A stretch of 64,000 bases of DNA from Sternotherus odoratus (taxonomy: Eukaryota; Chordata; Testudines; Kinosternidae), in the NCBI GenBank assembly GCA_032164245.1, contig JAVMKO010000001.1, positions 251,233,644 through 251,297,643 on the forward strand, written 5' to 3'. Positions 1 through 64,000 of this stretch are shown piece after piece. Every line of letters starts with the position of its first letter. The first letter of the stretch is position 1. Both the position numbers and the translations under genes were made by a program. A model generated the notes under the pieces. It was not told the origin of the DNA, did no database searches, and saw nothing but the letters and a program-made list of their open reading frames with translations.

Positions 1-127
1 CCGGAGATCCCTCCGTTCTCTGCCCCTCCCACCTCAACCCCGGACTCCATCAGCTCTGTGCCCCCCCCCCACCTGCGAAGGTCCCCGGAATCCCTCGGCT
101 CTGGGCCCCCTCCCCGCCTGCGACGGA
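1..127. repeat. C-rich tandem repeat, unit about 43 bp
   Basis: About three imperfect units, each running from a CCGGA(A/C)TCC-like start through a CTCTG run into a long C tract. The window starts inside the array, so its full size is unknown. No coding signal is seen. Confidence 0.6.
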
Positions 128-945
128 TCTGAGTTGGGTTTGGTGGGAGGGTAAGTGAGGTGCGGGTGTCGGGTTCGGTCGGGGGGGTGAGGTGGGGGTG
201 TTGGGGTTGGTCAGGGGGTGTTGCGGTTGGTGGGGGGGTGAGGTGGGGGTGTTGGGTTTGCTTGGGGGGGTGAGGTGGGGGTGTCGGGTTTGGTCGGGGG
301 GTAAGTGAGCCGGGGGGGTGTCGGGGTTGGTCTGGGGGGGTGGGAAGGTGTCGGGGGGGTGAGGGGTGTGGTGTGGGTGTTGGGTTTGGTCTGGGGGGGG
401 GGAAGGTGTTGGGGTGGGTGCCCAGACCAAACCCGACACCCCCCCCCCGGCTCACTTACCCCCCGACCAAACCCGACACCGCCACCTCACCCCCCCACCA
501 ACCGCAACACCCCCTGACCAACCCCAACACCCACCCCTCACCCCTCACCAACTCCAACACCTTCCCACCCCCCCAGACCAAACCCTACACCCCCCGGCTC
601 ACCCCCCGACCAAACCCGACAACCCCACCTGACCCCCCCAAGCAAACCCAACACCCCCACCTGACCCCCCGACCACTGTGTAGCACACAGATTATTAAAT
701 ACACTGTTCGGTCGGGGGGTGAGGTGGGGGTGTCAGGTTTGCTCAGGGAGTGAGGTGGGGGTGTCGGGTTTGGTCGGGGGGTGAGGTGGGGGTGTTGGGT
801 TTGTTTTGGGGGGTCAGGTGGGGTTGTCGGGTTTGGTCGGGGGGTAAGTGAGCCGGGGGGTCTTGGGGTTGGTCGGGGGGGTGGGAAGATGTCAGGGTGG
901 GTGAAGGGTGGGTGTTGGGGTTGGTCAGGGGGTGTCAACTGTCGG
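128..945. repeat. Strand-switching G-rich minisatellite
   Basis: Units of about 30-36 bp are built from GGTGAGGTGGGGGTGT and CGGGTTTGGTCGGGGG. They are G-rich on the + strand at 128-420, C-rich at 421-690 and G-rich again at 710-940, so the array folds back on itself twice. The second hinge is a short AT-rich spacer near 677-708. Long frames through it encode only Pro/Thr or Gly/Val low-complexity peptide and are not genes. Confidence 0.8.
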
Positions 946-1582
946 GCACTTATGCTAGTACATAATACATATATAGGAACCAATCTGACTCCCATTAAAG
1001 TCAATGTAAAGATTCCTGAGGGTGATCAAGCCCTAAACAAGTGTGGGTATAAGATTATTTTGATTTGAAGGGTGGAAATGTCAAATGGGCAAAGTTTAAA
1101 AACATGTGAGTGTTTTCAGGATTGTCGTCTTATAGGGCATTATATTATTTCCATGTAATGCTTGTTAGTGTAAATTCTCTCCACTTTTCCCCCATTGTTT
1201 TATTTACTGATTGTTTGATCTGAAATTCGATTTAGAAAAGTACTAGTCAAAATGTATAGAATGATGGTAAAAATAGAGTAAGAAATATGCTGGTGTCAAA
1301 ATTACTTTATGCATGCAAAACAGCAATACCTTGTTTTACTATTTGATTTTTCTGTACCAATAACATTTTTTTAAATGTCACTGCAGTGTAAGAATGAGGC
1401 CTATGCTAACAAATATTTAATTGCTCCAAATTATTTCAGATTCTTATGCTGTGTTTCCATGGTAACAGCAAGATAGTACATTACATAAGATTTTTGGAAA
1501 TCATTTTGTTTTCTTCCTTTAAAGTGTAGATAATTGCCATCTATGTCAGAGTAATTATTAAGCTAAATCACTGTATTTCTAG
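946..1582. other. Intron sequence, no feature seen
   Basis: AT-rich sequence between the minisatellite and the first visible GPALPP1 exon. It ends in a splice acceptor (ATTTCTAG, AG at 1581-1582). No repeat family or further exon was recognised. Confidence 0.5.
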
Positions 1583-1675
1583 AAAACAGAAAAGAGCTCA
1601 GGAAGATGATGATGATGGCTTTTTTGGACCTGCTCTTCCTCCTGGATTTAAAAAACAGGATGATTCTCCAGAGAG
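1583..1675 (+). CDS. GPALPP1: GPALPP1 coding exon (acidic run and GPALPP repeat)
   Basis: Begins after TTTCTAG and encodes an Asp run followed by GFFGPALPPGFKKQDDSPE, then a GTAATT donor at 1676. It ends two bases into an Arg codon that the next exon completes. Confidence 0.9.
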
Positions 1676-4600
1676 GTAATTAAAAGCGGAATAGTGTTCA
1701 GGCTCCTCTTGTTAAAACGTAATTATTTTCAGTAAAATATTTTGTGGCTCTGTCAGTGATCACCTTAGTTATACTGAAGATTTATGTGACTAGAATTCCT
1801 TCTTCCACATAGCAGTGTTCCTTTGTAATTTGAGTACAAAATTCCTTGTGTGCCCTCTGGAAAGTTGGAGAGAAGAGGAAAAAATGTCTATGAACTGTCT
1901 AATCATATTTTGAATATTGAATTTCTCCCACCTTCTAAGATAAAGCTCAAAAAGAGTATGTGTGTTAGACAGACAAACTGTTGCATGGTATATGCTTGTT
2001 TTTTCAATATTTATTTTGAAGATTTTATTCGTAGTCTAGTGAAGATTCTATAGCTACCTTAGGCTCAAACTCTATGAACTCCTACAGTGCAGGGGCCCAC
2101 CTGCATGGAACTCATTGCAGGACTGAGATGTCAATTTGTTTCTATGTAATATAATATGACATGTGTTATTGCAATGGTTGTTTTGTTACTACATCGGGAT
2201 TATTAGTTTTCTTCATGTAAACAATGCTGAATGGTGTTTGTTAAAATCATATTTTACTAAATCAGCATTGTTTATACCCTCTCTTCAGAAACAAAGCCCA
2301 TTCAGCCATTCACAAATATAAAATACCTATTGGAGAAAGCTAGTTGTAGTTAAATTCTGAACAGAAAAACAACAACATCTGACAGCTTCCTAATCTTCAC
2401 GTCAATCTCCACTCTTTCTGGTGTATTTCAAAATGATATTCTGTATGGAAATCACTACTTTCACGAGAATGTTAGTAGATAAAATGTTCAGCAGAAACTT
2501 CCTGGCAGATTTGCTTTTGACATCTGTGCTGTTTGCTTCCTCAGTGCTACGAAGAGTCAGTAGATAGAATGATCCAATATTTACCTGTCAAATAATGTCA
2601 TTGTTAGGAAGATGAGCCACTCTGTTGCTGAACAGTTCTTGTTGTAGCATTACTGTTTGCAAGAAATTCCGTAGTTGAAAGTGTGTCTTCAAATCTAGGA
2701 ATTTTTATTGAGAGAGAATTTCTATATATTAAGAAATTCAACTGTTTTGCCAGGTTTAAATCTGTTGAGGTGATTTGGGAAACCTCTCTGTGTACAATGT
2801 ATAATTTCTGGTTAATTTTATGAGATTTTCTACACATTGCAGCTCTCAATGATACAGTCTACCATGGGCTGTCAGGGTCCATGACATTTCTCTCACTCAC
2901 ACAAGCACACCGGTTTGGAAGAAATTACAAAACAAATGAAATAAATCATTAACTTCAACAACTGAACTCTGGCTGAACAATGGCTAAGTTAGGGATGGTG
3001 CTTGGCAGATCCCAAAATATGAGCTGTGTGACCTAGTGGTTGGAGCTAGCAGCAGAGTCAGGGTTGTGGTTGCACCAGAGGTCAGAAGCAGAGTCAGAGT
3101 CTGCAACTGGGTCAGGGCAAGGAAGCAGGCAACAGGAACAAGGCATGGTAGATAGGTAGGAACCAGGTAAGGAAGCAGGGACCTGGTCTCAGAAGTGTGG
3201 GTATCAACAGGTCTAGTGACTAGTTGCTCAGAGAAGGAATGGGACAGGAAGTCTTGTACCAGTGGTGCCCAGTCTGCTGTCAGCTATTAGTCATCTGGCC
3301 ATGCTGGGTCCATGGGTGTAATTTCTGTGATGAGTATTAGCAGCAGGACAGTTGTCCACCCTTGTAGCTCAATGGCACAGAAGAGAAGGCAGCTGCTCAG
3401 CAGGCCTGGCTTTGAGACCTGTGGCATCTGACTGCATCTGAGCTGCGAGAACTGATTCTGCCTAGGTTGTCTGGAGGGAAGAGGGTTTGAAAAGTGGGAA
3501 AACCCCTCAACGGGAAACCAAAGAAACCAGGCGGTAATAGCTTTAAAAACTGAGAGGCATTCAGACACAAGAAGCTTGGGCAGGAGATGGGAACAAATAA
3601 AACTTGCTTTATGTAGCAAACGGGACCTTTGACTGTGGGATCAGCCAAGGTCAAAGGAGGCTGGCTGGAGAAAAGAGAGGGAGACGAGACCAGAAAGATT
3701 CCTTGTTCCAGAGGCGAAACCATCTGCAGGAGAGCAGAGAGAGAGGAAGGATCCCAAACACCATAAACAAACACTGAGCCAAATCCTAAAGAATGCTCGA
3801 GAGGTGAGGCAGCTGAGGCAGGGATGGCATGCAGGTGGTGTTTTGTCTTGTCTATTATATAATATATAAAATACAAAATATGTGATGTACTGTGAACACG
3901 TTGCACACAGGCTTGCGGGGCTTGAACGTGCTTCCCTGGCTGCAAGCGTGGAAAACTGTCTGTGGTCAGTCTGTAGTGCTGTCTGTAGTAGAGTGACTGG
4001 TTTGGAAACTTTTTCAAAGCCTGTGCATTGTGTGCTTCAACTGTTGTGTACCTAGAGAGGTGAATGTGGGAAACCTAGTTTCCAGACTCTAAGAGAGGCA
4101 GTGCTTATGGTATTGGAGAACTTAGCACGAAACATGGGACATAGGCAGTTGAACTTCCAGGAGAGTTGGATGATCTGTGCATCCAGAACGTGGCCAGTGA
4201 CCCAAAGGCAGTGCCTGGACTCTGCTTGTACTCAGAAAGCTTAAAAGCACATGGGCGCAAAACAGTAGCTTAGTGAGTGTCCAGCAAGCAGAATTATACC
4301 AGGGCTGCCACACCTTTTTAATGCAATAAAACTGTCTCCAAATGTGTAGTTAAAAGTAATATAAATAGCTGGTATCAGTGTTCCCTCTACTTTTTGACAG
4401 GCCATGTGTGCAAAAAATTGCTTCTGTGCAGATTTTTGTATGTGCAGTGTTTCGCCGGCAATTGCTAGCCTGCTGGGCAGCGGACGACCTTAGAAGGGGG
4501 CATTGCACAACTTTAAATGAGCATGTTCCCAACGTTAACTGGGACGACTTTAAACGAGGAGTTACTGTTCTGTATTACTAATAAGTTGCTAATAATCAAA

Positions 4601-7600
4601 AGGCAGCTTATCCGAGGTAGCACTCAGGGAAAGAAGTGCTTGGACATGCCTTGCCTGGCTGTAGTCATGTAAGCCTGGCTGCAGGCAGGGCAGCAGCAGG
4701 GATGGAAGCTGCAGTCTGGATGCTAGGACTTTCCCTGGGGATCGGAGATGCTGGGGACCTGTGGGGCTGCACCATACCTCTCCCTGAGCTCTCCAGAATG
4801 TCCCAGCACTTCCTTCCTTCAACAGTGCGGACCCTCAGCAGGACGCAGCCTGGAGAGTGCAAGGAGTGGTACCATGCAGCTCCACATCTGTGCTGCATTT
4901 CCCCTCTCCACTGTTCCGCTGACCATAGCCTCCCGTGCCAGCCCACAGCCACTTATCTCCTGTGTGGTTCATGTGCACAGGCTGATTTACCAGGCTGCTG
5001 TCCCAGAAGGAAGTACTGGGATGGACAGAGCACCAGTCACAGACGGTTTTCCAGGCTTGCAGCCAGGGAAGCACGTTCAAGCCCCACAAGCCTGTGTGCA
5101 AGGTATGCACAGCACATCCCTGCGGTTCTATCCCTGGCTGCAGCCCCACAAACCTGCCTGCAGTTAGAATCTTTCCTTTTAAAAAAAAAAAAAAAAGGTA
5201 CTAAGTGGCATGCTGTTGCCAATATCCAAATTCCATTAATGTCAATGTTAATGGGATGGGATTGGTTACCAGCAAAATGTTGCCAGTAACCAAAAGTTGC
5301 TAGTATCAGGATTGCTATTAAGCAGGATACACTATATTAAGTGTGTCTTAGTCTTTTGCTCCCCGCCCTTCCCAGATTTTTTTCCACTTAGCAACTTGTG
5401 TCTAAATGGTGAAATTAAACAAAGCACAGTTAGGGCTAACATGCATTAACTCAGGAATCTCAAACATGCAGCCCCCGGGTCACATGCGGCCCGCCAAGCC
5501 CATCCCTGTGGCCCGCGGAGCGCCCCGCCCATCTCGGGCACTGCGAGTGCTGCACCACTTTCTGAAGCTGCTGTCAGCACATCCCTTTGGCCGGCAGGGA
5601 AGGGGAAGGAGGCAGAAGGCTCCTACCTTGCCTCCCTCTAGGCACCACCCCCCGCAGCTCCCATTGGCCAGGAACAGGGAACCGTGGCCAATGAGACCTT
5701 CGCGGGAGTTACCTGGAGGAATGCAAGAGCAGCACATGCTCGGAACCCTGAGTCCTGTCCCCCCCCCCCCCTCCCTCCGCCCATCCTGCAGGGACCAGTT
5801 GCAGCAGCTTCCTGGAGTGGAGCAGTGTGGGGCCGGAGCCGCTCTACGTAAGCTGGAGCTCACACCCTGAACCCCTCTTGCACCTCAGCTCCCTGCACTG
5901 AGCCCCCACCGCATCCTGCACCCTTTCTGCACCCTTTGGGGGCAGCGTTGGGGTGAGGACTTGGGGGAAGGGGTTGTAATGGGGGGGGGAGGCAGGGGCG
6001 GGGCCTCCATGGAAGGGGTGGAGTGGGGGCAGGGGCAGCGAGGGGGAGTGTCAGTGATGCAGCCCTCAGGTCAATGCACTAGTCCTCATGTGGCCCTCAT
6101 GGTCATTTGAGTTTGAGACCCCTGCATTAACTGAACATATGGGGCCAGAATGTGCCCCGACCTGTGTGCTGGCACAAGGGAGCACCTTGAGAGAAACAGG
6201 CTTTGCAGAGCTACCATCTCCCCTTCTTGAGCAAATGTGTGAAAAGGGCAGGGATCAGGTGGAGCCTTGTGTCTCTTCTACCATTCCCCAGTGCGCTGTC
6301 AGTGTAACTATGCTGGCACATTGGGGAGCACATGATGTGACTGGCGTAGACCTGGTGCCATTTACTCCCTCCCCAGATCAATGGGGATTGTGATGCCTAA
6401 ATGCAGTCTCCCTCGTAGGCTGTTCCAAGGGCAGCAAAACAACACAGTGCCCCTTATTCTGGTCAGATTACAATCTGCTCAATCTAGACCATAATTACTG
6501 AAACAAAATGATGAATGTTGATTTCAGTGCGTGGATACCCCCAATGTATGATTGGCTCATAAGTATGTGAGGATATACTGTTTATCCTTGTATAATATAT
6601 CCCCACTCCTTTCGAACAGCTTTATTTTTCAGACACATCTTTCAAATTTGTCAAAGCATATATTCTTAACTGAGCACTGTATATATGACCATTTTCAGCT
6701 TTTAAAACACCTTTTTTGAGTTAAGTACAAAATATAGATGAACCATTTTCTTTAGTTTTGAAAAGACTATCTCACTCTAACAATACTGTAATATGAAAAT
6801 TCAACTTGTGAATATTTTTGGAAAAACTTAAAATCAGAGTTAAGAACAAATATAAGATGTTTAGCCCCAAATGTATAATTTTTGAAGAAATTAAGTCTCA
6901 GAAAAATAGGTTTGTGGAAGAGAGTGCATTTTCGACCATAATACTAGCTATGGCTTGAAAAATCCAGTGGCTAATCAGAAACTCTCAGGCAAGTAAGAGG
7001 TCCTCAGTGCATCGATTTTTTTTTTTTTTTATGTAACTTAAAAATTCATTTTAAAAAATATTGTTTCCTGCCCTTATGTTTCTAAAAATAATCTTCTGCA
7101 TATGTGCCAAAAGTAAACAGCAGCCCTGTTTTCTCCCTGAGTCCGTAGAAAAACATCAAAGTTGTGCCAAACAGCAGAGCATACTAACAAGATTGCACTC
7201 ACATTCACACTTGCTGTTCAGAGATCCTCTGGGCAGCCAGGGAGCTGTCAAAAATCTTGTCATTTCCATGCTGCTGAGGAAAGCCCTGAGCAGCAGCAGA
7301 GTTATTCATGTGGAAGACACCACAGAAATGGAGGCTGTGAGACGCACAGAGTATTGAAAAACATTTTCCTACCCCCTCTTTGGAGCAGCCTACCCTCTCT
7401 CAGGCTTTGTCTACATAGGGAAGTTTTATGGGTTATACAGGTATAACCCTCAGCATAGATACTCTGGACTATGAGGGAATGTCTGCACTGCAGCTGGGGT
7501 GTGATTCTCAGCACAGGTAGACGGACTCATGCTAATGCTGCCTCAGCTAGCGTGCTAAAAATTGCAGCGCAGACACTGCAGCATGGGCAGCAGCTAGGAC

Positions 7601-10600
7601 TAACCACCCAAGATTGGACTAAGGGCTTTGGCGGGCTTGGACTCGGGCAGCTAGCCAAAGCCTCTGCCAGTGTGACAACATCCACAATGTTTAGTGTGCT
7701 AGCTCAGGCAGAGCTAGCATAGGTCTGTCTGCTCGCACTCTCAGTCACAGTCCAGCTGCAGTGTAGTAGCCAGAGTTGCTTTCTCTTGTTTGGCAAACTC
7801 CCCTTCCAAACAACATAAACTATGCCGACAAAATAAGAGGTACCACTGGTATAAACCTATTTGCTTTAAATTCACACTTCATTTATATCAAAAAGCTTTC
7901 CTGTGTGGACACTGCCATAGTAGTGAGAAAGCAGAAGACAAAAAGCTGCTTCTCTTTTCCGGCAGCTAGATGGGGATGGAGCTTCACATTTAGCAGACAC
8001 TTATACACCAGGGGCTGCAATGAAAGATGCAGTTCTCTAGCTAGGGGCAGCACCACTGTAGAATTATCAGCACCCTTCCCTTTCCTGGCATTCCTGCCAC
8101 AGAAGGCTGGCTTCTTGGGGGAGGATTGCCCCTGAACCTTGCAGGTGCCCCCTGTTTACACATACGCCCCTTGTTCTATCACCTTTCTGTTAGATGTAAT
8201 CCTCTGACTATAGGCATCTGATAAGATTTTGTTTGTTTTGCTTGCAGTCTTGGCAATAGCATCACTACTGCAGGGCTTGATTGATTAGATTATACCAGAT
8301 TTAATAAAAGCATAATTCATTGGGCCTGGGGCTCATTTCCTCTGTTCCTAAAATCTCACATTCAGGGTTTCAGACAGCTGTCTGCAGGAGTCAGGAAGGT
8401 GGTATTTTTCCCCCCAGTGTATTCTGAGTTGCTTTTTTTTTTTTTTAATGTAATCTCCTTTGAAGCATCAGGGATGGTCACAAGTGGAGATGGGACATTG
8501 GATGTAGAGGGCTCTATGTGTCTCTGTCAGCACCTATGGACTAACAGATCATCATATAAAGGGTCAGGAAGGAATTTTCCCCCAGGTCAGACTGGCAGTG
8601 AGGTCGGGGGTTTTGCCTTCCTCTGCAGAGTGTGGGTGGGAGTCACTTGACAGGATTATCTGGGTATATCTCACTTAATCATTTCCCTGCCATAAAAGGA
8701 GCCTCAAGTAGTGGTGCACCTCAGACCCACCTATTCTCTGCCTGTGGCACATAATAATCTGATGATCATCTGGTCTAATTTGGGTTTTGTGTGTGGGTGC
8801 TGGGTAATATTGTTGGCCTGTGAATATATAGGAGGTCAGACTCAGTGGTCTGCTTGTCCCTTCTGGCCTTAAACTCTAATGAGGTATTTTTGATTGCACA
8901 AAAATTTGGATAATGGAGATCATATTGATAAACAGATGGAAAGTATTTAATAGAGACAGTGCCTACTTGTGCAGGGAGGGGTTCTGTTTTTAAGTGATAA
9001 CTTTAAAGATCTCCTGGAACCTGGAGATGGAACTGGTGATTTTTTTTTTCAAGTTGATCATATCCCCTTTGTGAATTTAATACATAGAAAGATGAAAATG
9101 TATGAATATCAATGAAAGTACACTTTCAACTTTACCCCTTTATTGAACTGTTCAGATATCGATTCTTGCTGCAAACAGTAAAAAGTTGTTACTTAAATGT
9201 GCTTGTCATGCTGATTCTTTTTTAAATTCGGGAAAGGAAATAAGATTATTTCTTTTTCTTTGAGGCCTGTTATAGGTCCTGCTTTACCACCTGATTTTAG
9301 GAAACCTACACAGGAGGATAACAGCTGTTCCATAGGATCTTCTATTTCTTCAGAATTCCATACCCAGGTTTGTAAAAACTGCAATGGCACTGATCCATCT
9401 AGTATTTATAGTGTGTTGGCATCTGAAGGATTCTAACAAACCGATGGCCTGATCCAAAGCGCATTGTAATAACTTTTTAATACAATAGATTTTGTTTTTA
9501 GACCGTAAACTTGACAGGACAGAGATTTGACTTGCTCTGTAGGTGGAAAATGTCTTGCTCATTTTGAGTGCCATTGCAGTATAAATGATCTGTGATAATC
9601 AAGTAGTTTCCTATCTGAAAGGAGTTCTGTAGGGGAGAAGCAAGTTTCTCTGCCCACCTTGTCATCTATATTGTGCTTGAGGATGCTAGACACTTCGAGG
9701 AATTTAGAAAAGAAATAATCCCTGCCCTGTAGAGTTTACAATCTAAATTTAGTTAAGTGATAACTTTAAAAATCTCCTGAAACGTGGAGATGATGTTTGC
9801 TCCCAACTCACACTTCCAAGACCGGGAGTTGGTGAGGAGCAAGAAGATAGAAGTAAGGAGCTGGACAAAGCAAAGGGAATGTTGTAAGTTTTGGGGAGAA
9901 GGAGAGATGACGGTGCAAGCAGCAGGTGTTATAAAACTGAGGGTATTGTGGCGGAAGTTTCCCTTCCCGGGACCCAAAATGCAAACAAATCCCAAATGAA
10001 TGGTATTCACTTAGTAGTGAGGGATTCAGCGAATTCCCAACCACCGCATACCTGGAAACTTCACTCTTGCACTGTGAACAGAGGCAGTAATCTGGGGCTG
10101 CTTCCCAAACTACCACCTGTCCCTGAACTCCTGCGGTGGCTGGAGAGAAATCCTGAAAGTTGATTAGTGCTGAGCTCAAAAGAGTTTCACGCTAGATATA
10201 AATGGCTGTTAGACTAGTTAGTACGAGATCTCACACTCATTTTGAAGGAGAGGTTTGTTGAATATATAACAATGCCAGTTTCTCCAAAGTGTTCATTTTG
10301 TATTGAGCTTAAGCTCCAGAGTTTTAAACAGCATGTCTAAAAATCTCATATCTTCTCAGTTGCTCTTGTCTTTTGTGATGTCAGTGGTTCTATGTAGATG
10401 GGACCTGAATTGTATGTTTTTTAAAAAAAGATATACCTTTTGTGACAGACCGCCATCTCCCCCCTTGTCAGGAACAGGCAGGAAACCCTTCTTTGCTCCA
10501 AACAGTGCTCTTTAATTTACAGTGCAGGACCCACCACCAATATATACAGCTTAAAACAGTTCATTAACATCCAGCCCTTAACCAGCTCATTAATACTCAG

Positions 10601-13600
10601 CTCTACGGACTCTATGTAGTCCAGCTAACAGTTAACACAGCTCTACGGACTCTAGGTAGTCCAGCTAACAGTTAACACAGCTCTAGGGACTCTAGGTAGT
10701 CCAGCTAACAGTTAACACAGCTCTAGGGACTCTAGGTAGTCCAGCTAACAGTTAACACAGCTCTAGGGACTCTAGGTAGTCCAGCTAACAGTTACACAGC
10801 TCTAGGGACTCTAGATAGTCCAGCTAACAGTTACACAGCTCTAGGGACTCTAGATAGTCCAGCTAACATACAAACCAGCTCTGAGTAGCTCAAACCACCA
10901 CCACCACCCTGGGCTTGCTTCCTGGCAGCCTTATATCCCCCAGAGGAGGCTGCCAGGTGCAACCCATGCAGGTTGATTGGCCTGCATCTCAGGTGGCTAA
11001 TTAGCCTTCCTGCACCGGGGGTTTGCAGAGGGCTTTTCTCCCTCTTAAAGGGGCGGCAGGCTGGGTCAAGCCCACCCTGCCACACTTTACATACTTCCTT
11101 TAGCTATCATAAGGAAGTAAAATTAGGCACAAGTGCTCCCCCATCCTCCTCTTCATGTCACCTTCATGTGCTGGCCAGACATGGTGTGCTTTAGGATGGG
11201 AAATGGTCATTTTTCTTCCCATTTACTCTTTCCTATCTGAGATTTCTTTCAAAATTCTGCTCTTCATTACTCCCTCCCATTGCCCTTCATGTCTTTCCTT
11301 TCTTGCTACCTCCTGTGAATGCCCAACTCAGCCTGGTATGTAACTTAGCAGGGAACCCTGCTCCAAGGTAATATACACTGGTAGGGAAGGTATAATACAT
11401 GTGACAGAATTGGTGCCAGATGTTTAATGTCATAACCCAAGTAATTGTTTCAGGTAAGCGTTAGCACTTGTTTGTATCAACTTTTCCTTATTGTGGTGTT
11501 TTTCTGAAGCATTTCAATTTTCAATGCAAAGCCCCCTCCTAGAGCATAAGTGGTGTTCTGAAAACAAGCTTTTTTATTAGCACTTTATGCGTTGACCCTT
11601 CTGCTACCTCCTGCAGCGAGCATTGTGAGATTTATAATGAAGAACGATAGTCTGCTGTTTAAAAATATTCCTAACTGCAAATAATGATTAAGCAGTTTGT
11701 CAAATTGACAAATGTCTGGTTGCAGAGATATCAAATTAGGCTGTTTCTACAGTTCAAACAAAAAAATATAAAAATTCCTCCATTGTTAAATGGGCACCTC
11801 CAGATCATGTCAAGTGAAGTGTTTATTACATAGAAATGTAGTTTATTGCAGAAATGTTTCTAGTTTCAACTGATACCATTTTAAAAAATCTTTTATGGCA
11901 TTGGCTGTGAATGGTATGATTTGTTCATATGACACTGGTTGCACAGTTATAAAGGGTATGAATTTTCCACGTTAAAATAATTTTAACTTACTACTCGGTT
12001 TGGCAGTAATAGGTTTTTGTTATCTTCAGAGACAGCTTATTCCCTATTAACTCTTCATTGTAATTTTGGACTGAATTATCTCAAAATTACCTGTGTATTT
12101 TTTTAGATTTGTTTAAGTGCATGTATTTGGGAAACTTTGGTAGGAGTGTGTTGAACTTAACGTTAATCAGAGAGGAAACGAGATGGACTTCAATTAAAAC
12201 CTAGCATAGAGTTTTTTCACCTTTCATCTTCAAGGAGCTTATGATAACTTATGAAATTTTAACTTGTTCCAGATTTTTTTTTTCTAGCCTCTTTGGCCAT
12301 GTTCTGAGAAACAACAAAATACTACAGTGGCAGTGTATTCAAGATTTACAGTTTAAATCAGTAAAAAAGCTTTAGGGTGAAAAGATGAGATCATACCATT
12401 ACATGCACTCACCATTTGGGTTATGAAAGGATAATCATCCTTGTCCTCTTCAGCCTTTCAGCGGCATTGGAAGCAAGCAGTCACAACATCCTTCTCAACT
12501 CTTCCCCCATTTTTATGTCTCTATACCTCACACTCTCTCTTGCTAACTTTTGGAGTGTTGCTTCAGTTTTTCCACCTCTTCCTGCTCCCACTAGTGATCA
12601 GTTTCCAACAGGGTTCTAGCTTATGCCATTCTTTCTCCCTCTGTGCTGTAGACCAGGGTGTCCCTATTCATGATTATGGTCTCAAATGGCCTCCTTCTTC
12701 GAGTAGTGTCCCTATGATTGCTCCACTGTAGGTCTGCTTGCATCCCTGTGCTGCTGATTGGAGAACTTTGGTGAGTGTATCCTTTAGGCCAGTACATGCA
12801 CTGTCTCTCCTGGTGCCCTCCTGCGAGGCTAGCTAGTTCACATGGGCTTACCCCGCTCAGTTCCTTCTCAACCATCCCAGCTCAAGATTTAGCTATTCGC
12901 AGTCCTCTACAATGATTGCTTTCAACTTTACATTTACATAGTTAGTACTTAGTGTAGTTAGTCATTTTCCCCTTTATTTTTCTAAAATATTTTTTAAACC
13001 TCTTTTTCCCCCCAGTTGTGGACTCTTCCCCCAATGGGGTGTGCCTCTCTTGCAAAGAGGCGATCCTTACCTCAAACAAGTACTCCCAATGCATTTGCTG
13101 CTTTGGGGAAGGCCACATTCAACAAAACTGCAATCTCTGCCAGCAACTCCGGTCCCACTCTCGTAAGGATAGAGCCCAGACAGATTGTCTTCATGGAGGT
13201 GGCTCTTGGATCCTCTCCAGCCCTGTGCCACAAGTCACCTGGCAGACGAGAGTCTTCGCTACATTCCTCAACATCTAAAGGCTACAGGTCGAAGAAACAA
13301 GCCGCTGACCCCTGCAGAGCGGGGTGTTGGGCTCTCCCTCTCTCCTCTGCAGCTGTAGCAGCACGTCCAGGGGATTCTTCGCCCCCCCCCCCCCCCTGCA
13401 GAGCACAGTGTTGTGCTCTCCTTGTTCTCCTCAGCACGTCCCCTCTCCCCCCACCCCTCCTCCTCTGTATTCTCAGAGCTCCTGGGGAGCGCCAAGCACG
13501 TGGAGCTGGGGAGTGTGGCAGCGTGTGTGTGTCGGGCTCAGCGCAGAGCCCCACACGCTGTTTTGAGCTGCACAGTAAGGGGGCGGGGGCAGGGGTTAGA

Positions 13601-16600
13601 GAAGGGACAGAATTTCCGGAGGGGGCAGTCAAGGGACAGGGAGTGGGGGAGTTAGATGGATTGGGAATTCTAGAGGGGCAGTTGTGGGGCAAGGAGCAGG
13701 GAGGCTTAGGTGAGGGGTGGGATCCTGGGGGGCAGTTAGGGTGGGGGGGGCTCAGGAGGGGACAGTGAGGGGACAAGGAGCAGGGAGGCTTAGGTATGGG
13801 GTGGGGTCCCAAGAGGGGGCAGTCAAGGGACAAGGGGGGGGTTGGAGGGTCTGAGGGGGTCGGGGAGTGGGTGGGGCTAGGGCTCCCCCCATCCTCTTTT
13901 TTTTGATTGGCAAACTATGGTAACCCTAGGGAGGGGGAGCAGTTGGGGGACAAGGAAAGGGTTACCATTCTGCCAGACATGTCCGAATTTTTTGGTTAAA
14001 ATAGTGTGCGGATTAGACATCTCTTATGTCTGGGATTTCTCTCCGCCGGAGTGGGGAGAGGGCTTCTTCTCTGTGCAGGGCCTTCCTTGGGGGGGAGGGG
14101 GGGGGATGTCCTCCTTTCTCTCTCTTACCTCTGCCCTGATGTCTCTTAGGAACTCACTGACAGGAAGGGGGAGGTAGAGATGTGGGGCAAGCCACCATTT
14201 TGAGTGTGTACCATACTTCTCACTAATCCTAAAATAATATTTCTTTACTTTTGAATATTTGTATGCTACAATTTTGTGAGTTTAGAAATAAAATAGAAAA
14301 TTAATGTGAAATATTTTGTATGATTTCACAGTACCTGCATTGATTATACAGCTACTTTTATACCTGATTTTAGAATTTTTAATGCAATACTGACAGTGTT
14401 GTTTAACGATTTTGCATATATTTTGCATATTTGCATATATTAATTTCCCCCCCCCCCCTTGTCGCTTCGGCCCACGAAGCCCCTTCAGAAATCTAATATG
14501 GCCCTCATCTCATAAAGTTTGGAGACCCCGATCTAAAGCCTGCCACATCTTCCTTTACAAAATATCCAGACTGAGTCCCTGGTTTTCCTTATCAACTGGG
14601 AATGGGGACACTCTTGTGCATTGGGATGGTTCTTGGGGTACCTAGGACTGTTGGTCATGTTGTTACCTCTGCCTTTAGTAGGAGGTAGTCTTGCCCACAG
14701 TGGCTGTGTTACTTCCCTACCAACACCAGCTTGTTCTCCACTCAAGTTTTCTCCTCTGGGCTATGCCAGCCCAGTTGTTGTCTTTTAGGTTACCAACAAA
14801 TGCCACCACTTTCCTCTGCCACTTGAATGCATCTATCCTACTTAACAGGCCCCAGCTTTACGTCAATGTCAAAATCCTTATTCTCATTTTCATGGCTTTG
14901 CACAACGCTGTTACTTCCTACAGCTCATCACTAGTCACAGGTTCTGTGAAAGACTGGCAAGTGTCCTTCCATTTCCACTTAGTTTTTTTTCCTTTTAGAA
15001 GGATTTTTGTGCCATCTCCCATTCAGCTCTCTACACCTGGAATGTCTTCCTTTATTCTGTACTCTATCCAGCCTTCTTCAGATCTGACTTTTCCAACAAT
15101 CCTTCAAATTATATAAATTCCCCATTAAACAATCCTGAAGGGGATTTTTTTAAAAAGCAAACCTTAACTAGCACAGCATGTGCTGTACCAGTGAAGCAAT
15201 TCCATAACTATATTCTATGTATTCCTTCCTTTCCACCCCCACCCTGTCCTGTTGTCCTCCTCCCAACATTCAGTCTTGCGATGATCAGTTGAGATTCTAA
15301 GCTCTTTTCTTGCTATGTAAAATGCTATGCACACCTATGACAGTACATTCAGAATGTTGATGGCAGTCATGGAGGATATATTAGTGCTCATGATATCCGA
15401 GCTGTACATGTACATTTCACTTGTATCGGATGTTAATCATTTATCACTAGAGCTATGGGAGAGCGAACAGAGTATCACAAGACGATATCTTGATGCTGAG
15501 TATTCTACACATCTTTTAAAAAGTGCATTATTAATCTCTCTGGCAAGAATTATATTCACCACAACTGATGACACTTTCAGAAGTGTAGAGATTAGAAATA
15601 ATTTGGTGTCTATTAAAGGCAACGGGAGTTAGAGCTGGAACTACACAGCTTTTAAGTGCTTGGATATACAAGTAATGTTTATTTATAATACACTTCTGTT
15701 TCTGAATATGAATTGAAAGAAATTATTGGTGACGGGCCTGTTTGAGAAGACAGTTGGATTTGTATGAACCATTAGGCAGACAATAGTATACAATTTATGT
15801 AGCTAAAAATATTTCTGTAAGGACCTATTATGGTTGATAGATGTCTTATTTTGTTTTTGGAAGGCAACAGATAGTAGTGAGGAAGATGACGCTGTCATAG
15901 GTCCAATGCCTGCAAAAGGACCAGTAGAATCCAATGTAACTAGAGACTTTGAACGCAGAGCTCAGCGAATGAAAGAAAAGCTTACTTCTTCAGATGACGT
16001 AAGTTCATGATTTTGACTGTGTGTGTTTTCTTGGCCTAAAAAGGTTTGTGTGAATTTTACCAAGCCCAGCTGTTTGTATTGAAGATGCTAAATGACTGTA
16101 GTGCTTAAGAAAATGTTATCTAGAAGAATCCACAGTTTGTTTGTTTTTAACTTTCCCACTATGGTTTTTTTCCTTAAAGGATGGCTCCAAGCAAGTTTCA
16201 AGGGAGTCTTGGATGACTGAGCTTCCACCAGAATTGAAAGGCTTTGGATTGGGCCCAAGAACTTTCAAGAGAAGAACAGATGAGAAATCAGGAGATAAGT
16301 CAATTTGGACAGATACTCCAGCTGACAGAGAGAGGAAAGCCCAAGTGAGCATTTATTCATTCATATGCACATATATACAGTCTATAGGTTATCAGTCTTC
16401 TCAAAGTTCACCTCTGCTGTTCAAGGAAAATCTCATAAAAGTGCTCTCATGTTCCCAACTCCAGAGATTTCAGACTTAAAGTAATTATTTTCCTCCTTAC
16501 ATTAAACAGCAGCATATCTTTGCTATGGCCTGGGTAGTCTATTGTTCTGTATCAATTTAACAAACAGTGTGGCCAGGCTGTTTCTTATCAAGCAGCGCAA

Positions 16601-19037
16601 AAATGCATGAGGGGCAGAGGTACAAAGGCTCTATCTTGACATGCTCCTCTAACATTTAAGCAAGATAAATACAGATTTCTCTGTCACTTACTTCAAATGT
16701 GCTGCCTGCTAATAATTGCAGTCTACTTCCATTCATCAGGAAATGCAAGAGGCAAAGAAGTCAGCCAGTAAAGGTGATGAAGAAATTATATTATCGGCAA
16801 GAGACAAGAGACTGGCTGAGCAGCTGTCTTCATACAATGCAAGTATAAGCACAAAATCTTTTTCCTTCTAGGGTTCCTTTAATTCTTTACTCTTTTGGTT
16901 TCTCATTCCTAGCACTCTTGGTTTCCATGGTGATAGCATTACATTCTTCTCTTCTGGGGCCCAAACCTGCAGCCATTTAAGCCATTAGAGAATATGCCCT
17001 TGACTTCAACAAGAGGAAGATTGGGCCCTTCCACTACTGAAAAATAGTGTCAGTGAGTGTGTGTAGGTTTTTATATGCATTTTCTTAGACGAGTTTCAGT
17101 TTGTGCTTTACTTAAATGATTCGCATGGTAGAACTTCCATTGCTGTAATAGACAGTTTCACGTCCAACAGTAAAAGACTTCACTAAACTACAGGCATCCC
17201 TGGAAGAAAACAGTGTTACGGGTTTAATTGAAAGGTTAAAATACAGAACCATCCAAAGGACGCTCGATGTGCCTAAGAGATCAATACCATAATTGTCTGC
17301 CTTTCGGGTAATATATTTACTTGGAGATATTCCTTAGTTTTTGCAAAAGCTGTTGTGGTTTTCATGGACAAATATTGGTAATTAAAAATCTGAGCCTCAT
17401 CACTTCCCTCCCCCACCCACTGCTGTCTCACAGCCTGGGCTATTGTCTGTCTTACAGCTGCCCCTTCCTCTTCTCCCTTGTTTACAGCCATCAGCTGGAA
17501 GACAGTCAAATCTCCTGAGAGAAAACAATTAACTGAGAGAACCGCAACCTTGGTTTATATTAGAAGAATTGAGTTTACAGGGCACTTTTTAATAATTTAT
17601 TTGCAGTTCATTAGGTAATGTGTCTTTTTAGATTTATAGGGCTTACAGATCCAGAACTCTTTGTGTACAGTCTTGAATTTTCTGTTTCCCGCTCCTTGTT
17701 CAGTTGTGGACATTATATAAATGCAGTTCTTTTAAATTGTATTTTGTATTCTGTTATCTCCCCTACCAAAGAGGAACTTCCATATACTATTACTGTACAA
17801 GGTTAGCTGATGTCTCTTAGAATGTTTTGAAATATGTTCTGCGTAGAAACAAGTCTTAGTCATTTTCAAATGGCTTTTCTGACTTTTCCATTCTCCATTG
17901 ATTTCCTACCAAGGGCACTTTCATGGAAAGTGCTTTATATCTTAAAATGTTTTTTTAATTTTAGCATCTGCAGTGATAACTTGGTATTATCAGTCCTCTG
18001 GTGTAACTCTATTAAAGTCAGTGGAATTGCACCAGGATTGAGTCTGGCCTGTGATTTAATGATTATCCACAGCAACAGTTTGATATCACGGAAGATGGTG
18101 ACTACAGATGGGGAATAAGCAGAAGGAAAAACAGAATTTAACAAGGAGCTTGTCTTCATGTAGATGTCATTAAATACAGATAAAGATACAAAAAGATTTG
18201 CTTTTAGACCAGTTTGTATCGGGCCTTTGCACAGGTTTGCAATGGGGTGGGAGTCCAAGGAACTGGCTAGCCATAGCAGGATGTACACACTTTACTCTCA
18301 GAGGATGGTGCAGCATCCCCTACTTGGGACTGATGCTGTTCCTGTTTAAAATCAGTGGGAGTTTTACATTGTATGACAGCAGTGTCGGCTTCTGAAAAAC
18401 ATCATAAGCCCCAAATTCAGCAAAGCACCTAAGCCTGTGCTCAGCTTCAAGCATGAGAGTACTCCTATTGACTTCAGTTGACTAATCAAATGCTTAAATT
18501 TAAACACATATGTAAGTGTTTTGCTGAATTAAGACCAAGCTTTAGTACTTTTTTCCTATAACTGCATATTCCTCTGTCTACAGTGACAGTTTCAGAGGTA
18601 AGAACCGTGTTTTTAAATGGTGAATAAGTGTTTTTTTTTCTAATTTTGAGTTACCCTGCATTGTCTACTTTGAATTCATTCACTTTCATTTTGTCCAGTA
18701 GTTTATCTTGTCTTTCTGAAATTCCTCTACCATCCTGACTTGGCACAGTTTAAGTCATTTTTGTTTTTGCTGTATTTCACCATCATTCTGCAATATTCAC
18801 CCTCTTTCTTCCTGTTTCCAGGACTCAAAAAGATCAGAATCTCTCATGGATATGCATCATAAAAAATTAAAGAGCAAAGAAACTGAAGATAAGAAGCCTC
18901 AAGAGAGAAGGCCATTTGAGCGAGACCAGGACCTCCAAGTCAATCGATTTGATGAAGTTCAAAAGAAGGCCCTGATAAAGAAATCCAGAGAGTTAAACAC
19001 CAGGTTTTCACATAGCAAAGGCAATATGTTTTTATAA
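1583..19037 (+). CDS. GPALPP1: GPALPP1, GPALPP motif-containing protein 1 (3' part, six exons)
   Basis: Coding exons are 1583-1675, 9265-9367, 15864-15998, 16180-16344, 16740-16838 and 18822-19037; all phases join cleanly and the last ends in TAA. The translation has the family hallmarks: an acidic run, two GPALPPGF/GPALPPDF repeats, GPMPAKGP, a RESWMTELPPE block, GPRTFKRR, TDTPADRERKA, and the basic C-terminus RELNTRFSHSKGNMFL. The human protein is about 340 residues; roughly the N-terminal third (start codon, first GPALPP motifs) is upstream of the window. Its function is poorly known; no enzymatic domain is visible and the charged, low-complexity make-up fits a disordered nuclear protein (inference). 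GTF2F2 follows 35 kb downstream on the same strand, as I recall for human 13q14. One intron has a GC donor. No frameshift or internal stop was found in the exons. Confidence 0.93.
2880..3420. repeat. Unclassified repeat-like segment
   Basis: A run rich in CAGAGTCAGGG, GGAAGCAGGC and AACAGGAAC-type phrases resembles dispersed repeats of reptile genomes, but no termini or TSD could be defined. No coding content. Confidence 0.25.
3885..5115. repeat. Long inverted repeat, arms about 90 bp
   Basis: The arm near 3888-3980 reappears as its reverse complement near 5022-5112; both contain GGCTTGNGGGGCTTGAACGT and CCTGGCTGCAAGC-type blocks. This suggests an old DNA transposon or two opposed copies of one repeat. 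The 217-residue frame at 4636-5289 crosses it and looks non-coding. Confidence 0.55.
5452..6124. mobile_element. hAT-type non-autonomous element with 8-bp TSD
   Basis: The left end CAGGAATCTCAAAC and the right end GTTTGAGACCCCTG are inverted copies. They are flanked by a perfect 8-bp duplication, CATTAACT, at 5444-5451 and 6125-6132. An 8-bp TSD is the hAT signature. The 673-bp interior is GC-rich and has no transposase. Confidence 0.85.
7401..7921. mobile_element. Outer MITE split by a second MITE
   Basis: The left part begins CAGGCTTTGTCTACATAGG and the right part ends CCTGTGTGGACACTGCC, with matching GGTATAA(A/C)CC subterminal blocks. Another MITE sits between them. TSDs are not clear, so the superfamily is unassigned. 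Confidence 0.4.
7474..7767. mobile_element. MITE, about 294 bp, nested
   Basis: Terminal inverted repeats of about 24 bp: left CTGCACTGCAGCTGGGGTGT, right the inverse of CTACACTGCAGCTGGACTGT. No coding capacity. Confidence 0.55.
8465..8885 (+). mobile_element. CR1 LINE 3' fragment
   Basis: The segment runs through GGTCAGGAAGGAATTTTCCC and ends with GGAGGTCAGACTCAGTGGTC, then CCCTTCTGGCCTTAAACTCT, the characteristic CR1 3' region. The coding part is absent (5' truncation). Confidence 0.75.
9265..9367 (+). CDS. GPALPP1: GPALPP1 coding exon (PVIGPALPPDF repeat)
   Basis: The acceptor TTCTTTGAG precedes it and the donor GTTTGT follows at 9368. It completes an Arg codon, then encodes PVIGPALPPDFRKPTQED and a Ser-rich tail, ending on a codon boundary as the next exon requires. 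The short length and weak acceptor made it easy to miss. Confidence 0.85.
9754..9800. repeat. 45-bp direct repeat partner of 8992-9038
   Basis: AAGTGATAACTTTAAANATC followed by TCCTGNAACNTGGAGATG occurs at about 8992 and again at 9754, on either side of the GPALPP1 exon. The preceding CCCTGTAGAGTTTACAATCT resembles an old SINE/LINE tail. Confidence 0.45.
10441..11084 (-). mobile_element. Solo LTR, same family as 30712-32386
   Basis: Reverse complement of the 30.7-kb LTR family: begins TGTGACAG, ends CCTGCCACA, and has the GCACTGTTTGGAGCAAA block in reverse. It is flanked by a 4-bp duplication, CTTT (10437-10440 and 11085-11088). At 644 bp it is longer than the 451-bp LTRs because an internal repeat has expanded. 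No internal region remains, as expected after LTR-LTR recombination. Confidence 0.88.
10599..10870. repeat. 40-bp tandem repeat, about 7 units
   Basis: The unit AGCTCTAGGGACTCTAGGTA plus GTCCAGCTAACAGTTAACAC repeats with 39-40 bp spacing inside the solo LTR. The corresponding part of the LTRs at 30.7 kb has only loosely repeated GAGCTG motifs. Confidence 0.9.
12620..13278 (+). pseudogene. Decayed LTR/DIRS-type retroelement, gag-like zinc-knuckle fragment
   Basis: A frame at 13018-13278 (86 residues) encodes a Cys/His cluster: C9-x2-C12-x12-C25-x2-C28-x4-H33-x4-C38-x2-C41, including CCFGEGH, followed by a basic stretch. This resembles the zinc-binding segment of gag-like proteins of vertebrate retroelements. 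The upstream 12620-12900 sequence (TTCTTCGAGTAGTGTCCCTA) looks like a leader or LTR of such an element. No reverse transcriptase or integrase follows, because another element begins at 13281. Assignment to DIRS versus Gypsy type is uncertain. Confidence 0.45.
13281..14530. mobile_element. hAT-like composite element with 8-bp flanking match
   Basis: ATCTAAAG occurs at 13273-13280 and 14531-14538. The right end, GTTTGGAGACCCCG, is hAT-like; the left end is only weakly complementary. The interior is GC-rich, with G-rich tandem phrases GGGGCAGTNAAGGGACA at 13570-13870 and a TCCGAATTTTTTGGTTAAAA block near 13983 that looks like another nested repeat. Confidence 0.4.
14690..15130. repeat. Possible ancient LINE fragment
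   Basis: C/T-rich sequence with phrases such as CATCTCCCATTCAGCTCTCT, ACACCTGGAATGTCTTCC that look like an L2-type LINE tail in reverse. No open frame of interest and no defined ends. Confidence 0.25.
15864..15998 (+). CDS. GPALPP1: GPALPP1 coding exon (GPMPAKGP)
   Basis: The acceptor is TTTTTGGAAG and the donor GTAAGT is at 15999. Exactly 45 codons, phase 0 at both ends: an acidic DSSEEDD stretch, IGPMPAKGP, then a basic helix-forming block ending in EKLTSSDD. Confidence 0.93.
16180..16344 (+). CDS. GPALPP1: GPALPP1 coding exon (ESWMTELPPE block)
   Basis: 55 codons between TCCTTAAAG and GTGAGC. It encodes RESWMTELPPELKGFGLGPR, TFKRR and SIWTDTPADRERKAQ, the most conserved part of the family. 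Confidence 0.95.
16740..16838 (+). CDS. GPALPP1: GPALPP1 coding exon with GC donor
   Basis: 33 codons from EMQEAKKSASK to LAEQLSSYN. The acceptor is ATTCATCAG. The reading frame and homology require the exon to stop at AAT (16838), where the donor is GCAAGT, a GC-AG intron rather than GT-AG. Confidence 0.9.
18402..18540. mobile_element. Palindromic MITE fragment
   Basis: Inverted ends AAATTCAGCAAAGCACCTAA and TTTTGCTGAATT flank internal inverted copies of AAGCATGAGAGTACTCC-type sequence around TATTGACTTCA. A related piece is at about 46930-47000 (GATTCAGGAAAGTATTCC, CACTTAAGCACATGCTTAAA). Confidence 0.5.
18822..19037 (+). CDS. GPALPP1: GPALPP1 terminal coding exon
   Basis: The acceptor CTGTTTCCAG leads into DSKRSESLMDMHHKKLKSK, a charged linker, and the conserved end KKALIKKSRELNTRFSHSKG followed by NMFL and TAA at 19035-19037. 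71 codons plus stop. Confidence 0.95.
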   Translation, partial: DSKRSESLMDMHHKKLKSKETEDKKPQERRPFERDQDLQVNRFDEVQKKALIKKSRELNTRFSHSKGNMFL

Positions 19038-19071
19038 TGCAAAGATATGAACTTCCGTTCAAGAGAAATCT

Positions 19072-19077
19072 ATTAAA
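19072..19077 (+). terminator. Candidate GPALPP1 poly(A) signal ATTAAA
   Basis: ATTAAA lies 35 bp after the stop. It would give a very short 3' UTR; no canonical AATAAA was seen in the next few hundred bases, and a more distal site is possible. Confidence 0.3.
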
Positions 19078-19342
19078 CTTCAACTTCCAAAAAAAAAATA
19101 CATTTTTCTGTAAATACTTGTGTGCAAAATACATTTCTTTATGCTTAAAAAGGAATGTTTTGTGAATTATTTCTTCTCATGTAAATATTATATTTAGGAA
19201 ATGTGCACAACAAAGTAATATAATCTGTAGTCTATAAAAATCAGAAAAGATATTTAGTTCAACATTGTTGCAAGATAAGTTGGTTAACTACATTTTTAAA
19301 TCAGCCTAATATTTCAAAAAGGATAAATTTAAAAGTGGCTAT

Positions 19343-20410
19343 TGTGACCCTTTGGGATTCACCCAGGCCAGTAAAGCATTCAGTCACCACCTGACCTGCA
19401 ATTCTGGGTGCCTTGAATGTTATTCTGCTGTGGCTCACAATCCAGACAACAGCCAGCCTACAAGCATGCAGGTCTTAGCCAGGCTTCCACCACCCAGTTA
19501 CTCATTGCAGAGGGATCTCCACAACCTTTCCAGCCCCAAATTCTCCCCAGAGACATTTCTGCAGTGTTCAGTCCCCTCTTATTGTAGCACCCACAAAACT
19601 ATTGATTTTGCTGTGCCTTTAACAAGGCAGTACACAACAGCTGGGTAACTGTTTTCTCTCTCCCTTCCCTTCAATCATAACCCCGAGTTGGTTTATAGTA
19701 AAACTAAAAAATGTATTAACATAGACATAGGCTTAAGTGATAGAAATGGTTCCAAAAATATGCTACTAAGACTGAAACACAACAAACTAGACTCTTTTTG
19801 TTCAAAAAAGTTCTCACCATAGTCATTCTTCCAGTATGGCTGGCTGTCCTGGCTGAAGATCAGTTAGATAGCCCAAGATGCTTGGTTTTCTTTGTCTCCT
19901 GTGGTGAGGAATAACTTGGGGGGATCTACTCTTTCCCTCCCCCTTTTTATTGTCCAGTAAACATTTGAAATGTAAAATCCTGAAGTGTATCTCCAGATAA
20001 AGTTCCTTTCCCCTGCTGGCTCCTCCTCCTCCCCCACTCGTGACTTTTACAATGCACATGATCTTCTTTCAGTCAATACAAATGGCTGGCCCACTTTCGC
20101 TTGCCACAATTGTCTTGTGGTGTCCGCCCCTTTCCTTCGGAAAACACTTGTGTACCAACTTCCCCGGATATGCCTGGTGTAGACATTTTTAGTAACCTAT
20201 TTCCAGCACATTAGTATAATTCTTTGCAGGTTAATATACATACATCAGACTATTAATGACCAGTGAGCTATTAGTTTTCTGATGACATTAAATGCCCCCA
20301 TTGGATTTAGCGTGAGGTGGGCTGAGCTGGTTAGGCAAGCTGAGATTCATTGCTCCAGACTAGGGAGCTCCATACCATCCGGCAATGGGGTGTTCGTAGG
20401 GCCAGGGTTA
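19343..20410 (-). mobile_element. Possible solo LTR or LTR fragment (reverse)
   Basis: The left edge TGTGACCCTTTGGGATTCAC reads in reverse as an LTR end (GTCACA). The interior has promoter-like C/T-rich sequence and a TTTTTATT (AATAAA reversed) near 19943. The right edge and TSD were not identified; family unknown. Confidence 0.3.
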
Positions 20411-20579
20411 TATTAACTAAATGATTTAAAACTGGCCTTACAACAGTATTGAAAGTTGTTGGTTTGTTTTCTCCTGCTGGGTTCAGATCAGACCTAGTGT
20501 TTCAAAAGGACAAGGAAAGGCTTCCATAGACGTCGGTGGGCTTTGAATCAGGCTGTTATAGGGCACGTTCACCCTTGAA

Positions 20580-21430
20580 GTGCCTCCTTGCCTCAATGCC
20601 TAAAGTCACCAATATCCTCAGCTCCAACAGCTGCTGCAGGCTGCTGGCCTTTTGCTGGGTGGCTCAGCCATCCAGCCCAGCCCACAGTTCAACCCGCTTA
20701 TGAGCACTCAGAGTCCCTGTTAACAAACAAAAGGTCCTTCACCCTTCCTGGGCTCAATTCAGGTTTTTTTTCACTCTTGTTGGAGTGCCAGCTTCCCTGG
20801 CTTCCGCCCTGCTGGGAATCCAAATACAACAAACTGGTGCTCTGCCTTGCTGGCCTTTTTTTCCGTTCCCTGATTCTTGAAGGCTCTAACTGAGGGCTCC
20901 TCCCCAAAAGCCTACCCTGCTTGCATTGGTCTCTCCTGTTAGCCTCTTGGAACATCACCTCACAGACTGTCTCCCAGCTCTAATCCTGTAGTTCAACTCT
21001 CCAGCCCCAAACTGCTGGGTCTCTCTAAAAGCACCCAAAAGTTGGCCTCCCAAACCTAACAACAAGCAGGCCCTACTGTCCCCCTTCCCTCATGCCTTGA
21101 TCGTCTTCCTTTGGGGATCTTCCTGGAAGCCATAACTCAGGGCTCCTCCCTTACAGGAGCTAGCACTGGTTCTCCCTAGCTGGCAGGCCCAGGCCTTGCC
21201 AGGGAACAGCACTTTCCTTCTTCCTCCCACCTGGGATCTCCCTTTCTACCTGAGCAGCCTCCTATTAATGCTGCGCAGACAGTCTTGTAGAACTCAGCTT
21301 CTCCCTTGCTCATTGGCTAATGAGCTGCCATCTGAAACAGGTACCAGCTCCTGGGTGCAGTTTAGAGGGTAATCATGGGCCAGTTAGGCCTTGACTGGAG
21401 CTGCTGCTGACTATAAATTCAATGGCAGCT
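20580..21430. repeat. Unclassified C/T-rich repeat with internal duplication
   Basis: Two diverged copies of a block ending GAAGGCTCTAACTGAGGGCT / GAAGCCATAACTCAGGGCTC plus CTCC lie about 250 bp apart. It looks like part of an LTR or LTR-internal region, but no ends were found. Confidence 0.3.
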
Positions 21431-22621
21431 CTCATCTAATGAAAAGGTACTGGTTTTTCTGAAAATTGTGTGTGTCTTTATATAATTCTTATTATTGTAT
21501 GTACTCCTCATAATTTTTCTTTGAGTACCCTTCAAGGTAGGAGCTGAAGGGTGGTTCTGTTAGCCTTCAGTGGGCTTGCCCAGATGTAACAAGGCATAAT
21601 TTGCTCTGCAACTCTTTGTATTGATCGTGATACATGAGAAAAAGAACTGTATTTAACTCCAAGCCTGTTTTGAGTTTGCAAGACAAGCCATGGGCAGGGG
21701 GCGAAGCTTCCCTGGGGGAGGCTAGGCCCTGCCCTGCCTATTCTGCCCGAAACCCCATGCCCACTTGCTGCTCACAGCCCCCCTTCCCGAGTGACCCTGG
21801 CTTGGGTGGGGGTGTTGAGAGCCACCGTTTGGCTGGGACTGTGGCGGAGCTCTCTGCCCTGACTGGAGCTCTGAGCCCACCGCCCCTCCCTGTTCCACTC
21901 TGTCTGTGGTCCCACTCATGGCCCATTCCATCCCTTCCCCCATGCCTCTGCCTCTGTTCTGCCCCCATTCTGCCTCTGCCTCTGCCCCAAAACCAGAAAA
22001 AGCTCTGTGTGGAGTGAGAATTTCTCCAGCCCTGGCCTCGTGGTGGGGGGAGATTTTTCAGAGGGCCCCGACTTGCTCCTCCCCCCGCTCCATTCTATTA
22101 TGTGCCACCCATGGACCAATCTAATTTTCTTTTTTGACCAGGTTACTGGCCTAGTGGATGGGGAGAAGCTGACAGACCTGTAGCTACAGCAGCACAAATA
22201 GAGCATTACAGTCATTTCGCACTGCTTGAGCCAGTGTGCCTTGAAGTGTGGGGTACACACAATTCTAATTATCAAAGCCCTGATATAAATTTGGGAAGTC
22301 ATTTTCCCTGATCTGATTTTTTTTTTCCCCTGATGCCTCAGTTATTCTGGCTCTGATGAAGCACATGCTTATAAACCACAGTGGGGGAAATAGCTGAATT
22401 TTTATTGAGAGTTTAAGCTCTTAATTTTTTTGTGTAAATTGAGTAAACTTTTGAGTAGTGTTAGTATGCAAATTAATCTTCCCTTAGTAATGCCAAATCA
22501 TCTCCTAGGACACTCATTAAAATAAACAGCAACTCACTAAATTAAAAGCTCTGGAAGCTTTTATGTGAGGAGATGAGCTGTTCTCTAAAATTTGGGCAAA
22601 CCAAATAGCATTTAGGCTAAA

Positions 22622-23482
22622 ACTCTACTGGGTGATTCGCGACTGATGGGTAGCTGTCTGGCGTTGCAAGCTTCCAGTGGGCTATCGCCACTCGCTTCTG
22701 AACTGTGAAGGCTGCTCTTGTTTTGGTATTCTTGCCCAGGAAGGCCAGGGAAAGCAAGTCACAAAGTTCCATGAATGTGCCCTTATGATTGCAAAAGTTT
22801 CTGAGCCACTGGGAGTCATCCCAGACCCACAGCACTATGCGATCCCACCAGTCAGTGCTTGTTTCCCTGGCCCAGGATCAGCATTCCATAGCATGAACCT
22901 GCCCCATTGCCACCAAATTTGCCAGATTGTCGGACCCCCTACTTTCAAAAACATCAGTGTCCCTGTCCGTGTGCACGTCCAGGTCCATCTCCTCATCACT
23001 GTCATCAGTTTCCGGAAAATGCAGTTGTCTCCAGATCGCCTTCCTCTGCAGACGATGCAGCATAAAGTCTACAACAATGCACAAGGTCTTCACAAGGGCC
23101 AGTACTGTAGCGGTGGCCTCAGCAGGCTAAATGCTTGCACTGTTATGATGTCAGTGCAGTGCGGAGAAAGGGCGCGAAATAATGAGATGCCTACCCACAG
23201 TGCATGGCTCAAAATGGCGTCAGCGGCGTGAAAAAAGGGTGCGAAATAATGAAATGCCTACCCACAGTGCAGCACTCGAAATGGTGCCTGCTGGGGACTC
23301 CGGGAACTGTGGGATAGCTACCCACAGTGCACCACTCGCTATGTTGAGGCTTGCTACAGTTGTGTGGACAGACGCTGCCGACTTGCTGTCCTTTTGGGGA
23401 TGCACAGAATCGACTCTATACAGTCTGCTTACAAAAATCGACTGCAAGGAAATCGACCTAATTTTGTAGTGAAGACATACCC
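22622..23482 (-). pseudogene. Harbinger 5'-end fragment with transposase N-terminus
   Basis: The right end reads, in reverse, GGGTATGTCTTCACTACAAA, the same terminus as the element at 35439. The minus strand encodes WDDSQWLRNF, KGTFMELCDLLS, KRVAIAHWKLATPDSY and the LHRLQRK / NLANLVAMGQ segment of the Harbinger transposase, interrupted by stops and frameshifts (frames 22617-22835 and 22878-23093). The catalytic half and the other terminus are missing. Confidence 0.85.
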
Positions 23483-23579
23483 TAAGATGTAAAAATGAGG
23501 AGGGGATTAAGGAGGACTATTAAGGGTGAATGGCTGGATACACAAAGAAAATAAGAACATTGTTTATATCAGAAGCCTG

Positions 23580-24210
23580 CAAGATGGGTGGGCAAGCTTT
23601 CTAGCCCGAGGGCCACAATGGGGTTCAAAATTGTGTGGAGGGCCAGGTAGGGAAGGCTGTGCCTCCCCAAATAGCCTGGCCCCACCCCCTATCCAACCCC
23701 CACCCACTTCCCACTCCCTGACTGCCCCCCTCAGAACTCCTGACCCATCCAATCCCCCCTGCTCCTAACTGCCCCTCCCAGGACCCCACCCCCTATCTAA
23801 GCCCCCCTGCTCTTTGTTCCGGTGACTGCCCCCTCCCGAGATCCACCCACCCTAACCACCACCAACCAGGACCTCATCACCTAAGCCCCCATCCACCCTC
23901 CACCCCCTTGCTTACCGTACTCAGCCGGGCGCCACAGCCCGAGCGTCTGGCTCCGCGGCTCGGCCTGGGTGGGGCCCCGTGGCTTGCAGCGCTTGGCCCA
24001 CCCCCCGGCCCGGGAGCACGGGGCCCCGCAGCTCACCACACTCCTCCCGGCCAGGGAGCGCGGGGCCCCACAGCTCACCGCACTCTGCCCAGCATCCAGG
24101 CCCGGGAGCATGGGACCACTGGCACCGCTCCGCAGGCCTGAGCTCATGGGCCGGATAAAAATGGCCAGTGGGCCACATATGGCCCGTAGTCCATAGTTTG
24201 CCCACCCCTG
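23580..24210. mobile_element. hAT-like non-autonomous element, GC-rich
   Basis: Left GATGGGTGGGCAAGC and right GTTTGCCCACCCCTG are inverted. CCACATATGGCCCGTAGTCC before the right end is the usual subterminal phrase of this family type. No clear 8-bp TSD. Interior frames are low-complexity Pro/Ala/Arg. Confidence 0.65.
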
Positions 24211-24528
24211 CTGTAAAAGAACTAATTGGTGGATCCACTATGTGACCAGGAAGCAATAAAGGAGAAAAAGGACATCTCAGAGACTTTAAATAATTTGTTT
24301 GCATCATCTTCACCTCAAGGTAGTGAGATACCATGATGAATAGAATAAAGTAGACTGACATGTCAATCTGCATTTCCAATATAAACGTAATCTTTTGCAC
24401 ACAGTTACAGCATATGTACTACTCATGTCAGTTTCACCTGATCATATGAACTTTACAAATAGTAAAGAGCTAGTGAGGAAATGCAGGATTTAGACTCTGA
24501 TGGCATAATTGTGTCTGTAAATTGTAAA

Positions 24529-25480
24529 TGTCAAAGGTTCGATAAGGATTTTCGGAAAGGACTCATAGGGACACGGATGGCAATCTAACTACTTGTTTAT
24601 TTATTATGGGGAGGGGTAATGGGTGAATTTAAAGGCTAATTACAGTAATTAACTATTAAACAATTCTATAAAACAGGTGACTATTAAACAGTTCTAATAA
24701 ATGAGTTCTTATTACACAATTCTATTAAACAGGTTTTTCTTATTGATTGATTAATCTAATATAACATTTATAGCAAGGAAAAACTGCTATTGCTACTAAG
24801 GGGACACAGCTATTTACATGAGAAAACTTTACAGCATGCGAGACATGGGTGGTATTTCAAATGCTGAGGTAAATTCTGAGGTAAAACAATTACAGAAGAA
24901 GGGACACCCGAGTGACACCTTAAACTCTGAGGTGAACACTTACAGAAACGAGGAACACAAGTAACAGTACAAATCCTGAGGTAAAAAATCTACAGAAGGA
25001 CACACAAATAACACTTCAAACTTTAAAATAAACACTTACAAAACTGAGATACATAAACAGCATTATGAACTCGGACGGCAACTGTTACTCGCACTGAGGA
25101 AGATACGGGAGCGGGAGAGGTGTTGTCCGGGTTGATCAGGCCTGGACGGGATACGGAATGCCTCTGAAACTTTTGGTGCTAATTCTCAGAGTAAAAAGGC
25201 TGAAGAAAAAAAAAACTTTCCAGAACCTGATTGGGCCTATGTAAAGAGGACCCTGCTACTAGGCAGATTAGCTGCATGCCTGGAAGGGGGGTGTTTACCA
25301 CAAGCGTAGATGGCTTCCTGTTGCTATATTTCTGCCGGGCAGAGTTTACAGCTCAGAGCTCAGTGGTTATGGCTGCATAAACATTAGTGATACAGACCAG
25401 AGCAGGCCAGGACATACAAGCTGACATGTACATGGAAGCGATATTTCACATAAATAAAGGTTACTTTAAGTTTCTCAGGT
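24529..25480 (-). mobile_element. Probable solo LTR (reverse)
   Basis: The left edge TGTCAAAGGTTCGATAAGG would be the LTR 3' end in reverse, and TTTATTTATT at 24597 is a reversed AATAAATAAA about 70 bp inside it, as expected for an R-U5 boundary. Two tandem arrays lie within: about 35-bp units at 24646-24740 (CTATTAAACA(A/G)TTCTA) and about 65-70-bp units at 24840-25050 (TGAGGTAAA plus TTACAGAA). Right edge and TSD are not certain. Confidence 0.4.
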
Positions 25481-28400
25481 TAGCAATGTCATGGTGTTTT
25501 TTTATTATTATTATGCATTTCTGTTCAGTAGAATTTTTTTTCCTCTCAGAATAAAAGATTGTTCCAGAAATTGCCTTTTAGGTTTATTTCTACTACGTAG
25601 AGCTTTTCTTTACGTGTGAATTTTAATATTAACTCCATACAAAATTATAACTACACAACTATATCACCTGTACACTAAGATCGAACATGATAATTAGCAC
25701 TTAAAGTTAGAATTTGCCAAAGTTAAAGTTGGGCATATGTAGCCTTAACTCTGACCCCTTGTGCATATGCATTATGAGTCTTTAATTACATGATTATATG
25801 GTATTCCCAAATAAAATAGAGTGTACATGTTTTTTATAATTGGATGCAATCTATAGTGTCTAGCACTATGCTTTTCATTCTTGTATGCTTACATTATTTT
25901 AATTTTCATGGTGGCCTGATATTTCACATTCAGTTTTCAAAGGCTCCGAGCTCAGCCAAAATCTAAGCCATTGTTCACAGTCACAATGAAAAGCACGCCT
26001 CCATGACATCTTTCTTTTCCAAGCTATTTGTCAAAAAAGACTGCAAGAATTTTTTTTGTTTAAATAATGTGGAGAATGCAGTCTAATAATACTAGTGCTT
26101 CTGGCTAGGACTTGGCATTGTTTAGATGAGCACTTGTAAAGCTTCCCTGTGTGATTCTGCCAGTGCAGATGGTGTCTTTGTATCTGAGGTCATTCAGGCA
26201 TGAATGTACTATCCTAAACCTGCCCTAAAGTTACATTCCTATTAAATGCACTAGAATCTCCTCTGATGCTCTCAGCCCCATTAACCCAACGCATTGTAGT
26301 TTGATGAAAGCACAGAAATTCCAGATGCATAGGGCAGGTTTTTTTTCTCACCTGGCCCTGGAGCTCCAGGCATTTACCTCCATTTACTCATAGTTAAGTT
26401 AGTTTTTCCACACTCTCTTGTGAGCTGCAACCAGCCCTCCAAATGAATTGCCAAAGCCCCTTCTCCAGAAAGAGATGATCCTGTCCTTTGTTACACATTA
26501 GAGGGCCTGATTCTCCACTGTGATTCTGGATCTGAGGTAAAAAATCTGGGTAAAAATTCTGATTTTAACCCCTGAATACATTCAGTTACGCTCCTTGAAA
26601 ATGCAGCAGTTTAAAAATCAGTGCAACACTAGTGAAACAAGACTTCCCCCCGCCGCTCCACTACCAGTCTTTTGGAGTTGAATCTTAAGGCTTCCCAGAT
26701 AGATAGCAACAGAGAATGCGGTCACGCTACCATGAGCAGCTGCAGCCGTCGTTTCTTTCAAATGACAACCAACTTTATAAATATTCCAAGGGCAACTCTC
26801 TCATAAGTGGGCTTTGAGAAAGCAGTTATGCCCTAAGCTTTCAGCTGATGTCAATCAGCATAGCTCCCAAGCTCCCAGCCCTCTAGAACACATGGAACGG
26901 CATCCACTGAGAATGTGGCCCATGATTTGACCACGCTTATTTAGGGCCGGATCCTGAGAGGTGGTGAGTCAAGGAGATGTGCAGATACTTCTCAGGATCT
27001 GGCCCTCACTAGTTGTTCAGAGACAGGTTTTTTTTATAATCATCTGCCTGTGGAGCCCTTTCCTCCACTTTGAAATGGCTGCTAAAGAATACGGGTCTGC
27101 CCTATAAGGTGACGAGATAACAGTTGTGTCCCCCTCTGGTATTCAGTCATGCACACAGAATTAGCATAAACTTTTGATGATTGGTTTAAAGGCAGCTTAG
27201 TTATATAAATGAAGTGGATATCTAATCTCGCTGTTTCTCAGCACATCAGATCAAAGTGAGATGGTTTCTGCTGTCCTAGCACAAGGGTGACCGAAGTGCA
27301 GGCTATTGGCTACCCACCGTGTTGGTAATCCGTCCTCATAGAGTATTCAGCACTGCATTTAAATGGTCACATGAGAAGCATGGTGCTGATAGCCCCTGTA
27401 CTGCAGAGCCCCTCTTGCTAGGGGCCTGCTTTTTCTGTGGTTTGAGAGTCAAATAGCTCCTTTTAAAAATCTCTGGAGCACAGCAGAGCACACCTCCTAA
27501 AGAACTGTGCTGCGAGGAGCAATCCTGAATAGGCAGGGAGGTGAAGTGGGTGGCAAAACTATCTCTAGAGGCTATTATCCAAATCCTTCCTTCTCTATGT
27601 CAAACCCATGTTTCCCCATATGAGGAGAAAAAACATCAGCCATGTGGGTGGAGGTCTCTAAATTCTGCTTTACCTTCCTCTTTAGAGTAGCATCAATGTG
27701 GCAGGAAGGAGGCTGGCACAGAAGCAGATGCCAAGGATTCACAAGCCTCTAATCCAGATGATTTCTAGACCAAACATGTCAGCTCACTCTGTATATGCCT
27801 CCCACTTCCTCCCTCCATGCTGGCAGCACAGCTGTCACTTGTACTCCCTTGGCAAGGTGCGCACATAACCCTGTCAGTGGGAGCACACGTGGGGTGTGAG
27901 TTGTTGCTAGTAGTATTGCTCTGCATGGCTGACTCCGACATCAGCCACAGCAGTTTGCTCCCCGAACATGGCATATCAAACAGCAGTTCCCTGTCACCTC
28001 CCCCTTCTGTCTCCCTATAGCCTCCTGGTGCTGCAGAGTGGATTTACAGTGTAAGTACAGCAAAGGAATTGTCGGTGACTTTGTATAGTCACTCCAGCCA
28101 GACGGGGGTTAGAAGGACCTGATCAGATGTACTAGGAGTTGAATGGTGCTCAGCCCTTTGCCAGATCAGCCCCCCTGTGCATTTCCCCTTTGTACTGCCC
28201 TGTAGCAACAGGCTCAGTCGTTGGCATCATTAACACCAGAGCGTAGTGCCAGCTATTCTATATCTCCCTGCAAAAGAGAGGGGAATGTATGGCCCTATGG
28301 TTTCTATTTAACTCTGAACTTAACCTAACTCATTTGCTAGGTTAAGCATGGTGCACCCGGTTCTTGATTAGACTAAAGCAACTTTACAGCATTCTAGTAG

Positions 28401-30711
28401 TTAAAGGACCTGATCCTTTCCAGCTCCGTCTGGTTGCTTTGCAGTGCTCCTTCTGAGAGAGCCAGTGGCTTTCTGGGACAGTTTTAGTAAGGCAAGCAAC
28501 AACTCACTTGTCATAAAGGGTTCCAAAATGGAGTCTTCCATGATGCGTGACTCACTCGTATGGTGTGTGCGAGGTCATGGTGTATGAAGGATGCCATTTT
28601 GTTTTGGAGTCCAGATGGTATTGTCCAGTGGGCCACGAGATGGGTAATGCCCAGCCATTCAGGCACACAATGCCTGTCTTGCATACATAGATGGCATGTC
28701 CCCTGGAAGTAGCTGAGGATCCCCTTTGCCTAGGGGAGTGCCTGAGTGGTGTTGGACTAGGGTAGCCAATTCTATACTACCTGCTCCTAGTCCCTCCCAC
28801 CGCCTTTCCCTGCACTGGGGGGCATGTCTAGGACAGGAGTGCGCCAGTCATCCTGGGTCAGCAGAATGGTCCCTAGGGGATGGTAGAGCCATTGCAAGTT
28901 AGCACAGGAAAAAGGAGTACAGTAGGGAGCAGCAGCTTCTTCTTACAACCTGATTTGTACAAAACAGTGTCAGCTGTAGGAACCTGTTCTGCAACCAACG
29001 AGGATTCTTACCAGCTAAAGGTAATTTGTATCTTTTGTGAGCCAGATGAGGCTCACACTTTCAAAGCACATAAGCAAGATACACGTAATTTGACTGAAAT
29101 GAAAGGCAAGAGTAAGATTTAACACGGATGATCTGCTTTAGGGTGTTGTACTGAGATGAGTTTAGTATTTGAGTGCCTCTCAGGTTACTAGATTGGAGTA
29201 ACACAATCTTCATGGAGTTTCAGCTCTTCTGCCTTTCCTTGCTTACAGGAAGCTGTTTCCTTAAAATGTTTTTCAGAGATGAGCAAGTAACCATCCAGTA
29301 TAATTTCAGATATCCAAATTCTCTTTCTCCAAAAATCCTAGTTCTCTGAATCCAGAGTGTGTTCGCCTGTGTTGTCCTGTTAACTAGTCTGTTAATCACT
29401 TATGTTTATCCAAATGCCTGGTTACCCAAAAGTTTTGGATGTCTCCCAGGCCATTCAGATACATGGGAGTCTATTGTATTTAGAACACTGCATTGCCTGT
29501 TACCTTCATGTAAGCACAAATCTATTCCCCACACGTGCAAAGAGACAGACATGAAAAAACCTTCAAACCTGCACACAGCATTGCACAGCTTGCTCAAGAG
29601 TTTACTTAAAATGAAAAGACCTGAAACAACAAACTGCACAGAGGACCCACTTGTGCTCTGACTGAATTCCCTGGGAATTTTGGAAAATGCAGCTATAATT
29701 TTCAAAGGAAATGTGTGTAATCAGGTGCCATTCTAGGTAAGCCACTGAAACCCATAGCTATGGGTCATCATATTGCCTCCTAGTCAGTACTAAAATATAA
29801 CTAGAATAACTTGATTCACCTATACCTCTACTAAGATGATACTAGGGTTTGGACTAGCAGAATGCATCATTCAGACATTAAAGGAGCGGACAAAGTGCTC
29901 AGATACCATCTGGCTGAAGAATTCCACTGGGTGTCTCAGGGAATGAAAAAATCAAGACCACCAAAACTTTATGTCAGGCAATGTGATGCAGATGACAGTC
30001 TCCCTAGCAACCATCAAAAAATTCTGTTGTTATAGAATGAAATCTAGATAGCTATTTATTCATAAGATCACATGGGTCAGATGTTGTTTCTCTCTCTACC
30101 ATCTATTACAAAAGTCACTGGGCTTTTAATTGCCTCTTCAAAATCAGCAGGAAAGAAGAAAACAAGAGAGACAAAAGTAGACACACATGGGCACAAAATG
30201 AATGTAGTATTTTTAGAGTGGTTTTTTTTTAAGTTTGTGCTATTGTAAAATGCCTCAGCACTGCGTTCCCAAGGGTAGTGAAATCAAGGCTAACGCAAAA
30301 AGCTTGCAAGCTTCATACAATGCTTGTATTCATTATTATGCTGTGTTCATGAGCAAAGCTTATTATGTGAATGTAAGCTTCTGACAGAGCTGGTGAACGT
30401 ACATTCAGTTGTTTGGCAATTACACTGTCCCCTAATCAAGTGTTGACATTTAATTGCTTTTGTATGGTCTGGGGACTTGGCTGTATAAGGGCAGCAGGTA
30501 TACAAGCTCCAGTCTGAGTTTTTAAAACAGGAGCCAGGCAATAAGACCAAGGAAATTATAATACTCCATTTCGGAAATAGCATAAGTTGCAAATGATGGA
30601 CTGTGTTCTGGCATTAGTCCAGTTAACTCAATAGAGAGTTCTGCATGAAATAGAGGAGAGGACATAGTCTGATGCTTGGGGGTTGCGTTGCTTCATGAAT
30701 TATTAACAGAG
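25481..30711. other. Intergenic sequence, little recognised
   Basis: Mostly unassigned AT-rich DNA with no credible coding exon. A small palindrome at 26943-27004 is described separately. Open frames here (27765-28020, 28880-29122, 29359-29705) are short, lack motifs and overlap on both strands. Confidence 0.5.
26943..27004. mobile_element. Very small palindromic MITE
   Basis: GGGCCGGATCCTGAGAG at the left mirrors CTTCTCAGGATCTGGCCC at the right across about 25 bp. Confidence 0.5.
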
Positions 30712-31162
30712 TGTGGCAGGGTGCTGGCCAGGAGGGCCTGAGCCAGCCCTGCTGCCCCTTTAAGAGGGAGAAAAGCCCTCTGCAAACCCCCGGGCAGGAA
30801 GGCTAATCAGCCACCTGGGCTGCAGGGCAATTAGCCTTGAGGGGTTGCACCTGGTAACCTCCTCTGGGGGATAAAAGGCTCCCAGGAAGTAAGCCCAGTG
30901 TGGTGGGGATGGTACAGAGTGTGGTGGTGTGTGAGCTATCAAGAGCTGAGTGAGTGTTTGTGGAGCTATCAAGAGCTGTGTATATTAATGAGCTGTATGA
31001 GCTGGATATTAATGAGCTGTTTAGAGCTTGATGTTAATGAACTGTTTTAACCTGTATATATTGGTGGTGGGGTCCTGCACTGTAAATTAAAGGGCACTGT
31101 TTGGAGCAAAAAAGGGTTTCCTGCCTGTGTTCCTGAGGGGGGTGAGAGAGCGGTCTGTCACA
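30712..31162 (+). repeat. 5' LTR
   Basis: TG...CA ends. A TATA-like GATAAAAGG is at 30870-30878 and an ATTAAA poly(A) signal at 31086-31091, followed by a G/T-rich stretch. The middle part carries imperfect GAGCTATCAAGAGCTG and ATTAATGAGCTG subrepeats. Confidence 0.92.
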
Positions 31163-31164
31163 CG

Positions 31165-31182
31165 TGGAGTCAGAGGTGGGAT
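31165..31182 (+). promoter_or_regulatory. Primer-binding site, tRNA-Leu-like
   Basis: TGGAGTCAGAGGTGGGAT starts two bases after the LTR. It differs at two of 18 positions from the complement of a vertebrate tRNA-Leu 3' end as I recall it (TGGTGTCAGAAGTGGGAT). Confidence 0.7.
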
Positions 31183-31657
31183 CGCTACACCAGCAACACA
31201 ACTGGTGGCCCCGAGATGGAGGGAACCCTGCAGTGTCTCGTGGAAGAACAGAAGCGGACCCAGCAGGCCATGCATGCCTTGCAGAAACCACCAGCTGCAG
31301 CAGGCTCAGTTGGAGCTGTAAAGGTACTGCAGGACTTTTTGAGAGGGCAGCCACCACAGCCGGGTGGGAGCACACCACCCGGGCCCTCCGTCTTGCTCCG
31401 TACCTTGTGGGCAGAGGCCCAGGACTTGGGGACATTATGGACTCCCTGATATTGGAGCAGTTTTGCTCAGCCTCCCCGAGACTGTTCGTACCGGGGGTAA
31501 GGAGGCGCCAGCCAGAGATGGTGAAGTCTGCGGTGCACCCGACCAGAAGTACGTGGAGACAGAGGGACCTCGGGGAGAAGACGGACCACGACGGGTCCGG
31601 GATTTGGGGCGATGGCCCATGGACTGGGATTTGGGGGCGGAAACAGTGTGGGGTGAT

Positions 31658-31865
31658 ACCCACTCTGCGGGTGCAGGTGGGGAGGAGGTCCCAACTGGGG
31701 GTAGTGGACTCAGCCTCCCCCTGTACGCTTGTCCGCAGAGTGTTGATCCGCCCTGGTTGATCCGCCCTGAGTTACCCACTCTGCGGGTGCAGGTGGGGAG
31801 GAAGTCCCAACTGGGGGTAGTGGACCCAGCCTCCACCTGTACACTAGTCTGCAGAGCGTTGGGGC
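31658..31865 (+). repeat. Tandem duplication, period 116 bp
   Basis: ACCCACTCTGCGGGTGCAGG followed by TGGGGAGGA(G/A)GTCCCAACTG begins at 31658 and again at 31774. The two copies differ at only a few positions. It lies just upstream of the polypurine tract. Confidence 0.85.
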
Positions 31866-31922
31866 CCTTGTAGAGCTAATCAAAGGCTTGAAGGGTCTGA
31901 GCCAGCCCTATGGGGCTAGGCT

Positions 31923-31933
31923 AAGGGGGGAGG
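31923..31933 (+). other. Polypurine tract
   Basis: AAGGGGGGAGG sits two bases before the 3' LTR, the usual position for plus-strand priming. Confidence 0.75.
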
Positions 31934-31935
31934 TG

Positions 31936-32386
31936 TGTGGCAGGGTGCTGGCCAGGAGGGCCTGAGCCAGCCCTGCTGCCCCTTTAAGAGGGAGAAAAGC
32001 CCTCTGCAAACCCCCGGGCAGGAAGGCTAATCAGCCACCTGGGCTGCAGGGCAATTAGCCTTGAGGGGTTGCACCTGGTAACCTCCTCTGGGGGATAAAA
32101 GGCTCCCAGGAAGTAAGCCCAGTGTGGTGGGGATGGTACAGAGTGTGGTGGTGTGTGAGCTATCAAGAGCTGAGTGAGTGTTTGTGGAGCTATCAAGAGC
32201 TGTGTATATTAATGAGCTGTATGAGCTGGATATTAATGAGCTGTTTAGAGCTTGATGTTAATGAACTGTTTTAACCTGTATATATTGGTGGTGGGGTCCT
32301 GCACTGTAAATTAAAGGGCACTGTTTGGAGCAAAAAAGGGTTTCCTGCCTGTGTTCCTGAGGGGGGTGAGAGAGCGGTCTGTCACA
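31936..32386 (+). repeat. 3' LTR
   Basis: Same 451-bp sequence as the 5' LTR, by eye without differences; the AGAG target duplication follows directly. Confidence 0.92.
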
Positions 32387-33299
32387 AGAGCTAGTAGTGA
32401 TGTCTGTAATTAAGGTTGCCTCACACTTTCCGCTATAAGACACTGTTTTCAGTTGCTTATAACTTGGCCAAATAACTGTTTGGCCTGAAATTTTCCATGC
32501 CTCAGGCTGATTTTTTTTCTCTTCTTGAGATTTTTTTCAGAGAACAAAGTTGGTATTTATTTTGCCGATGTTAAAAAATCCTTATAACCCTTTCATTAAG
32601 AAGTTCTCACACCTCCATCCATTCAAGCAGGAACTACAGGTTTGGTGAGGAAGGGGGTCTTTCCCTGGAATCCAATGGAATTTTTTGCTGTCCATGTGAA
32701 AATCTACCCAAATCTGGCCAGGTAAGGAACCTCTGAAAAATCTCAGGTTGTACATGCTCAGCAGAGACTGGTTAGAGTTTGGAAGTTAAATTCTTTTCAG
32801 ATTCCATCTGCACTGGGATACTGCAGCCCAGGGTGACAGACTGCACAGGAATGCTCCTCCCACTAGCCGGTGCAGCACCAGGCAACAGATTTGTGAACAG
32901 AGAGACTGTCTCTCCTGGGCTGTCTGTGATCTTGCCGCCTGAGCCCATGAAAAAGAAGACATGCCTGCTCATGTCTGGCAACAAAATCTCATGGTCAAAT
33001 ATTAAAGGATATTGATATATCTAAAAGAATCAACATGGACAGTTTGTCTTATCCATTGCTAAGAGAATATGATCAGCACACACAACCAGTGCAGTTTCCA
33101 TCACAGACCCAGGCTTATAACCAGATTGCCCAGAGTCAAGGAACTCTAAGGAATCAAGAAACAGTCAGTGTTGCCTTGTCATAATATTCTCAGTAACCTT
33201 CCGTAAAAATGAGAGATGGAACAGAAGTTCAGCATCAGGCTTTCAATATCAAGAATTGATATTTTAAAAACGTCTTATGTTGAATTAGTACACACTTTT

Positions 33300-33410
33300 G
33301 TCTGTTGGGGCCTTAGTTTCTCAGTGAGTCAGTTTCCCATCAGTAAAATGGGGATAATACTACTACCTCACTGCAGTGTTGTGAAGATCAATATCTATGA
33401 AGATTATTTT
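33300..33410 (+). repeat. MIR-type SINE fragment
   Basis: GTCAGTTTCCCATCAGTAAA followed by ATGGGGATAATA and a TTGTGAAGATCAAT-like segment match the conserved core and 3' side of MIR/CORE-SINEs. Confidence 0.5.
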
Positions 33411-33559
33411 TATTTAAGCCACAATGGCCAGTTACTCTAAACATAAACACTTAATTAGTCCCATCAAAGTCCTGTAGTATCCTGTAATCCTCACCTCTAG
33501 GGCATAATTTAAAAAAAATGGTCTTGTATTAATACAACTTTTTGCCATTCCTGTACATT

Positions 33560-35435
33560 TTTCTGTGCTAGGCTTTTGAATTCTTATTTACTTAAGGGTA
33601 TTTCTACGTCAGTCCTTCCTTTCACTGCCCCCACCCCCGCTTACCTCCCCCCTACAGCATTTTTAACTGCATTGTCTACCATTTCATTCCCTGGTATCCC
33701 AATATGCTCTGGGATTGAAGCTAATGCTCCATGTATCCCCATCTGTACTAACTCTGTTATTAGACATAACTTCCTTGATTAAATCACATCAACCCATTTC
33801 TATTGCCATATGGCCTGAGACTGAATCTGAAAAAATTACTGCTGCTGCTGGGTGTGCATCCCAGAACCAATTTATTGCTACCATTATTGCTACTAGTTTG
33901 GCTGTCATGACCGCTACATAGTACATCTAATAGAATCTGACTATTTCACAATTTTGCTATACAATATGCTGTCCCTATTCTTCCTGGTGTTTTTTCTTCT
34001 TTTTTGGACCCATCTGTATATATTTGACAAAACCAACTCCACTTTTCATCTATACACTGACATTTCATTTTTAATACATACTGTATTTTTATTAAGTTTA
34101 TAAAATCTAAATTCATGTTTGGACATGTGACTTCCCAGCCATAAATAATTTTCCAATGACTAAAAACTTCGACTTCTTTCAGCTTTTCCTTGTCTTTCAG
34201 CTCCTGCATCCACATTGTAACTCAAACAGCATGTGGAGTTCTAACATCATGAGCTATAGTTCACCTAACGAATTCCCAACAATCCTCAAATGTGTTTGGT
34301 ACTTCATCATTGCAGCTCCTGTTAACTTTGGCCCAGAACGTTAGGTTCAGTAGTTTCACTCATAGCGTAACTGGTATTTCCCTGGAAGCTATCTGTAGCA
34401 CATATGGGTGTTTTAATAAATGTATCACATGCAATTCATTATGCCTTGGCTTGTGTTAAATCTATTTTTTTTAAGTTCTGATTTTGATGCTGACCCAAAA
34501 TCTTGTCAGCCATAGTTAATAATTGGTCTGAGTACAGGCTCTATATACCATCAGTAGTGTTTTCTTATCTGTCTCTCAATTAGTCCCAGCAGGACTTTTA
34601 AGCAGGTCAATCCTTTCTGTACTTTTATCTTTAACAAAGTTTATATGCTCTTTCCAAAGTAATTTAATATCAAATATCCCTAAGAACTTGAACCTTTTAA
34701 TGATATCTATTTGTTCTCCATACAGAGTTTTATATTCCTTTGTAACTTTCCTTTTTGTAAAGATCAGTCCTTTGATTTTAGCAATGGAGAACTTGAAACC
34801 CCATGCATTGCCCCAGAGGTCTCTCAGAACACTTGTTTTGATTCTGTTTTCTGACACCTCCGTATTCCTGCTCTTGGAATTTTGGAATTCCTGCTCTTGG
34901 AATATTGGAATTACTACTGCATGTGTCAACCCTACTCATATCACTCCTTTTTCCAATATAGTGTTAAATAATTCCAGGATGACCCTGGAACCGTTTTCAG
35001 AGAGAGTATTAAACATTGTTACATGTATTATCTTTACCTGGAGATGTATTCTCATTGATATCAATAGCTTTCTCAAGTCCTTGCATACAAAATCATTCAT
35101 TCAATGTAGTATCTTCATGTTTACTCCCCAACTAAATAATAGATTATGATGCTTTTCAATTAATTGCCTTTTAATCTGGTGGAAAGTTTCACTTTGGTTT
35201 TTATCATTCCTCACGCCCTGGAAAGTTTCTGCTAAAACTTCTGCTTTCTCATCAGAATTTCTAACTATGTTGTCAGTCCCGAAATGACCTGCGATGTGGC
35301 TGCTCTGAATTCCATTCATTCTTCTCATTGCCTGTGTATTCCTGATGTCTTGGTATCTTTATCTGCCCTCAGCACTTACTCCAACTCTTTGACTTTTGTA
35401 TAATTATTTGTGCTATTGCCTAATTTCTTTTACAC
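33560..35435 (-). pseudogene. Decayed RNase H-bearing LINE, RT and RNase H part
   Basis: Minus strand. 35101-35328 encodes RRMNGIQSSHI and EKAEVLAETFQ, the segment before the reverse transcriptase core. 34576-34929 encodes WGFKFSIAK, LYGEQI and FKFLGIFDIKLLWKEHI, typical of the RT C-terminal part of I/Jockey-like LINEs. 33946-34215 contains IYTDGSK and GRIGTAYCI, the first catalytic block of RNase H, and further downstream, in broken frames, come a SDS-like block and a GNEM-like block. Frames are interrupted by stops. It continues at 39974-40745 on the other side of the inserted Harbinger element. The exact clade is uncertain. Confidence 0.7.
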
Positions 35436-35438
35436 TTT

Positions 35439-35455
35439 GGGTATGTCTTCACTAC
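35439..35455. repeat. Harbinger left terminal inverted repeat
   Basis: GGGTATGTCTTCACTAC; the right partner is at 39954-39970. Same terminus as the fragment ending at 23482. Confidence 0.9.
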
Positions 35456-35797
35456 AGCAGTAGTTCGATTTCCTTTATTTCGATGTTGTGAACGCGACGG
35501 TATAAAGTCGATTTTGTGTGTCTTCACTAGGCACAGCTACGCACAGCACGTCGACAGTGTCTGTCCGCAAAACTTTTGCAAGCGTCGACATGACGAGCGT
35601 TGCACTGTGGGTACCTATCCCACAGTTCCCTGATCCCCCAGCAGGCACCATTTCGAGTGCTGCACTATGGGTAGGCATTTCCAAATTTCGCGCCCTTTTT
35701 CCGCGCCGCCCACCCCCATTCCGAGCGGTGCACTGTAGGTAGGCATCCCATAATTCGCGCCCTTTCTCCGCCGAACTAACGCCATAGCATTGCAAGC

Positions 35798-37174
35798 ATG
35801 GAGCCCGCTGACACCACGGCTGCAGTAATGGCTGTTGTGAGGACCTCGATCTCGGTTGCTGAGTTCCTGCTGCACCGTCTGCAGAGGAGGAATGCGATCC
35901 GGGGAGAACTGCGCTTTCCGGAACCCGACGACAGTGAGGAGGAGATGGACAAGCACAGCGGGGACGACAGGGACACTGACGTGCACAGCGGGGACGACAG
36001 GGACACTGACGTGCACAGCGGGGACGACAGGGACACTGCCGTTTTTGCAAGTAGGGCGACTGACAATCTGTCAAGAATGGTGGCAATGGGGCAGGCTCAT
36101 GCCATCGAACGCCGATTCTGGGCCAGGGAAACAAGCACGGACTGGTGGGACCGCATAGTGCTGCGGGTCTGGGATGACTCCCAGTGGCTCAGAAACTTCC
36201 GCATGCGAAAGGGCACCTTCATGGAACTTTGTGACTTGCTGTCCCCGGCCCTCCAGCGCAGGAATACCAAAATGAGAGCGGCCCTTACAGTGGAGAAGCG
36301 AGTGGCGATAGCCCTCTGGAAGCTTGCAACGCCAGACAGCTACCGGTCAGTGGCGAATCAGTTTGGGGTGGGTAGGTCTACAGTGGGCTTTGCTGTGATG
36401 CAAGTAAGCAGGGCAATCGTCGAGCGGCTGCTACACCGGGTTATAAACCTCGGAAACCTGCAAACCACAATAGATGGCTTTGCCGCCATGGGATTCCCTA
36501 ACTGTGGTGGGGCTATAGATGGGACTCATATCCCTATCCTGGCACCGGACCACGAGGCCGCCGAGTACAGAAACCGGAAGGGATATTACTCAATGGTCAT
36601 GCAAGCAGTGGTTGACCACAAGGGACGTTTCACCGACCTGTACGTGGGGTGGCCGGGAAAGCTTCATGACGCTCGAGTGTTCAGGAACTCTAGGGTTTTT
36701 AGGCAGCTGCAGCAAGGCACTTTCTTCCCCGACCAGAAAATTTCCGTGGGGGGGGTCGAAATGCCGATCGTGATCATTGGGGACCCAGCCTACCCCCTAA
36801 TGCCCTGGCTTATGAAGCCCTACACAGGAGCCCTGGACAGGGGTCAGGAGCTGTTCAACTACAGGCTGAGCAAGTGCAGAATGGCCGTGGAGTGTGCATT
36901 TGGCCGCTTGAAAGGGAGATGGCGTTCCTTACTGATACGCTCAGACATCCGCGAGAGAAATATCCCCATTGTTATAGCTGCTTGCTCTGTGCTCCACAAT
37001 ATCTGTGAGAGCAAGGGGGAAACGTTTATGGCGGGCTGGGAGGCAGAGGCAAATTTACTTTCTGCTACTTATGAGCAGCCACACAGCAGGGAAAGTAAAA
37101 GAGCCCACCGTGAGGCCCTGCGCCTCAGGGACGCCTTGAAAGACAGTTTTATGAGTGCCCGAGATGGCGTTTGA
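35798..37174 (+). CDS. Harbinger DDE transposase (HARBI1-like), intact
   Basis: A 458-residue uninterrupted frame from ATG 35798 to TGA. N-terminus: charged region with three copies of a 10-residue DVHSGDDRDT-type repeat (about 51-80). Middle: WDDSQWLRNFRMRKGTFMEL, a helix-turn-helix-like VANQFGVGRSTV (about 186-197). Catalytic DDE_4 fold: D241 in GGAIDGTHI, D291 in GKLHDARVF, a conserved IIGDPAYPLMPW loop (about 326-337) and E365 in AVECAFGRLKGRW; then CSVLHNICE (about 396-404). Transposases of this family cut and paste the element by a DDE reaction and are known to need a MYB-like partner for nuclear entry and DNA binding. All catalytic residues are present, so activity is possible. Domesticated HARBI1 is the nearest host relative, but the surrounding termini show this is a transposon gene. 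Confidence 0.95.
   Translation: MEPADTTAAVMAVVRTSISVAEFLLHRLQRRNAIRGELRFPEPDDSEEEMDKHSGDDRDTDVHSGDDRDTDVHSGDDRDTAVFASRATDNLSRMVAMGQAHAIERRFWARETSTDWWDRIVLRVWDDSQWLRNFRMRKGTFMELCDLLSPALQRRNTKMRAALTVEKRVAIALWKLATPDSYRSVANQFGVGRSTVGFAVMQVSRAIVERLLHRVINLGNLQTTIDGFAAMGFPNCGGAIDGTHIPILAPDHEAAEYRNRKGYYSMVMQAVVDHKGRFTDLYVGWPGKLHDARVFRNSRVFRQLQQGTFFPDQKISVGGVEMPIVIIGDPAYPLMPWLMKPYTGALDRGQELFNYRLSKCRMAVECAFGRLKGRWRSLLIRSDIRERNIPIVIAACSVLHNICESKGETFMAGWEAEANLLSATYEQPHSRESKRAHREALRLRDALKDSFMSARDGV
35948..36040 (+). repeat. 30-bp in-frame triplication within the transposase
   Basis: CACAGCGGGGACGACAGGGA plus CACTGACGTG repeats three times (the third has GCC for GAC), adding ten residues per copy without breaking the frame. 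The fragment at 22878-23093 shows only one such acidic unit. Confidence 0.9.
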
Positions 37175-37275
37175 GAATCTGCTCCCTTGCTGTGCTCTAA
37201 GCCTGCTGCCCTTGTACCCTCTTTCCCTCCCCCCTCCCCATGCTTTCCCTCCTCCCTCCCCATGCTTGCAGAGGA

Positions 37276-37281
37276 AATAAA
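37276..37281 (+). terminator. Transposase poly(A) signal AATAAA
   Basis: About 100 bp after the transposase stop, in GGAAATAAAATC. Confidence 0.7.
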
Positions 37282-37307
37282 ATCACTGTTGGAAAAATCA
37301 TGGTTCC

Positions 37308-37313
37308 TTTATT
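37308..37313 (-). terminator. MYB-like gene poly(A) signal AATAAA (reverse)
   Basis: TTTATT on the + strand, 27 bp past the transposase signal and facing it; the two genes converge tail to tail. Confidence 0.55.
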
Positions 37314-38559
37314 GGTTCATCGGAAATACAAATGCAGGGGATCACTGTCCTGGTATCCTGGAGGGAAACCGGCAGTCGCAGTGGGGGAGGAGCGGGCAAA
37401 GGAGGGGGGGGAAGGGGGGAGAGGAGGGGTGGGCAAGACACAGCAGCTTTTACAAGTTTTCTGAGAAAGTCAGCCTGCTGCTGCTGCTGCTTCTGCTGGC
37501 TTGTGGGGTGGAGTGGAGCGGCCCACGGGCCTTGCCCCCCCGTGTTCTCACCCCGCGTCTGGGTGGGGAATCTATGGGAGTTGGGGAGGGGGGGAGGTGG
37601 TTACACAGGGGCTGCAGAGGTGGTCTTTGGGCATGCTGCAGCTCCACCAGAGATCGCAGCATGTCGCTCTGGTCCTCCATTATGCGGAGGAAAGCATCCA
37701 TGCGTCTTTCCTCACGTTCTACTCTCCTTTCTGCAGCGGCTTCCCTCCTTTGCTGCAGCGGCTTCCCTCTTTTCTGCAGCGGCTCTCCTTTCCTCTCTCT
37801 CTCGATTCCTTTCCTCTCTGTCTCGTTCCCTTGCCTGTATCATTTTTTCCCTCCAGTCCGTCTGGCGGGCTGCCTCAGCGCGCGAGTTCTCCAGGAGTTC
37901 AGTGAACATCTCATCGCGCGTTCGCGTTTTCTTTTTACGCTTTCTTTTCTGCGGTGCAGGGCGGGAGTTCAACTGTTGTTGTTCATCTGTGGGCAAGTGT
38001 GTGGGAAAAAAAAGGTTGAAAGTTATGAGACAGATACATTCAAGGTTAGGAGGCACTCGGACGGTACACAATGGGAGTAGTATGCTGTTTGCAACCTCAG
38101 TATTCAGAGGCCTGATATGATTTCTGTACAAGGTCATGTTCTACACCTAAAAGGAGAGGAGAGCTCACAGAAAAGTCAGAGCATCTCAGACACATATGCG
38201 TGCCTCAGCCCAAGACGGCTTCTGAAATCACCGTGCAGCCGGCCATGGTAAGTTAAAAGTGGCGCCTGCATACTGTAGAGCAACCCCGCCCCCTTCCCCC
38301 CACCGCGTGGCTGGCTCCCACTGAAACCGCAAACTGCAAAGCAAATGCCTAAGGGCTTAGGTCTTTTTGGGGCTCTTCAGACCGCGTGCAGACGGCTCAG
38401 ATTCCCTGCCAGCTAACGCTACGGGCTGGGGGGGGGGCGGGCGGCGGTCAGCGTTCGTGGGGGGGGGGCGGGTTCGGTTCGTCGGTCCTCAGCAGAAAAG
38501 AGTACTTTGCAGCTGGGACTCTTTATCTCCCGACTAATTGCAGTCCGTATCTCAAACAG

Positions 38560-38856
38560 GCAACCCTGAATGACATCACTTTGCTGAGAATTTCTCGGAG
38601 AGATAGGGAGCGCATGCTCCTTGAGTCCATGCAAAGTCCTGGTCCATACGCCGCAATGCTAGCCTGCTCAATGATACCAGAAAACCTACTACTTTCGTGG
38701 CGTGGGTTGGTGTCCTATCACGGGGGACCAGATAAGGCAGCTCTCCCCAGAAATCTGCTGCGCTGGATTCATCGCTACCTCCTGGATAGCTTCCTTGAAA
38801 TGTCCGCGGAGGACTTATGGTCAATCCCGGAGTATATTGACAAACTCTTTGAGTAG
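38560..38856 (+). CDS. Third Harbinger frame, BEN-domain-like, nested in MYB intron
   Basis: 98 codons from a CTCAAACAG acceptor-like site to TAG. The open frame extends upstream to an ATG at 38386, but that part is GC-rich low-complexity, so I take 38560 as the start of a conserved exon (the true start is unknown). Visible blocks: LNDITLLRIS, RDRERMLLESMQSPGPYAAM, a SMIPENLLLSWRG / VSYH segment, then predicted helices LLRWIHRYLLDSF and LWSIPEYIDKLF. The pattern of helix, G-x-VSYH, L-P, long helix, W, final helix resembles a BEN domain (DNA/protein-binding), judged by eye only. A decayed Harbinger at 42396-42632 encodes about one-third identical residues in the same place. AATAAA follows at 38937. 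It lies antisense within the MYB intron. Function unknown. Confidence 0.65.
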   Translation, partial: ATLNDITLLRISRRDRERMLLESMQSPGPYAAMLACSMIPENLLLSWRGLVSYHGGPDKAALPRNLLRWIHRYLLDSFLEMSAEDLWSIPEYIDKLFE

Positions 38857-38936
38857 AAATTGACCAGCAATGAAAGCACGCTAAGTCCTTAGGGCAAGTT
38901 ACTTAGGGCAAGCATTAATGCCTTAGGGCAAGCATT

Positions 38937-38942
38937 AATAAA
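38937..38942 (+). terminator. Poly(A) signal for the third Harbinger frame
   Basis: AATAAA 81 bp after the TAG stop and before the opposing MYB exon begins (38997). It supports a separate plus-strand transcript. Confidence 0.6.
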
Positions 38943-39973
38943 TACTTCCTTTACAAAATCACGCGTCATGTAATCCCTTAAAAAAGAAACACTTACCCCC
39001 CTGGGAGGCTTGGGAGGGTACTGGCTCCAGGGTGACAAACAGCTCCTGGCTCTCTGGGTACAAGGGTTCTCCGCTGGGCTCCTGCTGCTCCGTGAGATTT
39101 TCTTCTTCATGCTCGTCCTCCTCGGAATCAGTCTCCTCCCTGACGATGATCCCATCGGTGGAGTCCACGCACACCGGCGCGATGGTGGTGGGGGCGCCCC
39201 CCATTATGGCATTTAGTTCATTGTAGAACCTGCATGTCCGTGGCGCGCCCCCTGATCGTCCGTTTGCCTCCTTGGCTTTCTGGAAAGATTGCCGCAGCTC
39301 CTTAATTTTCACGCGGCACTGTGTGGTGTCCCTGTTGTGGCCCCTTTCCAGCATGGCCTTGGAGACTCTTCCGTAGGTGTTGGCATTCCGTTTGTTGTTG
39401 CGGAGTTCCAACATCACGGATTCCTCTCCCCAGATAGCGATGAGATCCAGCACCTCACGAGTGGACCATGCTGGAGCTCTTCTCCTCTGGCTGGTCTCCA
39501 GGGTAGATGAGCTCAGCATGGATTCCTGTGATGCTGAGCTCTGCATGGCGGCTAGTGCTGCTGATTGCTCTGAATGGCGACTGATCAGTTCAGGTGAGCT
39601 GGCCACGCTGACCAAACAGGAAATGGCATTCAAATGTTCCCGGGTCTTATCTACCTGGCCAGAGCAGCGAGTTCAGAGTGCAGTGCAGAGCGGTCACAGT
39701 GGAGCAGTAGTGAGGCAGTCCAGAGCGGTCAGAATGGAGCATTGTGGGACAGCCTCTGGAGGCTATTAATGTCGGGTTCCGTCTTCACTAGCCCACGGTC
39801 GAGCTTGGAACGTCGAGATTAGCCTTATGCCACTGGTTAGGCTGGAGTGCCAAGATCGATCTTTAAGGCCCTTTACATCGACGTTAAGGGCATGTATGTG
39901 AAGACAGGTACACGTTTACTTCGACCTAACGTCATTAAGGTCGAATTAAAGTGGTAGTGAAGACATGCCCTTT

Positions 39974-40745
39974 ATTAGATTGGCACTATTCCTTGTATTT
40001 TGTGTGTGGCTTTTTTATAGGATTTGTTCCTTTTATAACTGCCATTTTGCACTCCTCATTCCACCACAGAGGTTTTTAGTTCTGGGGTACTTCAGTAACC
40101 TAGTTTGGCTACAGCAGCTGCTGCTATTAATCCCTTTGTTACATTATCACTGAAATTTTGTCATCGCTCAATGATTATTCACAAATTCAGTACATTTACT
40201 TGTAAATAGCTCCCACTTAGCTTTCTTAAACTTAGAAGTGGGTAATTTCCCATTACAGTACCTTCAACCTTACCTTGAGCAATGGGCATAGGGAAATGAT
40301 TGGTCCCCATTCCTTCTTCCTTATATATTTTCCAGTTGCAGTTACTTTCAGTAACTTCTGTTATAATTCCCAGGTCTAGGCAGGAAAAACTACCATCTGC
40401 TGCATTTAAATCTAGTTGAGATGTAGTTGTTTAAAACCAATGAACTCTAAGCATGCACTATTTATCAGTTATCTGACTTCCTCACAATTTATTATGACTA
40501 TTTAGGTCACCACATGTAGTATATGGTCTTTTAGCATTCTCCACTGTTCCTTGCAGCTCTGAACTTTCTAATTTCCCACAAAGGTTATAGATACTATAAA
40601 CCCTTAAAGATTTATTACTTTTCTGCAGTGTGACCTCAACAGCATTATAGTTTAGGCTTAATTCTTCATTCCCTACTGCAATGTAGGGTGTTCTTTCCCT
40701 TATGGAAGTACAAACTCCTCCTTTTCCTAGTTTTCAGTCTTGCCT
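39974..40745 (-). pseudogene. Decayed LINE, endonuclease part (split by Harbinger)
   Basis: Minus strand translation, across stops, gives GGVCTSIRERTPYIAVGNEE, YSIYNLCGKLESSELQGTVE, a CGDLNSHNKL motif and TNHFPMPIA, i.e. the apurinic-type endonuclease domain of a non-LTR retrotransposon. Its 3' end (KSHTQNTRNSANLIK) runs straight into the sequence at 35435 once the Harbinger element is removed. Confidence 0.7.
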
Positions 40746-40822
40746 AAAGGCAATATACCCTGGAATTTTAAAAGCAAGCTTTTCAACCAATCATGTTTCC
40801 TGGACATAGGCGCCGACTCCAC

Positions 40823-41344
40823 GTGCTGGTGGGTCACCGGGAACACTTTACCAACATCAATGTGGGCTGATCAGGGAAGGAGCACGACGAGCACATCTTC
40901 AAGAACGCAGGCCTGTACAGAAAGCTGCAAACAGGGACTTTCTTTCCAGACTGGGGATGTTGAAATGCCAGTAGTGATCCTGGGAGACCCAGCCCACCCC
41001 TTATTCCCTTGGCTCATAAAACCGTACACCAGCCACCTCGAGAGCAGCAAGGAGAGCTTCGACTCCAGGCTCAGGAGATGCAGAATGACAGTTGAATGTG
41101 TCAATGGTTTGGCTGTTTGAAAGGCTGCTGACACTGTCTACTCATGAGATTAGACCTCAGTGGGAAAAAAATATCCCAATGGTGTGTGCTTCATAATACC
41201 TGTGAAGCAAAGGGGGTGGCAGAGGTGCAATGGTTGTCTGCTGATTTTGAGCAGCCCAATACAAGGGCGATAAGGAGAACTCAGTGCAGAGCTATTCAGT
41301 TCATGGAGGCTTTGAAAGACCATTTCAACAGTGAGCCACAATAA
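40823..41344 (+). pseudogene. Harbinger transposase C-terminal remnant
   Basis: Encodes, with frameshifts, FTNINVG, GLYRKLQTGTFF, VEMPVVILGDPAHPLFPWLI, RLRRCRMTVECVNG, then LHNTCEAKG and EALKDHFNS, matching residues about 277-450 of the intact transposase. The first catalytic Asp region is gone. Confidence 0.85.
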
Positions 41345-41852
41345 TGTGTGTTGATGCAGTGTGCTGTACCTTGCACTGCTGTTTTGCACCCCAGGGTGAA
41401 CCTTGCAATGAGTGCTGTGTGCAGTATTCTAACATTGCAAATGCTGTGTGCAGTATTCTAACATTGCAAATTATCTGTCAGTGATGTCAGCTCCAGCCAG
41501 GGTATGTTGTGAACTAATGAGGATGAATTAAGTTTCCATAAATAGACTTTTATTCCAAACCCATGCAAACAGACACACTCATAACTGAATACAACTTAAT
41601 AAGTAAAGGGGAAAGAGCTTTTGAAGGGCAAAGAACAGTCATTTCCATTTCACAAACACATACACCAACCATGTCTCTCACAGGTCAGTGTATTTGTAGC
41701 TGTGATTGCCGGTACTCTTCCCTGAGATGGTGGAAGGGGTAGTGTGGTGGCCCCAGATACCATGAGGAAGTTGGAGGGTGTAGGGACATCCTGGAATGCT
41801 GTTCTCTATGGGGTGCAGAGGGAGGCTAGCATGGGACTGTTAAACCAGAAGG

Positions 41853-42155
41853 TTAACAAGAGGCTGCAGCATCTCTGTTTGCTGCTTGAGACACACTAGC
41901 ATCTCCTGCACATTCATCTTCTTTTCCTGTGCCTTCTTCTCTCCACTCTATCCTTGGCCATGCTGTCTGTAAAGGCAATTCTTCAAGCCCTAAGCGCCAG
42001 AGGCTTGAAGGATCTCTTGGAACATGCCAACCCACTTCCTCCTCCTTCTCTTCATTATCTGGCTGAGCCGCTCCACTGGCGTGGATGGAGAGACCCTCAA
42101 GGCCACATTTCCAGCTGCCAAAGGTACAGTGCACAGAGGTACTATGTGAATGCAT
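41853..42155 (-). pseudogene. MYB-like exon 2 remnant
   Basis: Minus-strand frames give EKKMNVQEMLVCLKQQTEML, matching the MDAFLRIMEDQSDMLRS segment of the 35-kb element, but the frame changes along the sequence. Confidence 0.6.
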
Positions 42156-42395
42156 TCACAAGATAAATGGAAACTTGGTACATTGAACTCACTCCTCTTG
42201 ATCTACACTAGTTACAAATGTTATATTCTCACTTCTTCTTGGGATTGATGGAGCATGGGGGCACTCCCAGCCATGGTGAGTATGGGCCGGAGAGAATGCG
42301 GGGTGAGTTGAGACAATAAGTTGGTGAATAGTTCACTGGCATTAGTATATGGGGATAGGACAATTGAAACTGAATACTGGCACCCTTTTCCACAG

Positions 42396-42632
42396 GCCGT
42401 GGTTATCTTAGCAGATATCTCATTCCTGGGAGTAACAGGGGCTGAAAGGGAGAAGATCCTGCATGTGTCTGGCTGCAGATCAGGTCCGTATGCGGGTAGC
42501 CTGTGTGCTGCAATGGTGCCTGATGAAGTAATTGCTGAGTGGCATGGGAAAGTGTCCTACCATGAAGAAAGAAATAAGCCCCCCCTTCCCCCCCAAAGCG
42601 TTTGGCAGAGAATTGCAGGTTACATCCAGTAA
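42396..42632 (+). pseudogene. BEN-like third frame, older copy
   Basis: After a CTTTTCCACAG acceptor-like site the frame gives LADISFLGVTGAEREKILHV, SGPYAGSLCAAMVPDEVIAE, WHGKVSYHEE and RIAGYIQ, then TAA where the 38560 copy continues with DSF. It is collinear with that copy with about one-third identity over roughly 75 residues; past the stop, SFLK still matches SFLE. The frame is open although neighbouring genes are scrambled. Confidence 0.65.
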
Positions 42633-42980
42633 AGTTTCCTCAAGGTATTTCCTGGAGGATTCACATTTCTGCAAGACCCCTCTCTGCCTAACTGTACAGG
42701 GGACCGAGAAGCAGATAGCAACTACCTTTATTTGGTTATTTCACTACCCCTTCTGCCATGATTCAAAAAGAGTAAATGAACAGACGTGTCCCTGAAATAT
42801 CAAAGCAAATTGCTTACTTACGAGAGGTTCCTTCTCCTGTATGAAGGGACTGTAGGGACTGACTCGATTGCTCTGAAGTCAAAAACAGGTCCTGGCTCGC
42901 TGCGCCACTGGATCCCTGGTTCCTGTCCCCATACTCCTCCTCCTCCTCTTCTTCCTTGTCCAACACCTCTTCCTGACTGT

Positions 42981-43380
42981 TCACTCGGGGGACCTATGAC
43001 TCTGGCTCCTTTGAAGTATCCACAAGGCATTTGGGGGGGGTGGTAGGGTCTCCGCCCCAGATGACATGTAGCTCTTTGATGTCTGCAGCTCAACACCAGT
43101 GAGACTGTTAGCCTCCTTTGGATTCTGGTATACCTGACGCAGCTGCTTGGCTTTCATGCAGCACTGCTGCACATCCCTCTTGCAGCCCTTCTCCCTCATG
43201 CCCCGAGCAATCTGCTGGTAGATGTCGATGTTTCCATGACCGGTTCAGAGTTGTGCCTGCACAGCATCTGCTCCGCACAGACTCAGAGGATCTACTTCCT
43301 TGTATGTACTCGAGGCAGGAGAGCATCTGAAGCATGGAACAGTTGCTAGATGAGCTCTCCACCATGATCACGCAGGACAT
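42981..43380 (-). pseudogene. MYB-like exon 1 remnant
   Basis: Minus strand encodes MREKGCKRDVQQCCMKAKQL and RQVYQNPKEAN, aligned to the RGHNRDTTQCRVKIKELRQS segment of the trihelix domain; frames are broken. Confidence 0.75.
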
Positions 43381-43522
43381 GGAATTTCAAAAATTTGCAG
43401 GGATTTAGAGGGAAGAGGTGATTACCTGTGTAGCTGGCCAACGGGCAGCAAAGTTCAAAATGGTGACCAGAGTGGTCCCAGTGGGGCATTGTGGAATACC
43501 TCCCGGAGGCCACTGTGAAGAG

Positions 43523-44468
43523 CTACAAAAGGATCTCTCAAAACTGAGTGACTGGGCAACAAAATGGCAGATGAAATTTAATTTTGATAAATGAAAAGTA
43601 ATGCACATTGGAAAGCATAAACCCAAATATACATATAAAATGATGGGGTCTAAATTAGCTGTTACCTTTCAAGAAAGATCTTGGAGTCATTGTGGATAGT
43701 TCTCTGAAAACATCCACACAATGTGCAGCAGCAGTCAAAAAAGCAAACAATGCTGGGATTAATTAAGGAAGGGATAGATAATAGGACATAAAAGATCATG
43801 TTGCCTCTATATGAATCCATGGTACGCCCACATCTTGAATACTCTGTGCAGATGTGGTCTCCCCATCACAAAAAAGATATATTGATATTGGAAAAGGTTC
43901 CAAAAAGGACAACAAAAATGATTAGGGGTGTGGTACAGCTTCCATACGAGGAGAGATTAATAAAACTGGGACTTTTCAGCTTGGAAAAGAGATAGCAAAG
44001 GGAAGATATGATTGAGGTCTATAAAATCATAACTGGTGTAGAGGAAGTAAAAAAGTGTTGTTTAGTACTTCTCATAACACAAGAACTACGAGTCACCAAA
44101 TGAAATTAATAGGCAGCAGGTTTAAAACAAATAAAAGGAAGTATTTCTTCACACAATGCACAGTCAATCTGTGGAACTCCTTGCCAGAGGATGTTGTGAA
44201 GTCCAAGACCATAACAGGGTTAAAAAAATAACTGGATAAATTCATGAAGGACAGATCCATCAATGGCTATTAGTTAGGATGGGCAGGAATAGTGTCCCTA
44301 GCCTCTGTTTGCCAGAAGCTGGAAATGAGCAACAGGAGATAGATCACTTGATGATGACCTGTTCTGTTCACTCCCTCTGGGGCACCTGGCACTGGCCATT
44401 TTCGGAAGAGAGGATACTGGGCTAGATGGACCTTTGGTCTGACCCAGTAGGGCCATTCTTATGTTCTA
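43523..44468 (+). mobile_element. CR1 LINE, reverse transcriptase C-terminus and 3' UTR
   Basis: Contains, with stops, LPLYESMVRPHLEYSVQMWS, PYEERLIKLGLFSLEKR and MIEVYKI, the end of the CR1 ORF2. The 3' UTR has GGGCTAGATGGACCTTTGGT and ends CCATTCTTATGTTCT. 5'-truncated, typical of CR1. Confidence 0.92.
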
Positions 44469-44649
44469 TGGTCCCAAAACAGTAACAATTTTATTACATG
44501 GTTGTTACAGTAATTTTAAGCATGTGAGAAGTCTAGTGTGTGTTTCTCTCCTTTTCCACTCCCTATCCCACTATTCACTGCAACATGTAGTGCTCCTCCC
44601 TCACCAGCATTTCCAGCTCCTGCTCCCCTTCCCATCTGTAGAAGCCATT

Positions 44650-44792
44650 AACATATAAGTTGCTATTTTCTGTCTCCTGCCCTATGCTGCTGCATACAAA
44701 CATCACAGGCAGCAGATTACTGGAGGCTGCATGCTACCTCGGTTATGTAGCCTGAGAGCCCACAAGCACTGCGTTGGGGACCACTGCCCTAC
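44650..44792. mobile_element. hAT-type element end
   Basis: The right end GCGTTGGGGACCACTGCCC is the inverse of a common hAT terminus. Left boundary not defined. Confidence 0.4.
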
Positions 44793-44979
44793 ACTCAACT
44801 ACTGAATGTATCCCCCAACACTATGCCACACTTGTAAAATCTAACAACCATATCATAACCTTTTCCAATTCCTTCACATTTGCACAAGATACCTCCTAAA
44901 CCTATATTTCTCCTACTCATCATTAAATTCACACACTGCTCTCATATCTCACCTCAGTACTGAGAATACCCATGGCAAG

Positions 44980-45351
44980 CATATGCGCCAACTTTCCCCA
45001 GCACAGATGGGTGCTCGTGCCCCCCCAGCCCAGCCCCAACTCCACCCCTTCCCTGCCCCTATTGGACCACTTCCCCAAATCCCCGCCATGGCCCCACCTC
45101 CTCCCCTGAGCGCGCCATGTTCCCCCCTACTTCCCCCGTCCTCCCAGCCACATGAAACAGATGTTTCATGGTGCAAGAGCTGGGAAGGAAGGGGGAGAAG
45201 CAGGACGGGCTGGTGCACTCAGGGGAGGAGGTGGAGTGGAGGTGAGTTGGGATGGGGGTGGGGCAGGGAGCTGCCAGTGGGTGCAGAGCATCCACCAATT
45301 TTCCCCCATGGGTGCTCCAGCCCCAGAGCACCCACGGACTCGGTACCTACG
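44980..45351. mobile_element. Non-autonomous DNA element, hAT-like
   Basis: Left CATATGCGCCAACT and right inverse CGTAGGTACCGAGT are degenerate inverted ends; GGGTGCTCCAGCCCCAGAGC precedes the right end. No perfect TSD. The 176-residue frame at 44983-45513 is low-complexity. Confidence 0.5.
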
Positions 45352-47193
45352 ACTCAGCAAGAAGACCCCAGTTCCTTGATTTACACAATCTATCCAATTC
45401 AATCCAAAGATCCTGTGATAACACACATGTGGAGACTCAGACCCAGATCTTCTCATATCACACCCCTTCCTACCTGCTCCAGCTTATTCCTCCACCATTC
45501 AATACAGTTGTAGCTATACCTACCACAGTAAATGCAGCTGGACTGAATGTAGAGAAGTAGTGGCTCTTGCCAGCTGGGCGGTGGAGGGGAGAGAGTTAAG
45601 GTTGTGTGGGCATTTACCTTAAATCTTCATTTCCTGACTTTAGGAAGTTTGAATTTTGTTGAACAAATATTCTGGAAGGGCACAAGTGATCGCCAGACAA
45701 CCTTAACTCTGCACTTACAAAGTGTTTTGCTATTTATTTTTTCTGCTCTAGCTTCCTTCTTCCCCTCTCTACCTTTCCATCATTCCAACGCCAGCTTCGC
45801 TTTCCCTTCTCCCTGAATTACAGATCAGAAGCTCAAACCCTATTTAACATAATCTGTCAAGAAAATCAGATAAGAGGTCATTTGATTTTTAAGTATTTAA
45901 GGTTTTTAATTATTTATCAAATATCTAATGATTTGGTAGGAAAATACTTTTTTTTTTAGGGTAGGGAGAGTGGAAAGTTTTACTCCTGTAATTAATACCA
46001 ATATTAACACAGGGAACAAGAAGACTTAGTGCTGTAATTAACAATATTTAATAGACTACGAGTACCAATTTAGAAAATTGCCACCAACACACACTCAGCA
46101 AGAACAGCACTAAAAGCAAAAGACCATTAGGCTCCAGAAGTAGAGATCCTAAGAAAGAAGCTGCATTTAGTTAGCAAGAATGAGGAAGCAGACAGGCTTG
46201 ATGATTCAGATTAATCATCTCATTTAAAACAAAGAAGGGGAAAATCTATTGAAAATAGATTTACTTTGCAGCTAAACAGAAAATGCCTCCTGATTCTATC
46301 ATTACTTAGAACTAAAAAATGTTGTTTCATCTCAGACATGTGACTTTACTGCTCATGGTGTAAAAAAATTAAATGATAACAAAAGGTAGCTATCATGTCC
46401 GTAGGCAGTATATCTAAAGAAAACATGAGAATCAAAGGAAATGTGAATGAGTCAAGAAGCAAACAGCAGATAGAAAAGAATTTAGCTATATAGCATCCTT
46501 CATACTCCCTGTATAAAAAAGGACTTTAGAAACTGATAAGCTACATGGAGTGCACATTATGAGCCAAATAATAGCACAAAGAGAACCTTGGACACTGAAA
46601 ACTTCTTATTGAGAGAATGCTTGTTTGGCCAGTGAACTTTTCTTGAGAAGTGCCTGATACTCATTAACAGCTAACTGGACATACACCAGGGAGAAGCAGA
46701 GAAGAACTTGATTAAAAGGGACACTGTCAACTTGAAATCTAGTCACTTTTTAAAAATTGGTAAAAATAAAATTCAGCTACAACACCTGCCTTTTCAGTCC
46801 CCCTGATAGTTTTTGTGATTTTACAGCCACATCTACCTACTTTTAAAAATATTTTTCTCTTCCCTGCTGTTGTGTGAAAGATTCATACAAACAACAAGGG
46901 AAGGTATCTGTAGTAAAACTGATTGTACACAATGCCCCTGATTCAGGAAAGTATTCCTGCTCAAGAAATCACTTAAGCACATGCTTAAAGCCCCAGTGAA
47001 GTAAGTCCATTGCATCAGAGTTCTATTGTTTAACAGTGCAATTAATCATGATTAATTTTTTGAGTTACTCACATGAGTTAACTGCGATTAATTGACAGCC
47101 CTACTAATATTCTGTACTTCAGGGTCAGCTCCAGATATGAACTCCAAATCATTCCCTGGACTGCTATGCAAGTGCTGTTTGGATTACGTAGTA
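45352..47193. other. Intergenic, nothing recognised
   Basis: AT-rich unassigned DNA with a short MITE-like piece at about 46930-47000. No supported gene. Confidence 0.5.
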
Positions 47194-47907
47194 CAGTGAA
47201 ACCTCGATTTAACGGACTAATTCGGGCGAAGGGGTGTCCATTAAATCCGAAAGTCCGTTATTTAATATTTAATTTTTTTAAATTATTAAATAACAGGACT
47301 TTCGGATTTAACGGACACCCCCTCGCCTGAATTAGTCCGTTATATCAAGGTTTTACCGTCAACCCGCCCGCCCGGGTCCCGGCTGCTGGGACCCGGCGGC
47401 AGTTAGCAGCCCGCCCGCCGGGGTCCCCGGCTGCTGGGACCCGGGCGGGAGCTGTCAGCCCGCCCGCCCCCGGCTCAAACGGCGGCGGCCGCTGCGAGCG
47501 GGCAGAGAGCCCGCAGGGTCCCGGGACCCTCCAAGGAGGGTGAACGGTGCTGGGAGCCGGGCAGCAGCCCGCCCCCGGCTCAAACGGCGGCGGCCGCTGC
47601 GAGCAGGCAGAGAGCCCGCAGGGTCCCGGTTCCCGGGACCCTCCAAGGAGGGTGAACGCTGCCGGGGGCCAGGCGGCAGCCCGCCCCCGGATCAAACCGC
47701 GGCGGCTGACAGCCGCAGGGTCCCGGCTCCAGGGACCCTCCACATAGCCAGCATGGTGCCGGGGGCCGGGCAGCAGCCCGCCCCCTGGCTCAAACCCCGG
47801 TGGAACCCTCCACAAACGGATTTCGGATGCATCAGACTTTCTGAAAAAATTTGTCCGTTGCATCCGAAGTCCGTTAAATGGAGGTCCGTTAAATCGAGGT
47901 TTCACTG
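47194..47907. mobile_element. Pogo/Tigger-like element with fold-back left arm
   Basis: Ends CAGTGAAACCTCGATTTAAC and its inverse, flanked by TA on both sides (47192-47193, 47908-47909). The left arm is duplicated as an inverted copy at about 47283-47350, forming a strong hairpin. The interior is very GC-rich, with an about 110-bp unit (CGGCGGCCGCTGCGAGC, GGCAGAGAGCCCGCAGGGTC) present twice. No transposase. Confidence 0.9.
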
Positions 47908-47945
47908 TACTACTTTGCTTTTGATGGGAGCAGTATTGTTATGTA

Positions 47946-48377
47946 CAGTAAAACCTCCATTTAACGGACTAATTCGGGCGAGGGGGTGTCCGTTAAATCA
48001 AAAAGTCCGTTATTTAATTTAAAAAAAACAACCGAGCTGTTGGAGCAGCAGCCCGCCCGCCACAGGGTCGGGGCGGCAGCTCCGCAGCCCGCCTGCTGCT
48101 GGGACCCGGGCGGCAGCCGAGAGCCGGCAGCCGGCAGCCAGCCCGCCCGCTGCCAGGACCCGGGTGGGAGCCGGCAGCCGGCAGACAGCCCGCCCGCTGC
48201 TGGGACCCGGGTGGCAGCCGAGAGCCGGCAGCCAGCCTGCCCGCTGGTGGGACCCGTGCGGGAGCCGGCAGCCGGCAGCCAGCCCGCCTGCGATGGGGCC
48301 GCAGCCGGGAGGGTCCCGGTTTGTCCGTTGCATCCGAAGTCCGTTAAATCGAGGTCCATTAAATCGAGATATTACTG
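47946..48377. mobile_element. Second pogo/Tigger-like element
   Basis: Begins CAGTAAAACCTCCATTTAAC and ends ATTAAATCGAGATATTACTG, with TA at 47944-47945 and 48378-48379. The GC-rich interior repeats GGGACCCGGGTGGCAGCCG-type and GCCGGCAGCCAGCCCGCC units. Same family as the neighbour 38 bp away. Confidence 0.9.
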
Positions 48378-48474
48378 TACTGGTGATAAACAACCTGGAG
48401 CCTCTGGTGCATGAGCCTCTACAATATGAGCTAAAAGCTAACTATTAGCTAAGGCTGTAGAGCAGACTCAGTCT

Positions 48475-49840
48475 CTCTAAGTAGTCTTAGTGCCACTAGC
48501 TGGGACAGAACACCGCACCTAGAAGGTGTGTGGATTACGCAAGCAGGGAATTTCTTTTCTGATTGGTGGATTACCTTTGCTGATATTGAAATGCCAGTAG
48601 TGATCCTGGGGGGATCCATTTTAGCCCTTGCTCCCTGGCTCATGAAGCTGTACTGAGCTCCCTGGCTCATGGTGTCTTTGATATCTCCAAGGAAAGACTT
48701 AACAACCAGCTCAGCAGGTGCAGAATGATTTGCTTGCAGTAGATTGAAGGGATGCTGGTAGCTTGGATTTGCTTGCAGTAGATTGAAGGGATGCTGGCAC
48801 TGTTTTCTTACCAGATTAGCTCTCAGTGAGAAAAATATCCCACTGGTTACAGCTGCCTGTGTGTCCTGAATAATATCTGTGAGGCAAAGGTGCTGGACCA
48901 TTGGACCGGAGCGGCGAACCGTGGCCAGTGGGAGCTGCGATTGGCCGAACCAGTGGACGCAGCAGGTAAACAAACTGGCTGGGCCTGCCAAAGCTGCTTA
49001 CCCTGTGAGGCCACGTGCCACGGTTGCCGATCCCTGGGCTAGACTGTGATGGAGTCTCAAAAAGATCCTGGTTCATTGCATAGTCCCCGCCGCATGCCCT
49101 CTTGCTCCTCACTGTTCACTGCAGGGTCTTTGTCTCAGGCTCCTCCAAGGTATTTATGGTGGTCTTCAGGGTGGTGATGGTGTCTCTGCCAAGTATGGCA
49201 CAGAGTTTAGTGTAAAGGTGGCAGGTCTGCAACTTGGGACTGGATTGACTATTGGGCTTCCCTGGCCTTGCAGTATGTCTGCCACAGTTCCTTGGCTTTC
49301 ACAAGGTACTGCAGCTGATCTCTGTTGTACCCCTCTGCCTGCATCCCCCTGCAATCTTTTCATAGATGTCCGTTTTTCTAGGACAGATCTGCAGCTGTGC
49401 CTGCACAGCCTCTTCTCCTCACAGGCCCAGGAGATCCAGTATCTTCTGTCTACTCCAGGCAGGAGCACATCTAGATGTTGTAGCAGCATGGTTGGCTTGG
49501 TAGTTGCACCCAACAAGGGTAGGCTGACCAGACAGCAAGTGTGAATAATCGTGAGGGGGGTGAGAGGTAATAGCCACCCAGATTAAAGAAATCCCCAAAT
49601 ATCGGGACTGTCCCTATAAAATCAGGGCATCTGGACACCCTAAACAAGGGAGAGATGTGAGGTGTGCTCGCCAAGCTAGATAACCAGGAAAAGGCATTTC
49701 AAAAATGCACAGCAGCTCTAAGGGGCGTCAGGGGGGCATCGTCTGGATTCCATGACCCTGGGCAGTGGAGTGACCAGAACAGTCACTCTTGGTCACTGTG
49801 GGACAGCTACTGGAGGACTGTTAATGTAGTGTGTAAATTA
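48475..49840 (+). pseudogene. Third Harbinger remnant (internal deletion)
   Basis: The plus strand at about 48530-48650 gives ADIEMPVVILG and PWLMKLY, the transposase GDPAYPL region; 48800-48890 gives IPLVTAA / NNICEAK-like sequence. The minus strand at 49166-49516 retains MYB exon 1 traces. The third frame is missing. A hAT-like tail (48891-49045, ending GGTTGCCGATCCCTG) and a MITE at 49520 interrupt it. Confidence 0.65.
49520..49642. mobile_element. hAT-type MITE, 123 bp, 8-bp TSD
   Basis: Ends TAGGCTGACCAGACA and the inverse of TAGGGTGTCCAGATG. AACAAGGG flanks both sides (49512-49519, 49643-49650). It contains ATCGGGACTGTCCCTATAAA. Confidence 0.85.
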
Positions 49841-49850
49841 TCATCAATTG

Positions 49851-52800
49851 TCAATTGACTTCAATGGAATGAGGATAATTACACCTGAGGATCTGCCCCA
49901 CTGTCTGCTAAACCAAGATGATGAGGAGGAAAAACCTGGCACAGTTGATTAAGGAGGAGGACATGAAGCTCTTTGGCAGTCTTAACTCCCATTCGTTTTT
50001 TTTCTCAGAAACTGCTCAGCACTTTTTTCACTTTAATTTGTTAATGAGGAGTTTGCTGACAAGAATTAATGAAGTAAGAGCATCAGCTATCCCTGGATCA
50101 GTTTTCTGTATGATAAAATGCCTGGATCACTCCTGCTTTGAATGAAAACCATCATCCATCACCTTTCCCTTTTTTGCTTGGTTAGATATTGGCCTGAGCT
50201 GTGGAGTTCAGATTCAGACCCAAATCTGAATTTTCCCAAACCCTGGGGTGTTCAAATTCAGTGCCCTGGGGTGTTCAAATTCAGAGATATGCCTCAGGCA
50301 TTACAGCATCCAGAATCAGAAACCACTCAGATTCCACAGCAAGAAGTAATGTATAAAAACACAGATAGGAGACAAAGAGGAGCTGATGGGTGCATCTAAT
50401 GGTCCTGGCACCAGTCTAGGTCTGGTGACATTTTTAAAAGGCCCTATTAATAATGTCTTACATTTAGATAGTATCTCTCATCCTCAAGATTATCAAAAGC
50501 CATTATGAACTACATACACATAGCAATCATTACTGATACTAGTGGGACAATTAATACCCTGTTCAGAGGCAAGAAAAAGGCTCCCTGAATTACCCCACAA
50601 GAAGAGAAAGCGCAGGACCCATCAATATTGTGGGAGTAATTTGCCACAATGTTCATGTTCAGTAGACCGGACCTCAGGTTTTAAGGGGTGTGTGTGAAAA
50701 GAGTTAGAAGTGAGTGAAGAAAACATATCTTATTGAATTACCCCTATATTTTCTTTAAATATACATGGCTATCTTCCAGGAACCCACGAAATACAACCTC
50801 TTGCCTAGTCTAGCTGTACTTGGCACAGGACACAACAGAGGGAATAACAAAAGTAGCTTTTTGTTGCTTCTCAATTGTGGGGCTGGCTGGGGATGCTTTG
50901 GACCTCAGCACAACTCCAAGCAGCTTCAGAGCTGCTCTAAATTACCTGTGGTCTCCAGAGCTGTACTGGCAGCCATGAACAGTGAGGCATAGCTATACAT
51001 TGGCTACACCCCCTTTTGTTCTGGGAATAACCTTTAAGCACTGGGGGGTAGTGTAGAACTGTTGTAGTGGTTCTACAGCACTCTGGATGTTTTCTCTACC
51101 TGGAAAAACTCATCTGGCCAATTAATTTGAATTTGCAGTCCTCTGTGCCAGCAAAGCAGTACAAATGAGCCAGTGGGGCTATGAATCTGTCCTTCTGTCT
51201 CATAGAGCAAGATTCTTCTGTTCTATTGTTACACACCCACATTATGGAAATATTTTTTCATTAATATTCACTGAGCACCCTCTACTTTGCTTATAAATCC
51301 AAACACAAGTCAAGAGCCATCTGTTTAATATAATTCAGCATTTACAGTTTTGTGTGATTATATCTGAGCTGTTTGATCTACCATGTCAGCACTGTTTGTT
51401 AACTGTAATTTTATCTGATGTGGAAAATTCTAGGATGCTTGCAAAAAGAAATCTCTCTCTCTCTGCACTCCATTCCATTGTAAAATAACAATTACTGTAT
51501 GCTACATTGGATTTCCTTTCTACTCACAACAGCTCACTTTCCTGGGGATTCCTCTAAGAAAGGGAAAATACTGAAAAGGTATGTTTGATTAAACATACCA
51601 ACATTTGTAAAACAAAATCCTCACTGGGTTTTTTTTGGGGGGAGGGGAGGAGTGAGATAGGGCAGGGTTACAAGAACTATATTTAATCATCCAGCAGCTA
51701 AAATATACAGGACTGGGATAAAGAAATCTTGAAAACCACAAGGGTTACACCTTGTGGGATTTCCTCTGTATACTTCCCCCAGAAGCAAGGAATTTTGGAG
51801 CCCTTGAAGAGGCAGAGGACATGTCTCCAAACTCTGTGGATCAGTGCTAGGAAAGGAAGCTGTGATCCATGGTGTGCTATATGTTCCATGGTGATAGTTG
51901 AGAACTGCTCCCTCTCTGTTGCCATTGCCTTCTCTACCTGCATCTATGCCACTCCTTTCCCTCTCCAATGCGGCTGCTGACATAACACTGTCCAATCTGC
52001 ACTAACTCCTATAAGCATAGTTTCCCTGATATCCTCTTGGTTCTGCGGGAAGCATACATAAATTAATTGTAGTCCACAACAAAACTTCTATTCATTTTAA
52101 CAGTATGGCATCAGGCCATTTATGTCTGTAGATTTTTTATTTTATAAATCAGCACTGCCAGGCCTCAGACTTCAGGCAGCACGCGAAAGTGACAAAGGGA
52201 GGTCCTTGGCAGAGGTTTGCTGCAGTGTAATCTATTGATCCCATTCGGTGGGATGAAAAAAAATCAGAACTAGATGTTCTGTAATTTAAAACCTTGTAAT
52301 TTATTTCCCGATTTGACATTTGTTGCATATAAACAGGAGCAGAAATGGAAAGACAGGGCTCCAACTCTCAGCTATTGCCTAGTAGTTTCTGATTCTTCAT
52401 CCATGGCAAGAAATGCTGGAATGGCAAACATAAGGTTAGGATTTTAAATGAGGAATTAATGAAAATGCTTCTTACTTTGTTGCCCCCCTTAATGTAGTTT
52501 CCATGGAAACAGGACTGGAAAGGCTGCCTGTAGCATATAGCTGGGAAGGAAATCTCTGCCTTGTCACTTCCAACTCTGAGCCACCAGCTGAGCCAGTGAT
52601 CTTGTCAGAGTTTTTTCCTATTGCTTTTAGCACCTTAAATGAGAACAATGATTTCTCACAGGGCAATTTAGCTAACAATCCTGATTTGGCCAGTTATGTT
52701 GGTTGTGCACTTGGCCTGTTTATATTCCTCTTCTTACATTTTTTCATTAGTTTGGTACTGTCAGTAATGTATATTAGAACTACTGAATCATGATACCAGA

Positions 52801-53408
52801 TTATTGAAAATGTCATTCATTCCATGTCATTTTCAGGTGCCGTCTTAGCATATGGCATGAGCTATTTAGACACAACTGCCATTCACTCACTTTTCAATGA
52901 ATCACACCGGGCCTGGTGTTGAAAGGCACTGAGCTCTTCCTACCTCCTTGTGCGCATCACTCCCAGACTCAGTCCCGAAGCCTCAATTAACAATCACCTG
53001 TAAATCCTGCCACATGCAGAACTTTGCGATGCTGAATAGCCTCCCCACTGTGTTCAAATAAGAGTGTCCACACAAAGACTTGCACAGAAATAACGAACAG
53101 TGGGAATTACACACAACTTAGTTATTTATTGTGATTCTAGTTTCCAGGGAGACAAGCCCTGCATTTCATTTTCAGGCTTTTAGAGTTGCAATGTCTGGGT
53201 TTCAAACACGGCAATAGGTGATTCTTTGTTTAAATGCACATTGAGTTTTTAATTTAATTTGGGGAAATGTCACCAAAGTGTTTTAATAAAAGCTTGCTTT
53301 TAACCTGAATTTTGGGCCAAATCTGAGTTCACCGTTGGAGCCTGATGATTCCAGTCCTGCCCAGTCTCTGGGGATGCTGTGAAGTGGCTGACTTTTACAG
53401 TACTAATG
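49851..53408. other. Intergenic, nothing recognised
   Basis: Unassigned sequence. A 20-bp phrase, CCTGGGGTGTTCAAATTCAG, occurs twice near 50243-50285. The frame at 52503-52793 (96 residues, one hydrophobic stretch) has no recognisable homology and no supporting context. Confidence 0.45.
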
Positions 53409-53690
53409 CAGGGGTGAAAGTAACTTAAAGGACTTATGGGTACTCCAGAGTCCTGAGCAAGGAGGCTGGACCTCGACCAGAAGGGCCGGGGGCTTTAGAT
53501 CCAGATTTAAAGGCTCTAGTAGTGGCAGCTGGGAGCCCCAGGCTCCTTAAATCCCTGCCAGAGCTCCCAGTTGCAGAGGGGGGCATTTAAAGGGCCCAGG
53601 GCTTCATCCACTGCTAGGAGTCCCAGGCCCTTTAAATTGCCGCCTGGGGCAGCCAACCCCGGGCGGGGCACCAGCTTCCTTTCACCTCTG
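53409..53690. mobile_element. hAT-like MITE upstream of GTF2F2
   Basis: Left CAGGGGTGAAAGTAA and right inverse CAGAGGTGAAAGGAA. Flanking octamers TACTAATG and TATGACTG are a decayed TSD at best. It ends about 600 bp before the GTF2F2 start codon. Confidence 0.6.
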
Positions 53691-53699
53691 TATGACTGT

Positions 53700-54850
53700 T
53701 ACCCATGATGGGTGAAAACAGCTCCCAGCGCGCCCCTGGCGCCCCTGCCGCCTCTAGAACCAGCGCTGAGTTGGTGCCAGGGTAGAGCCCATTGCGGTGT
53801 CCGGGATGGAGATAAACCATCGCTCCGGCCCTGGCCCCGCTTTCACTGCCCATTAAGCCCGCGCTCCTCGGGGCCTCTCGATCCGCCAGGGGCGGCTCCC
53901 CACCGCCTCCCTCCCCTGCCGGCTCGGGGGCCCCTGGGCCCGTCACCTCCGCCCGGCGCCAGGGCTCCCTGCAGCCCACCCGGCCTCCCCCCTCCACGGG
54001 CGGCCCGCAGCCAGGGAAGCGCCCAGGCGGGCGCCGCCGCGCGGTGTCCTTCCCCCCAGGCTCGGGGCCTGTGACCGCCCCACCCCCACCTCGACCCTCG
54101 CGCTTCCCTCTTCGCCCTTTTCTTCGGGGGAGAGGAACTCCCGCTCCGCTCCGCTCCGCCGCGGAAGTTTGGCCGCGTGGGGCCGCCGTAGGCGGGTGCG
54201 CCGCGGATTCCTGCCCGGGTGGATGCACTTGCCATTGTGCGTGCGGACGCCGCGAGCTGGTTCCGCGTGTCCCCGCGTCCCCCGGCCCGGGCCGCCATGA
54301 GCGAGAAGGGGGAGCTGGACCTGACCGGGGCCAAGCAGAACACGGGCATGTGGCTGGTGAAGGTGAGCGGCCGCGCGGGCCCCTCTCCCCGGCTCCTGCC
54401 CCGGGCTGGGGCGGCTCCTTCCTGCCCTGGGGCCGAGACCCGGGCTCGGCCCGGGAACACGCCGGGGCCGGGATCCCGACGGCGGGTATGTGGGGGCGGG
54501 GAGATTCCCGGGGCAATTCCCTGTTCCTGCCGCTCCGGGCGGGGAGTGGCCGTTCCGCTCCCCTGGGCGGCGCCTGCGGTCTCCCCCGGAAGGCGGAGGC
54601 TCGTGGGGTCTCCCCGGAGCTGCGCGGAGCTCGCCACGCGGGAGCCGATGCAGAGTCACGGCCGGGCACCGCGCCCAGAGCCCTGCAAGACTCCAGCCCC
54701 CGCGGTGTCTGCGCGTTGGAGCAACCCAGGGGCTGACGAGGGCCCCCTGGCACGGCCGCTGTGCGTTGGGCAAAGACTGAGCACTAGCAAGGGGGAGAGG
54801 GGAGGAAGGGGCGGGGTTGTCTCCCCATCCCGGTAGCATTGAGGAGACCC
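53700..54850. promoter_or_regulatory. CpG island and GTF2F2 promoter region
   Basis: About 1.1 kb of very CG-rich, CpG-dense sequence around the first exon. No TATA box is seen near the start; this is a typical housekeeping promoter. GCCGCCATG at 54291-54299 overlaps the start codon and matches a reversed YY1-type core as well as a good Kozak context. Long antisense frames here are composition artefacts. Confidence 0.8.
54297..54362 (+). CDS. GTF2F2: GTF2F2 exon 1 coding part
   Basis: 22 codons, MSEKGELDLTGAKQNTGMWL plus VK, with donor GTGAGC at 54363. Confidence 0.96.
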
Positions 54851-57800
54851 CGGCAGGAAGAAGAGCAGGACAAGTCTCCTTTCCCCTAGCTTGGGGTGAG
54901 GACTTCACATTTATCAGACACCCTTAGGCAGAGATGGATGAGGCTCCCTAAGCAGTGTCCCCAGCCAGCACCCTGCTAGTGTCCCCGGCCAGCACCCCGC
55001 TAGGGTTCACATCATACTTCCCCTTCTAAGAACCTAGGGTTGTATCTGCACTTCGGATTTTCAAGGTGACACAGTGGTAAACAAGCCGGTGGCTGGTTTA
55101 TGATATTGCCTCCATCACTGGCAGTGCTGGTGCTAGAACAGCAATAGAAGATTTCAGAAATTCTTCAATGTGGACAAGGTCAAGGGGTGGGCTTGTCACC
55201 AGATCTTTGTACTTCCTCTTTAGTGTCAGTTTCTGACTAGTAGGTTTTATGAAGCCCTGTTGAAAATGCATTGGGGAGATGAGGAGGTGAAAGGGGACCC
55301 AATGTTAGTATTGGTTATCATCAACAGAACTTTCCTAGGTGCTATCCCTGTTCTCTATTATAGAGAGTGCAAGAACACTTTTAAAACATTTTTTACAGAT
55401 AGGTGCTAACATGATTTAAACATGACTTCCATGGTGTGTATTGACCAAGCCTATGGTCTTGGCAACACTGTACTTCCTTTCATATAGTGGGAGCCCACAA
55501 CTCTGTAGTACCCCATCATGGTTAGAATCTTAGGTATATTATATGTTTTGTTTGGATACTATTAGTTCACTCATGGCCTAATGTCAGACCTTAACTGGGG
55601 AATTCCTTTTCCAAAATCCAAGTTAATATTATTTGAATTCTGTTTTTGTTTATAGAAACAGATTGCAGTGTTACCGTACACTATGTTCAGGATTGTTAAA
55701 AGATTTTTTTAAAGCTGATCCTCATTATTCTTGCTAAAATTAAAAGAAATCCGCCATAGAGGGTGTTTTATTGTGTAAGACATTTCCTGTCTTCCTATAG
55801 GTTGCATAATCCCATCCAGTACACAACTACACATTTGGTTGGGTGAGGTGAGGCCCTATACTTAATGGCACCTTTTTTGTTCTGTGTGTAGCACATGACA
55901 ACTTTTGAATGTGTTGTATCAATTCCAAAATTTCAGAGAATGTTCTAGGCAGCAATAGGCAGCGCCCTACTGAGGTTGGTGAAAATGTAAATCTGGGAAA
56001 GCCTGATTTTCACCGGTGTAAGTGAGGGGAAAATCAGGCCCACCAAGTGCTTGATTGGTGCTGTAGGCAGATAAATCTTACTGGTGCCCCCTGATACTGC
56101 CTATACATCACAGGCTGTAGCTGCATATTATTTTTTAATATTTGTATTACCATAGCACCTAGGAGCCATAGTCATGGATCAGAATCCCATTGTGTTGGAT
56201 GCTTCTCTCATTGCGTGTGCAGCTCTGCCTACATAAGCAACAAAGTATGCAATCCTTTAGTTGTATATACTTTCTAGAGTGGATATAAATGCAAATATGG
56301 AATGACTTTACTGTACTAGTAAAACCCTAGAACGTTATTGCTATAAAGATAAACAAAGTGGATCTGCTGGAGCTTCTGATGAATTGTGAGTGTCAAAAGA
56401 AGAGCATAAAAAGGACATGAATGCTTTTTTAGTGCATAGCCTTAGGGTTAGTATATCATGACTTCCTTTTTTGTTCCACAAGTCAATCATACGTCCTGTT
56501 AAGTGTTAAGGCTGCAATATGTAATCCCTCTTTTAGTTTCATATAAGCCATACATTTTAGGGCCCTAGGCTATACATGGTAGGCTTTGGAAGGTTTAAAT
56601 ATGATCAGATTTGGGGCCGACTTATTCTCTTTTCCTTCCCTAATAAAGAAATATTAATCTCTAGAGTATTTTGGTTGTTTTAAAGAAAGCAATACAAAAA
56701 AGATGGATTATTTTAAATTCAACAATAAAATCTTTGATAGAACTATCTGTTGCATAGTTACCTGAAATTTATCATTTTATTATTTTTTTTAGGTCCCCAA
56801 GTACTTGTCACAACAATGGACTAAAGCTTCCGGAAGGGGTGAAGTAGGGAAGCTAAGGATTGCCAAGTAAGTAGTTCACCTTACTTTTTTGTGGTAGGAA
56901 TTCTTAGAATTATTATAGAATTGGAAAATGTTTTTTTAGTATACAGTAGTGTATTGCAATGAAGTACTACTTGTATTGCATACAATTATTGCAAGTGAAA
57001 GTTGTTTATTTCTGTGAAGCTTAAAATATAGTTGCCTAGTGATTCAGTGTATATTCTAAACTGTATGAATACAAAACATTATTTGTGTGTGTGTGTAGAA
57101 ATTTAGAAAACCATTTCTAATTTCATAGACATTAGAAATAGGCACATCTAAATCAATAATCTCCATCAATTTATTTATATGCTATTGTGTTGCTTCTATT
57201 TGCTCCTGCTGATTTTCCCATTTGTCCTTGAGTAGCTCATCAGTGAAGACAATAACAAAGCTAGAATTTGAGGTTGCTGCTGTTAGCAGAGGAGCTAGAC
57301 CTGGGAAATTAGATTATGGAAACTAAAACATTAAATATTTTCTTTTACAGAAATCAAGGAAGAACAGAAGTAAGTAATCACCAAATCCAAAGGCTATAAA
57401 TGTATTATATTTTGAACTTTTAGTGTTGCTTAAAGTATATTGCTTTGTAGTATAAATTTATCTTGTAGTACTTGTAATAGATCACTGGACTGAGAGTTGG
57501 GAGACCTGGGGGACTGGCTCTGTCAGCGGGCCACTGTGTGACCTTGGACAAGTCACGTATTACTTTGTGCCTCAGTTTCCCATCTGTAAAATGAGGATAA
57601 TTATGCTAATTTCCTTTGTAAAGCGCTTTGAGGTCTACTGATGAAAAGTGCTATATCAGAGCTAGGTATTAATATTAAGCAGCAAAAGTTGGAAACGAAG
57701 TAAGAGTTCAGAAACATAACATATCATATTTGGTATTAATTCACTGATTTTGTTAAATATAAAGTATTAGGGAATTTGAGGATCGTTTCATCTGCAAAGG

Positions 57801-58469
57801 CAGCTGATTAATTTCTTTTTTTAACAATTGAATGAATAATAGCTTTACCAAGTATTTAACATTTCATGTTAGATGAGAAGGTGGCAGCATGATTCAGTAT
57901 ACCCCAGAGCCAACCAACACATTGAATTGGAAGAGACTTAGCAAAAATTTAGCAGAGGGGAAAAGCTGAATTTACCATCTTAGTCCGATCTAATTCTAAT
58001 TGGACTACGTGGACTCCAGTTGTCTTTGGGATTGATCAGGCTCATAGTTCACTGTAATATAAGGCTGCTGACAGTGTCTCAAAAGATAACTTAGGTTTGT
58101 GAAACATTTAAAATGTCTACATTGAAAGGTATAACTACCTTAGGGTCTCAAACATTTTTAAAAGTAATGAAATTCAGTTAATTGTTCTCTGACATCAAGA
58201 GGAGATAATAAGAATCTGTTGAGTAAATTGTCTAATCCTGTGTGAAAATGCTTCTCTTCCTGTTTCCTAAAATCTATGTAGTTAAAAGGTCTATGTAGTA
58301 ATATTATGTTCTTTGTGGGGTTAGGTATCATTTACTTTGAATGAAGATCTTGCAAGTATCCATGATATTGGAGGAAAACCTGCTTCAGTCAGTGCACCCA
58401 GAGAACATCCATTTCTTTTGCAAAGTGTGGGAGGACAGACGTTAACAGTGTTTACCGAAAGCTCAGCAG
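54297..58469 (+). CDS. GTF2F2: GTF2F2, TFIIF subunit beta / RAP30 (5' part, four exons)
   Basis: Coding exons 54297-54362, 56793-56866, 57351-57369 and 58325-58469 join in phase to 101 codons plus one base. The protein starts MSEKGELDLTGAKQNTGMWL, then VPKYLSQQW, SGRGEVGKLRIAK, NQGRTE and VSFTLNEDLASIHDIGG, KPASVSAPREHP, SVGGQTLTVFTES: the N-terminal dimerisation domain of RAP30. The human protein has 249 residues, so about 60 per cent, including the winged-helix DNA-binding domain, lies beyond the window. RAP30 pairs with GTF2F1 to form TFIIF, which escorts RNA polymerase II into the preinitiation complex in the nucleus. The start is fixed by homology and a GCCGCCATG context. The open sequence after 58469 shows no further exon to 64000, implying a long intron 4. 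Confidence 0.96.
54851..56792. other. GTF2F2 intron 1, nothing recognised
   Basis: No supported repeat with defined ends. A short self-complementary piece (CTGATTTTCACCGGTGTAAG with GGAAAATCAGGCCC) lies at about 56005-56042. Confidence 0.45.
56793..56866 (+). CDS. GTF2F2: GTF2F2 exon 2
   Basis: 74 bases between TTTTTTTTAG and GTAAGT: VPKYLSQQWTKASGRGEVGK and LRIA plus two bases of a Lys codon. Confidence 0.96.
57351..57369 (+). CDS. GTF2F2: GTF2F2 exon 3, 19-base microexon
   Basis: Between TTTTACAG and GTAAGT. It completes the Lys codon and encodes NQGRTE. Required by phase and by homology to the TQGRTE segment of RAP30. Confidence 0.92.
57474..57680 (+). repeat. MIR-type SINE
   Basis: GCCACTGTGTGACCTTGGAC, TGCCTCAGTTTCCCATCTGT, AAAATGAGGATAAT, then AAGCGCTTTGAGGTCTACTG and AAAAGTGCTATA: the conserved MIR core and 3' region, in sense orientation. 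Confidence 0.9.
58325..58469 (+). CDS. GTF2F2: GTF2F2 exon 4
   Basis: 145 bases between GGGGTTAG and GTAAAT: VSFTLNEDLASIHDIGGKPA through QTLTVFTESSA plus one base. The next exon is outside the window. Confidence 0.95.
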
Positions 58470-58522
58470 GTAAATTAGAATGAAAATTATTTGTTAATAT
58501 AATTCCTGTCATGCATATTTGT

Positions 58523-58636
58523 CAGCGGTTCTCAAACTTACCTGAAGCATGACCCTTTTTTCTTCAACTGTCCGGCGGCACGACCCTTGTATGGCCGCCG
58601 AAAAGCCGCCGAATTAATTACTTTTGAGAAACCCTG
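58523..58636. mobile_element. hAT-like MITE, 114 bp
   Basis: CAGCGGTTCTCAAAC at the left mirrors TTTTGAGAAACCCTG at the right. TSD not preserved. Confidence 0.6.
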
Positions 58637-59130
58637 GTGTAGATTCATAATCTCAGCATGATAGTTGGTTAAAAGGGCACCTTTAAACTGATAGATCTAA
58701 AATGAAGACCTTTCAGCTTTGTTTTAGGGTCACATGCATGCACATAACACTTCATTCTAGTTGACTGTTTTTCTTCTTTTAATTGAGTAAGGGCCTGAAA
58801 TATCTCCAGAAAGGATTGTATTGTACATTCCAGTGCTCGCCTGCTGAACAGATCAGAGAGGAAGAATGGAGTACAGTACAAAACCTTGGGGTTTCATCAG
58901 AACTTGTGCTTCTGATAGGATGACCCAGCAGAAAACTGCTGCTTTGTTCAACACTTCTTTTGGAGGAAGGGATAGATTTGTCAGGAATGTAGCTACAGTG
59001 TGATGAAAATCCAGTTTTGAATTATGTTCTTTTTTTTTCTGTCAGCCTTGATATAGTGTCTTGTTGACCAGTGAATATTAACTGTCATTCATCAAACTTT
59101 CCAGTTGTTCACTTTTTCAGAAGCGTAATA

Positions 59131-59326
59131 CAGATGCTCCTCGGCTTACGAAAATCTAAGTTACTCAAATCTGTGCTTACAGAAAAAGCTCAGTAAGCTA
59201 GAAATAGGTTGCTTTTTTTTCTTCTTCCACATAATGGTCGGAGATGCTTTTCTGACTTATGTAAAATTTGACTTATGCAAGGCGTTCTGGAACGGAACTC
59301 TTGCGTAAATCTTAGAAGAGCATCTG
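59131..59326. mobile_element. Mariner/pogo-type MITE, 196 bp
   Basis: CAGATGCTCCTCGGCTTACG mirrors CGTAAATCTTAGAAGAGCAT plus CTG, with TA on each side (59129-59130, 59327-59328). Confidence 0.8.
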
Positions 59327-60152
59327 TAGCAATGTGGTATTTGAAGCGCATGAAAAATAACTGTATTTTTGTCTATTGGATTCAAATTCCTTGACTTACA
59401 TTATGTGTAGATCACTGTTATTGTAGTAGCAATACATGGTAAGTGTGGTTCATTTTCAGGATACCATGTTCTATGAGCGTGTTAGGCCTAAATTATATGA
59501 TGGAAACCTCGAAATTATGATAGTGCCCTCCTTTTTGCTGCTCTCTTTCTTCTTGTGAATAGACAGTATATTTTCTCTTTGCTGGTTGGCTGTTCTGATA
59601 CTAAATTAATGTTATATAGTCCCTGAACTTTGTGCGCTGCAGATTTGTATATTGTAAATGTGCGGCAGCGTCATAGAAAATAAGTTGGAGGAAAGAAAGA
59701 CTGGATGCCTTGAAAGATTAGTAGAGGATATTTGTGGCTTCAGGCATCTTGGAATGTTTGGGAGTCCTCCAACAGGCAAATAACGTTTTATGATGCTTTC
59801 CCTCCCCTTTATGGGCAGGGTCAGAGGTGACTATGCATTTTGATACACTGGATTTTTAGATGGTTTTAATTCTTCATTTTCCATTCCTGCAAGGCTGGCC
59901 AGGAACTAGCTGCCCTTGTTGCATCTTGCCCAGATATCTGTGACTGTATCTTAGGGTGGATAAACACATTACTTGAATGTGGATGCTCAGCAGTGGAATA
60001 GTTAACCGTGACATTTGAAGTGTAATAATTAGGCTTCAGGATTGACACCTTATAAATATGCATGGGATCGCCCACAAGTCTCTGAGATACTATTTTGTTT
60101 TTTAAAAAAGGTAAAGGGACAGACCTACTTATTGCTATGAACTGCTGGGTAA

Positions 60153-60245
60153 TCCTAGAATCTCAGGGTTGGAAGGGACTTCAGGAGGTCATCTAGTCCA
60201 GTCCCCTGCTCAAAGCAAGACCAATCCCCAGCTAGCGATACAACA
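60153..60245 (-). mobile_element. CR1 LINE 3' fragment (reverse)
   Basis: TAGAATCTCAGGGTTGGAAG followed by GGACTTCAGGAGGTCATCTA and GTCCAGTCCCCTGCTCAAAG is the reversed CR1 3' end. Confidence 0.88.
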
Positions 60246-60752
60246 TACCTCTCCCTGTATGGCACATGTGTATGACTGCATTGTGTCTATCTTAAGGCAA
60301 TGAAATGGAAAATGTAAATTTCCGCATTAGAGTGGGTAATTATATGAGTGTGATTCCTATTACACTTTCCATCTGCTATCTGACTAGGTGTATCCTAGAG
60401 AATATCAAATAGATTAGACAATAAGGTGGGGTAAGAAAAAAATATCTGGGGAAAATACTGATTCTCATTTTTAATGGAGAAGAAGGTGTAGAAAGGCTTT
60501 TTGAGCCACTTTCTTCCCTGAATTATGTCTTGTGCAATCTTGGAGTATAAGCCAGACTAGAATTTGGCATTAATGTTTTAGCTAAATCTGAGGAGTCTTT
60601 CAAGATAAAATCATTTATCATCAACTTCACTTCTTATGAAGCACTGCTTCTTGTACACACACAATTCTGATCTCTCAGAATGGGTTATGTCCATTTGGAA
60701 GAGAAGGGAAGTCCACTGAATTGCTAAATATTCTCAGTTTTACATTCTAAAT

Positions 60753-61600
60753 TGTACTAAATAAAGACCAGCAGGATCTTATAAAGGGGAGAAGGCAAAT
60801 GCCACATTTATTGTAAGTACAGACAGACAAGACAAACAATTACTATTTTTCTCTACTACACACACACACTCATTCATTCATTCCTATGAAGTTCTGCAAA
60901 GTTGTTATAATTACCAGCTTAAACGTTGCTTATGACAAGCTACTGGCCAGGTAGCTTGTTTCACAAGGATCGGGCCGAGCCTTCGTCCCCCTGCAGTGGG
61001 ATGCCCTTGGAGATGTTCGCAGAACCAGACTCAGTTTCTTACTTGTCTGAGTTGGATTTTTATAGGAGTCTGTCCCTATTCAAGTGTATGGAAATTGCCT
61101 TGTCATGCCGTTGCAGCACTTGAAGTGATAATCAATCAGCAGATGGACCCCTTCATGACGACTGTGGGGTACATTCTCTATCTTCTTTCTTCATCTGGCG
61201 ATGGTTGCGCAGATCTAGGCCCACCCTTCAGGGTCATTTGGTTATCTTCATACTGCGCATTCTTCGGCCCAGCAATATTGAGAACAGTAGCTTGGCTGGT
61301 TCTGGTAACTTTGCTTTATTATTTAAACCATACATACATTTACATTCATTCTTCTATTAACTTAAACATACATCTTACTATCTTTACTCTTTTAGGTATT
61401 CTTTCTCTCACATATCTACTTTCAGGGCATACTGATCACAATAATCTGTTTGGCCCATTTATTACACAAATTCAGAAACAAACAGCAAAGCATAACAGGG
61501 ATAGCAGTTTCTACATACAGTTTTGCAAAGTCACTTACTTATTTTTTTTTTTTCTGAAAACAGACTTTCTGTTTTAGGTTGGCTGGTACAATTAGTTTAG
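60753..61600 (-). mobile_element. Possible LTR fragment (reverse)
   Basis: The left edge TGTACTAAATAAAG reads in reverse as an LTR end. CCACATTTATTGTAAG at about 60801 is a reversed AATAAA, and the following sequence is promoter-like. The right boundary was not found. The 193-residue frame at 60996-61577 lies in it and has no recognised domain. Confidence 0.3.
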
Positions 61601-63500
61601 CTTGGCCTTGCAAGTTACAACATAGGCTCATTTTAGTTATCACTGATTCTGATGCTTTCACTCTGAGCTAGAGAAACAGTATTTACTGTTCATTCTTATA
61701 TTTCATCTAGCTTTTATACAACAAAGTCAGTATAAAGTGCATAGTTAGTGGCAGACTGGGTGGGTTCCTTTAATATCCATTCAGTGCTTAGTATGCCAAG
61801 TCAATATAATGTATAATAAGACAAAACAAAATTGAATTGCTAGATAAATCGTATTTCTGTTAGGAAAGACAGCATAGTACACAGAAAACTGATTTACATT
61901 GTATACAGAAAGGTTGGTAGAATGGTTTAGTTTTCTGTAAATTGGAAACTAAATTCATATTACATTGGTGAAATCAGATGAATTTCTGTTTCATTCAGTT
62001 GTCAACACTAATATTTTTTTCTGATGTGATCTCTCCTTAGCAGTTTATATCATAATTGTTCTATCCTGCATTGTTTCTGAGTTGGAAAAAGTTATTCAAT
62101 TTCATACTTGTTCTTTAAGGGAAAAAAATTCTGCAAACTAGGGAAGGAATCTATATCCCTATGTCTTTTTGTTTTAGGAGCAGTGAGAAGTCCTCAACTT
62201 AAATTTTAAGAGCCAAGTTGATTAATAAACTAAGAGCTGCCCCAGCCACTATAGTTAAAGTTGTGAAATGGTTAATGTTCTGACGCCCTGTTTTTCAATC
62301 TCTTACAACTTTCTGTAATTTTTCAAGCTTGGTCTGCTTTAAAATGAATATTTGTTCAAACGTCCCAAAATAAGATTTAACTTTTTTTGCTTATAAGTGG
62401 GGGGAAAAACCCTTATTACTGGAAAAGTAAAAGAGAGCCATTGCAATCCTGTCTTGTACAATTGTAGTATCAAAATGGCATGGGATATTAAACTGAAATT
62501 TGGCATGGAAATAGCTACATTGAGAATGCACCTTTGGGTGTTTTGCTGGGGAAGTTAGTTTTGATTTAACCAAATTACAAGCCTTTGAAAATTGTCTTTG
62601 TGTATGATGCAAAGAATATCTTGTGTGACTTTTTTTTAAAACACACTAGCAATATTCTGAGTAAAGCTGGCTGCATCGTGTATTCATGTATGGCTAACTT
62701 AAAATTACATTTTTTTCTACAGTCTGAGTTAGTTGTGTATTCATCTGTGTGTGCCATAAGAGCTGAATCCATGAATATCATTTATGTGAAACTTAGTTCC
62801 ATCCTGATTCTGTAAAGTCTTAGCCTGTGTAATTCTACTCATATGAGTAGTCCACTGAAAGAAGCACTGACACACATCATTCCACTTCAGTCTATATATG
62901 CCACCTGCACTAGGATCATCTTTGATGCTCATCAGGTGGTGTGGTCGGAATCTATATGGGAATTCCTCTGTCTTCTATACCACATCAAGCTCAAGCTTCT
63001 TGCAATAGCCTTAAAAGCTCTAAATAGCCTTGAACCATGTCTTATGACGTAGACCCCCTAACACATTCCCCCCATGATGATGTCTCCCCTGGTGATGTCT
63101 ACATTGATACACAATTTGTCCATTTCCCACTGCAACAATCTGTGTGCTTTTTCCGTGACGCTTTCTATGTATGCAATGTAGTTTTCTGGGTTGGTTTGTA
63201 AAATCACTAATGTCTAATCTTTCCTGAAGACCTACTTTTCCCACAATGCCTATTTCATTATTTATCTTGTGTATAAAGTGCTAATTTATTGGAAGAGAGT
63301 GGCCTACAGACACTGGAGCTGAATCTAGAAATTACCATGACAAAAGATGTGGATTGAATTGTGGAGGGGGGTAAGGAGTTTATTGCCTTGTTTAATTTGA
63401 AAACAAATGTAATTAGCAAAATGGTACTTATCAGCCAGATTAGTTTGCTTGGGTATTGTTTCCCCCATGCACAAACTTCACAAAATGTCTTTCATTGTCG
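61601..63500. other. GTF2F2 intron 4, mostly unassigned
   Basis: AT-rich. 62830-63250 may be an old L2-like LINE piece (CACATCAAGCTCAAGCTTCT, TTAAAAGCTCTAAATAGCCT), with no defined ends. Confidence 0.35.
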
Positions 63501-63504
63501 TCCA

Positions 63505-63780
63505 ATGGCTGGGCTATACTGGGGGGATGGGGTGAGGAGGGGAGTGTCGACCTAAGATATGCAACTTCACCTTAGGTCAATTTACCTGGCCGTCCCCACG
63601 GCAACGTGTCGACCGCAGCCACTCCCTCGCCGACTTCGCTTACTCCTTCTGCTGAGGATGAGTACAGGCGTCGATTCGGAGATCGATTTATCGCATCTCG
63701 TCTAGATGTGATAAATCAATCACTGATGAATCGAGCACTACCCGCCGATCAGGTGGGTAATGTCGCAGTACCCTTAGAGT
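63505..63780. mobile_element. Harbinger-like MITE fragment
   Basis: GTGTCGACCTAAGATATGCA, CTTAGGTCAATTTACCTGGC and the GTCGA-rich CpG-containing interior resemble short Harbinger derivatives. The ends are incomplete; its frame (63606-63833) is not a recognised gene. Confidence 0.4.
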
Positions 63781-63844
63781 TGTGGATGCTCTTTGGAGCA
63801 GGGAACTCTATTTCCTCTATGTTTGGAAAGTAGCTAATGCGTTT

Positions 63845-64000
63845 CATAGAATCATAGGAACGTAGGGCTGGAAGGGACCTCAAGAAGTCGTCATATCCAG
63901 TCCCCTGTGCTGAGGCAGGACCTTAACAGGTGTTTGTCCAATTTTTTTTTTTTTAAATGTCCAGTAATGGAGATTTCACTCCCTTTGCAGTCTAGTCCAG
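63845..64000 (-). mobile_element. CR1 LINE (reverse), runs off the window
   Basis: CATAGAATCATAGGAACGTA followed by GGGCTGGAAGGGACCTCAAG is the reversed CR1 3' end; the copy continues past the window edge. Confidence 0.9.

Follow-up and report, generated by a model that had tools for sequence, protein, structure and literature searches.

PIF/Harbinger transposons are usually described with two genes, as far as the available parts of the relevant sources go (PMC9179366, PMC4482050, PMC8437027). An open reading frame in the genome of the turtle Sternotherus odoratus raises the question of whether such an element can carry a third, translated gene, and what its product might do. The frame (38560-38856, plus strand) lies in the window, by which we mean the whole stretch of 64,000 nucleotides analyzed here. 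We consider it probable that this is the third gene of a PIF/Harbinger-type transposon, maintained by purifying selection and placed antisense in the likely intron of the MYB gene. It likely has two exons and encodes a protein of 99 residues with a predicted BEN fold, likely a small accessory protein of the transposon that binds DNA or chromatin.

The host transposon

The transposon spans 4,532 bp (35439-39970), with terminal inverted repeats (TIRs) at 35439-35468 and 39941-39970 and TTT flanks on both sides. We identified the transposase gene on the plus strand (35801-37174; DDE_Tnp_4, PF13359, E 3.3e-35, 121.5 bits vs. a cut-off of 24.8) and a MYB-like gene on the minus strand (PF13837, E 9.9e-20, 71.2 bits vs. 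a cut-off of 27), the transposase and Myb/SANT partner that mark PIF/Harbinger (PHIS) elements. The likely coding exons of the MYB-like gene are at 38997-39546 (exon 1, start codon 39544-39546) and 37712-37986 (exon 2), the donor being 38997|GTAAGT and the acceptor placed from the sequence and the spliced reading. Joined at 38997/37986, they give an uninterrupted protein that reaches a stop after 274 residues. Therefore, 37987-38996 is likely a MYB intron on the minus strand, and the third gene is contained entirely within this interval on the opposite strand, as the initial annotation had proposed.

Described members of the PHIS superfamily, including NuwaI and NuwaII, share with this element the DDE transposase, the Myb/SANT partner, GGG termini, a length of ~4.5 kb and probably a 3-bp target duplication, according to the accessible part of PMC4482050. 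What sets it apart from them, within what those sources cover, is the additional BEN-fold gene in the intron of the MYB gene, which probably makes it a Harbinger-type element with three genes. TIRs were found, and the 3-bp flanks match in six of 21 elements inspected (TTT in the window; TAA, TTA, CTG, ATA and TTA across L035, L038, L046, L051 and L052). These flanks are mixed, between the TWA target duplications given for Harbinger and the CWG given for NuwaI in the same partial source (PMC4482050); the sub-group may be Harbinger or Nuwa.

Two further observations concern derivatives of the family. The terminal repeat occurs a third time as a perfect copy, on the minus strand at 23466-23482; this copy has no nearby partner at ≤3 mismatches and is perhaps another derivative. 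At locus L052 (2597-4220), TIRs and matching TTA flanks bound a 1,624-bp element that contains a BEN gene (ATG|GTAAG at 2852, exon 2 open at 3313-3606) and has neither a transposase nor a MYB match; it is a BEN-only derivative.

Probable gene structure and start codon

The frame comprises 98 codons (38560-38853) and a TAG stop (38854-38856), is immediately preceded by ctcaaacag|G, and is followed by AATAAA at 38937-38942 on the same strand, which likely serves the third gene as its polyadenylation signal. All three features had been described in the initial annotation; what it overlooked is a likely upstream exon with a start codon, so that the frame stands as exon 2. Within this exon there is no usable start codon. 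A start at codon 3 (NTG) was rejected because this codon varies (CTG in the window; ATG, GTG, TTG or other residues in relatives), whereas 23 of 28 related loci have an ATG at the end of exon 1.

The strongest plus-strand donor upstream of exon 2 is at 38247 (gccggccATG|GTAAGT), with a score of 6.5. Here the last three bases of exon 1 (38245-38247, gccggccATG|G) likely form the start codon, in a good start context. Removal of a likely 312-nt intron (38248-38559) joins this ATG in phase 0 to exon 2, giving a 99-residue product that begins MATLNDITLLRI. Exon 1 was tested in 28 distinct loci that do not belong to the young family; 12 of them had 1.5 kb of flanking sequence and 16 were full elements (four more full elements repeated loci of the first set and were left out). 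Within 1,300 nt, 22 of the 28 have an intact ATG|GTAAG; one locus has CTG, one an ATG with a broken donor, and four have neither. Counting seven tandem copies at C6 98.75-98.92 Mb once, the fraction is 16/22. An AG directly precedes exon 2 in 25/28 loci, and intron length ranges from 225 to 1172 nt across relatives.

A TATA-like motif lies ~95 nt 5' of the ATG (38147-38155, plus strand), at a place where many relatives have CCTTAAATT or a similar sequence. Among 18 loci selected for possessing exon 1, the block from -140 to -70 with this TATA-like core has 78% mean identity, compared with 61-67% in its neighbours. This block may be the third gene's own promoter, from which a separate mRNA would be made.

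Could the BEN exon instead belong to the transposase gene, as an alternative last exon? The product would be a fusion of the transposase N-terminus with BEN and a possible repressor, just as splice variants of the P element act as repressors. Six homologous protein records (P0004, P0008, P0009, P0012, P0013 and P0020) do join apparent transposase residues, judged by eye, in frame to the exon; the transposase part of P0009 is also recognized by Pfam, and P0020 also holds a MYB domain. However, the junctions differ in place among these models (by eye), which suggests opportunistic joining, and the sole phase-0 donor-like site (score ≥3) in the transposase frame of the window scores 3.7, compared with 6.5 for ATG|GTAAGT. 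In addition, the start-codon exon is retained in most relatives and does not depend on a transposase, and a BEN-only element exists (L052). We thus regard an alternative last exon as improbable.

Copies and distribution

Of 6,166 first-look candidates, the 150 best-scoring copies of the young family show 99-100% identity throughout and contain no stops. Such near-identity reflects abundance and youth, not constraint. The diverged copies were selected by similarity to a homologous protein, with the 16 full elements taken from stop-free rows, a procedure biased toward well-kept copies. Twenty of 28 are open (16 of these having been picked from stop-free rows) and eight have stops, seven of the eight in a single tandem cluster. 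Random stops with dN/dS near 1 in other copies had been named at the outset as evidence that would speak against a protein; this objection is not borne out, as dN/dS is not near 1.

The cluster itself (L009, L010, L012-L015 and L017; C6, 98.75-98.92 Mb) consists of seven similar BEN exons in a 170-kb stretch that have an in-frame TAG in common. At least seven copies are present there, with an eighth among the matches listed, and they likely arose by local duplication of one inactivated copy.

A second, more diverged copy in the window was said to have a collinear frame at 42396-42632 (plus strand), and BLASTP bears this out (39% identity over 61 residues, E 4e-15 in a single comparison). This frame is exon 2 of that copy's third gene, with the acceptor ccacag|GCC, and an ATG at a likely exon end (ccATG|GTGAGT) is found at 42273-42275, also on the plus strand. 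ATG|GTGAG was identified in two of nine other loci of this older family.

The proposal would also have been weakened by a lack of homologues beyond these two copies, and many loci and 26 distinct homologous proteins were found. Of these, 19 carry a species name, from the turtle genera Malaclemys, Chrysemys, Emys, Pangshura, Chelonia, Lepidochelys and Gopherus, and seven carry none; the protein search detects only relatives with common short exact words, and the list does not imply absence in other vertebrates.

Selection on the frame

A tree for estimating selection was built from 63 frames: the older copy in the window and 62 main-family frames, among which the tandem cluster was collapsed. 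Internal branches (n=61) have an omega of 0.29 and one stop, and terminal branches (n=63) an omega of 0.53 and 16 stops. Constraint on internal branches that slackens at the tips would be expected for a gene that matters during the active life of the element and decays once inserted. Pairwise Nei-Gojobori dN/dS for exon 2 of the window vs. 28 copies (cluster uncollapsed) is 0.08-0.24 in 27 cases and saturated in one. Bootstrap upper limits are all ≤0.43 for these copies, and the older copy in the window has a dN/dS of 0.38 (upper limit 0.76).

Because the silent sites of the BEN exon are unusually diverged, the pairwise ratios may be underestimates, and we place more trust in the value from the tree. 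Median dS between the window family and other subfamilies is 1.70 for the BEN exon, vs. 0.39 for the transposase and 0.57 for MYB exon 1 of the same elements, with similar dN. The high silent divergence in the young family (38248-38856) may reflect a mosaic origin, by swapping of a BEN cassette, or fast silent change. Among the loci compared, the L043 group is nearest for the transposase and the BEN frame alike.

Values near 1 had been named beforehand as contrary evidence, and both tree and pairwise estimates are far lower. It is conceivable that the frame is conserved for reasons of RNA or DNA, such as an antisense RNA or splicing of the MYB intron, and is untranslated. Its antisense position inside an intron would suit this explanation, as would the 87 nt 3' of the stop, which are as similar between loci as the whole exon (0.81 each). 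However, codon position 3 is the most divergent (identities of.84,.88 and.71 at positions 1, 2 and 3 over 120 pairs), dN/dS is far below 1, and the product is confidently predicted to fold into a known domain. We find an untranslated role scarcely plausible. A translated third gene, as first suggested, is supported by these ratios and by a gene structure conserved across subfamilies: position, open frame, ATG at a donor, and acceptor are all read from the sequences, the latter two in most relatives.

Predicted fold

The predicted structure model has the five helices of a BEN fold. Its closest match in a fold search is the BEN4 domain of BEND3 (7w27 and 7v9i, solved with DNA according to their titles) at 21-24% identity, and matches in BFVD are viral BEN domains of bracoviruses and poxviruses. 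Sequence profiles provide weak, one-way support. The profile of the family finds host BEND3 with E 0.017-0.044 (hhalign P 7e-4), and the reverse search from BEND3 gives E 3.6, rank 19 of 366. No match to the Pfam BEN profile (PF10523) exceeded the cut-off in Pfam scans, and no BEN match was obtained in sequence searches of the PDB; weak chance matches in Pfam and the PDB (RlmN_N and others) were dropped. DUF4806, a subtype of BEN according to the accessible part of PMC11075544, is absent from the Pfam scan results, in which filters drop weak matches. The BEN assignment of the initial annotation thus holds at the level of the predicted fold and not as a Pfam match, and because PF10523 is unmatched we file the frame as BEN-fold rather than as a member of the Pfam family.

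The transposon protein differs from BEN4 of BEND3 in being a lone domain on a transposon, with no Pfam BEN match, and in apparently lacking the basic residues at the C-terminal end of helix 5. Like the viral BEN domains it is carried by a mobile or viral genome, although those occur in virus genomes and mostly in longer proteins, and here a lone domain of 99 residues resides in a DNA transposon.

Probable DNA binding and possible role

In BEN structures, helix 5 reads bases and the loop between helices 3 and 4 touches the backbone or minor groove, with such a loop contact to DNA in NACC1 (PMC11472053, in the part available). Given the predicted model, the third protein likely binds DNA or chromatin. 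A competing explanation is that it acts through contact with proteins (the transposase, the MYB protein or host factors) and not by binding DNA. The predicted pI is 5.6, and the protein ends about where the base-reading arginines sit in DNA-binding BEN proteins; by the ends of the aligned ranges, residue 98 is E in the window and Q in most aligned relatives, compared with Arg316 of BANP. Consistent with protein contact are also the highly conserved helix 3-4 loop of the family (VSYHGGxNKxALPRN) and BD1 of BEND3, which was solved in complex with PICH (5jno, by its title). On the other hand, the closest fold was solved with DNA, the same loop contacts DNA in NACC1, and two of five older-family members that reach the helix 5 position have RR there (P0023 and P0024; not P0010, P0014 or P0016). 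We consider action by protein contact rather unlikely and DNA or chromatin binding the better account.

The element would encode its own single-domain BEN protein, by analogy with 'BEN-solo' repressors of the host (for example, Insensitive and BEND6). Acting in the nucleus, this protein might sit on the element or on host chromatin and tune expression or mobilization of the element. Antisense transcription of the third gene within the MYB intron would also damp MYB production. A precedent for a variable accessory gene is ISL2EU, a PHIS element with a YqaJ exonuclease as its second gene; as far as the available part of PMC9179366 shows, the accessory replaces the MYB gene there, whereas here it is added to the MYB gene. 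Among the matches listed in the literature, we found no BEN gene in a Harbinger element by title or the start of the abstract, a scope outside which most subscription papers and Repbase fall. A third gene under selection would add a component missing from current models of Harbinger transposition or control, with a predicted fold known from chromatin regulators of hosts and viruses. Such a gene would make the encounter of a transposon with host silencing accessible to experiment, and might be one way in which BEN domains enter host proteins.

Predicted fusions to host genes

Seven turtle gene models (P0005, P0006, P0007, P0017, P0018, P0019 and P0021) of six host genes (RAB3C, CDK6, CENPQ, ST13 in two species, TEDC1 and TMEM59) have exon 2 joined in frame, at the C-terminal end or close to it. 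Gene models of this kind are usually built from RNA reads. It is possible, and we suggest this tentatively, that turtle Harbinger elements took up a BEN gene as a portable unit, made up of a promoter, an ATG-ending exon, an intron, a further exon and a poly-A signal, to counter silencing or control chromatin, and that its acceptor sprays BEN domains onto these host genes as alternative exons. If so, the elements would be a running source of new chromatin-binding fusions. In a Chelonia merlin record, exon 2 is found at the N-terminus.
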